A DNA stretch of 64,000 nt. Source: Blastobasis lacticolella. Its lineage: Eukaryota; Arthropoda; Insecta; Lepidoptera; Blastobasidae. The notes beneath the pieces were generated by a model. That model was not told where the DNA came from. It ran no database searches and was given only the letters and a program-made list of their open reading frames with translations. Within the stretch, counting starts at the first letter, position 1, and every line of letters starts with the position of its first letter. This document shows positions 1 to 64,000 of this stretch, in pieces. The stretch spans positions 18,784,001 to 18,848,000 of the forward strand of contig LR990050.1 in assembly GCA_905147135.1 (NCBI GenBank), read 5' to 3'. The position numbers and the translations under genes were made by a program.

Positions 1-330
1 AGAATATTATTACAACAGAACATCAACCTTCTGGTTTTATAACGTTCATAGAATTTCAAGCTTACGGTGAGGGAAAACACCGTGATGAAGCCTGCACATT
101 TAGGCAACTGAATTTGTAACCATGATCCAATCTGGTCAAGTTCCCCTGGTAACCACGGAGGTCAGATGGTAGTCGCTTCACTGTAATTACCTAATCACGG
201 TCATGGTCAAGGTGGACCCCGGGCCCTCGTGCTCGAGAACACAACCGGGACATTAACGCCAAGATGATGATAGAATTTCAAGCTTAGGGTGGTTTACCAC
301 ATGTTTGGGCCCCGGTCCCAAGACTTATTC
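1..330 (+). mobile_element. SINE body fragments
   Basis: Positions 60-195 (GTGATGAAGCCTGCACATTT, TTAGGCAACTGAATTTGTAA, CATGATCCAATCTGGTC) are the body of the retroposon seen again at 7.47-8.01 kb. The phrase AGAATTTCAAGCTTA occurs twice (about 50 and 273), so fragments are nested or duplicated. The tRNA-like head is not in the window. Confidence 0.6.
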
Positions 331-684
331 TGAGTTATGTATAGGTATATCGTGCACGTCCTATCGGCGTCTCATGATCACATCACGCTTCCGAAGGCCT
401 GCTGGAAGAGATTTCTTTTAGAAATGAGCAGCGCCTGTTGTGCCATTTATTACTTTGCCTGTTATTTGCTATGCATTTCCTGTGTACAATAAACTGTTAA
501 ATAAATAAATAAATATAATCTTATTAAAACCAACCAAACTGAACAACAGTCAACAATGGACGTGGTTGGACACTTCCCCTGCTAACTCAAATACCAGAGA
601 CGCTACAGCAGTGCTAAGTATCGTAGCACGGATATTAAATGGCGTTAAGGAATTAACGTTGGTATAAGTGACGCTGCTAGAAGT

Positions 685-920
685 AGAACAACCTGAATGG
701 TTTAATGGTTTAACGGTCTGCCACGCAAGAGATCCCGGGTTCGATTCCTGGCCGGGCAGAAATTGAAATGATGAATTTTAATTTCTGTTACGGGTCTGGG
801 TGTTCTATGTATAATAATAGTATGTATTTAAAAGTATTTAAGTAGTATATCAGTTATCTAGCACCCATAGTACAAGCTTTGCTTAGTTTGGGGCTAGATG
901 GCGCTGTGTGAATTTGTCCA
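685..920 (+). mobile_element. tRNA-derived SINE
   Basis: A B-box-like string (GGTTCGATTCCTGG, about 738) lies in a tRNA-like head (ACGGTCTGCCACGCAAGAG ... GGCCGGGCAGA). An AT-rich body with ACGGGTCTGGGTGTTCTATG follows and ends near GATGGCGCTGTGTGAATTTG. An inverted copy lies at 10650-10895. A fragment of the same kind of head is at 2104-2180. There is no full acceptor stem, so it is not a tRNA gene. Confidence 0.72.
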
Positions 921-958
921 CGTATATTTATAAAAAGGAGGAAACCGAGTTGGACCAG

Positions 959-1063
959 TTTAAGGGTATGTTCCGGGTTTCCTACCGCGTACTTTTGTTG
1001 TCGAAATATCGGGCTACTCGTCAACAAAGGTACGCGGTAGGAAACCTGGAACATACCCTTAAA
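959..1063. repeat. Foldback repeat with about 42-bp arms
   Basis: The left arm (from TTTAAGGGTATGTTCCGGG) and right arm (to GGAACATACCCTTAAA) are near-perfect inverted repeats around a 20-nt loop (TCGAAATATCGGGCTACTCG). The loop and right arm recur at 5605-5672, so this is a dispersed MITE-like element. Confidence 0.75.
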
Positions 1064-1203
1064 ATGTGTGATAATACCCGCTATAGTTTAAAACATTATG
1101 TTACAGTTCATCTGGTTTTAGAGGATTTTTTGCTACGCAGAAACGTTGCTGTTTAACTTTACGTTGGTTTCAGATCAATTTATGTGCATTTGTTATGTTT
1201 CAG

Positions 1204-1266
1204 ATTGCGTTTGATCTGACCCACAAGTATCCGCCGGTAGAGCCACTACCTTACGCTGAAGGAAGG
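1204..1266 (+). CDS. pgant-like exon: linker before the lectin domain
   Basis: A 63-bp exon of 21 codons, phase 0 at both ends, lies between a good acceptor (TTTGTTATGTTTCAG) and the donor GTGCGTG. It encodes IAFDLTHKYPPVEPLPYAEGR. A short YPP(V/I)-P-P linker of this kind joins the catalytic and ricin-B domains in GALNT proteins. The next exon continues directly with IRPIWDNSFC. The exon is short, so its boundaries rest on the splice sites and the join to the next exon. Confidence 0.75.
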
Positions 1267-4200
1267 GTGCGTGATATTTTTTTTTGTTTATTTTGCTACC
1301 TATATAATCTAATCCATGAAACACCTCATGAAAGGTAATTTTCAAAGGTTAGTGTGATGACGTAAAGGGCCACAAGTCCGCTAGTTTAGGAATACCTTAA
1401 TGTACCCGGGAAAATAATAAAAAAGTTCATTTTCACTCTATACCATTATAGAAGTCGTTATTCCAAAACCAATAGCTTTTGTTTCACTTCGATACGATAA
1501 GTATGTATTTACAAAATTATTGTCAACACTGGCACTCGGCTTATACCACATGACGTCATCGTATCCGACGGCCTTTTTACGTTGCGCGAGTCACGCCTCC
1601 CGTCCGAATAGAACGAGGCTAGTGTGAGAATGGAATCCGATGACGTCACGGACGCGGCTTCGAAAACAATAGTGCGTGCTCATTTTTCGAATCTTTAAAA
1701 ATTCATTTATGAAGCAATATGTAATGCTAGAAAAAAAAATACATATTTTAAGTTGTAACATGTATTGAAAAAAAGCAACTAAATTAATATAATTTCCACC
1801 CTCATCAGAATCAGAATAGGAAGTTTGACGTGTTTCTAGTATTCTGCTCCTAATTAAGGACCAATGGTTTTTCATTGCAATTACTTTGAACTGCTTTTGG
1901 ACAACTTTCTATTCTGATTGGAGCTCGATTATGCACTAAAACGGCCGTCTCTTCAACATTAATAAGTAACTGAGAGTAGTGTAGAGAGTAGAGAATAGAG
2001 TAGAGTAGTACAATCAGAACTTATTACCACGCCGTTGATAATGATTTTTTGTACAATACCCATTTCGTCTCAATCGAAAAATTGTAATGGAGTCTCAATT
2101 GACCACCTGAGTAGTTCAGTTTGTTAACATGTCGGTCTGCCACGCAAAGGTCCCGGGTTCGATTCCCGGCCGGGCAGGAATAAAGCGATAGGCATCTTGG
2201 CTAAACCTGCTGTTTTTCATGTCATCCGGTAGGCAAATAGGCAAGCGGGCCCCCTGATGAAAAGTGGTCACCGCTGCCTTTAGACATGAGCTACACCAGG
2301 GCTATCACCAATGCCCACCTCTAATACCCTGGGACACGTTGCTTTGGTTGCAAAAAGGCAAATGCCCTTCCACTGCCAAAAGCCACGGTTCCCCTCCACC
2401 CTATGGTTCACTGGAAACCTTACTGTCTGGAACGCAATACTATTTAAAATAGTATTGTTTGGGCTTTGGCTAGTATTCTTAAAATAGTTTTTTCTATCAA
2501 TTGACATAATAGGTTTATACCATGTTCCTCAGATCCGTCCGATATGGGACAACAGTTTCTGCGTGGACGCGGCCAACGGCGGACAGATGGATAAGGTCAA
2601 GCTATCGTACTGCACCGGCTCCGAGGAACAATACTTCATACTGTCCTACCATAAGGATATCAGGTGAGAATGCACTATCCTACTACAAGGATATCAGGTG
2701 AGAATGCACCGTCCTACCTTAAGGATATCAGGTGAGAATGCACTATCCTACTACAAGGATATCAGGTGGGAATGCATTCGCCTACCTTAAGGATATTAGG
2801 TGAGAATTCACTGTCCTACTACAAGGATATCAGATGAGAATGCGCTGGCCTACCTTAAGGATATCACATGAGAATGCGCTGGCCTACATTAAGCATATCA
2901 GGTGAGAATGCACTATCCTACCACAAGGATATCAGGTGAGAATGCACTGGCCTACCTTAAGGATATCAGGTGAGAATGCACTGTCCTACCACAAGGATAT
3001 CAGGTGAGAATGCACTGGCCTACCTTAAGGATATCAGGTGAGAATGCACTGGCCTACCTTAAGGATATCAGGTGAGAATGCACTGGCCTACCTTAAGGAT
3101 ATCAGGTGAGAATGCACTGGCCTACCTTAAGGATATCAGGTGAGAATTCACTGTCCTACTACAAGGATATCAGATGAGAATGCGCTGGCCTACCTTAAGG
3201 ATATCACATGAGAATGCGCTGGCCTACATTAAGCATATCAGGTGAGAATGCACTATCCTACCACAAGGTTATCAGGTGAGAATGCACTGGCCTACCTTAA
3301 GGATATCAGGTGAGAATGCACTGGCCTACCTTAAGGATATCAGGTGAGAATGCACTGGCCTACCTTAAGGATATCAGGTGAGAATGCACTATCCTACCAC
3401 AAGGATATCAGGTGAGAATGCACTGGCCTACCTTAAGGATATCAGGTGAGAATGCACTATCCTACCACAAGGATATCAGGTGAGAATGCACTGGCCTACC
3501 TTAAGGATATCAGGTGAGAATGCACTGTCCTACCACAAGGATATCAGGTGAGAATGCACTATCCTACCACAAGGATATCAGGTGAGAATGCACTGGCCTA
3601 CCTTAAGGATATCAGGTGAGAATGCACTGTCCTACCACAAGGATATCAGGTGAGAATGCACTGGCCTACCTTAAGGATATCAGGTGAGAATGCACTGGCC
3701 TACTACAAGGATATCAGGTGAGAATGCACTGTCCTACCACAAGGATATCAGGTGAGAATGCACTGGCCTACCTTAAGGATATCAGGTGAGAATGCACTGG
3801 CCTACCTTAAGGATATCAGGTGAGAATGCACTGGCCTACCTTAAGGATATCAGGTGAGAATTCACTGTCCTACTACAAGGATATCAGATGAGAATGCGCT
3901 GGCCTACCTTAAGGATATCACATGAGAATGCGCTGGCCTACATTAAGCATATCAGGTGAGAATGCACTATCCTACCACAAGGTTATCAGGTGAGAATGCA
4001 CTGGCCTACCTTAAGGATATCAGGTGAGAATGCACTGGCCTACCTTAAGGATATCAGGTGAGAATGCACTGGCCTACCTTAAGGATATCAGGTGAGAATG
4101 CACTATCCTACCACAAGGATATCAGGTGAGAATGCACTGGCCTACCTTAAGGATATCAGGTGAGAATGCACTATCCTACCACAAGGATATCAGGTGAGAA

Positions 4201-7200
4201 TGCACTGGCCTACCTTAAGGATATCAGGTGAGAATGCACTGTCCTACCACAAGGATATCAGGTGAGAATGCACTATCCTACCACAAGGATATCAGGTGAG
4301 AATGCACTGGCCTACCTTAAGGATATCAGGTGAGAATGCACTGTCCTACCACAAGGATATCAGGTGAGAATGCACTGGCCTACCTTAAGGATATCAGGTG
4401 AGAATGCACTGGCCTACTACAAGGATATCAGGTGAGAATGCACTGTCCTACCACAAGGATATCAGGTGAGAATGCACTGGCCTACCTTAAGGATATCAGG
4501 TGAGAATGCACTGGCCTACCTTAAGGATATCAGGTGAGAATGCACTGGCCTACCTTAAGGATATCAGGTGAGAATGCACTGGCCTACCTTAAGGATATCA
4601 GGTGAGAATGCACTATCCTACCACAAGGATATCAGGTGAGAATGCACTGGCCTACCTTAAGGATATCAGGTGAGAATGCACTGTCCTACCACAAGGATAT
4701 CAGGTGAGAATGCACTGGCCTACCTTAAGGATATCAGGTGAGAATGCACTATCCTACCACAAGGATATCAGGTGAGAATGCACTGTCCTACCACAAGGAT
4801 ATCAGGTGAGAATGCACTATCCTACCACAAGGATATCAGGTGAGAATGCACTGTCCTACCACAAGGATATCAGGTGAGAATGCACTATCCTACCACAAGG
4901 ATATCAGGTGCGAATGCACTGTCCTACCACAAGGATATCAGGTGAGAATGCACTATCCTACCACAAGGATATCAGGTGAGAATTCACTGTCCTACCACAA
5001 GGATATCAGGTGAGAATGCACTATCCTACCACAAGGATATCAGGTGAGAATTCACTGTCCTACCACAAGGATATCAGGTGCGAATGCACTGTCCTGCTGG
5101 ATATCGTAGGTTTACCATATTACCGATTATTACCGGTATTTTTGCGGAATGTTGGGGACGTTGGCTCCTCGCAGCTCAGGGTTCCGCGGAGCACACTGAG
5201 AATGCCTGCTATAGGGAATATTTTTAATATGCCACTTATTATAACCTTTAAAATTGTTCGTTTAGTTATGTTAAACAATATTCTTAGGTCCATAAAATAA
5301 CGTTGTAACTTGCAGTGTCCTAGTAGGGTTCTTTTACTTAAACTTCTTAAACTTTACTGCCCTATCGGCCATCTGTTCTTTGAGCTATGTGCCCTGCCCA
5401 CTGCCACTTCAGTCTGGCAATCCTTAGGTCTATGTCGGTGACCTTGGTTCGCTTGCGGATCTTCTCATCTCTGATTCGATCGTGCAACGAGACTCCGAGC
5501 ATAACCCTTTTCATTGCCCTTTCGCAATATAAAATCTAATGTTTTAAACTATCGCGGTTATTATTGCATCATGCATCATGGTCACGGGACGCAAGTGCAA
5601 CTGTGTCGAAATATCGGGCTACTCGTCAACAAAGGTACGCGGTAGGAAACCCGGAACATACCCTTAAAATGTGTAATATAATTTTTTTATTTTTTAAACG
5701 TTGAGTCTCAAAAAGTCCAAGTTGCAAAATGTCGAGTGGTAGAAAAGTGTTCAAGTCGCAAAAAGTTCAAGTTGTAAAATGTCCAAGTTGCAAAAAGTCC
5801 AGGTTGCAAAATGACCAAGTTGTAAAATATCACTTGCTTGACTCATTGCTATGTTACGGGCACAAAGCTCTTTGTGCCCGTAACATAGCAATGAGGTTTT
5901 TTACGTAATTTTAGTAGTACTTATAAGTTTTTTTTTTTAAATGTGAAAATAGTAAATAAAATAAAAAAAAAAACTTAAAATCTTACGGTGACATAATTAC
6001 GTGGGGAACTGAACGATTCGCCTATTGATACATGTATCGATGCACAGGCTGAAGTCTCGTCTGATCTGCTGGGACCTGCCCGAGTCCGCGGACGGCAGCC
6101 CCGTGCTTCTCTTCTCGTGCCACCTCGGCGGCGGCAACCAGGCTTGGGCATACAAGAACGTAAGTTCACTGACTACCACATACTAACAGGCTAGCAGGTG
6201 ATGGGTGCGGAGTGCGTGGGAGAAACTAGAGGGAATGGATGGATGAATTACGAAATGGAATGTGAATGAGCCCGAGAAAGAGATATTAAAGCGGTGAAAA
6301 GTTTTTGCAGGGTCGCCAACACGTGAGTGATATCCCTGGTATTGCAAACGTCCATAAGCCAAAAAAATACAGTTCAAATAAATGGCCGACAAAACGCAGA
6401 TCTGTAGGCTAATAACATAACCCTGTTGCCAACAATTCTTTGATTTCAATAATTGAAATTGTCACTTGCGATTACGTATGATAGATTTAATAGCTTCAGT
6501 TCAAACAATCGATGATACAGAATCGCTATTTTAGCTTTAAGTCTGCCAATGTACTGTTTGTGCATGAAGTAAAAATAAATAAATAAAATCGCAAAAGTAA
6601 CAATTTCAATCATTGAAATCAAAGAATTGTTGGCAACAGCGTTTAACATTAGCCTATTGGATGCTTTTCCATAGAAAATAAAATAATCTAATATTGAACT
6701 TATAGTTCATTCGCGATAAGAAAATAGTGAGTCATCGTTGTCCGCCGAACTAGCGCCGCCCCTCGACCAATCGGGTCGCAACGAATTAGAAAGCTAAGTT
6801 CACAGTGACCAGTTGACGGCAGAAAATAATGAAAATAAATACCGCGCCGCTTGGAATTAACAGCAAATACTAGACTGACTGACTGGCCGTGTGGTGTCCG
6901 GCAGAGTAGAATAGCACCAACCCCTTACACTCGTGGGTGACATACAAGGCAACTAATGTTTTCGAAGCAAAAGATCAGGAGACTCCGTAGTCTGGAAAAT
7001 GGGCAGCAGCATTTTCCATTGTTATATTTAAACACTGCGATCTCCAACCCGCCTGCCAAGCGTGGAGATTATGGCAATAACCTCCCCTTTCGTGGGAGAG
7101 GCCCCAAGTCCTGTAGTGGACTGTTACGGGCTGCGATAATGACTAGACTGACTGTTAAGCAAAGGGATATCCATGGCATATCATTGACTTTATTTTGAGT

Positions 7201-8696
7201 TTGAGACAATTAAGTTGATTTTTATCGTTTATTATGCTGACGAATACCGCCATTTTAAACCCCGAGGCAAAAATGTATGATGAAAAATATGGGTATCTGT
7301 AAATCTGTGTCTGTTTGTGGCATCGTAGCTTCCGAACGGATGGACAGACTTTGATGCGGTTGTCTTTATTCGAAGACCAGTTGAGTGGAGATAGTTATTG
7401 GCTTGTTGCTTTTTTAAATCAATACAGTAGTTTGTGGGAAATATTATAGTATAGGTGTATGTATAGAGGTTCCGGGTTCGAATCCCATTGCGGCCATGTA
7501 CCAATGACTCTTTTCTGAGTTATGTACATTAGTAGAATGCTAACCGATGCTCTTACAGTAAGGAACAATATCGTGATGAAAATGCATATTTAGGTGACTG
7601 GATGTGTAACAATGATCCAGTCAGTTCAGGTTCCCCTGGTAGCAGGGTCATTGAGGGCAGTCGCTCCACTGTATTTACCTGATCGCCAAATCCTGGATCA
7701 TGTTCCGGGTCCGCCATGACCATTATTTGGCGATCAGATAATTACAATGAAGCGACTAACATCTGACCTCCGTGACCCTGCAACCAGGGGATCCTGACCA
7801 GATTGGATCATGGTTACAAATTCAGTTGCCTAAATTTGCAGGTTTCATCACGATGTTTTCCCTCACCGTAAGGGCATCGGTTAGAATTCAACTAACGTAC
7901 ATAACTCAGAAAAGAGTCATTGCTACATGGCCGCAGCGGGATTCGAACCCGGTACCTCTCGCTAACGAGTCGGATACTCAACCACCCGGCCACCGACACT
8001 CACTCTTGTGGTACACTCAGCATAACTGCCGCAAAGATCAGAAAGTGTGTCGTATGTGACAAATGCTTGTTTGCGCGTTACTTTAAAAACAAATAATAAG
8101 ACTACGATAAGTCCGAATCGCTTATTAAAAAAAATTAAAAAAATCTCTGTATGACAACTTATAACAAGTTTTTTTAAAGTAATAGAACGTCATTCATAAA
8201 AGTCATAACAAATTATATTTCTGTGGGATTGATTATTTTCGTGAGTTATGACAAATATTATTAAATAATGGGCAAAACAATTAAAAAGGAAGTGAGGGTG
8301 ATGATTCTAAGCATGATTAATAATTTAGTCAAACTAAAAGTACAAGTTCAACCCAAATAACTGAATGTTTACAAGACTGACAAGGACAGATTGTCCTCAG
8401 ATTATCGCCATATCCACATTTTACATTTCTAACTACTGTCAGTCAATACGGACTTATCGTGGTCCTATTACAGCAATCGATAATTGCAGGACACCGTACA
8501 GCTGATCCACCCAGCCAGCGGGAAATGCGTGGCCGCCATACCGGGCACTCTCGACATATTTGTGGTCGCATGCGACCCGGACTCCTTTGCCCAACGCTGG
8601 AATATAGAGGAAATAAACGACGAAATGATGGAGTTGTTTGATAAGCAAGTGGACAGGGTCACCGGGACTTTGGAGCCCTGGCCGGCAGAAGGTTAG
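1204..8696 (+). CDS. Polypeptide GalNAc-transferase, 3' part (lectin domain), exons 1204-1266, 2533-2663, 6048-6159, 8490-8696
   Basis: This is the 3' end of a pgant/GALNT-family gene. The enzymes are Golgi type II membrane proteins that start mucin-type O-glycosylation by moving GalNAc from UDP-GalNAc to Ser/Thr; the C-terminal ricin-B lectin domain biases acceptor choice. Four exons splice in frame (63, 131, 112 and 207 bp) and give about 170 residues: a linker (KYPPVEPLPYAEGR), an alpha repeat (SFCVDAANG), a beta repeat (LICWDLPES ... GGNQAW) and a gamma repeat (GKCVAAIPG ... FAQRW), ending in TAG. The Cys pairs and QxW-like motifs of ricin-B repeats are visible. The catalytic domain must lie left of the window. 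I cannot tell which pgant paralogue this is. Two further terminal exons downstream can replace the last one. Confidence 0.88.
1267..2532 (+). other. Intron of the pgant-like gene
   Basis: AT-rich intron with no supported exon. It contains several TGACGTCA/TGACGTAA strings (1348-1650) and a SINE head fragment at 2104-2180; otherwise I see nothing clear. Confidence 0.6.
2104..2180 (+). mobile_element. SINE head fragment (tRNA-like)
   Basis: GTCGGTCTGCCACGCAAAGG followed by the B-box GGTTCGATTCCCGGCCGGGC. It resembles the head of the 685-920 SINE, with little body after it. Confidence 0.5.
2533..2663 (+). CDS. pgant-like exon: lectin alpha repeat
   Basis: A 131-bp exon that enters in phase 0 and leaves after two bases of an Arg codon (AG|GTGAGAATG). 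It encodes IRPIWDNSFCVDAANGG, then QMDKVKLSYC, then TGSEEQYFILSYHKDI(R), which is the alpha repeat of a ricin-B domain with the first Cys pair (SFC ... SYC) and a degenerate QxW (EQYF). Its last 23 bases plus the first 11 intron bases are the seed of the 72-copy 34-bp minisatellite that follows without a gap. Splicing at any later repeat donor would read through the first donor and meet TGA at once (ATC AGG TGA). Confidence 0.9.
2641..5088 (+). repeat. Minisatellite, 72 x 34 bp, built from the exon/intron junction
   Basis: The unit begins at the exon bases CTGTCCTACCA and runs through AAGGATATCAGGTGAGAATG to CA. (5089-2641)/34 is exactly 72, so there is no net indel. The first unit is the authentic end of the lectin-alpha exon. 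Three main variants alternate: CTGTCCTACCACAAGG, CTATCCTACCACAAGG and CTGGCCTACCTTAAGG. Most units keep the 5' splice-site string AGGTGAGAAT; a few have AGATGAG, ACATGAG, AGGTGCG or AGGTGGG. A variant block starting at 2801, 3141 and 3855 shows larger-scale duplication (714 bp = 21 units between the last two). Confidence 0.97.
5340..5530 (-). mobile_element. RTE-type LINE fragment (reverse-transcriptase ORF C-terminus)
   Basis: On the minus strand this reads RAMKRVMLGVSLHDRIRDEK, then IRKRTKVTDIDLRIARLKWQ, then WAGHIAQRTDGR. It matches the C-terminal part of the longer RTE copy at 12.75-14.55 kb. It is a short, 5'-truncated fragment inside the pgant-like intron. Confidence 0.7.
5605..5672 (+). 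repeat. Half copy of the 959-1063 foldback
   Basis: It contains the loop TCGAAATATCGGGCTACTCG and the right arm TCAACAAAGGTACGCGGTAG through ACATACCCTTAAAATGTG, without the left arm. Confidence 0.75.
5706..5832 (+). repeat. Degenerate tandem repeat, about 16-17 bp unit
   Basis: About seven imperfect copies of a unit like AAAAAGTCCAAGTTGC, alternating with AAAATGTCCAAGTTGT. It ends just before the perfect palindrome at 5842. Confidence 0.8.
5842..5895. repeat. Perfect 26-bp inverted repeat with 2-nt loop
   Basis: The arm from CTCATTGCTATGTTACGGGC to ACAAAG is followed by CT and then its exact reverse complement ending at CAATGAG. It is intronic, about 150 bp before the acceptor at 6048. A perfect arm suggests it is young or actively maintained. 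Confidence 0.93.
6048..6159 (+). CDS. pgant-like exon: lectin beta repeat
   Basis: A 112-bp exon; its first base completes the Arg codon, then 37 codons follow, ending in phase 0 at the donor GTAAGTTC. It encodes LKSRLICWDLPESADG, then SPVLLFSCHLGGGNQAWAYKN, the beta repeat with its Cys pair and a clean QxW (NQAW). Coding GC is far higher than in the AT-rich flanks. Phase-0 exit matches all three candidate terminal exons downstream. Confidence 0.92.
6882..7141 (+). mobile_element. Short retroposon (LINE-tail type) with 13-bp target duplication
   Basis: It starts near GGCCGTGTGGTGTCCGGCAG and ends near CAAGTCCTGTAGTGGACTG and TTACGGGCTGCGATA. It is flanked by ACTAGACTGACTG at 6869-6881 and 7142-7154. 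A second copy lies at 11039-11307; shorter relatives are at about 34040-34200 and 55050-55125. It has no coding capacity. Confidence 0.82.
7228..7400 (-). mobile_element. Fragment of a dispersed repeat
   Basis: CTGTTTGTGGCATCGTAGCT followed by TCCGAACGGATGGACAGAC is the reverse of the family seen at 63170-63420 (TCTATCCGTTCGGGAGCTAC, GATGCCACAGACAGATAC) and, in part, at 10165-10275. It is non-coding. Confidence 0.55.
7455..8010. mobile_element. Two tRNA-derived SINEs in head-out inverted orientation
   Basis: The left copy (+) has the tRNA-like B-box GGTTCGAATCCCATTGCGGC at about 7472 and the phrase ATGACTCTTTTCTGAGTTAT. The right copy (-) ends with its head at about 7930-8010 (reverse complement of GGTTCGAATCCCGCTGCGGC). 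The bodies meet near 7700 in TGATCGCCAAATCCTGGATC and its inverse, giving a palindrome of about 550 bp. Confidence 0.75.
8099..8466. mobile_element. MITE ending about 24 bp before the acceptor of terminal exon 4A
   Basis: The ends are imperfect inverted repeats: AAGACTACGATAAGTCCGAA, against the reverse complement of the right end, AGGACCACGATAAGTCCGTA. A related element with the same termini lies at 14938-15485. It has no ORF. Confidence 0.78.
8490..8696 (+). CDS. pgant-like terminal exon 4A: lectin gamma repeat and stop
   Basis: A 207-bp exon of 68 codons plus TAG. The acceptor is CGATAATTGCAG. It encodes DTVQLIHPASGKCVAAI, then PGTLDIFVVACDPDSFAQRW, then NIEEINDEMMELF ... VTGTLEPWPAEG. 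The Cys pair (GKC ... VAC) and QxW (AQRW) mark the third ricin-B repeat. The exon is the same length as 4B and shares its phase and the RW-I--IN and VTG motifs. A MITE ends only about 24 bp before the acceptor, so the branch point must be within or next to it. Confidence 0.9.
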   Translation, partial: DTVQLIHPASGKCVAAIPGTLDIFVVACDPDSFAQRWNIEEINDEMMELFDKQVDRVTGTLEPWPAEG

Positions 8697-8768
8697 GTTT
8701 CCACTGCAGTTTGGTAGTCAGTTTAGTATTCCCATTTTCAATGTAGCTAGTCTGTATTCCACCGTAAA

Positions 8769-9083
8769 GCCACCTGACGTCTCATGTAATTTGGTGGTGT
8801 TATATATACTGTTTTACCCACAGATTTATGTTCTACAGATATAAATCTGTGACTAGAACAGTTTACGTCTGGTTTACCCATAAATTTATGTTCTACAGAT
8901 ATAAATCTGTGACTAGAACAGTTTACGTCTGGTTTACCCATGGATTTATGTTCTACAGATATAAATCTGTGACTAAAACAGTTTACGTCTGGTTTACCCA
9001 TGGATTTGTGTTCTACAGATAAAAATCCACGGGAAAAAGAGTTTCCTCTGTTAACACCGACTAATTACACGACGGCAGGTGGC
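8769..9083. mobile_element. MITE carrying a 60-bp tandem repeat, downstream of exon 4A stop
   Basis: The terminal inverted repeats are about 34 bp: GCCACCTGACGTCTCATGTA on the left and, reversed from the right, GCCACCTGCCGTCGTGTAAT. Three exact-length 60-bp units run from 8821 to 9000 (unit around TTCTACAGATATAAATCTGT and TTTACGTCTGGTTTACCCA) and a partial one to about 9028. It begins 73 bp after the stop of exon 4A, so it would be in its 3' UTR. A relative is at 27723-28055. Confidence 0.85.
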
Positions 9084-9149
9084 CTCATATTCAAGTGGTT
9101 ACTCCTCTCAGTAAATAACTTAATTTTGAACCCTTGCGGGTTTGCTAGC

Positions 9150-9935
9150 TGTTATTACCGACTGTACGTACAGTCGCCTGAACCTCTTACTAGCATATAG
9201 AACGAGGGCAGAATTATCTGTCGACTCTTACATAAAAAAATTGATATCAGAAAAGTCTAAAGTAACAAAGTCAAATTTGTGACACAGATTCATCATGTTT
9301 AATCTCTGTGTTTAACCCCAATTGTGGGCATACAAATATTATTGAATCAAAATAGCTAATATTTATTAAATAAATTCATAGTCTATTTTGCACATAACTA
9401 AGGGTTAAACGGGTTATATAATTTTATACAGTTTTTATTTAGAAAAAGTCGTTACATGTAGTTTAAAAAAGGTGTGAACACCTTCAGAGGTCAAAGGATT
9501 CGGTGACCCACTTCACTTTGTCGTTCCACTTTTTCCATCATTTCCAGGATAGCGTCTATTGTCAAGCGTTGGACAAGCGAGTTTTGGTAGCACTTGATCG
9601 TCAATTATCATGTCGCGTGTGTTTGGTAAGAAAGCCATGGTACCACCGCTCCAGGAGATCAGCTGTTCTGTGGGTGAAATGTTTGATATTGATTGTTTAT
9701 TTTTTATATTTTTAATTTAGACAGGAGTGGCTGCGTTCGGTATCGCGCCGGGCACTGACACACTATTGTCAAATACTTATTATTACACTTGGCCAGATTC
9801 AGAAGCAAAAATCGTGAGAACAAAATCAAAGTAGAATGTATTGGTTAATTTTTGTATCACTTATGTATGCTACGCGTCGCTCCAAAACGCGTGATACAAA
9901 AATTCTCTTATTCTACGAGAAACACATTCCACTTT
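9150..9935. repeat. Block repeated at 20940-21545, with inverted pseudoexon
   Basis: The shared landmarks are CTGTACGTACAGTCGCCTGA, then the inverted relic exon, then AAATTTAGAC/AATTTAGAAA and AAAATCAAAGTAGAATGTAT. The 9.1-kb copy also has a palindrome at 9836-9940 with arms around AATTTTTGTATCA and TGATACAAAAATT. AATAAA at 9369-9374 is a weak candidate poly(A) signal for exon 4A. Confidence 0.65.
9487..9671 (-). pseudogene. Broken inverted copy of the pgant-like terminal exon
   Basis: Read on the minus strand after TTTCACCCACAG, this stretch gives QLISWSGGTMAFLPNTR, then after a frame change IKCYQNSLVQRLTIDAILEM, and after another KWNDKVKWVTESFDL plus stop. These match the terminal exons at QLI, KC, QR--IDAI and VT. 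At least two frameshifts, and W changed to L in the QxW, mean it cannot be a working exon. It lies inside a block (about 9.15-9.93 kb) repeated at 20.94-21.54 kb, antisense to the active gene. Confidence 0.7.
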
Positions 9936-10149
9936 GATCGTGCCTCACGTTCTTTACTTCTGAATTTAGACGACTGAATTAGGCAAGTGTAGTAAACCTT
10001 TAAGCTTTATTTCCATAATATTCCGTAATAGTGGTCGACGAAAAAGCGCAAATCCATCTATAGGCTAGCCATTTGGCACAAGTGTATTAGATATCTAAAA
10101 AGAGAAAAGAGGCCAAAGAGTTGCCTCTCGTAGTTCTTAAAAATGTCCC

Positions 10150-10645
10150 CTCAGGTTATGCCCTCTCATTTTCGAAATAGACTTTTAACTGACTTTCAAA
10201 TTGAAGAAACCGCTTCGATTTCGACCTATCCGTTCGAGGGCTACGATACCACAGATACAGAAATACGCACTTCAGTCTTATCTCATCATATCAACGGACA
10301 GACGCCCACTGCTGGGCATAGGCGTCCCCAGAGATATCCACGAAGGTCGGACCTGTGCCGATCGCATCCAACTGGTACAGTCATTCAACGAATTAATCGA
10401 AATAGTCAACGGATGTGATTGAAGAGGCTCGCCTGCGCTGGTTTGGTCACGTGTTCCGTAAGCTCATAAGGGATTCGTGAGACATATGTATCTAAACCTG
10501 CCTATATCAGGAAACCCGTTCCTGAAGTCCCAAGAAGCGATGGATTGATATAGAAAAGTCGCATGCGAGAGCCAATGGCTTACGATGCAAGGATGGACCA
10601 ACCACTCGGAGTCGACCACCTGACCATATCCAATAATAAATAAAC
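10150..10645. mobile_element. LINE fragments, mixed orientation
   Basis: At 10290-10385 the minus strand matches the 3' end of the RTE element (CTATGCCCAGCAGTGGGC). At 10415-10640 the plus strand reads EEARLRWFGHVFRKL and further on KSQEAMD and RKVACESQWLTMQGW, typical of the degenerate end of a LINE reverse-transcriptase ORF. It has several stops and is non-functional. Confidence 0.6.
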
Positions 10646-10649
10646 AAAT

Positions 10650-10895
10650 AATCGTGGACAAATTCACACAGCGCTATCTAGCCCCAAACTAAGCAAAGCT
10701 TGTACTATGGGTGCTAGCTAACTGATATACTGCTTATATATATTTTAAATACATACTTATTATACATAGAACACCCAGACCCGTAACAGAAATTAAAATT
10801 CATCATTTAAATTTCTGCCCAGCCGGGAATCGAACCCGGGACCTATTGCGTGGCTGACTGGCATGTTGACCACTGAAACACTCAGGTCGTCAATA
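10650..10895 (-). mobile_element. tRNA-derived SINE, inverted copy of 685-920
   Basis: Minus-strand order: B-box (complement of GAATCGAACCCGGGACC near 10830), ACGGGTCTGGGTGTTCTATG, then the CGCTGTGTGAATTTGTCCAC end. A TTTATT-rich tail follows (complement of AATAAATAAACAAATAA). Confidence 0.75.
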
Positions 10896-11038
10896 ATATG
10901 ATATACCATATCCAATGATAATCCGTATGACAATGCGGACTAAGAGCTCAGCTAAATCGTTGTATGACTGTGACCTTTACCAGAATACCTATTGGCTATC
11001 TCATAGGACGATTGAATTTGACATTTCATAATCCTACA

Positions 11039-11307
11039 ATAGCCGTGTGGTGTCCGGCAGAGTAGAATAGCACCAACCCCTTACACTCATGGGTGTCGTA
11101 CAAGGCGACTAATGTTTGCGAGGCAAAAGATCAAGAGTCTCCGTAGTCTAGAAAATGAGCAGCAGCATTTTCCATTGTTATATTTAAACACTGCGATCTC
11201 CAACCCGCCTGCCAGGCGTGGAGATTATGGCAATACTAATAAATCTCCCCTTTCGTGGGAGAGGCCCTAAGTCCTGCAGTGGACTGTTACGGGCTGTGAT
11301 GATGATG
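11039..11307 (+). mobile_element. Short retroposon with 9-bp target duplication
   Basis: Copy of the 6882-7141 element (GCCGTGTGGTGTCCGGCAG ... TGTTACGGGCTGTGATGATG). It is flanked by AATCCTACA at 11030-11038 and 11308-11316. A (GAT)n tail is typical of copies made by RTE-type machinery. Confidence 0.82.
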
Positions 11308-11316
11308 AATCCTACA

Positions 11317-12070
11317 CTTCTCTAATTTTGTATTCGATATGGCACAGAATATATAATACTATGGCAATGGACAATGGCCAATGTAGATATAGATCTCAGC
11401 GCGTAATGGCTCCGAGAATTGCTTAAGGAATGTATGTGCCTAACAAAAACGGAGTACTGTTTTATTAAACAATTAAAAGCTATGCTTATTCAAAAAGCAT
11501 ATTATTCAGTTAGTGAGTTCCTTGACAAGTGAATTAATATATTTAAATAGAGGTACCACGACTTCAGGTTACTTTGACACATTGCGGAAAAATGAGCATA
11601 CTAAATTTATTTTACAGGCAATAATAAACTAAATAGAGGAAACATAACTTGACGCTATTGAGTAGTCTATAACCTTAATAAGTCGCCTTCGTTATTGTAC
11701 ACCATTTAAAATCAGTCGGTATATACTTTCTACCTTAGGTGCTAATGTCTGCTACGTCAATTGTTGTCATATTTGACAAGAATCATCACAGACAAGAATC
11801 ATATTCCATGAAGGAGGGCGCTAGGTCATTTTCCGAATCGTCATTATTTAAATTTTACAAATGTTAGTTTCTTTTTCCGTCACGTGTGTCAATACTAGTA
11901 CTAGTAAAATATGAATATTATGACGTAGAATACAATTATCAAATGTCAAATTCAGTTGCCGATTGAGTTAGCCAATAGCCGCGCAGTCGTCGGTCCACTT
12001 TGCTTGTCGCTACTTGAGAACCTTAGTGCACCATCGGCCACTAGGGCGACCGCCTAATTCGAATTGGACG
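11317..12070. other. AT-rich DNA, no supported gene
   Basis: I see no exon. The stretch near 12020-12070 (GGGCGACCGCCTAATTCG) resembles, inverted, the GGGTTAGGCGGTCGTACCC region near 16245, so it is probably a MITE end. Confidence 0.45.
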
Positions 12071-12710
12071 TCGCCATCTTTATCCGATGTACTGGCTACT
12101 TGGAAAGCATTCTTCTTTATCAGTACACAACAAACTACTTTTGTACAAACAAGTCCTAATGCCAGTATGGACTTATGGTATTCAGCTATGGGGCTGTACC
12201 AAACAAAGCAACACACAGATGATACAACGCTTTCAAAACAAAGTACTGAGGGACATTGTAAATGCGCCCGTAAATGGTACATTAGAAACAATGATCTTCA
12301 CCGGGACCTCAATGTGGATCTTGTTGCAACTATAATTAAAAAACACGCCGAAGCCCATGAAAGAAGGCTTCATCATCATGTGAATGTCGAGGCTATCCAG
12401 CTCCTTGACAACACGAACATAGTGCGAAGACTAAAAAGGACAAAACCTTTTGAGTTGGTGTAGTGAATATTAGTGATAAGTAGTGCGATGAGTACTTACT
12501 GCAAAGAACACAATAACAATGTGTCTTCCCCTTAATAGAGACAATAAGAACAGGTGTTAATGGACACATTCTTATATTATTCTAACCTAGCAAATTATGT
12601 TAAATTTAAATTACTTATTAGTCTTTAGGCTAGATTGTAATTGCAATGCTCTACCTACTTGTCAAATAGGTAGAACATCTTAATAAAAAAAAAAAAAAAA
12701 AAAAAAACTT
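12071..12710 (+). mobile_element. 5'-truncated Jockey-type LINE, 3' end with poly-A
   Basis: The frames read HNKLLLYKQVLMPVWTYGIQ, LWGCTKQSNTQMIQRFQNKV, and after a frame change near 12290 RNNDLHRDLNVDLVATIIKK and HAEAHERRLHHH. These are the familiar C-terminus of Jockey-clade reverse-transcriptase ORFs. The stop is at about 12461 and a poly-A run at about 12684-12707 ends the element. It is a dead copy. Confidence 0.85.
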
Positions 12711-12744
12711 TATCCAAGCGGTGATGTCACCCGTTCTCTATTTG

Positions 12745-14580
12745 ATATAGCTATTTATAATAGACCGATCGCTCGAGCGGAACAAAGACTCAAAAGTCTT
12801 TGCGAGAGATCTGTCGATTGGACAGAGCCAGTTGACGAGACTGAAAACGGATGATGGCAGAGTTGTTTCGACGAAGTCCGAGGTTTTGAGGGAAGTCGAG
12901 AGGTTCTATGGACAGATACACGACAACACCTGTTACCAGTATGGCAAAAAACCCCAGAGCCAAGTTGACCCGACACTACACCGAAGATATCCCGGACATC
13001 AGCCTGTACGAGATTAGTATGGCTCTCAAACAGCTTAAGAAAAACAAGGCGCCGGGTGATGATGGAATCATATTCATATTCATTTATTCGTAGTAATAAT
13101 CATACATCGTCATTTAAAATAGTTTCATGAATAGAATTAAGTATCTACTCTAATCACTGCTGAGCTTCTGAAAGCTGGTGGCAAACTTGTGCTTAAGACC
13201 CTTTAGAAGCTGTTCAATTCCGTCATCCTAGAGGGAAAAACGCCGGAAGCATGGTGATATTATTCTTCAAGAAAGGTGATAAGGCTCTCTTGAAGAACTT
13301 CAGACCAATATCGCTGCTGACCCATGTGTATAAGCTGTTTTCGAAAGTGATTACGAATCGTCTCGCACGCAGGTTTGTTGGCTTCCAGCTTCCCGAACAA
13401 GCCGGATTCCGAAAAGGTTTTAGTACCATAGACCACATACATACGCTGCGGCAGGTTACAGAAGACCGAAGAGTATAACCGGCCATTATGCTTAGCGTTA
13501 GTGGACTATGAGAAAGCCTTCGATTCGCCTTCCAAAAGCCTTCGGTGCCAAATTGACTATCGATATATCGAAGCACTGAAGTGTTTGTACGAAAACGCCA
13601 CGATGTCAGTTCGTCTCCAGGATAAGACCACAGTACCTATTCAGCTGCAGCGAGGTGATGTCATATCACCGAAGTTGTTCACCGCTTCACTGGAGGATAT
13701 ATTAAGCTTCTGGACTGGGACGGACTTGGCATCAATATTAACGGCGAGTACCTCACTCACCTCAGATTTGCTGACGATATTGTAGTCATGGCTGAAACCC
13801 TAGAAGACTTGGGCAAAATGCTCGATGACCTCTATAGTGCCTCTCAACAAGTAGGTCTGAAAATGAACATAGACAAGACGAAAATTATTTCGAATGTCCA
13901 TGTTGTGCCTACTCCAGTGACAGTTGGAGGCACTCCAAGTCACTCCAAGAGCACTTGAAGTCGTTGACGACTATACATACCTAGGACAAATAGTCCAGCT
14001 AGATAGGTCCAATTTCGAGAAAGAGGTCAATCGACGAATCCAACTCGGTTGGGCAGCGTTCGGGAAGCTACGCCACATATTTTCGTCCCAATTACCGCAG
14101 TGTCTCAAGACGAAGGTCTTTGACCAATGTGTGTTGCCAGTGATGACTTACGGAACTGAAACGTGGCCGCTCACTGTGGGCCTTATAAGAAAGCTCACTG
14201 TTACCCAAAGGGCAATGGAAAGAGCTATGCTCGGAGTTTCTTTGCGTGAGCGAATCAGAAATCAAGAGATCCGCAAGCGGACCAAGGCCACCGACATAGC
14301 TCTAAGGATTTTCAGACTGAAGTGGCAATGGGCAGGGCACATAGCTCGAAGAACAGATCGATGGGGCAGTAAAGTTCTCGAGTGGCGACCACGTACCGGA
14401 AGACGCAACGTGGGTAGGCCTCCACAAGGTGGACCGACGATCTGGTAAAGATCGCAGGTACAAGCTGGATCCGGAAGGCACAGGACCGGCCTTTGTGGAG
14501 ATCTCTGGGGGATGCCTATGCCCAGCAGTGGGCATAATAATCATTATCATATCAGTCTTCCGGCATGTTTATGATGATGA
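12745..14580 (+). mobile_element. RTE-type LINE, degenerate, interrupted by an 86-bp insertion
   Basis: Recognisable reverse-transcriptase parts in order: ALKQLKKNKAPGDDGI (about 13020-13070), AELLKAGGK (13160), VILFFKKGDKALLKNFRPIS and LPEQAGFRKGFST (13250-13425), ALVDYEKAFDS (13495), LKMNIDKTKI (13860), then VDDYTYLGQIVQLD to the C-terminal LKWQWAGHIARR (13960-14350). Several frameshifts and stops. The 3' end has the CCCAGCAGTGGGC signature and a GAT-rich tail (14565-14583). An 86-bp insertion lies at 13071-13156 with AATCA on both sides. Confidence 0.88.
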
Positions 14581-14591
14581 TGATCCTGTAG

Positions 14592-14665
14592 GAGATATCC
14601 AACAGGCGAGTGAAATGTACGGTGCACCCAAGATGGTGGAGGCCATGAAGTTGGTTACAAGTTAG
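14592..14665 (+). CDS. Possible orphan terminal exon
   Basis: After the weak acceptor GATCCTGTAG the frame reads DIQQASEMYGAPKMVEAMKL then VTS and TAG. The composition is coding-like and an AATAAA lies 92 bp after the stop (14757-14762). The protein is not one I recognise. It sits directly behind the GAT-rich tail of the LINE, has no pyrimidine tract, and could be part of a transduced or retrocopied sequence. The call is uncertain. Confidence 0.28.
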
Positions 14666-14937
14666 TTATACTCTAACTTAATGGGAGTGGAATTTATGTT
14701 CCGTTTTATTTACATACTTTTCATGCTTTCTAGTTTTTATTTGATCTCGTTTTATAAATAAATTTTACATTGTAAAAATTTATGCACTCAAAATAACAAA
14801 ATACAAAAATAACCTAACGGTCTTAGTTATAAAAATACCTTATAGTAGCTTTAGAACGTTACATAAACCTAAGCTGAAGGTCTGATCAAAATACAGATTG
14901 GCATTATCATATTAACGCTGTGATGAATTCATATAAT

Positions 14938-15485
14938 AGGACCACGATAAGTCCGTATTGACTGACAGTAGTAAAAATTATATGATGTGGATATGGCAAT
15001 AATTTGGGGATAATATGTCCTTGTCAGTCCTTGTTAGTACTTCTTGTAAACATTCAGTTACTTGGTTAGTATTAGCTTGAACTTGTACTTTTAGTTTGTC
15101 TAAGTTCCGATTTTTCAATCCTCAGATAAAAAATATCAGTCCGATAAGTTATTGTGCGACTAAAATAAAATTGTCATTACTTCTTAAATAAGTGAAGTAT
15201 TATAGTGTTTTTTAATTTGGATGGATATTACTTTATCGGGCAAATAAGTTTTATCAGAGGATTGAAAAATCGGCCCTAAATTATTAATCATGCTGAAAAT
15301 TATCTCCCGCACTTTGTTTTTAACTGGTTTGCCTAATTTAATATTTATGTCATAACTCACGAAAATAAATAATCCTACAGAAATCAAATTGTTTGTTATG
15401 ACTGTCATGAATGACGTTTAAAAACTTGCCATACAGAGATTTTTATTTTATTTTTTTAAATAGAGGTTGGACTTAGCGTGGTTTT
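14938..15485. mobile_element. MITE related to 8099-8466
   Basis: Left end AGGACCACGATAAGTCCGTA; right end, reversed, AAACCACGCTAAGTCCAACC. The internal parts match the 8.1-kb element in opposite orientation (for example GACTGTCATGAATGACGTTT). No ORF. Confidence 0.75.
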
Positions 15486-15680
15486 ATTATAACTAAACCC
15501 ACAAAATCGCTTGTAGCAAAGTCTAAAAAAATAATGAAATTTACTATCAAAACGGACTTCCAAGGAAAATGATAGAAGTCTGGCTGTATGGTGGTATCCC
15601 CTTTGTCTATCCTCTTCAGGATAAAAGTCAAGAATGGAGTCACGAGCCAATCGCAATCAGCCACTAAGCGAATAAAATCA

Positions 15681-15846
15681 GCAGCCGTACCGTCGGTCTC
15701 CGATAGCACGCCGCCATTTTGATGCAATTGAGTGTGGACCAATCACAGCAAGCCAGAGCCAGAGCTGTCTTTCTGCGATTGGCTTAAACTCAATTGCATC
15801 AAAATGGCGGCGAACGATCGGAGATAGGCGGTACCGCTACTGCTGC
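15681..15846. mobile_element. Foldback MITE
   Basis: The arms are GCCGCCATTTTGATGCAATT with its inverse AATTGCATCAAAATGGCGGC, extended by GCAGCCGTACCGTCGGTCTC and its imperfect inverse, giving an inverted repeat of about 70 bp. A sister copy lies at 16449-16605. Confidence 0.8.
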
Positions 15847-16249
15847 TCGTGTGACGGCCGCCATGTTTGTCATAGTTATAGGTTTATCTGAGATTTATAC
15901 AAGAGACTTCTATAAGTTATGAAGCCGTTATTGAGCGTTTTAGCGCTAATTTGCGTTTATGAATAATGTGTTTCAATAATCACATTTTAGTATGTTGAAA
16001 ATCTTCTTTTTATGAATAAGACCGTAAGAATATTCTATTATGAAGTACAATTCTAGCATTAAAACGCAATTTAATTTCTATTTAACTCAATTTAATAAAT
16101 ACAATGTTTCAAAATTAAAATGCGAAACGGCTTTTTACCAAACTCCAGAACTGCATTCATTTCTTTCATTCGTGACCGATAGAGAGTTAGGCGGTCGCTC
16201 CGCTGTGACGTCATCTCTATCCGATTGTTTAAACATGGTGACGTTAAAT

Positions 16250-16365
16250 TCGGGTTAGGCGGTCGTACCCTTGTTCTGCAAGTGTGCCCTGCTCTGCCCA
16301 CTGCCACTTAAGCTTAGCAACCCGTCGGGCGTCGGTGACCTTGTTACATGACACGATGTTATTAG
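16250..16365 (-). mobile_element. RTE LINE fragment
   Basis: The minus strand reads KVTDARRVAKLKWQWAEQ, matching the TDIALRIFRLKWQWAGH stretch of the longer RTE copy. Confidence 0.55.
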
Positions 16366-16448
16366 TTTGAAGTGCGTATTTCATTTTGCATCGGGGGTTT
16401 AAAATGTGGGCTGTCTGCTCGTTTATAATAAAATTTACAATCGTTCCA

Positions 16449-16605
16449 GCAGTGGTACCGCCTATCTCTAATTGTTCGTTGCCAGTTTGATGCAATTGAG
16501 TGTGGACCAATCGCAGCAAGACAGAGCTAGAAATGTCTTGCGATTGGTTTAAACTCAATTGCATTAAAATGGCGGCGTACAATTTTAGATCGGCGGTACG
16601 GCTGC
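16449..16605. mobile_element. Foldback MITE, sister of 15681-15846
   Basis: It has the same arms (GTTTGATGCAATTGAGTGTG / CAATTGCATTAAAATGGCGG) and the same TGGTACCGCCTATCTC end. It has diverged by point changes. Confidence 0.8.
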
Positions 16606-17149
16606 AGACTTTCCTATATCCAATGACGAAAAAAATATCCTTTTAAGAGGACAGGACAGGGCATACCGACAAATAATGCCGTAACACGTACCGTATAATG
16701 GCCGACGATTTTGGGGATGTGTTTTGCAAAAATAAACTAACGAAACTACGAATAAGTATTAAAATTATTTTGTTACATGAATTACACTTGTTAATGTAAT
16801 TCATCACGAGGGCCAGGGTCCGCCACCCTGGGCCCTCGCGTGCCGCGCGTGGGCGCAACCGCATGATGATTAACAATAGATTAACGTACGGGTAACTGGC
16901 CGTTACCTATCTATAATTAGTACTTGTAAAATTAAAAATATCACCCAGTTTAACCGAAATAAGTTAAAATTTTTGCTGAATTTAATTTATATGAGTAGTT
17001 CATATAAATAAAGTAATTATGTTTCTTCATCATTGTCTAAACCCGACATTCATATACGAATAGATTGTTGAATGTGGAAGAAGCGAGAGTGGTTTGTGAG
17101 GATCTTGGCAAAGTTTGAATTTATGTTTGTATGTACGTACCGTTTCCAG

Positions 17150-17356
17150 ACAACGAAACAGATAGTCCACTCCAGCAGCGCTTGCCTCGCTTTCGCGCCA
17201 GACACACACTCGTTGTTCGTGAGCAAGTGCAACCCGGACGCCCTCGGCCAACGCTGGACAATAGACGCTATTAACGTGGAGAGGATGGCCAAATGGGACA
17301 AAGACAAATTGGAGTCACACCAGGTCACTGGCCCCGAGGAGACATGGAGGGATTGA
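17150..17356 (+). CDS. pgant-like alternative terminal exon 4B
   Basis: A 207-bp, phase-0 exon after the acceptor ACCGTTTCCAG, ending in TGA. It encodes TTKQIVHSSSACLAFAPDTH, then SLFVSKCNPDALGQRW, then TIDAINVERMAKWDKD ... HQVTGPEETWRD. It aligns along its whole length with exon 4A (same Cys pair, QxW, I--IN and VTG) but differs at most surface positions. Length and phase are conserved and it has no stop or frameshift, so I infer a functional alternative 3'-terminal exon spliced from 6159. An AATAAA at 17858-17863 could serve its 3' end. Drosophila pgant9 has splice variants within the lectin domain that change specificity, which is a precedent and not proof here. Confidence 0.78.
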   Translation, partial: TTKQIVHSSSACLAFAPDTHSLFVSKCNPDALGQRWTIDAINVERMAKWDKDKLESHQVTGPEETWRD

Positions 17357-17857
17357 GGGTAGGCTTGGACCACAGGTGCAGACGCCTGCAGAGAAATGTG
17401 TTTCAAGAAAGTGTGTTTATATTAGAAAAAGATTAATTATTTGAGCATTACAACAATAGTAATGTACTGACCGTGAGGCGGCGTCAGTTGTCTTTTCTTC
17501 TGTATAGTTTCCCCATTGGCGTCATGTTTGCGACACATTCAGTGTTATCGTTGTTGCGGTCACTTGTTAAGTATGTCTTTATCTATTGAAATTAACTTTA
17601 TTATAGTTCGTGCCAAATGGATTGACAACATTTATCTCTCTCTCTCTCTCTCTCGTATTTTTTATGACATTATGCCACTAGTCGACCGTGAGAGCAAGGC
17701 GCTAATGCTAATCCATTTGGCATGAACTCTAATGTAAAAATGTCCAGATTGACATGTCCTTTTTGGTAAACATTCATAACACAATTACGGCTTGCCATAT
17801 CAATCTCTCTACGTGCACTGTGTATAGATAGATGTGTTGAATTATATAAGAAACACA

Positions 17858-17863
17858 AATAAA
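17858..17863 (+). terminator. Candidate poly(A) signal for terminal exon 4B
   Basis: AATAAA about 500 bp downstream of the exon 4B stop. There is no transcript evidence. Confidence 0.3.
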
Positions 17864-19053
17864 GTAAATTTCAACTAATACTGCTTTAAAATATCCATTT
17901 AATAAATAATTTCACACAAAAGATAAATTTTTCAATCACTGCCACAGGTTTTTAAAAACCCATGACATATTGACATTTGGTAATCTATTTTGTCCAACCC
18001 TATAAATTGTCGTTAAATGAATACATAAAATAAATTGCATACATTGTCCATATTTTGTTAGTCAATCTTAATACTAAGGGTAAGGGTCTTTGATCGTTAT
18101 GCTCTGTTATAGCGTGCTTGCCGCACGCCTATGAAATGTCGTGTATTTTTTCGGTGAAGTGAACTATGCTTTGTTTAATATAATATGATAATTTGACAGC
18201 TCACTAATTCTTGGTCTTTGGCGCACGCCTATGAAGCTTTGTGTTTTTTTTTTCGGAGTAATGTATGTACCACGGATAATGACGTACTTCATGGACAGGT
18301 ACCGCCCCTTTAGTGAAGTGCCACGAATAACAATAAAAATATTGAAATCGTCGTTGTGTAAGGGATTTAATGTTGTTTTAAAAATTATTAATTCGAAAGA
18401 AAAATAAATTGTTTGTTTTGTATAATACATACAGCATAACCATGCAACTATCGATTCCAAGTTCTATGATATCGATAATTGAATAGATTCATTAACGATT
18501 TTACACTACCCCATCACCCCTACTGTGAGCTGTCAAAATTATCATCCTAATTTTGACAAAGTATAGTATGCCATAATTGTTTACCAAGTAAGACAAGTCA
18601 ATCTATATATATTTTATGTATGTGCGCTAGTGTGATTTATCTTCAGGCGGCTGTAGAGATGTCGGTAGTAAGTAATGTCCATTGGCTAGTTCGGTCTCGT
18701 AGAGCGACGTCTCTGTCGCACGCGTGCGAGTAAATACGAAGCCGAAACCAGTGAATGCGTATTTTTATCGGTGACTAGTATAACATTGTACAAAATATTA
18801 GCGGGGGTTGCCAAAAACCAGTATAAGATAAGCTAGCGTCTCTATAGACGCACTTAGCAATGTTAGCTCCTTTAATACGGGTTTTGGGTATCTGTCTTCT
18901 ATATATACCAAATTGCTTTACATTCCTTATACAGTTAAAAACGTCGTAATGTTACAGAAAAAAGACTAACTTAATCGTTATTTTTGAACCGATTCGATTC
19001 GGAAATGGGATTCTCAAGACTCATTGCGACAAATTCGTCACCCATGTTCAGTG

Positions 19054-19120
19054 ACCATTGACGGCGGTGATCACTTACCATTAGGCGACCCGCTTGATCG
19101 TTTGCCTTGCCCGTGAGCTG
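19054..19120 (+). mobile_element. LINE 3'-end scrap
   Basis: GGCGGTGATCACTTACCATT followed by AGGCGACCCGCTTG is a common lepidopteran LINE-tail signature. Relatives occur at 22746-22800, 23225-23285, 23597-23640 and 61425-61470. Confidence 0.55.
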
Positions 19121-20939
19121 CGGTGATCAAATACCATCATCTGCAGGCGTTCATTCTGGTACAAAAAAGTTATGTCTTTTTTTGTATCGTATAAACCCAT
19201 GACCACCAGGCCATCGGGAACATTATTAGATAAGGTTGCGTCTCAACCTTCCAAGTTTAATAGCTATAATTTTCAAGTGGTATACAAAATTGGGCTTCGC
19301 AATTTATGCTTTTTTCAAACCATATTTTTGACTCGTTCTAATTCGATTCGTACACAAATTCGTTAATAACACAATATAACTTAAAATATCCATTACTTTG
19401 ATTGGACCGTCTCCTGTTCATGCATTCTAAGCGAAGCTAGCTTATTATATACTGGTCTACCAAGGGTATGGGTAGTAGGGTATGTGAAAGTACGAATATA
19501 ATTTACCTACGCCATACATTTTTAATAGTTCTTCCGCGTCCGCAAATATAACGTCTTACGTCATCAAACATTGAGTGTGGAGAATTTGCATGAAGCATTT
19601 TGATGCCCAATCACTATTTTTGTACTGTTTGTATATTTCTACATACTTGTGGACGTGGGCAGACATATTAGAAGAGTCAAAATGCTATTAACACTATAAA
19701 AATTTTATATTGTTATAATACTGTTGAATTGTATGTCTGACATATGTATGTCTACCTTACTTCAATAGTTTTAGTGCCAGTCAAGTAAATAGCTACTAAC
19801 AATATTTTTAATAAGTAATGTACCATTTTAGCTATCATTTTAGTGACGAATACTTAATTTGTAATGTTTGCTTTGTAGTATAGTTCGTAGGATGACACAA
19901 TCCTTGAAAATAATTCTTAACGTAATGAAATAAGGCCATAAGTTATTTTTAAGTTTTCATTGTTCCTGCACCTAAATCGTTACGTTAATCATTATTAGCT
20001 ACAATGCAAATAGCATTTACGACGCCATTTGATTCTACTTTATAAGGCTAGATTAATTTGTCTAGGTTAGTTGGTCTAGTATTTTATTTTATTTGTGTTG
20101 TATACTGCTGACACTACATATACACTACATATAGACATAAATATAATAATGTCAAAATATTTCCAGGTACAGTAGTTCCAGGGTATTAGGATGATTGTCA
20201 AAATTTGACTTTGCTGGCGAAGACATTTTCAAAATTGTTTGCTTTAAAAACAAGATACATTTTTAAGCGGTACCTGACATAATGTGACATAATGACAATG
20301 TGAATTTCAGAAAATGTACAGTCGAGGAAACTGAATGTTTCGCTGTTTAACCGCATTCTTAATTTGTTAGTATTATTAGGAGGAACTTCTCATAATAACA
20401 AACGACATGTCGGAAATAGTAATACGGACCATTTCAGACGCATGATCTACTTGCTAAAAATTCAGTTTCGTAGACTGTACACATCACATACTTGCGATAT
20501 TATGCTAAACATATTATTTTAGTCCAATGTTTTTATAGAAAAAAGAAATGTAGGTACTACCATCACATTATGATTGACATTCTCCTTATTACAGGTAAGT
20601 TGTATTTTATTATTTTCATCAATAGTATAAATTTATTTTATTTTGTAGTAAACGTAGTTAGTATATCTAACTCAGACTTACATCATTTCTCTATCTATTT
20701 TGCTCTCTTCTTCTTTTCTCGCTTTTTATCTGTTCTAACCGTGCGAAAGTGCTGCCATTTTAGAAAAAAATATTCTGTCTAACCAGAAACATTATCAAAA
20801 GTAGTTTATAAGGCAATGTACAGTCACAGAGTGCCAATCGGCTCCCTAGACTGTTAAACCATGTAAAGATGCCGTTTTTGCATATAGTTCAATTTTAGCT
20901 CTTTTTTTTTTCATTTGAGTAGACCGTTGATAATTATTC

Positions 20940-21545
20940 TTGTTAGTACGCCTGTACGTACAGTCGCCTGAACCTCTATCTGGCATATAGTATGGGGACA
21001 ATTTATCTCTCTCTCTTTCTCTCTATCTCGGGGACTCTTACATACAAAATAGATATATTATTTCTTATAGTTCATGTATAAAAAAAATCTGTACATGTAT
21101 GTATTTTTTTATCCTGAAGGTGTTCACCACCTTCAGACCTTCAGAGGTCAAGTGGTCCGGTGACCCACTTAACTTGGTCCTTTCACTTGGCCGTCATTTC
21201 TAGTATAGCGCCTTTTGCCCAGCGTTGTACAAGCGAGTCTTGGTAGCACTTGATAATACACGAATATGTCGCGCGCGTGTTTGGTAAGAGAGCCATGGTA
21301 CCACCGCTCCAGGGGATCAGCTGTTCTGTGGGTGAAATGTTTGATACTGATTGCATTTTTTATATTTTCAATTTAGAAAAGAGTGGCTGTGGTCAGCAGC
21401 GCGCCGTGCTTGCACTGTCACGGCATTGTAAAAGGCTCATTATTACACGTGGCTAAATCCAGTAGCAAAAAGCATGAGAGCAAAATCAAAGTGGAATGTA
21501 TTGCTCATAGAATAAGGTTAATTTTTGTATCACTTATACAGAGTG
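20940..21545. repeat. Second copy of the 9150-9935 block
   Basis: Starts CCTGTACGTACAGTCGCCTG, contains the second inverted relic exon, and ends near GTGGAATGTATTGCTC and AATTTTTGTATCACTTAT. It separates the two segmental-duplication copies. Confidence 0.68.
21143..21317 (-). pseudogene. Second inverted relic of the pgant-like terminal exon
   Basis: The minus strand after CACCCACAG gives QLIPWSGGTMALLPNTRATY, then SCIIKCYQDSLVQRW, then AKGAILEMTAK, a TGA, and KDQVKWVTGPLDL plus stop. It keeps the KC, QRW and VTG motifs in one frame with a single internal TGA, at the place where 4B has Trp (AKW). It is better preserved than the copy near 9.5 kb. It sits between the two duplicated terminal-exon blocks but in opposite orientation. 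Confidence 0.72.
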
Positions 21546-21635
21546 TCCGCTAATGAATGGATAACCTTGAAATGTCCTATAGTATAATTTATGGTCGTTC
21601 AAAAAAAAAAAATTAAACAAAATATATCATAAGTA

Positions 21636-21828
21636 GTACAGTCGAGTTCATTAATATGTGAGCAGTACCAAGGCTTCAAATATAAATGTACATGGAAGGA
21701 TACTTATATATCTGAGCAGATTCATCAATCAAACATATGTACATCTGCTCAGATATATAAGTACCCTTCCATGTACATTTATATTTGAAGCCTTGGCAAT
21801 GCTCACATATTAATGTACTCGACTGTAC
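21636..21828. mobile_element. Foldback MITE with about 85-bp arms
   Basis: The left arm runs from GTACAGTCGAGTTCATTAAT to ACTTATATATCTGAGCAGA; the right arm is its near-perfect inverse ending CTCGACTGTAC. The loop is about 25 nt. Confidence 0.9.
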
Positions 21829-21884
21829 CTAAGTTATAATTTTTTTTAAAGAATAGTATATTTCTGGTCGCGCGACATAGTTGA

Positions 21885-21943
21885 ATGTTTACAAATATAC
21901 GAACTGCGTCCGGATGAAAACCGCGGGGGACTGCTAGTCTTCT
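21885..21943 (+). mobile_element. Helitron-like 3' end
   Basis: GAACTGCGTCCGGATGAAAA followed by CCGCGGGGGACTGCTAGT resembles lepidopteran Helitron 3' ends: a short GC hairpin and then CTAG before T. Only the tail is recognisable. Confidence 0.45.
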
Positions 21944-22072
21944 ATATTTTCTTTTCGATATATCGAGGTTGATATTTATACTTTTAAAAATATCCATATC
22001 AATCCCTAGCATCAAACCAAACAATGGTGAACCATAGGGCCGGTCCTTATTCCGTAAATATTTTTTTCATCA

Positions 22073-25000
22073 TTCCCCGACATTCATATATGAATAGATA
22101 GATGAATGTGGAAGAAGCGAGAATGGTTTGTGAGGATCTTGGCAAGGCTTGACGTTATGTTTGTATGTACGTACCGTTTCCAGACAACGAAACAGATAGT
22201 CCACTCCACCGGCGCTTGCCTCGCTTTCGCGCCAGACACACACACGTTCTTCGTGATACAGTGCGACGCGGACACCATCGTCCAACGCTGGACAATAGAC
22301 GTTATTAACGTGGAGAGATTGGCCAGGTGGGATGACGAAAAGTTGGAGGACTCACACCAGGTCACTGGCCCCGAGGAGCCATGGAGGGATTGAGAGCAGG
22401 TTTGGACCACAGGTACAGACGCCTGCAGAGAAATGCGTTTCAAGAAAGTGTGTTTAAATGGAAAAAAATTAAGCATTTGAGCATTACAACAATAGTTATT
22501 ACCGTGAGGAGGCGTTCTGTATAGTTTCCCTATTTGCGATATGTTCGCGCCCCATTCAGTGTTATCCGAATTTTTCATAAATTTATGCCAGTAGTCGACC
22601 GAGAGATCAAAGCACGCTTATGCTTATCCATTTGGCACGAACTATAGTGTGAAATCTGTCCAGATTAACATGTCCTTATTGTTTACAACACTCGTAACGA
22701 AAAACTATTACATTTTGACATTTGGAAATAAATTGCTGATGTCCATAGGCGGCGGTGACCACTTTCCATCAGGTGGCCCGCTTGCCTGTTTGTCTGCCGT
22801 ATAACATAAAAAAAATTGTCCAACCCTATAAATTTTCTTTGAATTAATGAATTAATAAATTAACTTATTTCAGACAAAAATGTATGAAATGAATTACAAA
22901 ACATTATCCCTATTTCGTTAGGAAATCTTAACACTAAGTAGTACGCCATAATTGTTTACCACGTAATAACAATCTGGATATGTTTTTTATATGTGCTAGG
23001 CTAGAGGTATTTCTCTTTAGGCGACCGTACATTCGGTTTTAAAGACTGAGTATCAACTCTGAGAGTTAACTCGTACAACAAACTGTAGGGATTTCGGTAG
23101 TAAGTAAAGCCCATTGGCTAGTACGGTTTCATGAAGCGTCGTCGTCGTACGCGTGCGAGTAAATAGGAAGCCGAAACAAGCCGATGCGCATAGGTCACGC
23201 GTGGGTGAAGCCCCTGGTATTGCAAACGTCCATAGGCTGCGGTGACTGCTTACCATCAGGCAGGCCGTAAGGTTGTTTACCACATTAGTGGATAAAAAGA
23301 AATTGCCGACTAGTGTAACCACATTGTATAAATATTAGTAGAGATAATCGACCTCCCAAAAACTAGAATCGACCACCCAAAAACTAGTATGGGATGAGCT
23401 AGCGTCTGTATAGATTCGCATAGCAATGTTAGCTCCTTTTATACTGGTACACATATCAATTTGCTTTATATTCCTCATACAGTTAATAATGTTACGGAGA
23501 AAAGACTAACGTAATCGCTATTTCTGAACCGATTCGATTGGGAGATGGGATTGGTAACTTTCCTCAAGAAACATTGCGACACTGGGTGTCCATGGTCGGC
23601 GGTTATCACTTATCATTAGGTGATCCGCTTGCTAGTTTGATTTCCTCTGGTACAAAAAAAGTTAAATCTTTTTTTGTACCTTATAACCATACACCCATGA
23701 CCACCAGGCCATCGAGGACATTATTAGATAAACTTTACTGTGGGCGCGTCTATTACATTAGGTAAGTTTGCGTCTCAACCTTCCAAGTTTAATAGTATAC
23801 TTACTTACTTACTTACTTACATATACTTTTCGAAGGGTATACAAAATTGGACTTCGCAAATTGCGCTAGATTTCAACTATACTTTTGAACCGTTGAAATT
23901 CGGTTCGAACACAAATTCGTTAAAACATAAAATGCCTCAAAAAATATTTTATTCTGAACCGTTTCAAGTTTATGCATCCGAAGCGGAGCTAGCTCATTTT
24001 ATACTGGTCTAAATAGCGTACCTACGTTTCGTGAAAAAAGTCAATAAAAAAAACGTACCTGAAAATTCGGGTATAATTTGCCTTTACATTTTTGATAGTT
24101 CTTCCACGTCCGCAAATATAACGTCTTACGTCATCAAGCATTGAGTGTGGAGAATTTGCATGAAGCATTTTGATGCCCAATCACAATTTTTGTACTGTTT
24201 GTATATGTGGACGTGGGCAGACATATTAGAAGTGTCAAAATGCTATTAACACTAATACTGTTGAAGTATGTCTACCTTACTTCAATAGTTTTAGTGCCAG
24301 TCAAGTAAATAGCTACTAAAATATATTTAATAAATAATGTACCGTTTTTAGCTGTCATTTTAGTGACGAATTTTTAATTTGTAATGTTTGCTTTGTAGTA
24401 TAGTTCGTAGGATGACACAATCCATGGAAATAATTCTTAACGTAATGGAATAAGGTGTTAAGTTATTTTTAGCTTTCATTGTTCCTACACCGTAAATCGT
24501 TACGTTAATAATTATTAAGCTACAATGCAAATAGCATTTACGACGCCATTTGATTCTACTTTATAAGGCTAGATTAATTTGTGTATTTTATTTTATTCGT
24601 GAGGGTTACTGCTGATACTACATATATACTTACTACATATAGACATTTAAACAATAATGTCAAAAGATTTCAGCAGTAATTTCAGGATAGGATGATTGTC
24701 AACCCTTGACTTTACTGGCGAAGACAACTGTTTTCAAAATTTTTTGTGTTACAAGCAAGAGATTATTTTAAGCGGCATCCACATAATGCGCATTTTAGAA
24801 AATGTACAGTCGAGAAATCTAAATGTTTAGCTGTTTAGCCGTCTTCTTTATTTGTTCGTATTACTAGAAGTAACATCTCATAATGACGAACGACACGTCG
24901 GAAATAGTAACACGGCCAATTTCAAAAATATGATCACATTGCTAAACACTCAGTTTCCTCGACATTTTGCTATGCATATTATTTTAGTCGAATGTTTTGT

Positions 25001-25450
25001 ATAGAAAAAAAAGGAATGTAGGTACTACCATCACATTATGATCGACATTTTCCGTCCTATCATAGGTTACTTGTTTTTTGTTTTGTTATTTTCATGTAAA
25101 GAAGGATTTTTTTTGTAGTAAATGTAGTAAGTATATCTAACTCAGACTTACATAAATTCTCTATCTATTTTGCTCTCTTCTTTTCTTCGCTTTTATCTGT
25201 TTTAACCGCCTTAACGGATGCGAAAGTGCTGCCACTTTAGAAAAAATATTCTACCCACCAGAAAAATTATCAAAAGTAGCTTATAAGGCAATGTACAGTC
25301 ACGGAGTACCAATCGGCTCCCTAGACTGTTTAAAACCAGTCAAAGCCGTAGTTTTTGCAATAATTTCAATGTTAGCTCTAGAAATAGTTTATTGCTTTTT
25401 CTCATGTTTGCTTTTATTTCATTTGAGCTTTGATAACTATTCTGGTTGGC
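22073..25450 (+). repeat. Segmental duplication, copy 2 (contains exon 4C)
   Basis: Collinear partner of 17037-20955, somewhat shorter, with many point and indel differences, which suggests an old duplication. It carries a private (ACTT)n tract at about 23801-23820 and LINE-tail scraps. Outside exon 4C I see no coding stretch. Confidence 0.88.
22184..22393 (+). CDS. pgant-like alternative terminal exon 4C
   Basis: A 210-bp, phase-0 exon after the same acceptor context as 4B (GTACCGTTTCCAG), ending in TGA. It encodes TTKQIVHSTGACLAFAPDTH, then TFFVIQCDADTIVQRW, then TIDVINVERLARWDDE ... HQVTGPEEPWRD. It is one codon longer than 4B (an extra Asp before SHQ). It is the paralogue of 4B within the duplicated block 22.07-25.45 kb. 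The frame is intact and differences cluster between the Cys residues, which suggests an exon kept under selection. AATAAA at 22727-22732 is a candidate poly(A) signal. Confidence 0.76.
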   Translation, partial: TTKQIVHSTGACLAFAPDTHTFFVIQCDADTIVQRWTIDVINVERLARWDDEKLEDSHQVTGPEEPWRD

Positions 25451-25799
25451 AAAAAAAAATTTTAGCCTAAGGTGGTCGTACTTAAACACTTCCAAATGCT
25501 TTCATTCTACGATAGTCGGAACGTTTGCGGATCGTCTCGTAATCGGGTTCGACAAAATTCCGGAGATAGTTCAAAGATCATGTATTTTACATGCCATTTT
25601 TGACCCTATTCACAAAGAAAATGTTTCCGAAGAATTAAGAAGAATGTGTTTAAATCTATCCATATCTTTTTATTTTAGATTTTATGTTTTAGTGGTTCTG
25701 GTAACTACACCAGAATTGTTAAAATGATCGGGTTCATCATCATCACATTTGATTATTATCACATCGATAATTCAGTTATAACTGGAATGAGTTTCGCAG

Positions 25800-25918
25800 A
25801 TTCCACTCAGGACGCCAGCGACGCGGGAGACACTAGGGCCCTGGCGTTGCATGCATCGTCCACTAGCAACAGTAACTACTCAAACGACTCCAAGATTGAT
25901 ATCAGTACTGTTACATAG
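25800..25918 (+). CDS. Orphan terminal exon, unknown protein
   Basis: After TTTCGCAG the frame (phase 1) reads (D)STQDASDAGDTRALALH, then ASSTSNSNYSND, then SKIDISTVT and TAG. It is Ser/Asp/Asn-rich and its GC and codon use stand out from the AT-rich surroundings. AATAAA signals follow at 26068 and 26084. An alternative acceptor is ATAATTCAG (exon from 25776, same frame). I do not recognise the protein. It could end a + strand gene whose other exons lie left of the window, or be a third type of 3' end for the local gene. Confidence 0.42.
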
Positions 25919-27480
25919 GCCGCAGTGGTTCAACAACTCCGGTGTAATGTCTCCATTGCTTATAGTTATGATTATCTGTCATATCCGGTATATCGGTCCA
26001 ATATAAAGTACTTTTAATAGAAAAAGTTAAAGCAATACGCGAGATGGCGTTACTGGTCTGCTGTCAAAATAAAATCTTGTCAAAATAAATTAGTTGGAAT
26101 ATATTCGTCTTTTTACAGCAGTTGTTTTTGTTCAATAGCACGACAATATTTTGACAACAGGCTTTACGCCTCACTAACGCCATCTGTAATCGCGAAAACC
26201 TTCATTAGGCGCGAGAACGGAAATAATTACCGTGATTTTCTTATGAAACGTACTTTAGTTTCTAAATTTTTAGTTTTATTTACGCGAGATAGTGTTGTCC
26301 ATAGTACTTTCATTTTTTTTTAAAATATATCTTGCTTTTTTTTTAAATTCATGTTTAGTTATTTATTTATTTGTTCGGCTATAAAATTCCATCGAATTCA
26401 ATTGTTTGTCCTAGTCAAAATGTGCGTCAATTTATATTTCTTAAAGCGAATTTATTTTATTAACATTCCTATTAACAGTTAAGGGTTAAACGAAATTTAT
26501 TGTTTAGTTTTTAGAATTTTGCCATTGGGAAATTATAGAAGTTAGCTATTGAGACGCTATTGAGTTTTAAACCAAAGTATTATCAAATATTTACGAGTAA
26601 TATGCGTTAGGAATAAGAAGTCTTGATCTTCAACTATAATCTGCTTCCTTCTCAAAATTTCTACCTACAACATGTATAACAAGGAGGAACATAAGTAACT
26701 ACTTCTTTAATAATAATTTTTTATATTTAAATCTTTATTTTTTTAGAATATTTAATGTTTGATAGATATTTTGTCGCCTTTACGACGGTGTTTTTCTTCA
26801 TTGTAAAAGCATCAAAACTTCGCAGTATTTAACATAAGAAAATTCTTGCATGCAACTTCCAATAAAATATTTACTATTATAGAACACGAACTTTGGGGTC
26901 AATTATCTGATTAGGTCGCAATTGTTTCGTTTTCCAAAAGTTTTAATATGAAAAAAAATAATGAAGAGGAGCAGAGAGTACAATCTGAGTTTAAATACGA
27001 TACAAAATGTCACACATCTCCGTAACACACACACTAATGCAAATGCAGGGACGGAACAAGGCAGCCCATCTGCAGATAAGTTATATTTTGCTACAAATTA
27101 TCTACTCGTAACGAACACAAACACATCTGAATGCATCTTTCAATAAAATATTTACGATTATAGCGTACGAACTTTGGGGTCGATTATCTGATTAGGTTGT
27201 AATCGTATCGTTTTCCAATATTTTTAATATGATCTTTAAGGGGAAAACCACTCATGGCGAATTTAAAATGTGATTAGGCGAAAATTCCATACTTTCTTTT
27301 TAGTTTGCCGGTCTGTAGCCGTGCTTAACAGGGTTTTAGCGGTGGGAATGAGTTGTGGGGTTTTAAAATATAATAAGCGAATTATATGAAATTAAAAAGG
27401 ATATGTGCAAGTTAACATGTATATGAATTTAGCAATGCCCTAATTTATTAATAGTAATTTACTAGAATTATCGAGGGCAT
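25919..27480. other. Intergenic, AT-rich
   Basis: I see no gene. A roughly 100-bp motif pair (TTCTTGCATGCAACTTCCAAT, near 26845, against GAATGCATCTTTCAATAAAAT at about 27129, each followed by GAACTTTGGGGTC) shows a diverged direct repeat about 280 bp apart. Confidence 0.5.
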
Positions 27481-27484
27481 TAAT

Positions 27485-27655
27485 AATAATACAATTCGTA
27501 CGGCTGAGGAATGGAACACGTTGACTTGCGACTGTGTTCCCTTGTATTGTAATCTGGACGCCTTCAAGGCTAGAGTGAATAGGCTGTTCCTAGGCATGCT
27601 CATCGTCACTTGCCATCAGGTAAGATGGCGGTCAAATTCCTGCTCGTTAATGAAA
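27485..27655 (+). mobile_element. LINE 3'-end fragment
   Basis: The frame reads RTAEEWNTLTCDCVPLYC, NLDAFKARVNRLFLG and MLIVTCHQVRWRSNS, the common C-terminal tail of lepidopteran non-LTR reverse-transcriptase ORFs. It is followed by an A-rich stretch. Confidence 0.7.
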
Positions 27656-27722
27656 AGAATATGAAAAAAATCCGCATTTACTCAAGTACAATGCACGTAC
27701 AATCGCATGAGTTATTTGTTTT

Positions 27723-28055
27723 GTCACTTGCTGTCTTGTGTAATTTGGCGGTGTTATGGCGGTCTATGGTTATACATAGGTAAAACGGATGCTAGACGCT
27801 CGACATTTATCGTGATACGTGGATTGCGATCCTGTATCACGATATTTATCTCGTGTGTAGGACTCACGGATGTGATACGGAACACAAGATTTCTAGAAAA
27901 TCAGAAATCCACGATCTGTATCAACGATACGTATCGCGATAAATATCGAACGTGTAGCTTTCGCCAACTGTTTTGTACGTGGATTATTCAATTTAAATCC
28001 ATGGATAAAACATGTACCATATGTGTGTCACCGCCAAGTTACAAAGGAAGGTGGC
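27723..28055. mobile_element. MITE, relative of 8769-9083
   Basis: Left end GTCACTTGCTGTCTTGTGTA then ATTTGGCGGTG; right end, reversed, GCCACCTTCCTTTGTAACTT then GGCGGTG. The interior has palindromic CGATAAATAT / ATATTTATCGCG segments and no tandem 60-mer. Confidence 0.72.
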
Positions 28056-31000
28056 TTAACACTCCGCTCGCGAGTGTATTACACACCAAATAGGTACAAC
28101 GTACATAGATATGGGTTGAGAATTATTTTTTTACATTTGGGTTTTTATTTAATATTATAATTATTTAACTTTCCGGAATACCAAAAGTATAGATACTTAA
28201 GTATCAGAACAGGTCAGTTTGAAATGCGAAATAAAATTGTGTTCGTCTCTGTTATATATATTTTCACCACTTTGGTGGACTAATTTCGAAGAGAATTTGT
28301 GGTTAGTACTGGATACTGTGCCTATTTATTCATTACTCTTTATTGTATTGTTGGCGCCTGGCCATATTGTGTGTACCTATATATGAACAGGGACCTAATT
28401 CTCACGGTGTGACATCTCGAATTCGAAATTTTTGGTGTCTATGAAAAATGTAATTTAAATCGATCTTCGACTATAAAGGATTAGCGAAAATCGTTGAGTA
28501 TTAGTTTTTTGCTTGCAATAGAGATTAGGTGACTTCAATAGATATTTATGGCTAGAGAAATGTCCAATTCTAATGTCGAAAGTGCGAGAATTGCCCCCCA
28601 GTTTGTCAAGAAAGTCGTGAGCAAGAACCACTGCTCTTGCATCAATAAATTACTGTTAAACTGAGTGCTTCAGCTGTCGCGTCATATGACGGTGGTGCCT
28701 TCAAATTTTTCGTGACGAACTGTAATTGAAATATTACGTTCGAAACTTCGTATATTAAGGAACGACTGGCTTACGCCCAATTCCTATATTCCACGATCTA
28801 TTAACGGTTAAAACTATGAGCCAATCAAATTAACAGTTTTAGAAATAACGAATCTGTCATTGGCTGACGGTTCATTATTTTTACCGATGATAGTTCATTG
28901 TGTATTGGACCGGGCATTAGATTGTACAAAGGGGGATTTTCAGACAGTTGCTATAAAAAGTAAAGTGTTGTTCGGCGTGCCTCACTAGATCAGCAGCCTC
29001 GCTTAGACAGGATTCTCAAGGATTGAATTTGGTAACCGAAGTAACTCGAAAACGTGTTTCGAGAAAAGATACTTAGTTTTAAACCTTTTCTGAAAATAAA
29101 GCGCAAAATGTCTAGATTTTTATACATGTAACGGTTTCGTGTTTGATTTTTGAGGATCGTGTCTAATTAACTCCATCTATTAAAATTATTTGAAAAACAT
29201 TTTTAATGGGCTCGGAAAATCTTCCATTGTTCCTATTTCTGGGATTAAGTTATCTTAATCCAAGAAATATTTACTAGACTTATGTCTCTTCAGGTATTAT
29301 ATTTCGTAGAATTAAGTAGGACTTTGTTCGCGTTTATCAAATCGCAGCGTCGTATTAATTTCGGGGCTTCAATGTGTAAGATGTCTTTTCTAGTGTATAT
29401 TTATTGTTAATGTTTTGAGAAATTATTGTGTGTTATATTATATTTTGGTGCCAATATTCTTATGGTAGTTTTTACAATGTTTTCGATTGAATATTATTAT
29501 TTGAAATGAAGATACGCAGCTAGATATAAATAACGTAAACAGAGACATATCACTAGTTGTATTTAAGGACTTTTATGTATATATTGGAAATAAATTATTT
29601 TTCTAGTTTGAATATGATTTTTCTTTTCACAATTCCAAAATCCATCATATTATTATACTGGGCTTTGAGGTCCTCTTTTAAAATACTATCGCGCTATTGG
29701 TTGGAAATAGCAGAGCCCTTACAGAGCTTAATTTTGACAGAAAATCTTTTGTCTCACTAGCGCCATCTGCTTTAGGAATCGCGATAACCCTAATTGAGTG
29801 TGATAACAATTCATTGATAGTGATAACGATTCCTTGGTTGTGATAACGATAACCATGGCCGCGAAGGGGGCGTCAGTTGTCTTTTCAACAAAAAGCCTGA
29901 CCAGCGGGGCTATTGGCTATCACAGTGGACAACTGAGTTTGACATAAAATTATCTTACACAATTCTAATTTGGTAGACGCTAAAGCCAGTGGCCCACTTA
30001 GATGACGTACAGTAAAATTATCTAATGTCAAATACTCTAGTCCACTGAATTAGACAATAGCCTGTTTATTAATTTATAATATTAATAATTACGGGGCCTG
30101 TCGGTCAAGAAGGTTCAAAGGGAGCTGCTGTTGTTGTTACTTACTGTTGCTAGGGTAAGAAATTAGTTGGAAAAAATTCCCACCTCATAATCCCGGTCAG
30201 GCTTTAAAATCTGTGCAAACTGTCAAACTGGATGTCTTGGCTTTGTCTTCTATATCTCTATATTAAATTTCTTTTGTCGTGCTATTTAACAGAAACAACT
30301 GTTGTAAAATGACGAATCTATTCAAGCCAAAGAAATTGGATATAGAGGCAGGCATAGGAGCCTATTTACAGCTGAAGTCACAATCTATATTTTGTTTCTT
30401 GTTTAATGGTGGATATAACATGTCCAAAAGGGACGGCTATGAGTTGTCTAATACCCCTCCATAACCCATGCTATTGTCAAATTTGGTAGCCTTGGTCATC
30501 TTAATGTAACTAGCTTTTTGTAAGACATTGAGAGTTGTGACAGAATGACAGTGTTTATTGTCTATAGGTCGAGGCTCCGTCTATGCTCTATTTCCAAAAT
30601 CTTTGATTCCAGCCAATGACAGGGCTTTATTTTGACATCAGACCTCACGTCGCAGTAGCGTCATCTATGGGTCATTTCCCAGAGATAGCGCTACTTTCGC
30701 CACATTCACATTATCGGTGTCGCATTCAATTGTTCTTTTTTACTGAAACTTTGGTTTCTTTTGACCAAATTAGGTCATTAGGTGTTGCAATTGAAACAAG
30801 ATGGTTTAAGTTTTTAATTGTTTTATTACATATTCCAATAGAATACTTCTATGTTTATTATTGTACACGCCCAGAGCGGCGCGGCGGCCGCTGGCTGAGC
30901 ACCGCTCTATCTATACACATTGAGAGTTACTTGCGACGGATCCAGGTGAAATTACAATGTCTGCATGGCGAGAATTGGATTTGACTTTGGTAAGTCAAAG

Positions 31001-33480
31001 TTGAGGGTACCATATGTTCTATAATTAAAAAAGCCAAGGTATTTTATGAGGTACAGTTGAGAATACTAGGTAACGTTACCTATTACAGCCATTGGTAATA
31101 ACCCTCACCGTCACAATGGGGTCTACGCGTCATATCTACAATAGTACAAAGTAAATGCAGCATGAGGAATTCAGTTCTACATTTTAAATGCTTTTACGTT
31201 ACTGGTGATTCTGTGGAAGCTTTCTAAAGAAACCTAGAAGCTATGGTAGGTTCGCTCTATACTGAGCTATGCGGCCACAGCTTATGCGTTGATAACATGA
31301 CTGCATTAGTTCTGCTACTTAATGAAGATCGCGGTGAGATGAATCTAAATACGGTCACGCTATTGGTTAATACAAAATTGAATGTTTGGTTTAGCCAATG
31401 GAGTTCCAGGCTTCACTGTCGCCATCTAATGAGTAGTCATTGGTTGAGTATTACAAGCTGGTCACATTATCAATGCGTAAGTTCAACAGTTATTTTATTA
31501 ATCATCTACAGCCTCTGCCAGCCATTTCCTCGCTGATATATGTAATTACACTTTCCTCTCATGACGTACCTATTACTAGATCTTATCGGTTTACATTATA
31601 AATAAATTCAAGCGTAAAGATATGTACAAATATTTTTACAGATTACACTTCATCAACGTTTTAAGTACCTATTTACAAATTAGAATTCTTTATACAATTA
31701 TAAAAAAGATACCTATTAATGCTCTAGTATATATCACCGCGAAATCATAAACTACGTTCACGAATAGATAATAATATGTTTTTTTTTTCATATAAATTAA
31801 AAAGTACACCTTAGAGTTAGTTTAAATAAAGATATAAGACGTATTACATTACAATGTATTGCTTTGTTTAGTCACATTTTGCAAAAATATCACCACCAAC
31901 ATGGGCCACAACCGAGCGGCCCCGGGAGCCGAAGATATTCCCTCTAGGCCGGGAGCCTGCGCAATGGACCTTACCCCATTCACTTTAAGGTTTCATTTTA
32001 AGCAGTAATGACGAAGACGTTTATTATTTACAAGAAAAGTAACAGGAAATAGTAACTATGAGCTATTCTTGTAAAAAGTTAGGTCAATTTAAAACTAAAT
32101 TACTATGAAATTGAGATTAGCTTGCGTCAAGCTCCCGACCCACAACACTATATTTTTTTTTGTAAAAAATATCCACACCATATCACCAATCATTCAGTCA
32201 TCTAGCATTAAGTTAGTACTTCTATTAAACACGGATTTAGACACCACAATTTTAAATGAGACACATTTATGGACATATAACTATAAATCTACTTTTTAAT
32301 TATTTTTTCAATTAAATTACAATTTGTTTATTTCTCGCTGACTTAGATCTTAATTTAGACACTAGACACCGATATTAAAGTAAATTTAAAATAAGATTCA
32401 ATTCATCAGACCATTCAGTTCATAAATTTTATTCCCTATTATTTTTGTGTCAAGTTTATGCCAAGTTATGTGCGTGGTTTTTCCCCAAGTACAAAAAAAA
32501 ATTAATATCACGTACAAATAAGCCAGCGAGAAAGTAACCCTAAGTCCCTACCGTTTGATTATTGCACAACACATGCAGCAATGTACGTATAATCGTTTTC
32601 AGTAGATTTAATTAGTTTAGTACTTTAATAATCATCTATTTAGCTGAGGCCGTACTACTGGGGTAATACTGTAACACTACATAGAACTCTGTCGCTCCAT
32701 CCGAACAGGCACTGTCGACAACATAAAGAACTTGTCGCTACCTAGATTTTAAGATTTGAGAAGAAGAAACGAGATAACAAGAAAAGGTCTTCAGAAAATA
32801 TAGGAAAACATGGCACTACCTGCGGCGCTTAGCTACTAATGCCATTTTGTATTTGAGTAAACAAAATGGCGGTCAGATCTAAGTTGCCCACACCGCAAAG
32901 TATAAAAGGTATATAGGTGACAAGTCTTGGTGCAGATCATTTTTAACTCTATTACAAATACGTTAGGGTTAAAAGTATACTGCTGTTCCAAATTTAGTTG
33001 TCGACAGCATCTAGCTTACAAAGGCAAACATAGCGTGCAGGGGTTGCGATCTCGACTCTGCATGTTTAATGCGACAACGTTCTATCTGAATTACTAACAA
33101 AATTAGGACCATATAATTTTTAGAGTCAGACGCTCTATTATAAAAAATATATAAGTATTATAAAATTATTGCTTAAATAGTAATAGTATTGCGAAGTAAA
33201 AAATGACCTTAGGCCTAACATTAAAAAGGAACGACTACAAGAATAAAAATATTATTTACAAATACCTAAATGTATGGATAGAACGAAATATTTGGCTAAA
33301 TAATGTGATAGGAATACATGGTTCAGTGAAGAAAACGCTAAGTGATGTAAGTATACGTATAAAATGATTTGTAAAATATTAAAATATTGATTGTAAAAAA
33401 TAATATCAAAATCGTTAAAATAATTGTGATCATAGTTGAGTATTTTGCGTTTCAATTTATTATTATGCTCAATTTCTCGA
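28056..33480. other. Intergenic region between the two convergent genes
   Basis: AT-rich, no convincing exon on either strand. It holds scattered short repeat motifs (GCGCCATCT phrases near 29760, 30650 and 31420) and a small inverted repeat at about 32842-32873 (GCCATTTTGT / ACAAAATGGCG). Part of the right end could be extended Ten-m 3' UTR. Confidence 0.5.
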
Positions 33481-33872
33481 TTATTATTATTTTTTCATCG
33501 TTTATTTATATTTCATTTCATTAATTATGTCTCTGTACCCTGTTGCGAGTCGGTTCGCGAGATTCATATCAGTCGAACGATAGGTTGTAAGCGAAATAAG
33601 CTAAAACAGGGATACTCGTCACTCCTAAGTACGAAACAATATCACTATGGCTAAACAAAATAGAGTCCTTTCGATATCAACATACTCCACCAACACGATT
33701 CAGTCCGAAGTCAGCCGAGCGAGACTAACCTAACCTTCGCCGAGTATTCACATCATCAGTCCTATGAACGTAAGAGCTAAAACGCTAACGGAGTCCCGGG
33801 TTCGAAATCCGCCGATCGCGCGCCGGCTTTCGAATCTGGAATTCAAGATGGCGTGTGGCACTAGCGCGGGAG
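33480..33872 (-). other. Probable Ten-m 3' UTR
   Basis: From the TGA to AATAAA at 33501-33506. It contains a tRNA-like B-box (GGTTCGAAATCCGCC, + strand, about 33800), probably a SINE scrap. Confidence 0.45.
33501..33506 (-). terminator. Candidate Ten-m poly(A) signal
   Basis: On the minus strand AATAAA follows ATGAAATAT about 370 nt after the Ten-m stop codon. This would define a 3' UTR of roughly 0.4 kb; longer forms are possible. Confidence 0.45.
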
Positions 33873-33975
33873 TCACGAGGCGGCGCGGTGGCGCGCGCGG
33901 CCCGACTTCCGGCGCTTGCGGCGCCCGTCGCGCACGAACGCTATGTTCGCTGGGTCGTCCGCCAACTGAGGGTAC
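33873..33975 (-). CDS. Ten-m: Ten-m last coding exon
   Basis: 103 bp after the acceptor ATTGTCGCATCTTTCCAG, ending in TGA. It encodes (R)YPQLADDPANIAFVRDGRR, then KRRKSGRARHRAAS. The YPQLADDP--IAF-RD motif and the following basic cluster are found at the C-terminus of insect Ten-m. Confidence 0.92.
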
Positions 33976-36900
33976 CTGGAAAGATGCGACAATAGGAGGT
34001 AAGTATGTGGGTGGATAAGACTTGTCGTGTCGTTTCGGGGGAGATAGTAACACTAAGGTGGCTAATGTGTTCGAGGGAGACCAGTTAGGATGTCAGCAGA
34101 CCTGAAAATGGGCAGCAGTGTTTGCCGTCGATCTCCTACCCGCCTGGAGATTATGGCAAAACCCTCCACTACTGTGGAGGAGGAGGTTCAATGAGTCATA
34201 TTCTTTCTAGGGTATTACATAGTATCGGTCCAGGGCCAAGATGGATGGCGCTCTTTAGTGGAGGCAGTTCTTCAGTGGATGGAAAGGAGCAGCTCGAAGA
34301 ATCTACAAATCCGTAAAGGTTTGTTCAGATCTTAAAATTTCCTTTATTTTTTCTTTATTTTGTGTTTATAATATCAGAGAATAGGATCATCATCATCGTC
34401 CCAACATGCATAGGAACTCCACGAGCCTCCTCGAGCTTTCTTTATAGTCACAACCTTTTGTATTCAGCATCGCCTCCCACGCTCAACGGCTATCTCTTCG
34501 CTTACTACCACGGTTCGGTCCGCCTCGGCCACCGTTCAACACCATCAAATCAGCTGAGAGATGCCCACTGGAGCGCATAGGCATCCAACCCGCGACGTTT
34601 CACCTGGAGCGCAGTCGGAAGCCTCACCTGGAGATGGAGTGCACGTCCTTGGCGGCCCAGCCGTCGACGACGCCGTGCGAGATGAGCTCCTCCTTCTCCT
34701 CCTCGGTCCAGGCGCCGCGGCCCTCCCAGCCGGCGGCCACGAGCGCCTTCTCGCGCTCCCAGGCGCGCGCGGCGGCGCGCTTGTGCGCGTGCTTGAGCAG
34801 CTTGGCGCGCTCGGCCGCCGCGTCCGCGCCGTAGCGCAGCACCACCAGCGCGCCCGCCGCCGACGGGCCCACCGCGTGCACGCGCACCTGCGCACCAGAC
34901 CAATCGATCGATTAATTTTTAGTTTTAAGTCTGGCCATGACAGAATACCAGCGGGTGTGGGTCCTACCTTCACCCCACACGCTGAGTCATGGACCATTTT
35001 ATCTGTTAGAAGCTTTTATTTAAAAAATACATTAATACTAATCTGTTACTTTATAGACAAATAAATATTTCTATTTCAATCAAAATTTACACAAAGTACT
35101 AGGGTACTTAACTGCTAGATTAGAGGTGATCAATGTATAATCCGCGTCATGAAAAAAGAAACTTGTCAAATGGCAGTAGAGGGGATTTCGCGCAGGTAAT
35201 CGCCTACTGCGCAAGTCAAACCACGTGACTCGCTAAGTCTCTTCTCACATGACACTAGTTATATTACATAATATTTTAAACTATCGCGGTTATTATCACA
35301 CATTTTAAGGCGAAACTCTCGAAGGCGAGGGTTTCACTTTTGCGAAAACGGGCAGATCGGCTTCGGCCGCTTAGCTATCACCGCCCTAGGTGACATATTT
35401 ATTCTATTATTATTATTTATTGCAACACACAGGTTATGCAATTACAGGTCTTAGAGAAATCGGTATTAGCGCGCTGTGATTTACCTACAATATAAAATTT
35501 CAGTAGGTATTTATAAAAGTAAATACACAGAGGGATTTTGTGTTACAAGTTTTCAATCGAGTATCTTCCGGAGTGAAGAAGAGAACAAGGTACGACCCTG
35601 GTCTAGAGGCAGTGCGTTTGCGAGAGAGAACATGCATAGTATTTGCGTAGTGCTCTTCGTTGGCCAAAAAGCTGTCGGCTCGATGTGCTTACAAAGTACG
35701 GTGATGTGACTTTCAGAAAAAAAGAAAGAAAATATCTTAATTGGACGACACGATGTTACAAACACTTTCAATTAGTGTATCTTGAATGTACAATGAATAA
35801 AATAAATTGAATTTGAATTTGGGCTCAGTAACGCTCGCGTGAGTCCGAAAGTTGGTTCACCGTTTTGTACTTTGAGGCTAGTCGAACTTCAGTACCTTAA
35901 CCAGCCCGTATCCAGATGCAAGACCGGTTTGATTAAATAGTTTTGAGAGCCGATTGGCGCCCCGTTGCCTACCACCTAGTCCTAACTCTGGCAAGCCCTG
36001 AGGACCTTACCAGGATTAGCCCTACCACCTTTTCTTCAAAATGTCTTCTTACTTTGATTTTGCTTCGTATCGGACTTGATCTAGCATATATTAGCTAAGA
36101 ATTCGATGAAAGAATAAACAATGTTTACCTCCAATCCTTGATCGTTGGTCTCATCCTGGGACACGTTGAACTTCCCAGACAGTCTTCTCAGCTCCTCCAT
36201 ATCGTCTCTGATCTTCAACGAATTGTCCTTCACAAAGTAGAACACATCCTGATCGTGAATGCTGAAGTGGACGTCGAGGAAGTGAGAGTTGTTGAAGACT
36301 GTCGTGATCACGTCTTCGACCACGCTGTTGGCTCCATCGGCGACGCTTATGAACGCTTTCCCGTCCACTCTGGAGATCAATACTCCTTCTCCGAACACGC
36401 CCCGTTTGTATGACACCCTCGGAAGAAGATTACGCGTGATCGGTTCCATTTTCAAGAGTGGCGTCGGGACGAAGTCAATGTCTGCGAGCTTGTCGTTGAC
36501 CTGAGAGATAGAAAAGTATAGTTAGTACAAAAGTCTGATTTAAACTTAAGTCATAAAGGCATATGTGTCTGTGTTAGAATCTTTTCAAGAGATTTGTTAG
36601 AGACAATTTAGATAATTATTGGTAAATAAAGTCACCTTCTCAATGATGCATTGCAGTCCAGACATCACGCCGAAGTCAGGGGCCAACTGAGGAGCAGTGA
36701 CTGAAGTCATCGGCTGGAAGATCATGTCCGTGATATATTTGGATCCCATCATTTTGTTCAAATCGTAGCCATACAGCTGCAACCAGCTACCAAGGTTAGT
36801 CATGTACGGAACATTCTGATTCTTATTAATCGGATCGTTGTTCTTGAATCGGTAGATAAATATGTCAGTTGGAAGACTTAGTTTCATGGAAAGGTGCTCC

Positions 36901-39900
36901 CAGCTTGGCGTCATCCACTGACCAACGACTGGGTCGTACAATCGGTTCTCCAGATAGATGAGGTTGGTGTTGTAGTCGAAGATGCCTCCATGGAAGTCCA
37001 CAGGGACATAGAAGCTTGGATTGCTATCTTTGATGATCTTTCCGAAAGGACTGCGTTTGATTTCTTTGATGATCTCTCCGTTGACATCGAACACCACTAA
37101 AGGTGAGCCGTTGTGGTCTGTCGCTACGTAGAAACGCTGATCTTCTGTCTCTATCCCAGTCAAGAAGTCTCTTTGATCGTAGAGGAACCTAACAGTCTTT
37201 TCTGTCTTGGGGGAATGCATATGAGTTATCAGGTTTGGTGTTTGAGGGTTCGTGTAGAAGAACTGGGTAATGTTATTCTTATCGTCCTTCCAGGCCACTA
37301 ATCTGTTCCTGTCATCGTAGAAGTACCAAGTTTGGAATTTGTCTCGTTCAAAGGCGTGCACGAACTGTCCTCTGGAGTTGTATCTGTATTTCTGTTCTGC
37401 GCGTCTTATGACGAAGCCGCGGCCATCGTAGCTGCTGAATTCAATGTCACCGTATTGAACAACACGGTCACCAATATCGTAGCCCAGGTATCTCTTCTCG
37501 CCATGCTCAATGACACCGATGACGTTGCCGTTCTCATCGTAAACGTATTTCCAGTCGTCCTCAGAGCCAACAACTTCCATCAAGTGTCCATCGTAGTTGT
37601 AGCTGATTCGTTCGTTGGATGATGTGTCGCCTATCATCATCTTTTTCGATTTAATTCGGTTTCTTACGTCGTATTCCAGTTCCAGGCGGAACACGTCGAA
37701 GGACTTGATGTTCATGAGCACGGTCTTTATCCTGCCGTGATCGTCGTAGTCGGTGATTGCAAAGTATTGCTTGCTGGTGTCCTGCATCACTGACCGGTTG
37801 AAAGTGTTTCTATAAATCCTCAGATCGCTGACTCCTTCAAGTGAACCCAGGTTTTGGTTGTATTTCAGTCTCAATTGTGGCAATTCCTTGCTGTTAATAT
37901 TCACGTCAATCGTGGACAGTCTAGCGTTGCCATCGTATTGGTACTTGAAGTGAGCGTTGTGGAGTCCACTCTTGGAATTGAATTTCATCTTTTCGTCCTT
38001 CAATATGCCGGCGTGGTACTTGTAATCTTGTTTTAGTTCGTAATCTGGATCAGAAATCTCAACATTCTTGACCAAATGAGTATTGTCGTGATACACGTAG
38101 CGAATGGCCGAAGCTCCTGCCAGGATGGTTTCCAGTTTACCAGTGCTGTCATATACGTACAAAATCTTTCCAGATTGGTGGGGGAAGATCTTAGCTAGAA
38201 TGTGGCCATCATCGTTGTAAAGAATTTCGTAAGGATGCCTGTTCATTGGCGAGAAATATTGGTATTTGAAGTAACCAAGAGACGTCATGAGAGCGAACGT
38301 GTGTATATGGCCTCGAGGTGTAGTGAGGTTTTGTAAGGCACCAGAATCGTCGTAATCGAGGAGATAATCACTTCCTCTGGGGGTCGTTACCTTCAGAGGT
38401 AAGCTTGTGAACATATCTCTGAAGGAATAGGCCAACGACGAACCATCACCGTAGCGTATTTCGTGTAATCTTCCAGCTCTGTCAAATCCATACGTCTCAT
38501 TTAGATCACCCCAGCTCCACCTGGTCAATCTGTTGAATCTGTCATACTCTAGCTCTACTTCTGCAAAGATTTCGTTCCTGGGTCCCCATTTGACAGGTCG
38601 TGCGGTTCTGTCATAAGTCACATTCAGCAACTCAACTTTGTCGTCCATGAAGACAGCTACAGTCGAAGAATCGCGGTCATATTCAAGAGTCAGAAGATTC
38701 TCACCGTTCACTCGTAATTTGCGACCGATTTGTGCTACAGCTTTGCTTCCCTTGCCTTTGTTAGATTGCAGTCTACGCAAGAAGTAGCGCCATTCGAAAC
38801 GATTGGCCAAATCTCCGCCAACTTCAGTTCTCTGCTTTGCCGGTACTGGGTAGCTTTCGCCTAGAATCGGGTCAATTTCTGACAGGATCGTGTATGGGAC
38901 AGTGTCGGTAGAAATCACGTGGCCCCAAGGCATTGTTGAGGAGATACTTCCATCGGTAGAGATTATCGTTTTCTTCTCTGCCTCCCCAACTTTGGTCTTG
39001 ACTGATGATCCTTTGATGAGTATGGATACAGGCTTCCTATTGTTTTCACTAACGAGCACGGTAGCGCCTTTGACACTGAGGTCGAAAGTCAAATTGATTA
39101 TTCTACCAGTAGGCGTTACAGCTGACGTTAGCCTTCCGAACTCATCGTACTTGTAAATGTAACTCCTACCGGTGCTGTCGTATTTCGCCTTCAATAACCC
39201 CGTTGTGCCATGATAGTCGAAAGTCATGTTGAAGTTGTCAGGTGTCCTCAACTCCTGCAACATCTTCATTCTCGACATCTTCAACCTACATTTCTGACCT
39301 TTTGTATTTTCAATCGAATTGACCATACTGGAGTAATCTCTCAATAAGAACACCTTGTTTCCAGCTGCATCAGTTACAGTGCTAAGTTTTCCGTTACTCG
39401 TGTTCACTGTATAAGTAAACACGTAGTTGTTTTCTCCTGTCAATATGTTTTTGGTCATGACATGTTGGCCGAATCTGTTGAAGATGTATGTCTCTTGTGT
39501 ATCGGGTGAGTATATTTCATACTCTCTTGCGCCGCTCGCATCAGGAATGCTGGCCATTACTGATCGAATTCTGTAATTGGCTTGGTCTGCAATATGCACT
39601 ATGCCGTCAGGACTTACGATGACAGCCGATATGGTGTTGAACTTGGAATTGGACGCCAAAAAGTGATCAGCTTCGAAGCAATCGCATCCCCGTTCAAGGC
39701 AGTTGCATTTTGACTCCGCACCGGCGTACAAAGATATCTTTCCATCGGTTGTGATGAGACGGACTCTGTTGATTCTCTGCGAGTCGCTCTCAGCCACGTA
39801 CAAATCACCGGCGGCACCAAAGGCGATGCTTTGCGGCATTACTAGGGTAGCATAAGTTGCGAGTTCCATATCGTACCCGGTTAAAGGTGATGGGCAGTGG

Positions 39901-42900
39901 AGGGGTCGTCCGGCGATCACTTTAACTCTGCCGTCTGGTGCCATTTGCAGGATCATGTGGTCATCGATTATATGCAGACTGTTATCCAAAGGATTGATAG
40001 CGAGTTCCGTGGGCCATCTTAGGTGGACCTCCTCGACACTGAGCGTGCCTTCACACGGGATAGGCTTCCAGTGGGCCCTGTGCATATGGTTTCCGATCAC
40101 AGTGGTGATTATGCCATCTCTGTCTACCATACGGATATTCGTTCCATCGGCGAAGTATAGGACGTTGTCGATGGACACAGCGACGCCTTTGGGGTAGGCC
40201 AGTTTAGCGTCTCTAGCTAGGGCCCCATCTCCGCAATGCGCCTCGTCTCCCGGCAAGCATCTTTCACCGGAGCCGACGACGGTTTCCCAGTTGCGTTCCG
40301 GGTCGCTGTAGTCCTCTGTGTTGCGGACTTTGATGATCTGGTGGGATTCTGGATCAGAGATGTAGAGCGTGCCGTCGAGGGGAGACAGCGCCATGTGGTA
40401 GCGGTAGGAGACTCGGGTGGTGCTGGAAATAATGAGATACTCTGATTAGCAATAATACAGCAAGGTAGTAAACGATAACGCTTTGTTTTCTGAATCCTCG
40501 AAACTTATCAATAACTAGGCTGCGTCGTCTCCAAATAACCCTTTCTAATGGAATCACTACTTAATCAGATCACATCAGATTAACAGCCCTGTTGGACTCC
40601 AGCCCTCTCCACACTTGAGGCGAGTTAGACATCGCAGTGTTAAAAACACACAACAGAAAACGCTCCTGCCCATTTCCTGATCATCGGAGGTCGGAGGTCC
40701 TGCCTCTAAAAAAATTGTCACCTTGCATGAGACTCGTCACTGGAAGGAGTTGGTGCTATATTAAAGACTACCCAATCAAACCAAATTCTCCAAAAATACT
40801 CACTTCAATTTGACCACCGTCCGGACCGTGCCGTCGGTGCTGATCTTCCTGACGAGATTGAAGTCCCCGACGAACAGGGAGCCGTCGGGGGCCGCGGCCA
40901 GGGCTACAGGGGCTAGCAGCCGCGGCCGCGCGCCCCCCGCCCCGCCCGCCCCCGCGCCGCCCGCGCAGTCCCCGCCGCACTCCAGGGCCCGCTGCCGCCC
41001 GTCACCCATAGTGGTGATGATGAGCCGAGGCTTGTGCTTCAAGTAGATGTTCGTGCCGTCGCCCTTTTGGAGAATGCCTGCAGGAGTGGGAGGTTCGGTT
41101 AGTATCGAGGATGAGTCGAGTCGCGAATATAAAATTTGGGTTTATATTTTTAAATATGTAAAAATGTTTTTAAATTGTGAAAAAAAGTCTGGAGAAATAT
41201 TAATTAACGGTGGAGACGACTTGTATCAGACGAATTTGGATCTCACCTTCGTGGAAGTTGTATCTGTGATGAATATCTAGATTCCATCCGCCCACGTCGG
41301 AGATGCTCATGTCGTGGCCGCTCAGCTTCGTTGTCTGAACGTTCCAGATGATATCCTTACAGTCCGTATACTGGTACCCGACTTTCACCAGCGCTGTCGT
41401 CACTCCGTACACTCTTTGGCGGTACACGTTCAATCTGGTCCATGGATACGTGAATTTGATCACAGGGTCCGCTTCAAAGGTCTTTTCGAAGAGAATCCCT
41501 TCAATGGTGATCCTAAGGTGTATGAGAGCCAGGGTCGGTGGGACCTTCTCCGGTGTGAGCTGGAGTTGGATGGTGGACAGATATCCGGCAGCTCGCGAAC
41601 TATGGTACACCAGGTTCAGGCCAGTGCCGGGGATTTGGAGGCTTTCTTGGACGACCTGAAATATGGTTTAGGTATCATGCATTAGTGATCATAATTATTT
41701 TGCTAATTATAGTTAGAAGTACTTTCATTGTCAAGTTATCTCACGATTTACGAAATGTCCTTGAGTTCAAGATTTGTGAGAACAAGTCTTGTGCCTTAAC
41801 TCAACAAAAGGTTAGGGTTAGGTAAAAATGATTAGAATTATGTGGATAATATCACACTGTAAGGCACTGTAAGGCAACATGGCGATATATAAAATCACTA
41901 CAAACAGCTTTCTAACCATTGTTGACAAATAAATTGGAAAATCGTACCTGTGACTCAGCCAATATGGCGCTTTTGTCGGGGCAGGCACCCTGGAAACCGT
42001 GCTTCCACGTGGCCAGCACCACTGGCTTCATCGCGTCGTAGTCGTGAGCGAGACACGCTTGCGGCGGACCCATGTTGGTCTTCTCTTCAGACGTCGTCAT
42101 TACCACCTCGTCGATTATCACCACCTGCAGTTGACGTAATGAATCACATCAGAAAAAGTTTTTGTCGAGGATTCTCATAAGAGGACCGAGTTATCTAACA
42201 GTTCTTAGAAGATTAAATTTTCGTGGACATCTATGTTTCCAAGTATAAACTACTTGCTTTGGAAAAGAATGGGCCTACTAATTGCGGCCAGAGCTACGTG
42301 TCCAGTGGTTTTAGAGGTGGACAACGCATTCCACCAGACCTCCAGGCTTTCTCTGCCTACCATTAAAAACAAACATCTTGGTGTTAATGTCCCGGGTGTG
42401 CTTTAAGCGTACGAGGGCCCGGATAACATAAAACGAACTTATCAGTTGGCAGCTTTAAGCAAAATTATATAACAACTCGACGGTCATAACAACTCATAAT
42501 TATTTCAAACCATTTGGCAAAACGCTCCCGAATTCACAGCGAATGCAAGAAGCATCAAAATAAACTGCAGAAATTAAGTTTTAAAATCTTAATGGGCCTT
42601 TAATCGAGTGTTTGCATGTTTCGCGAGAAATAAATGTAAATTGCTGCCGGCCGTTTGAGTTATTAACGACTGCATCAACTGGCTAATGCCACTTCCTAAT
42701 GTTCATAATACGTTAGGCAAAATTAATGGAAACTTGACCGCTACCGTAAGTGTAAAATTATTATGTTACGAGGGGTTTCTTAATTTGATTGATGTGTAAC
42801 TCAGTTTTAGAGCTTGTCGGTGGAAAAAAGTAGCGTATGCATAATGTACTAACCTCATTCCAAGGCACGAATACCACTTGAGAAGATCTCTTGAACGGTG

Positions 42901-45900
42901 CTCTTCCGAAATGCAATGTTACAGCGCCTCCTCCATTCACCAAAAGGTCGAACCAGCCATCTTCTCTGGTCAAGGTGAACCCTTCTAGGGGTGTGGAAGT
43001 CGAAACCCTGACTCCGACCAAGCCAGAGCCAAGAGAAGTGACCACACGACCCCTGATAACGGCTGAGCGACTGCAAAATTGAGCGTTAGTGTAAATTTCC
43101 TGATACTTGAAATGAATATGGCATGCTTATTCATCAACTTCATGAGGGAATCTAATTCTGAGGTACTGGTGATAACTATCCTGGAGACTAGATATACGGC
43201 GGTTATTTAAGAAATTGTCTAAGATCTAGTTACTATTCTCTACTCTATTGAGAGTGGATTTACAATATTCGACTTTGCTAAGGTAGATACTGAAGATGTG
43301 ATACACTATTCCATAATAAAAATACTTTCTATAAATCGGTACAAATAAAAAGCGAACACATGACTCACAGGACACAGTAAAGAACAACTAAATACGACAA
43401 AACATGCAACCAATGTAAATAATATGAATACATAGGTAATTATAATGTGTATTGCCAATTAGTAATATATACCGTAAATAGATACAGATAATGGGTCTAC
43501 ATTTAACACACACAATCCTATATCGGGCGTTGTCATCTTACCTCGTGTTGAAGTGATTCCAAAACATACTGGGCAGCGTTAGAAAGGCGACAGAAAAGAA
43601 CAAGTAAGTATCATCGTTGGATACAATATTAATTTAGAAGAGGAAATTTTTTAGTTCGTGTTAGTTTATATGAACGTAAACAGGGAGATATTTTCACAAA
43701 TAAATTTATGGACATGCAAGTGCTAAATCAATGTCAGTTTTACAAATTCTTGTCAGATTAGGATGAAACATAAAACGATTACAAGTCAGTAATTTATAAA
43801 CAGGTGTTTAGGACAGTAAGGATAACAATATGGAACACTCTTATAAAAATAAACACTGGGATCGACTGGGGCACAACATTGCGTATCTTATAATAACAGA
43901 TATTTTCACAGTTTCGTTGTACAAATATTAAATTTGCAGTTATTATTGTACAAAGAGAGAATCAGCGGACATTACATTTTAGAGCAATAAGAGAAAGTTA
44001 ATGTCAGCTGATTCTGGAGTGTTAATAAGTTGACAGTTAACATCAAACATCGAGTCTCACCTTTCGTTGAAGGTTTCCTGTTTCGCGTAGTTCTGTAGAC
44101 TACCTTCGTCGATGAGGAACTTCATCCTCTCGAAGAAGGAGGCGGTGATGGCTGGAGGTTGCTTCCTAAGCAGAATGTCCGTGGGTTTTGGCGAAGACAC
44201 ACACAGTTGGCTTCCTTTGCAGGCGGCGCTTTGACAGCATTCCGGATCCTCGCAGTCTACCAAACCGTCTGAATAGAGAAAGTTCATTTTAAAATAGAAA
44301 ACGGTCCCGTACCTTTGTTCCCGATGTGTCAGTTATCTAGACTAATATTATAAAGAGGAAAGGTTTTGATTTGTTATTTGTTTGTATTGAATAGGCTTCG
44401 AAACTACTGGACCGATTTCAAAAATTCTTTCACCGTTGGGAAGCTGCACTATCCCCGGGTGACATAGGCTATATACCCGTGTACCCGTAGTGGTACCCGT
44501 GCGAAGCCGGGGCGGCTGCTAGTTCCTTATAATTTAAAACCTTCACAATTACTTAAACGAACTTGATTAGATTTTGATATATAGAGCATCCTTACCCTTG
44601 TCATTGTCCTTGGAATCGTCACAAATTTGTTCTTTCAAGGTCGTGCAATCAGGGCCGTCCCAGCCGTCGAAGCATTTGCACTCCCAGTGGCCGTCGTTGG
44701 CGACTCTGCACTGTCCGTGTCCCGCACATCCTCGCGGGCACCCTTCCAGAGTGCAGTGTCGCCCATTCCAACCAGATACGCAAAGGCAGGTGCCGTTCTT
44801 GCATTGCCCGTGGTCGCTGCAGCGGGCGTCGCAGAGCTTGGCAGTGCAGAACTCTCCAGTCCACCCGGAGTCGCAGACACAGGACTCGCCGACGCATCTG
44901 CCGTGAGTGCCGCAATCGAGGTCGCAAACCTCTGTAAAATTAGAGAAAATATTGTAAGTACTCAAAGTAGAAATTAGTTCATAACAAGAAGAATATATTT
45001 AGAAGTTTTATAACAAGAAAATAATCTTAACTCGTCTCAATTAAAAAAATATTTTTTTACCTTTAGAACAGTCGTCGCCAGACCATCGCGCGTGGCATGT
45101 GCAGGTTTGTGTGTCCACATCGAAGGTTCCATGTCCAGAGCAATCCGGCAGGCACTGAAGCGCATCTTTGTCCATTGTGGCGCAATCCAGTCCCTTCCAG
45201 CCCTTCTTGCAGATGCAGGAGCCTCCAATGCAGAATCCGTGGCCAGAACACGTTGGGTGGGGGCAGTCTACGTCGGCGCAGAACTTCCCTTTGTATCCTC
45301 GTACGCAGGAGCACTTGCCATTGACACAGTGGCCGTGGCCGTTGCAATCTGGGACTTCGCACTCGTCGTGTCTCAATGAGCACTCCTTGCCCTTCCAACC
45401 AGGGTTGCATTGGCACTCTCCGTTTATGTACTCGCCGCGTTGACTGCACAAGACTGGGCATACACCTGAAATTATTTACAAGTCTCATCATCATAATCAC
45501 CACTGTCTATATTTCACTAGGTTTAAGTAAGTAAGGATTGATTTTATAAACACAACGTTAGTATTAGTTGGAAAATTAAAGACTTCAACTTACTTTCACT
45601 ACAATCGTCGCCACCGAAGCCAGGTTGGCATTGGCAGTGTCCCATGAGGCACTCTCCCTTCCCTGAGCATCCGTTCGGGCAGTTTTGTGTCATGTCTTCA
45701 GCTACCATTGCGATGAATGAGATTTCCTGGGGATCGCCATCGTCATTGTACAGGGAGAGGAACCAGTGACCTTGCTCCATGTAATGGGTCACTTCTTTCT
45801 TGACCGATGGCTGTGAAAATAACGTTCATAAGTTAGACTTTGTTTTCAATGTGAATGACAGTAAGGTTTCTGAATTAAAAGTAAGGTGGTTCTACTCACG

Positions 45901-48900
45901 TGTGAAGCTCGGGTGGTCCTTGCTTTGAATCCACTCAGAACTTCCAAGAAATGGTACTGCGTGTGTGTCGGCAATGCATTTCGCCTCGCGTAAACGCCTA
46001 TCGACGCTCCTCGAGGTATCATGTAGTCGAATTTCACGTATGTGGCTTCAGATTGATAGAACTGCATGTTCCAGTAACTATATGGAGGGATTTCTTTTGA
46101 TAACTTGTCACCTAAAGAGATTTGTTTGAATGTCGTCCCATCGGGTGGGAATGACTGTGCAGGGAACGTTCGCGCACCTATAAGAAATGTAACTGTTAGT
46201 CACGCTAAAAAATTGTATTTAATTTGAATAGCTGATTCTTGCTGCCAAATTGACTACATGCGAATGTGGTGAAACTTTTATTTAACTATTATCTAACCTA
46301 AAACTACAAGAATAGCTTTCAGGGTATACAATACATCTAAAGGCACATGCAAGAAAAACCCACATTACTTATGAAGTAATAGGCATCTCGTATAAAAAGA
46401 ATACAAGCTTGGAAGTAGTGGTAATGCATATTAGTACGTTATTCACCAAATTGGAAAGAGACCTAAACCATGATTTCAGTGACGGTTAGTAGGTTATTCG
46501 TCAAAGTTAAATTCAATGACCTCACCTTCCAATATAAGAATTGGTGGAGGTATAACCTTTGGACATACGCACTGAGGCACTTCAGTGGTTGGTAATTCTT
46601 CCTTAGTCGGTTCAGTAGTTATATCCGTAATCGATTCAGTGAAATCAGACATTTCTGTATCAGTAGACGTCGCAGAGGTCTCTGTAGAAACTGTGCTAAT
46701 ATCCACATTATCGAATTCTGTTGCACTAGTACTATTATTGCTTGTGATATCTCTTCCGGTGGTCGGCTTATAAGTTGTGCTACCATAATCGTCGTAGAAA
46801 TCATCTGTAGAAGTTTCAGTCATACAAACAGGACACGCACATTCGCAACTACCTCCCACGATTCCAGATTTTATACCCAAATTATTTTGATTCAAACCTT
46901 CTGTACTTATAGGTCTATTAAAATTTGTGGGTTGAGTGGGTTCAGGTTCCATAGGGGTAATTTGGATAGTGGGTATTTCATTAGAATCGCCAACTGTCGG
47001 CACTTTAACTGTTAATGAATAAAATGGTTTGTATATATTTTCTGTGTCATCAGAGGAAATCGTGAGGTTAATTAACACATGTTTGGCGTTAGGTACTGCA
47101 TCGGAGGTTTTCGTTTCAGTGGCCTTTACAGTGGCATAGCTAGATTCCGTGGTTGTGGTTGTATTATTTACAGTGGTTGGAGTTGTATTATTTACAGTAT
47201 TATTAGTGTTAATTTCACTCGGTGATAAAGTGGACACGACATGCTCTGTGCTCGCATCAGTCTGTTTCTTGGTCACAACACTTTCTGTAGTAGATGTGAT
47301 TGTTAAAGGTGTTTCTTTGGTGGTAGTAGGTAAAACAGCTGTTACATGAGGAGGAACAGACGATTTTTCTATCTTATAGGATCGATGTTCATTGTTATAA
47401 TGCAATGTGTTTACATTGCCTTCGGGTTCAATTGAGTCGTTTGGAGTTATGTGCAATACTTCTCTGACTTCATTGAATCGGGACAATAGTTTAATGTATT
47501 GCAATTTTTGAACTCCGTAGGAATAAATTGATGGGAATGCATCGCCTTGCATGTTTTCGGGTTCATAAGCTATATTGTCTTTATTAGTCATTTCAGGTTC
47601 TTCGTGAATTCCCTTTTCAGTTGCCACGTCGGGTGGCTGTTCCAATGTTAGTTTATTGTTTTCTTCATGTTTGTTATTGACACTGTCCGGAGTTGTTAAG
47701 GTTGTAATGATATTTTGAGTGGTAGTGGTGATTATGGTAGTGCTCTCCGGGGTATTTTCCTTCGATGATACTTTACGTGACGATGATTCAAGCTTAGTAC
47801 TAGATGTTAGAACACCATTATCGACCGAAATATTATCCACAGACACAGAAGCTTTGTTAGCACCCCCGTCTTCTTCGACAGCCCCTTCGCTGTCCGTCGT
47901 CACACCATGCACTAAGCTACCAGTGTTCACAGAAGGCGTAGTGATTAGTTCATGCATAACTACAGTGGAAGAATCCGAAGAAACAGAGTTGGTGGCAGAA
48001 GCATGCCCATCTACGCTTCTACGGCGGCGCGAGTGGACATCGTTACCTGAGCCTGAAGAAGGCGAACTCTGGTGCGGCCTTGTTAAAGACTTATTACTGG
48101 AATCAACTGTGGCCTTCGACGGCGGAAGCAGTTCCGTCGACTCGCCGACTAGTACTGTACACGCTTTTGAGTTTTGATATGACCAGTTGACAAAGTACGA
48201 CGCTGTGAAAGAGAAAAGTTGGGTTACTTAAAGCATATAACTAAATAAGAACTAATAAAGTAGAAGCAGATATTTTAAGCTGTGTTATTAACAACAAATT
48301 AAGAAATCAATTCTCACTCAAATTCCATTCTACAGACGTAGCGCGTAAGAGTATACTGAGTTATGCGCAACGTCTACTATAATGATAATTTAATTCCAGA
48401 TTGAGCCTACCAAAGTTACCAGGCGTCAGTGAGGTGCAACTGAAGAACCTAACAACAAAACCTTGGACACTTACCTGACATATACGACGCAATGGCCAAC
48501 AGGAGAACGAAGAGCACTATAAACACTACGGCAGTGCACTTCCAGGAGCATCTCGAAGAGAAGCCCTTCCGGAAGTGGAACCGAGAGGCTCCGGGAGGGA
48601 AGTGCGTTGCTCGGAGGTTGTTCCTCACGGGCAGCACCGGCACTGGCACCCCGAAGGCAGGGTGCGCCCTCTCGCTCCTATCCATACGCTCCAGTGTACT
48701 TTTGTCTTGCTTCCCCGGACTACTGCACGATGAGTTCGACTTGTAGTCCATAGACGGATTCTTTTGGATGTCCCCTGCGGGAGAGAAGCGGGAGTTAGTA
48801 CGTAATGCGTGTTTCCTTACAAGTGCAAGTAAATTTTTTTATAAAAAATATACGCTGGCAAATTGTGAGTAGGTATCTACAGAATTTAATTTATTGTTGT

Positions 48901-50122
48901 TTGATAGATAGTCAGCCTATGTACCGTTTTAAGATAAAATTCTTAGTTTAGACGTAATTATCAATCAATGGTGTAGTGTAGATAACTTACACTCATACAT
49001 TAACAGTGAGTGTAAGTATTAGTCTTTATACTGAGCCACATTTCAATTCGAAGGTCTGCGAAATATATACAGTAGCAATCCCAACGACCGTGATCGAAAC
49101 GTGAACGATGTTTTAAATAACGTTCTTTACTTTATTCGAACATTTTCAATGTTTAACTGTTTAAAAGCTGGCGGCAACTGCGGAGAATTTATTCAGAAGT
49201 GCATGCTCTTCTGTCGAATAATTGACGTTGGACGGGTTACAACGTAGAAAATACTTTGGCGCAACATGCCAAAAAGTCAAAAAGGTCGTTGACTTCTGAT
49301 TGTAGAACAGGTGAATTTATGATGATTAATGAATGCAAATGCCATCTGTTATGTGTTGTCGGAGTTTGTGCCAGAACGCACTTGTCAAGATGCTCTACTT
49401 GCCGACTGTCGTTCCTAGAGATCACCCAACACATGTTCAAAGTAAACTGACGTGCTAAACACATATTATTATATTAAACGGGACTCACACGCGGGGTGGG
49501 TGTAACCCTGCCGAACCGTCAGGAAAACAAATCGAAAAGGTACGTACCAATATAGGTAACTAAATCACTGGTTGCTTGTACAATGCATTGCAAGCTTACC
49601 AAAGCGCTGTCACTTAGCGGTCTGAAACCACACAAGCGAGCTCCCATCCAGACTCCTTCCTTAAGGTAGGACTTACCCGAGGGCATGAAGAAGTTACCAC
49701 TAGGCGTTCGCATCAGGCACGAGGCTTCGAAGTCAACCCGCTAAGGGAGAGCCCTCACGCAATCCACAATCTTGTTCATTTCACAATCATATGCCACATC
49801 AGCCAGCTCTCTTTTTTTAACTTGGGTTTTACCAGAGAGCACGTAGACGTTCCACCAGGCATGAGGGCTTGGAGTCAACCTGCTAAGAGAGTCCTTGGCG
49901 GGTTGACTCCACTGCACATGCTTCTGTCCCGTCAGCCAGCCTTCCTGAACTTGGACTCACCTGAGGGCACGTAGAAGTTCCCGCTGGGGGTTCGCACCAG
50001 GCACGAGGGCTCGAAGTCGGCCAAGTCGGCCGGGTTGCCGGTGATGCGGCCGTTTAGCCGAGGCATGGTCGGGTTGCGGGGTGGCACATCGGGCGGCGGC
50101 CGGGAGCCTTCGAGCAGGCAGC
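33873..50122 (-). CDS. Ten-m: Teneurin-m, 17 exons covering all but the N-terminal intracellular part
   Basis: Ten-m is a type II transmembrane cell-adhesion protein used in synaptic partner matching, axon guidance and epithelial boundaries. Seventeen exons join without a frame break: 9,209 bp, or 3,068 residues plus stop, after a partial first codon. Order in this partial numbering: intracellular tail, TM about 133-152, furin-like RRRR about 212, Ser/Thr-rich stalk to about 712, teneurin-specific region, eight EGF repeats about 840-1110, carboxypeptidase-like and FN-plug-like region, NHL propeller about 1480-1850, YD shell, RHS core (RLYDPVVGQWMTP) near 2730, ABD-like and Tox-GHH-like domains, then RYPQLADDPANIAF and a basic tail. 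It matches insect Ten-m rather than Ten-a in the FNESMFWNHFNT and KYPQLADDP-type motifs. The first exons lie beyond the window, right of an intron longer than 13.8 kb. Confidence 0.96.
33976..34627 (-). other. Ten-m intron with retroposon scrap
   Basis: At about 34040-34200 the + strand resembles the 6882-7141 retroposon (CTAATGTGTTCGAGGGAG, AATGGGCAGCAGTG, GGAGATTATGGCAAAACCCT). Otherwise nothing clear. Confidence 0.5.
34628..34887 (-). CDS. Ten-m: Ten-m exon: C-terminal Tox-GHH-like domain / TCAP region
   Basis: 260 bp, phase 0 to 2. It encodes VRVHAVGPSAAGALVVLRYG, then ERAKLLKHAHKRAAARAWER, then EKALVAAGWEGRGAWTEEEK and EELISHGVVDGWAAKDVHSI. The domain descends from bacterial polymorphic-toxin nucleases, but in animals it serves as the extracellular C-terminus (TCAP peptide region). 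GC is far above the neighbouring exons, mainly through GCG/GCC and CGC codons. Confidence 0.95.
34888..36128 (-). other. Ten-m intron
   Basis: About 1.2 kb. No exon seen. A tract at 35205-35395 is GC-richer, and the 35870-36040 part is repeat-like. Nothing further recognised. Confidence 0.45.
36129..36500 (-). CDS. Ten-m: Ten-m exon: ABD-like domain
   Basis: 372 bp, phase 0 to 0. It encodes VNDKLADIDFVPTPLLKMEP, RVSYKRGVFGEGVLISRVDG, ANSVVEDVITTVFNNSHFLD, VHFSIHDQDVFYFVKDNSLK and ends in SQDETNDQGLE. This is the antibiotic-binding-domain-like part that protrudes from the YD shell. Confidence 0.95.
36636..40422 (-). CDS. Ten-m: Ten-m exon: NHL, YD shell and RHS core
   Basis: A single 3,787-bp exon of about 1,262 residues, phase 2 to 0 (acceptor CATTATTTCCAG, donor GTGACT). 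It opens TTRVSYRYHMALSPLDGTLY and continues NHL blades (YISDPESHQI, LAYPKGVAV). The C-rich ESKCNCLERGCDCFEADHF segment follows, then many YD repeats (YKYDEFGRLTSAVTPTGR, YDRFNRLTRWSWGDLNETYG, YDDHGRIKTV, YDENGNVIGV), closing with the RHS-core RLYDPVVGQWMTPSWE and FGVMSGLQCIIEK. These domains build the large hollow barrel of the teneurin ectodomain. No stop or frameshift. Confidence 0.98.
40423..40803 (-). other. Ten-m intron
   Basis: 381 bp, no other features seen. Confidence 0.6.
40804..41077 (-). CDS. Ten-m: Ten-m exon: NHL blade with a Gly/Ala-rich insert
   Basis: 274 bp, phase 1 to 2. It encodes ILQKGDGTNIYLKHKPRLII and TTMGDGRQRALECGGD, then a low-complexity Gly/Ala run of about 14 residues (CAGGAGAGGAGGARP), then LLAPVALAAAPDGSLFVGDF and NLVRKISTDGTVRTVVKL. 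The GC of this stretch is extreme. NHL-type DG-L-V-D motifs are clear. The exon joins to the next through AA|C (Asn). Confidence 0.94.
41247..41655 (-). CDS. Ten-m: Ten-m exon: entry into the NHL propeller
   Basis: 409 bp, phase 0 to 1. It encodes VVQESLQIPGTGLNLVYHSS, RAAGYLSTIQLQLTPEKVPP and further on YRQRVYGVTTALVKVGYQYT, then KLSGHDMSISDVGGWNLDIH and HRYNFHEG. It closes the FN-plug and leads into the NHL barrel. Confidence 0.95.
41948..42124 (-). CDS. Ten-m: Ten-m exon: FN-plug-like region
   Basis: 177 bp, phase 0 to 0. It encodes VVIIDEVVMTTSEEKTNMGP, then CLAHDYDAMKPVVLATWKHG, then FQGACPDKSAILAESQ. It is clearly the teneurin block ending in ILAESQ. Confidence 0.95.
42125..42853 (-). 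other. Ten-m intron
   Basis: 729 bp. The 42520-42760 part resembles neither a repeat nor an exon (AATGCCACTTCCTAATG, TCGCGAGAAATAAATG). No gene. Confidence 0.5.
42854..43070 (-). CDS. Ten-m: Ten-m exon: carboxypeptidase-like regulatory region
   Basis: 217 bp, phase 2 to 0. It encodes RSAVIRGRVVTSLGSGLVGV, then RVSTSTPLEGFTLTREDGWF, then DLLVNGGGAVTLHFGRAPFK and SQVVFVPWNE. The -G-V-V---G--L-GV-V fold is typical of carboxypeptidase regulatory-like beta sandwiches. Confidence 0.95.
43071..43541 (-). other. Ten-m intron downstream of the microexon
   Basis: 471 bp, AT-rich, nothing else recognised. Confidence 0.55.
43542..43568 (-). CDS. Ten-m: Ten-m 27-bp microexon
   Basis: Between the acceptor CTTTCTAACGCTGCCCAG and the donor GTAAGATG lies a 27-bp exon. 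It completes a Ser codon, encodes MFWNHFNT, and gives two bases to the next Ser. The joined protein reads FNESMFWNHFNTSRSAVIRG, matching the conserved insect FNESVFWNYFNTSRSAVIRG stretch. It is symmetrical (phase 2 to 2), so skipping would keep the frame. Confidence 0.9.
43569..44060 (-). other. Ten-m intron upstream of the microexon
   Basis: 492 bp, AT-rich, nothing else recognised. Confidence 0.55.
44061..44268 (-). CDS. Ten-m: Ten-m exon: Cys-rich region to FN-plug-like start
   Basis: 208 bp, phase 1 to 2. It encodes DGLVDCEDPECCQSAACKGS, QLCVSSPKPTDILLRKQPPA, ITASFFERMKFLIDEGSLQN and YAKQETFNE. The last Ser codon is split with the following 27-bp microexon. Confidence 0.95.
44339..44522 (+). 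mobile_element. Helitron-like remnant in a Ten-m intron
   Basis: It begins near TCTAGACTAATATTATAAAG, contains AAACTACTGGACCGATTT and ends GCGAAGCCGGGGCGGCTGCT followed by AGT. The GC hairpin and CTAG-T end are as in lepidopteran Helitrons. It occupies roughly half of the intron 44269-44595. Confidence 0.6.
44596..44931 (-). CDS. Ten-m: Ten-m exon: EGF repeats 6-8
   Basis: 336 bp, phase 1 to 1. It has EGF 6 (VCDLDCGTHGRCVGESC), EGF 7 (CDARCSDHGQCKNGTC), EGF 8 (CPRGCAGHGQCRVANDG), and then the start of the Cys-rich CDDSKDNDK motif. The GTAAGG donor gives the join to DGLVDCEDPECC. Confidence 0.96.
45061..45465 (-). CDS. Ten-m: Ten-m exon: EGF repeats 2-5
   Basis: 405 bp, phase 1 to 1, coding four EGF repeats. 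EGF 2 (CPVLCSQRGEYINGECQC) has Tyr where a Cys is expected, and EGF 5 (CLPDCSGHGTFDVDTQTC) has Phe. These unpaired-Cys repeats are the known sites of covalent teneurin dimerisation, and both are conserved here. EGF 3 (CEVPDCNGHGHC) and EGF 4 (CPHPTCSGHGFC) are complete. Confidence 0.96.
45594..45810 (-). CDS. Ten-m: Ten-m exon: end of juxta-EGF region and EGF repeat 1
   Basis: 217 bp, phase 0 to 1. It encodes VTHYMEQGHWFLSLYNDDGD, AEDMTQN, then EGF 1 (CPNGCSGKGECLMGHCQCQ ... DDCSE). All six EGF cysteines are present. Confidence 0.95.
45900..46177 (-). CDS. Ten-m: Ten-m exon: juxta-EGF beta-rich region
   Basis: 278 bp, ends in phase 0. It encodes ARTFPAQSFPPDGTTFKQIS, then PYSYWNMQFYQSEATYVKFD, then YMIPRGASIGVYARRNALPT and HTQYHFLEVLSGF. 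This conserved teneurin block sits between the stalk and the EGF repeats. The donor is GTGAGT. Confidence 0.95.
46178..46525 (-). other. Ten-m intron
   Basis: 348 bp. No feature beyond splice sites. Confidence 0.55.
46526..48202 (-). CDS. Ten-m: Ten-m exon: Ser/Thr-rich extracellular stalk
   Basis: 1,677 bp (559 codons), phase 1 to 1, after the acceptor CTCTTTCACAG. It starts ASYFVNWSYQNSKACTVLVG. About 60 residues past the membrane lies HSRRRRSV, a furin-type site. The rest is extremely rich in Thr, Ser, Val and Asn with many NxS/T sites, hence mucin-like and probably heavily glycosylated. A Cys cluster CECACPVC lies in the last third and VPQCVCPKVIPPP near the end. Nothing in it looks like a folded domain. 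Confidence 0.93.
48475..48774 (-). CDS. Ten-m: Ten-m exon: intracellular end and transmembrane helix
   Basis: 300 bp, phase 1 to 1. It reads GDIQKNPSMDYKSNSSC, a linker with several Pro and Arg, then RCSWKCTAVVFIVLFVLLLA and IASYMS. The hydrophobic run of about 20 residues is the single TM helix, and a basic stretch before it sets the type II topology (N-terminus inside). Confidence 0.95.
48775..49676 (-). other. Ten-m intron
   Basis: AT-rich with several TTAAAT-like tracts. No exon seen apart from the relic copies listed separately at 49677-49893. Confidence 0.5.
49677..49740 (-). pseudogene. Partial duplicate of the Ten-m intracellular exon, copy 1
   Basis: The minus strand reads DFEASCLMRTPSGNFFMPS(G) in an open frame followed by a good donor (CCCTCGG|GTAAGT), matching DFEPSCLVRTPSGNFYVPS of the true exon. 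Upstream the similarity ends at CCTTAG|CGGGTTGAC. Use of that AG would not give the needed phase (CG GGT TGA), so as it stands it cannot replace the real exon. Confidence 0.72.
49833..49893 (-). pseudogene. Partial duplicate of the Ten-m intracellular exon, copy 2
   Basis: The minus strand has GACTCCAAGCCCTCATGCCT then GGTGGAACGTCTACGTGCTC, matching the DFEPSCLV ... NFYVPS codons with a deletion of the RTPSG part, and a degenerate donor (CTG|GTAAAA). The 10-bp arms GGAGTCAACC / GGTTGACTCC (49871-49880 and 49901-49910) form an inverted repeat around its edge. Confidence 0.6.
49961..50122 (-). CDS. Ten-m: Ten-m exon: intracellular segment
   Basis: 162 bp, phase 1 in and out (acceptor CGTTCTTCCACAG, donor GTGAGT). 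It encodes CLLEGSRPPPDVPPRNPTMP, RLNGRITGNPADLADFEPSC and LVRTPSGNFYVPS. The PPDVPPRNPTM-RLNGR and RTPSGN-Y-P motifs are typical of insect teneurin cytoplasmic tails. Two partial relic copies of its 3' half lie just downstream. Confidence 0.92.
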
Positions 50123-51400
50123 CTGTGGAAGAACGAGGTCTGGGTTAGGGCTTGAGGTCAGAATTCAGATATATTCCTTTTAAATTGCGATGCAAAAAGA
50201 GATATATGCGAGGCTAGGGTGTTAAGTCAGGACAGAGCAAAGTGGCGGTCTATAGTCTCTGGCTACCCTACCTGTGGGACAGAGGCGTAAGCTTTATGTA
50301 TGTATGTGTGTAAAAGAGTGTTTGAAATGTGTAGGTATCTGTGTATCTGTCTGTGGCACCGTGGCTCCTAAATGTTCAATGATTTCGAGCGTTTTTCCTT
50401 ATTTAACCAGTAAGGCTAACAAGTGTGTCCGCGACACAGCTCGCGCCGCGAGAGAGCGTTTGTTCCCTTCTCTCAATACTAAGATGACAGAGATAGCAGT
50501 ATCTATGTCGCGCCTTTTCTCGCTTATCGCGCGCGAGATCAATTTGTGCTAGCCCTACAGTTATGGTTCTAGTTCAAGATATGGTTCTAAAATAATACGT
50601 ATAATGAATAAGCTATATAATAGCAGTCAAGCTAAGTCAGTCCCAAATTACAGTTCAGTAGCCAGCTTCTATCGTCTCTATTGGATTTAGCAGCAATCTC
50701 AAAAAAGTCTAGCATCTGATTAGACATCTCGAAGAATTGTTATGTAAGAGAAAGAGTAGGAAACAACGTTGTGATTTTGAGAGCATCTCTCAGGATATTT
50801 GGTATACCAATTTGAGCAAAATTGCAAGACACGATTCTCTGGTCAGAGTTCATCTAAACTTAATTTAATAAAAGGTGGGTCTTTTTAATTGTCATATAAA
50901 TCAACCTCTGAAGATTCCACTTTAATTAAATACGCTCTTTCATACGCATCCTCGCAAATATGAAAACAAGATACTCCAAAATATGAAACACATTTTCCCT
51001 TCGTTAGTTGCTAACACGATAAAAGCTTTCAAGTAACATATTATCTTAATTTGACAAAAAATTGAGGATAAACATTTTTAACGTAAAAAGCTTCACCTTT
51101 CTTTGTAGCCCGATTACTCGGAGCGAATACAATGTCAAAATCTTATTTTAATAAAGTTGAAACGTCGCAATATCTATTTGAGAAACGGTTATGACGTAAT
51201 CTTAGTAAGTATTGCGAGAATCTCAAGAATTTAATATCAGTAATAATATCAGAGCTCGAATTCGCTGGGTCGTAATCAAAATAAATATGTAGAATTATTC
51301 CAACAATTCTGTACGCCGAATCTTTTCTCGAGACTGCATTCTGCATTTAAAGTTGAAGTGTAAGTACTGGGAAGTAAGTAGTAACTGTACTTTATGAAGA
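50123..51400 (-). other. Start of the large Ten-m 5' intron
   Basis: AT-rich. A short repeat-like segment at 50400-50565 (AAGTGTGTCCGCGACACAGC, TGTGCTAGCCCTAC) looks like a dispersed lepidopteran repeat. No exon seen. Confidence 0.5.
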
Positions 51401-54400
51401 AGATATGAGAAGTGATATAGAAATTTCAATCAGATTCCCAATTGGGTCCAATTGGGAAGACATTGCAGCGGTTGCTTAAACACAAAACGGGTGGATTAAC
51501 GAGCATCAGCCGGGCCGACTGAAACTGCTGAACCTTGTCGGCGATGTTAAAAGCTTTGGCAAAATTAATCGAGCCGCGGCCTCCGCGCGGGAAAAATCTA
51601 ATTAATTCCATCCACGAAAATTCACAAGTTGAAATTCAATTAGGGGCGAATATTGGGCGCCTTAATGGCCCGTAAACAAATAGAGCCGCGAGCCGGCCCA
51701 TGCAAATGGATCAAAGATCGCGTGTTTCGGTAGTTCGTTATAAAGGAAATATATTAGATCGGCAGCTATTGCTCAAACCGCGGGCGCGCCGGGCGGCCTC
51801 TCCCACCGCCGCTAATACAAGCTAATGGAAAATCGAAGTATTATCTGCCCCGCCCGCGCGCCACCCAACTTTTGATCCTCGACAAATTTTAAGGATTCCT
51901 TCGAGCGTTAATTAATTTATTGTACCGGCCAATGTAGCCGCAAGAAAACTCAATTAATTTTAAAAGGGTTTTTGTGTTGTTTTTTTCCCAATCGCCCCCA
52001 AGTATAGCCGGTCGAAAAGAAAATTGCGAAGTTCCCGATGTTATTGCCCGCCGCTGCGGCGGCCTTTGACGCGCTCTCGCCGCCAATTATAGATTAATTG
52101 CGACGTTTCGCATAGAAGAAAGCCTTTATTCTATCAATACCTATACCTAACTACTAAATGCTGTACTAAATAACGATATACAAAATGAGTACCTATCCTA
52201 TGGAAATTTAGGAAGTGAGAGACCGCTCCAAGGATGTTAATGTCCACTGGAACTAGACGGAGGACCGTCCGGCGTCTACCCGGCAGCACTAGTGACGCAT
52301 GTAACGCGCGGGCTAACGGCGGCCATCCATCCCGGTTCGATCCCGGGATAAATGGCCGCGCGAGGCACGCCGGGCTGCCCGATCCATCGCCCCCACCGCC
52401 ATTGAAAAACTAAATCCCCCACCTAATTTAAGAGGACAAGCATAGTCATTAATACACACGTCAGTCCTCTTGCTACTACAAAATGTGGCCCATTTATATC
52501 CTCTCTCCGGCCCTGGGAATTATGGTAATCGGGCGAGTCGTCTTTTGTCTGTAATGGTAGGTAATTACAGGGGCACCTCCAGGGGACACTTCGTCTCCGG
52601 CGGGGGCCCGGGGGCATGAGAATTCGACACTCGTTACGCGAATCGTCTCAACTTTAAAAAGGGAACGCGAGTTTGAACGTCGCCCTGGGATTCGTCGCTG
52701 CCTACCGGAACGAACTCTTTTTTTCGGCTTTTTTTACTTTATTCCGGAATGCCTCCCGTTGGTGCGCCGTGATTGGAGGCACCTTAGGAGGGAGCAAATA
52801 AATCTTCCAACGTGCCGAATCTCTTAGGATGTCTCACGAACTGGCTGAAATACAATGGACTAGTTTTGATTCAGTAGGTATTTTTACGTTTATTCTATCT
52901 TGCATGTCCCTAAAAGACCAAATTTTGAGTCGTCAGCACAATTTAGATTTATCAGTAGGCACAGTCAAATCATGCCAATTAGCTTGTTAAACTTGTACTT
53001 TTCTGTTTCCTTTGTTTGTTTGCCGGACGAAAACATATTTTCACCATCCGAACATTGACTTTGCGTGTGCAGTTTCGCCAGGCACCTACCCCATATCATG
53101 TGTATTGATCGTTGCGGGCTCCTTTATGCATAAAACTGAATAACAATCAGACAGCGGCCACTATCCCATATTCCGGGCCATGTATTTTTATATTTTTCGA
53201 GCCATCTGGCATTCAGTCGCGGGCAGCTCTTCGGTTTTCGATTTTCCCGTGCACAATTTTCCCCCGTCGGGGAAGCAAAGTTACTTATTTGAAGATAAAG
53301 GGGGTGTTTCGGCTCATTTGCGGCGGCCGGGCCAGATCAAACGTGATTTCTTATTGAGAGCGGAAGAGGAACACAGGCGCCGGTTGGGGATCGATTCCTC
53401 CTTATTAGTCTAGCCTTTCTTACGTTTTAAATACAGCTCATAAATGCTCTACAATATATTTGATCTCATGGGACACGAATTCACCCTCGCTTTAGCTTTG
53501 ATGGCAGAAAGCAAATAATTAGTTCACCGACCCACTGGAGAACCCACATGAAAGTGGTGCTTGTTTGTTTAATTTCGCCAATGTTATTTTAGTATCCATG
53601 CATATGATTAACGCGGAATCAGTCGTACCTATGGAGGTATCGGAGTTCAGATCTACATAATATATACTAGGTACTTACGTAATATACCTATGCGTTCTCA
53701 AGATACCTATAGATAGGACATAGGTGGAGCTGTCGAGACGAAGAAACTTTAACATGGCGGCGCGGGCCCGCGTGTGATGGCCCCAAATAAAAGACCAACC
53801 ATGCTCGCACGCCAACTTTTCCCCTGGCTAATGGAAACTCGGATAGTTCCGTTTCAGGGATTCTACAATGGACCGAACTGCTCAAAGAGATCTGCGGCAT
53901 CAGACCCGCGATCCACAAAGCCCGTCTGGGGCCGTTCCCTTCCCGATCGAAAACTTTGAATAGGTACCTACATCTCTTTCGACTATCGAAAAGTTCCCGA
54001 TAATGGATTTGTTCGAGGACTCAATTGTTCCACGATGAATGGGTACTAATTAAAACGAAGTCACGACGCGACGGACCAAGTTTCCGATTGTTTCCAAACT
54101 ATAAATCGATGCGCCCTCTCTTTCCCTCATATAAATATTGCCCGAGTTTCGGTGGCCAACTTCGGTGCTAAATTTCGAATCGAAAATGGTATGTCGCCTA
54201 TTTGGGAGCGTGTTATGCGTTATTGCCAGTGTTGGTTGTAATTATTCGTTTGCGCGGTGCTGAGCTGAAATTTTCTGGTGATATAGTGGTGTTTTTCGAC
54301 GCGAGTCCTCCCGAATGACGAATTACCCGACATATTATGCGGACGCGAATTCCCTGGTTCCCGATCCGTGCTCGAATTAAGATTGGGTTAAATTCAAAAT

Positions 54401-55049
54401 TGCTTCGGGAATGTTTCGCTTAACGAGTTTAAGATTGTGGGCACGTGTTGCCGTCTCCTTGGCGAGATTGCCCAAATGTGTCTAAGCCGCGCGGCGCCAT
54501 CTAGCGAGACAGGACGACTGTACACATACCCACTAGTCCATACATCAACGTCTGGAGTTATGAAAGTGGCTGAGCGAGATATATGTTTGACAGTTCGCTC
54601 TTGACTCGGCTCGGGAGGCGCAAATGCTTTTTCTACTTAGGCAAAAGGTGAAGCGTCTCGAGTTCAGGCACGAGTCACGACTTTTTCTTGGAGATAGCTC
54701 GTCGACGCCAGCTCATTTTGTTCGCTATGAACGCCATTAAATAAGGGGTTAAGAGTGTATTCGCGTTACTTCAAAGATTGTTTAAAATTCTCTTTTTAAT
54801 CTAAGATTTTCCACCGCATCTTGGTTAATTAGCGCCGCTATCGCCAGAGAAGTATCGAGACGCATTTCCTTCTCAATTTCCGTGGAGTGTTCGACATCAT
54901 TTGGGGAATTATCGAAAAGTCGGTCGCATTAACGAGTCCGACCATTGGCGGGGCCCTATCTCCCTGCTACAGTACAGGCTGTGTAAGGCCGATTTCATAC
55001 GTCGATACGATTTTCGGGTGTTCAGTAAAGTTTTAGACGTAGGCGAGTG

Positions 55050-55125
55050 GAGGTTTCCAAGCGTGAAGATTGTGGCAAAGCCCTCTTGTAGAGGAGGCTT
55101 TGCCCAACTGTGGACTGTTCGAGAT
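55050..55125 (+). mobile_element. Retroposon 3'-end scrap
   Basis: GGAGGTTTCCAAGCGTGAAG, TTGTGGCAAAGCCCTCTTGT and CAACTGTGGACTGTTCG match the 3' half of the 6882-7141 retroposon family. Confidence 0.5.
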
Positions 55126-58100
55126 ACTGAGGTGTTATTTTTTTTTTCTTAGAAGCTCACGTAGATATATCTATTGTGTTCTATAAATTATTAGTTGTCA
55201 ATTATTGAGCATCGATATCTGCTATTATAGACAGCTTTGTTCCCCATAGACACTGGTCCATAAGCATTTATACATCCCAAACACACCCATCAACTCATTA
55301 ATATGCCACAAAAAACGCCGGAACCGTACTGAAACTGGCTTTACGCGTACATTTTAATCAATGGCTCACGGTTGGCCGCATCCGCCTCCGATATTTAAGC
55401 TTATCTCTTAATGTGCGCGATTCCACCTATAAACTTTGATTGATTAACCTTAGCATTCAAATTTGCAACTGCTGAAAACTCCGGCCTTAATGGCTTCACG
55501 TTCTATACGCGTTGATATATCGTTCGCAGTTCAACCAATAGAGGCGAACGACGCAAATTTTCCTCGGCGATGACAAATCTGTTGCGAGCATTCGCCGCTG
55601 TAGACGGCCCCGAACTAAAGTTAGTAATTAATGAGCCTCCGAGAACAACAAAGCCTTGATAATTGTCGCGTATATAAATAGACAATGGTAATCGCAGCGG
55701 ACGCACCGGGCGGGCCGTGTATCATGACAAGACGTGGCCGCCCGCCGCTGATAAGATTGCCCAGACAAAGGCAGTCCACCCATATCACTACCGCCGCGGC
55801 CGCTAAGCGCGGGCCTTCATTTGCCAGCCCAGCCATACGCGAGAACCGACCCTCAGCCCACCACGCAAGGCCCACTTCACGTTGCACCTGTTCATTACGG
55901 CCGCGACGTCACCGTCTGCTTCGTTAAAGGACACTCAGCTTTATTTATGTTGACATACTGGCAATGTTACCTTATTTGTTGTTACTGTGGCGAGTGTCCG
56001 CCCACCAAATCAGACCGTCTGCTCCACACATAGAGTCGAGATTCATGCACTCGCCGCCGCGTCCACGTGTGCGGGGTAAAGCATTGTGGACTTTTTGTGG
56101 GGGTCGGTAGGGGCGAGATTCGGGTGGCGGCGCGCCGGACGCGGCCGGACGGTTTCCGGACGATAAGGAGACGATGCCGGCTAAGTCGGTCCGTCACGCG
56201 ACCTGTCCACTAATTTATGTTGCGCTGATTTCAGATACACCCGGACTGTACCCTTCCTGCGAGCCGCTCGTACCGTTTTTATGGGCCGTTATGTTAATGC
56301 ACTGTCTAGGCCGGGGTAGCATCCGCAAAGTAAACAGCGGAACACGTTGAAAATCAAAGTTGTTGCAGCTAAAAATGTCCAAAGGGCTTCCTGGAACGCT
56401 GGGAGGGAATAAATGCTAACGACTGAACGTTAGATTACAGAGTAGATAATAAGTGGAAAGTGCAGCGTTACAGCTCGTTAGAAAGCGCCCGGCGCCTTCA
56501 TTAGTGCTTACGAGTAAATGGAGAAAAAATAAAGCAGCTGACAGCGCGCCGCGTAACTGAATATCCCGATCCGTCCGCTAATGGTCAAAACAACGAAGGT
56601 GCGCCATTAATCTCACTATCTCATTGTACATATTTCTTTGTCTAAATCCATTAAATTAATTACAGCCATTTGGGGAGCCGACTCCGTATTTATTAGGCTC
56701 GTTATCATTCATTGAATCTTCCGATAGAGGAGCAGCACTCGGTGAATTGGAAGACGCGGAGACGCGCCGTGATAGATGCGCGACTTACACGTAAATGGGG
56801 GGCCAAATTAGCTGTCGGCCGGAGAATGCAGTTGCGCGGTGACTGATTCCGGCCGGTGCGCGGAGATTCATAGGTGTCATCGGGCCGGCAAGGGCGCCGA
56901 AATTGGAAAATTCCAGTCGGCATTGGCCGCGGTGCAAGCGGCACTAGGAGAAGGCGGGACTGGCATTCCCACTGCGCGGCTGACCCGCGCCCGCCGCGGC
57001 CGGACGCCGCCGCTTGATCCGAGTTGAGCTCGTCAGCCGATAGCGCGCGACCCGACTTCATTAACCTTTACCCGTCCGCGGAAGCATTAATTACGCCTAA
57101 TAGAAACAAACAAAACCAACTCCCAACAGATAAATGGACCGAGATAGTTATTTAATTGTCTTATCTGAAGAATGGCGCGACTCGCGGCCGTCTCCGCGCC
57201 GGGGGATGGAATAATGCGGATTCATTTGCCGTTTACGTCTTAACTTTTGTCAAAAGTTTCCTTTCGGTATCGGACCGATTCCCCCTTCGCGCTAATGAAC
57301 GATTCACAAACGAGATCCGAGACGGTAAATTAATGTTTTGTGTAATTGCTTCTATAACAATGTAATTTGCCGGATGTAATCAAGGCGGGGGATATTAATG
57401 CGGGGGATACGTCACGTTCCGAGCCGCGCAGCGATCGCGCGACGATTTCTCATGCGGCGTTATTATGACGGCTCTTCATCTCCGGCCGAAAAACGGGCGT
57501 TCGCGGGCGCGGGCGCACCCTTTGCCGGCAAAAACCGTATGTCGGGGGGAATTTATTCACCGGGCGGCAGACACGCGTCACGTGTCCACACGGATGCGGT
57601 CATATTTTTCGTCGCCGCTTTTTTCGGCGGCGGAAGCGTGAGCCGCGCCGTCGGCGATGCCCTGATAGAGATTGATGACGCGCCCCTTCCCCCCGCCCGC
57701 TCGCCCCGCGCGGGTCATTGGGCTTACGCGATTACGCGCCGGCCAGAGGGGATTCGCATATATCCAAATTACGCCCCTGATGGACGTTTCTTACGCGGAT
57801 AACTATCCGGCAATAATCCCCGCGCGCATCGGCCCAGTCGATACGTCACGACCCTACTTACCGCGCCCGGGAAAGCGGGACACAAATAAAGAGCCCGCGC
57901 CCAGGACTGTGTTGGCTCGCATTCGCGCGGCGTAAACAAAATATAGGGTGGAAGTGGGACGTTACGCAATATCGCGTATGTAACGATTTTATCAGGGAAT
58001 GCCAATGTTTAAATTCCGCGCAGCATAATTTCGCTGGCACAGCATTGTTTTCCGCATAACGTACGATATTATAATGTAAAATAACAAGTAGATATATAGT

Positions 58101-61100
58101 TATTGCTGATTACAATAACAGTACCTCACGTCGACGAAATGTAACATAACTAAATGAAGAAATTTCGCGCATCGCAACAGACTCCACCCGCAGCCTCTAT
58201 ATTTTTTCATTGGTAACGCGATCCGGCGTCATCGCAGGCTAATTAGCGTACTTCTTTTGAGCGAACGCGGCATACGATGCGCATTTGTCACCGGCTGATG
58301 CACCCGCCATCTTGGATCCCTGGAGAGCCATTCGACACCGACTGAGTGGGCCATTCACGCGCACCGCAGACAAGCCCCGCTCTATTATGGCGCGCGAAAA
58401 ACGTGCATTTTCTTTGCGTAATTGGCCGTGAACCCTTTGGAAAAGTAGCTATGGGTACTCTAAGTAGCTTCGCTGACGGTGCAGCCACTATCGAGGGTAA
58501 AGTTAGGTAAGCCGATGAGGGTACTCAATTGCGGCGAAATCATATCGCGTATGAAATAAATCTGCGGTCCCGGCGTCGGGTTACACCCTCGATTTGAGGT
58601 TATTTGCATTTTAAACAAGATGGCCGCGATGGCGCCGCGGGATTTGACGCCGTGATGCGCTGTCATGTAGCGTTTTCGGGTTTAATTGCTTCGTTTGGTT
58701 TGCCATTTGATTAATTACCGAACCGCAGCGGTGTCGTGGGCGTGTGGGGAGTTACCGTCGCTGTGTTATAAAGCTTCCTTTTTTCAACGAGTTAAGTTAA
58801 TAAATGCAAAGCAAAGCAATTTAATAAACGAGCTTGTTAAACTCTGGTCACATAGATTTGTTGACTTTTCGAGATCTTTCTGATCTCCAGATATACTAGA
58901 CTCCAGATCTGTAATTTTGTGTACCTACAATACCTTAATGTTTCCTTACTTTTGCCAGTCTACTGTATTTGGTCTGTTAGTCCTAAAGGACCGCTGTATA
59001 ATTAGGTACATAGATAATTAAATTAAAAAATACGTGTACAATTAATTCCGTTCCAACTGTACCGCTATAAATGTAAAATAAAAAAATGCAAACAAAACAT
59101 TCGCTTTCGGTTTGGGGCCGCCAGCAAAATATTTACCCATTATGTCGAGACACAATTACATTAATACAGTTGTAATTAATTAGACATTACGCAAATGTTT
59201 GTGTTCAACCACAACTCTCATAATATGGTAATGCTGTTTGCTTTGGATACGTTTTGAATTATCTATCCAACCGTCCGGACACCGGTTCTGAGGTTGCTCC
59301 CCTTTAATAACGATATAAATAGTGAATTGAGGCAATAAGTACTTAGATACTAATACGAATTGTTCAAGTAAAACTGTATATTCGTTACAAAATATACTTC
59401 ACGACAATGGTAATATGTGTATTCGACGATATGTAGTTGTATTCCAATAATATCACAGTAAATACATCACAATAAGTCACAATAAATGCTATTAGAATAT
59501 AGCTTAAATACTTTTGACCACTATTACACAATTAGAATAACTTAAAGTATAACAACCTAAATCGTTCTTAATTTCAAATTAAATCTTAAATGCTAGTTTA
59601 CGAACTCGTAATTATCGCTAATAGCGTCAAACAAGTGTTTAGATAAAGGACAGAATTTACAACAGTACTGTCAACTTAAAAATAACTAAAGAAATAACAA
59701 AATTATGCCAATAATACTGGCCGGCTACTCGGGAAAGAAGACGATACTTATGCCAAACAAAAAAGTGCTGGCCACACGGGAACGGACTAGAATAAAAGAT
59801 AACGGTTTCAAATTCCGCGGTTATTTCCCGTCGCCGCAACTGGAGACCGCCACCCGTGATGTATAATAATTGCACGTATAAATCAAAATGACATGCATTT
59901 AATCGAGGATCTCCGAACCCTACCGGAAGATGGCTGGGAGGAGGGGTCCCGAAAAAACGCTGTAAGAAAAGCAACCCTCCCTAATGCACATAGTCCTATA
60001 TCTGTTTGGGTACAAAAGGGTCCAAGAGGCTCGAGTATGCTTGACCTATGGATGTAAGTATACGAGTACATTATATAGATAGTTATATCCGCCGCTGTAT
60101 ACATTCTCGCCTGAAGATGTTTGCACGGAGAGAGCCGAAATTCGCGAGACGTGGCAACCAAGCAAAATAAACAGTCGAAGAAATATCCGCAAACTAAACT
60201 AAACCTCCGCGATTTTTCGCGGAAATAGATTCCAGCATTGAATTATAGATTCCCCGTTGGGGGTTCAGCTCTGCTAGTGTAGGCGTAGGAATAAATTATA
60301 GTTGTATGTTTTATTCGTGGAAATCATAACAATATCTCTTCTTTTTGGATTACTATGTAGGTATCTACGTCAACAAATTGTACTTGTAATCATGGATCAT
60401 CGATTCAGGAAAAAAGTGAAACAAATAACAAGACAAAAATTTCCGCGTATTATAAGCCGTTTGAAATAGAGTTGTGACTCTTCTTCATAATATAAGCTTA
60501 CACCGTTCAAAGACACCTGTGTTATCAAAAGATTAAAACGCGCTCTGATGTGGGTACCGCCCCGTTGACGCAGCGGACAGATTGTCGCGCCCGAAAAGAA
60601 TTCGAGGGTAGGACGGAGCGCGGGAGAGCGCACAGTGGCGCGGTCAAGCGGCCACTAGAGTTTAAAACCCATTTACAAATGTAAACGGACCCCGTGATGG
60701 TCAAACACGGCGGGCAAAGGGGCCCGGGTCCACGGCCCCCGCCGACCTCCGGGGCCCATCCATCTTGCGCTAACGGGCCCAAATGTAACAGTGACGAACG
60801 ATGGCCCTTCGATATGCGAGATGACACAATGCGATGAACCCGAAATCCATTTCGGACCCGAGTAATAGTTTTTCTCCCACTATCCGTTACTCTCCATATA
60901 TTATCGCGGGGTTTTATGAGGGTTATATCGAGTATGTGTCATGTTGCGATTCGTCCGGGCCCGCGCCCGCTTATGTGTACATATTTGATGTAAACGCGTA
61001 AAGGATTGATGGTGTTCGTCCCGTTTTTTCGGGATTGACTCAACCAATCCATTTGTTTCCGCCGCGGCGAAATGCTCGCGTGTTTTATGACGCCCGTTGG

Positions 61101-61671
61101 GTTGGAGACTTGCGTCGGTTCCGGCTATATCTTAGCGGGTAGAGCTCATCTAATCTAAAATGACGCGCCCCACTATCGCATTAACGCACACAAGCAAGTT
61201 TAAAATATGGACGCAATACATATACAAATGCCGTTGTAATTGGTAATTCAGTTGCCGGTAAGATTCAAACGAAGGAGCACGCGTCGTTCATTGGCTCCCA
61301 CACAGATGAAGTGTCGTTATCATACATCGAAATCAACTAACTAAGTAGTGGGGCTCGTCATCTTAGACTAGACGAGCTCTACCTATCGCAAGTAACGGTT
61401 AAATGGGGTTACTGTGATTTGCGGGGTGACATTGATCACTTACCATTGATTAGCTACCTATCACATGCAGCATCGGGAATGCATGGTTGCTTAAATGTCT
61501 GTCTGGCGGTGGCGTGGGGGCCGGGTCGCCCTTTTCCCTCAAATATGGTTGAATTGGACGATGGTTGGGCCCTGCGTTTTACTCGTGAACGGGTGCTGCC
61601 TTGGTGGACTGGCTTACTCTTGCTGTAGTTTTAGGTGGTTTTCTTAAGTATAATATACCGATATAAAGATA

Positions 61672-61704
61672 TGTCCATGTCTATGTCCATGTCTATGTCT
61701 ATAT
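61672..61704 (+). repeat. Short tandem repeat (TGTCCA/TGTCTA)n
   Basis: Alternating hexamers ATGTCCATGTCT in about five copies. Downstream, ATTGTCGGACAC occurs twice (about 61737 and 61769). Confidence 0.75.
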
Positions 61705-62480
61705 ATTATGTCGGGCGCGGTCCGGCTCTGCTTATCATTGTCGGACACTGATCGACTCAGTCTGCTATTGTCGGACACATTCCGGCTGTTGTCGGCGTAG
61801 GGTGGATGTGCTTCGGTCCTGGGGCGATCAACGTGTCACGTGTGTTTTCTTTCTACTTTCTACCCCCTCCTCTTTGACGATTGAAAGAGATATTAAATGC
61901 CCTACTCAATAAAGAAATTTTGGATTAAATTGAACTAGTTTTATTTTCATGCAAAAAACAAAGGTACTGTCACATATGTGACAACACTCATAAGACAAAA
62001 CTCATCTTTCACTTAGGACATAACAGAGGAAAGAAACAATGTAAGCCACGTAAAATGCCAAGGTTCATTATCTAATAGCTACCTATTCTCAAAGAAAGTG
62101 TGTTTGACAATTCATAATGAGTTGCCGGCTCTATCAGTAGATACCGAACCGAAATAGAGGTAGGTACAACACTGTATTACATAGGATTAAGAAATGAATA
62201 GTCTTTTCTATAATTAATATAGAAAAGCAAACTAAACTAACTATAGAAGAAAAAAAAATTACCACACGCCTGCACGTGTTGCGCGAACGTTTTTTAAAAC
62301 TAAACTCGTAAAGACTTGATTCTGATAATAAATACACAATTTGTTTGCATTGTTAATGAACGCCTGACGGCGGCCATTTTGGCCCGATCACGTGGGCGGG
62401 AGCGTTAATGACGTCATCCATCAAGTTGACGGCAAAGCGCAGTTGCAACCGACGCGGATTCAATGTTGCCCCGTATTGCG

Positions 62481-64000
62481 GAAATATTTAAAATAAATAA
62501 AGTTTAAAGTTTTAGATAACGATTTTCTAGTTGGTGGCCATAGGTATTTAATAAAAAAAATTCTGTCTCATAATATCCATTTAAATAAAATTTTGTAAAT
62601 AATAAAAACTAATTGCTTTTCCTCATAAAGTCTAAATTGACATATTACGAGAAAGTACCTGTACTGAAAATTATTGTTAACAATTCATAACAAGCAGATA
62701 CCTACTTAGATCCTGTGTTAATTTAACTTGTCGAAATAGCCATAATATATTTAGAAATTTTCCATTACCTACTACTACCAAACAAAAGTGTTCTATTCTT
62801 AGACTTGACTGGGAATCTTTCTAAATTCAAAATTCTATAATTTGAAAGTATTTGAAGTGGGCATTGAATACCCAAATGAAATATTCCCTAAATAATTTCT
62901 AAGGCGGAAAATGCGAACAAAAGTTAAAACATAACGGCCTTTTTGATTGTAATGACTAAAACGCTAATGCCTATAAATTAATATATCTTCTGTTGTGCGC
63001 CGAACAACGCAAGTTCCATTGAAGTTTAAGCTATTAATTCTAGGTCTCAAACTCATTAGCAGTTCAGCAAATAATTTATTTACGTGCTAAGTTTTCGTTA
63101 CATAAACGCGCTTTCGTCGAGTTAGCGGGAATATTTCAAGATGGATCTATAAAATCTATACCGACGGAAAAGTCGGATAACTCCCAACCAAGTTTACTTA
63201 AACTCACATATTTTCTAAACTACTGGACCGATTTTAATAAAACTAAGCTAAGAACCCTCTCGATTAAACTGGCTTTCAAATAGAGAAAACCTCATCCAAA
63301 TTGGTCTATCCGTTCGGGAGCTACGATGCCACAGACAGATACACAAAGCCAGACTCACATCAAGCTTAAACCTTATTATTCCCCTCTTTTATCGTCGGGG
63401 TTTAAAAAATAGATACCTAATCGATGTGGACTCTAAAATAGCTGAATCGATTTTAACTAAGTACATTGCACTAGAGAGCCCACTAAAAACTAGCTGTGTA
63501 AAGAGAAAATATTTGATATAACTATTTTTGTAATGAATTTAAAAAAATCTTTAACATAAAGAAAGCTACATTATCAGCAAATCACATTAGCTTTATAAGG
63601 TCTTTTATAGCGGTCTTACCGCTTAAAGACACTTTTGTCAATGTATTTGCGGAAACCTCATCACTCCATCTACAGACATTCCTCCTACAACCTAACCACC
63701 CCAGCTAAGTACCCCATACCTGAGAGATGTCAAACTAATCCGGGTTCGCAATCACACGCTATGCCGAGCGGCAGGTCATGTGCGAAATGTGAAGTGACAC
63801 ATTTACTATACTAACTACCAGATGCAGCTAATGAATACCAGTAATTACTAATGATAGGACTAAGATAAGAACTGTTTAAGAACATATTCATCGTTAGAAA
63901 TGAAACATGTAGATTGGGTATCGAATGGTAAGTACATCTACAAAGTCCAATGATGAAAGAAACTCCTTACGCCGTAAGGACAGGCCCTATGGTTCAATTT
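62481..64000. other. AT-rich end of the window, probably Ten-m 5' intron
   Basis: No exon seen on either strand. One dispersed repeat lies at 63170-63420. Confidence 0.45.
63170..63420 (+). mobile_element. Dispersed repeat fragment
   Basis: TAAACTACTGGACCGATTTT, TCTATCCGTTCGGGAGCTAC and GATGCCACAGACAGATAC are shared with 7228-7400 (reverse) and 10165-10275, and in part with the Helitron-like remnant at 44.4 kb. It ends in CCTCTTTTATCGTCGGGGTT. Non-coding. Confidence 0.6.

Follow-up and report, generated by a model that had tools for sequence, protein, structure and literature searches.

The window analysed here is a 64,000-nucleotide stretch of the Blastobasis lacticolella genome (contig LR990050.1, positions 18,784,001 to 18,848,000). 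Its first part contains exons of an apparent GalNAc-transferase gene and, at the end of one of these exons, a long array of 34-bp tandem repeats. The features of this region are as follows, with the basis of each assignment in parentheses.

1204..1266, + strand: exon A, end of the catalytic part/linker, IAFDLTHKYPPVEPLPYAEGR (exon scan, homology)
2533..2663, + strand: exon B, lectin alpha repeat, with its final 23 bases shared by unit 1 (exon joining, Pfam, homologues)
2641..5088, + strand: unit array, 72 x 34 bp, 23 exonic and 11 intronic bases per unit (TRF and fixed-register cut)
2664..2671, + strand: authentic exon B 5' splice site, GTGAGAAT, in unit 1 (exon joining, homologue spacing)
2664..6047, + strand: intron B-C, 3384 bp, of which the array makes up 2425 bp (coordinates)
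3027..3861, + strand: first copy of an exact 835-bp self-match, with the second copy at 3741-4575 (self-comparison)
5089..5115, + strand: degenerate piece of a 73rd unit (unit comparison)
6048..6159, + strand: exon C, lectin beta repeat (exon joining, Pfam, homologues)
8490..8696, + strand: exon D, candidate last exon (one of three) with the lectin gamma repeat and stop codon (homology)

Readable catalytic exons are followed in this gene by a ricin-type lectin domain. More readable exons with catalytic-domain sequence lie in the 20 kb upstream, which is the region covered. Exons B and C, when joined, read ...LSYHKDIRLKSRLICWDLPES... with the junction HKDIR-LKSRLI-CWD, and the product contains a ricin-type lectin domain (Pfam E = 7.8e-15). 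Among the best 120 of 5558 matches, the 533-residue protein assembled from the exons has 67-73% identity to lepidopteran proteins in rows P0125-P0167 (73% for Dendrolimus), many of which carry the name N-acetylgalactosaminyltransferase 6; the highest-scoring entry in this set is a Fasciola protein with 56% identity over 88% of the query. Among solved structures, polypeptide N-acetylgalactosaminyltransferase 10 is the best match (E = 2.2e-19). Judged by its sequence, the host gene is a readable lepidopteran GalNAc-transferase gene of the pgant6/GALNT10 type, and it looks live.

An earlier note on this DNA had derived the array from a real exon/5' splice-site junction and had named an exon end elsewhere as a finding that would overturn this. 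The end of exon B at 2663 is borne out by all 43 homologues examined (rows P0125-P0167, comprising 38 named lepidopteran and 5 unnamed proteins), in which HKD[IV][RK] and C[WFY]D are separated by six residues, the spacing predicted by the use of donor 1. This spacing was found by pattern in 33 of the 43 and by eye in the other 10, which have HKDV[RK]. A second lectin-alpha exon was not found by exon scan of positions 1-24000 of the window, which rules out there an alternative alpha exon of the kind present in Drosophila pgant9. Three candidate gamma lectin exons are located on the plus strand (8490-8696, 17150-17356, and 22184-22393), and two decayed pieces are located on the opposite strand (9598-9518 and 21338-21129). 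The closest gamma exon is the copy at 17150 in 30 of the 45 homologues compared, exon D in 10, and the third candidate (22184) in 5, and exon D may therefore not be the main last exon. A 60-bp tandem repeat of 3.7 copies (8809-9027) is present directly behind the stop codon of exon D.

Positions 2641-5088 are filled by 72 head-to-tail units of 34 bp, without indels, when the sequence is cut every 34 bases from 2641. The TRF call (2640-5095, period 34, 72.2 copies, 0% indels, score 3750) agrees with this cut and confirms the copy number and the lack of a net indel reported previously, as well as a unit that crosses from the final 23 bases of exon B into the initial 11 of its intron. In register, the 72 units comprise 17 distinct sequences with a mean pairwise identity of 91%. 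The degenerate 73rd-unit piece that follows at 5089 has CTGTCCT and GGATATC in common with the unit. Within the window, the sequence CAGGTGAGAAT is confined to the array, where it is found 62 times, and GTGAGAAT is found there 63 times and at one other place.

Unit 1 contains the authentic donor, CAG/GTGAGAAT (the slash marks the junction), and the later units copy it, so that 62 of the 72 are identical over this sequence. As a correction to the earlier description of the donors, the other 10 deviate from it. The donor dinucleotide GT is kept in 66 units and is AT in 6; AGGT is likewise found at the junction in 66 of the 72. Of eight donors scored in the gene (that of one further exon is not among them), the authentic one pairs most strongly with U1, and the same applies to each of its 61 exact copies; pairing with the U1 piece is equally good at 0.8% of 1707 other GT sites tested. 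Because these further copies equal the authentic donor in U1 pairing, competition among them is expected. Predicted accessibility gives unit 1 no advantage, ranking it 60 of 72. There is no sign that donors are hidden by RNA structure, as the median donor was at or below the observed accessibility in 28 of 30 arrays of shuffled units. Beyond donor 1 the frame immediately encounters TGA (ATC AGG TGA), and the claim that donor 1 alone keeps the long frame is upheld for a single splice. If donor 3 were used in one step, the stop would be 64 nt before the junction, and it would be farther from it with later donors.

The exact 835-bp self-match within the array has an offset of 714 bp, corresponding to 21 units. 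The chance of 24 consecutive matching units, calculated from unit frequencies treated as independent, is ~3e-18, and the match indicates either recent block duplication and growth or an assembly that is partly wrong (doubled). We consider it improbable that the array is real but has a copy number inflated by assembly, for example through a doubled 21-unit block. The exactness of the match, among units that differ by ~9% on average, is what such an error would leave, but the array lies within a 20.66-Mb contig of a 45-contig, 577-Mb assembly, a contiguity suggesting long reads able to span 2.4 kb, and ~50 units are left even without the block. A recent duplication of 21 units is ordinary minisatellite behaviour. 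All 70 matches of a query composed of the exon and array, obtained from the 577-Mb genome with a search that skips very common words, are at this one locus, ruling out a dispersed satellite.

The earlier note knew of no described case like this array, and in this respect it was mistaken. The human CBS gene has a VNTR in which alternative donors are used. By the title of Lievers 2001, this VNTR reportedly goes with reduced CBS activity. The CBS VNTR, c.1444_1467+7(16_21), has the same architecture as the array in that the last bases of an exon and the first of its intron, with the authentic donor, are repeated in tandem; its 31-bp unit has 24 exonic and 7 intronic bases and is present in 16-21 copies (PMC2630376). 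The array differs in having 72 copies and in its gene and phylum, and polymorphism and effect are known for CBS. Tandem repeats at exon-intron boundaries have also been surveyed in human duplicated genes (PMC2812944). These are similarly minisatellites with units of ~30 bp and can alter splicing, but they have four units on average and are described mainly as forming new introns, whereas the 34-bp array only lengthens an existing one. The 72-unit array is a larger member of an already known kind. Its scale exceeds that of human CBS, and it offers a natural test of the choice that the spliceosome makes when dozens of identical donors are available.

Other systems share some features with the array. 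In human UBC, tandem units also contain AGGT, which is usable there as donor or acceptor, but the repeat belongs to the coding sequence and the intron spans a whole number of units (PMC10809524). Here, the acceptor of exon C is outside the array, the 3384-bp intron that leads to it is not a multiple of 34, and dual use is hypothetical. Intron gain can follow the tandem duplication of an AGGT segment, which supplies both GT and AG, and repeated 24-bp units are reported in fission yeasts; in that process a new intron appears within an exon, whereas here the intron pre-existed (PMC4974935). Minisatellites in Caenorhabditis elegans are also intronic and are associated with alternative splicing (PMC4039745).

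The genome was searched for further arrays of donor motifs with a pattern of three CAGGTRAG sites spaced 10-40 bases apart. The pattern was found at 135 places (73 + 62) as compared with 23 (19 + 4) for the reversed pattern. The 100 places listed form at least six clusters, on contigs C4, C6, C7 (two), C9, and C11, the last being the 34-bp array. A predicted exon's donor starts three of the five other clusters inspected, or four of six with the 34-bp array included, and these are the following.

L031, contig C4: exon whose similarity to EF-hand is weak (Pfam E 0.005, short of the cut-off; weak PDB matches); 35 bp x 19
L033, contig C7: exon resembling Cdc7 kinase, E 7.5e-10; 40 bp x 9, without differences between units
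L035, contig C9: exon resembling axonemal dynein heavy chain, E 2e-4; 77 donors, 17-bp units (TRF 106.5 copies)

In each of the three, the frame meets a stop at most six codons past the first donor. The live donor of L035 is ambiguous because its 17-bp units are interspersed with copies that include a longer part of the exon end. A clear junction was not seen on inspection of L032. L034 has 7.3 copies of a 69-bp unit that contains CAGGTGAG (~2194-2688), and this array may end at an acceptor, as a mirror case; its supposed exon had no family match. As the pattern itself favours donors and has no matched positional control, these clusters are a lead on a class and do not give a rate. Several such arrays in one genome suggest that splice junctions can seed minisatellites repeatedly. 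Literature searches, which were aimed elsewhere (at repeats, splice sites, and intron gain), found no account of such arrays recurring in one insect genome.

Among the options raised in the earlier note, that of a neutral array of variable length appears to fit the sequence best. The array is probably a near-neutral minisatellite within an intron, with donor 1 in use and with some mis-splicing. It would have grown from the exon B/intron junction by slippage or unequal exchange. Selection would still act on unit 1, which is coding and would supply the donor in use, presumably the main one, and units 2-72, being wholly within the 3384-bp intron, would be removed with it and drift almost unconstrained. 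Some transcripts may take later donors and end in ...HKDIR-stop, making them probable targets of nonsense-mediated decay, and the length of the array would be expected to differ between individuals. The units read LAYLKDIR in 28 of 72 copies and LSYHKDIR in 27, with loss of the histidine of the conserved HKD in copies, which shows that the coding sequence is not maintained in the array. Selection on the extra donors was also considered and rejected: in the column test, a weak one, the nine donor columns contain 5 variant alleles and the other 25 contain 13 (P = 0.68 for so few; 0.16 by cells). Conservation is no higher in the donor columns than in the rest of the unit, so that nothing points to such selection. 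This lack of excess conservation counts against a regulatory decoy, in which the extra donors would sequester U1, delay splicing, and promote intron retention or truncated forms of the lectin, as do the young block structure of the array and the result of the exon scan of 1-24000, which gave no second alpha exon. The decoy has in its favour the exact donor copies in 62 of 72 units, with pairing as good as theirs at so few of the other GT sites, and the lectin alpha exon of Drosophila pgant9, a related but different gene, which is alternatively spliced with a functional effect (PMC6115407). We regard it as very improbable, and a hypothetical role as U1 decoy or in intron retention appears to be without positive support here.

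The array might also be self-correcting, its dual-specific AG/GT sites allowing a misused donor n to be repaired by a second splice, which would make growth almost harmless. After misuse of donor n, the retained piece would start with the GT of donor 1 and end with the AG of unit n, and its removal would restore the normal junction. In silico, the retained piece is of the GT...AG form and the normal junction is restored for 68 of the 71 units that follow unit 1; GT is itself intact in 65 of them. The tandem AGGT sites of human UBC, which serve as both donor and acceptor (PMC10809524), provide a precedent, and the putative inner re-splice would have the intron length of the UBC type. In 66 of 71 units, pyrimidines make up 0.53 of the stretch that precedes the unit CAG; the acceptors of exons C and D have less (0.47 and 0.41), but those of exons A and B have more (0.65 and 0.71). 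Also against this reading, a strict YTNAY motif 15-50 bases upstream is missing in 66 of 71 units and present at all six acceptors checked. On balance, we consider repair of this kind unlikely. The broader proposal is similarly doubtful, namely that junction-born minisatellites are recurrent in this insect genome and tolerated because dual-specific AG/GT units let the GT...AG cassettes left by misused donors be re-spliced. If it were true, arrays of this type would correct themselves and could make introns longer with hardly any cost, and the AG/GT in each unit would be a testable reason for their tolerance.

Several other features of the window were observed. By eye, an inverted-repeat element is located at ~960-1070, with a second partial copy at 5600-5670 in the array-bearing intron, and two tRNA-like stretches at 720-760 and 2135-2178 resemble SINE heads. 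A teneurin-m-like gene is present on the minus strand at 36600-40445, with 77% identity to the best named match among the matches listed. Neighbouring minus-strand frames with EGF-like repeats, also identified by eye, are probably part of the same gene.
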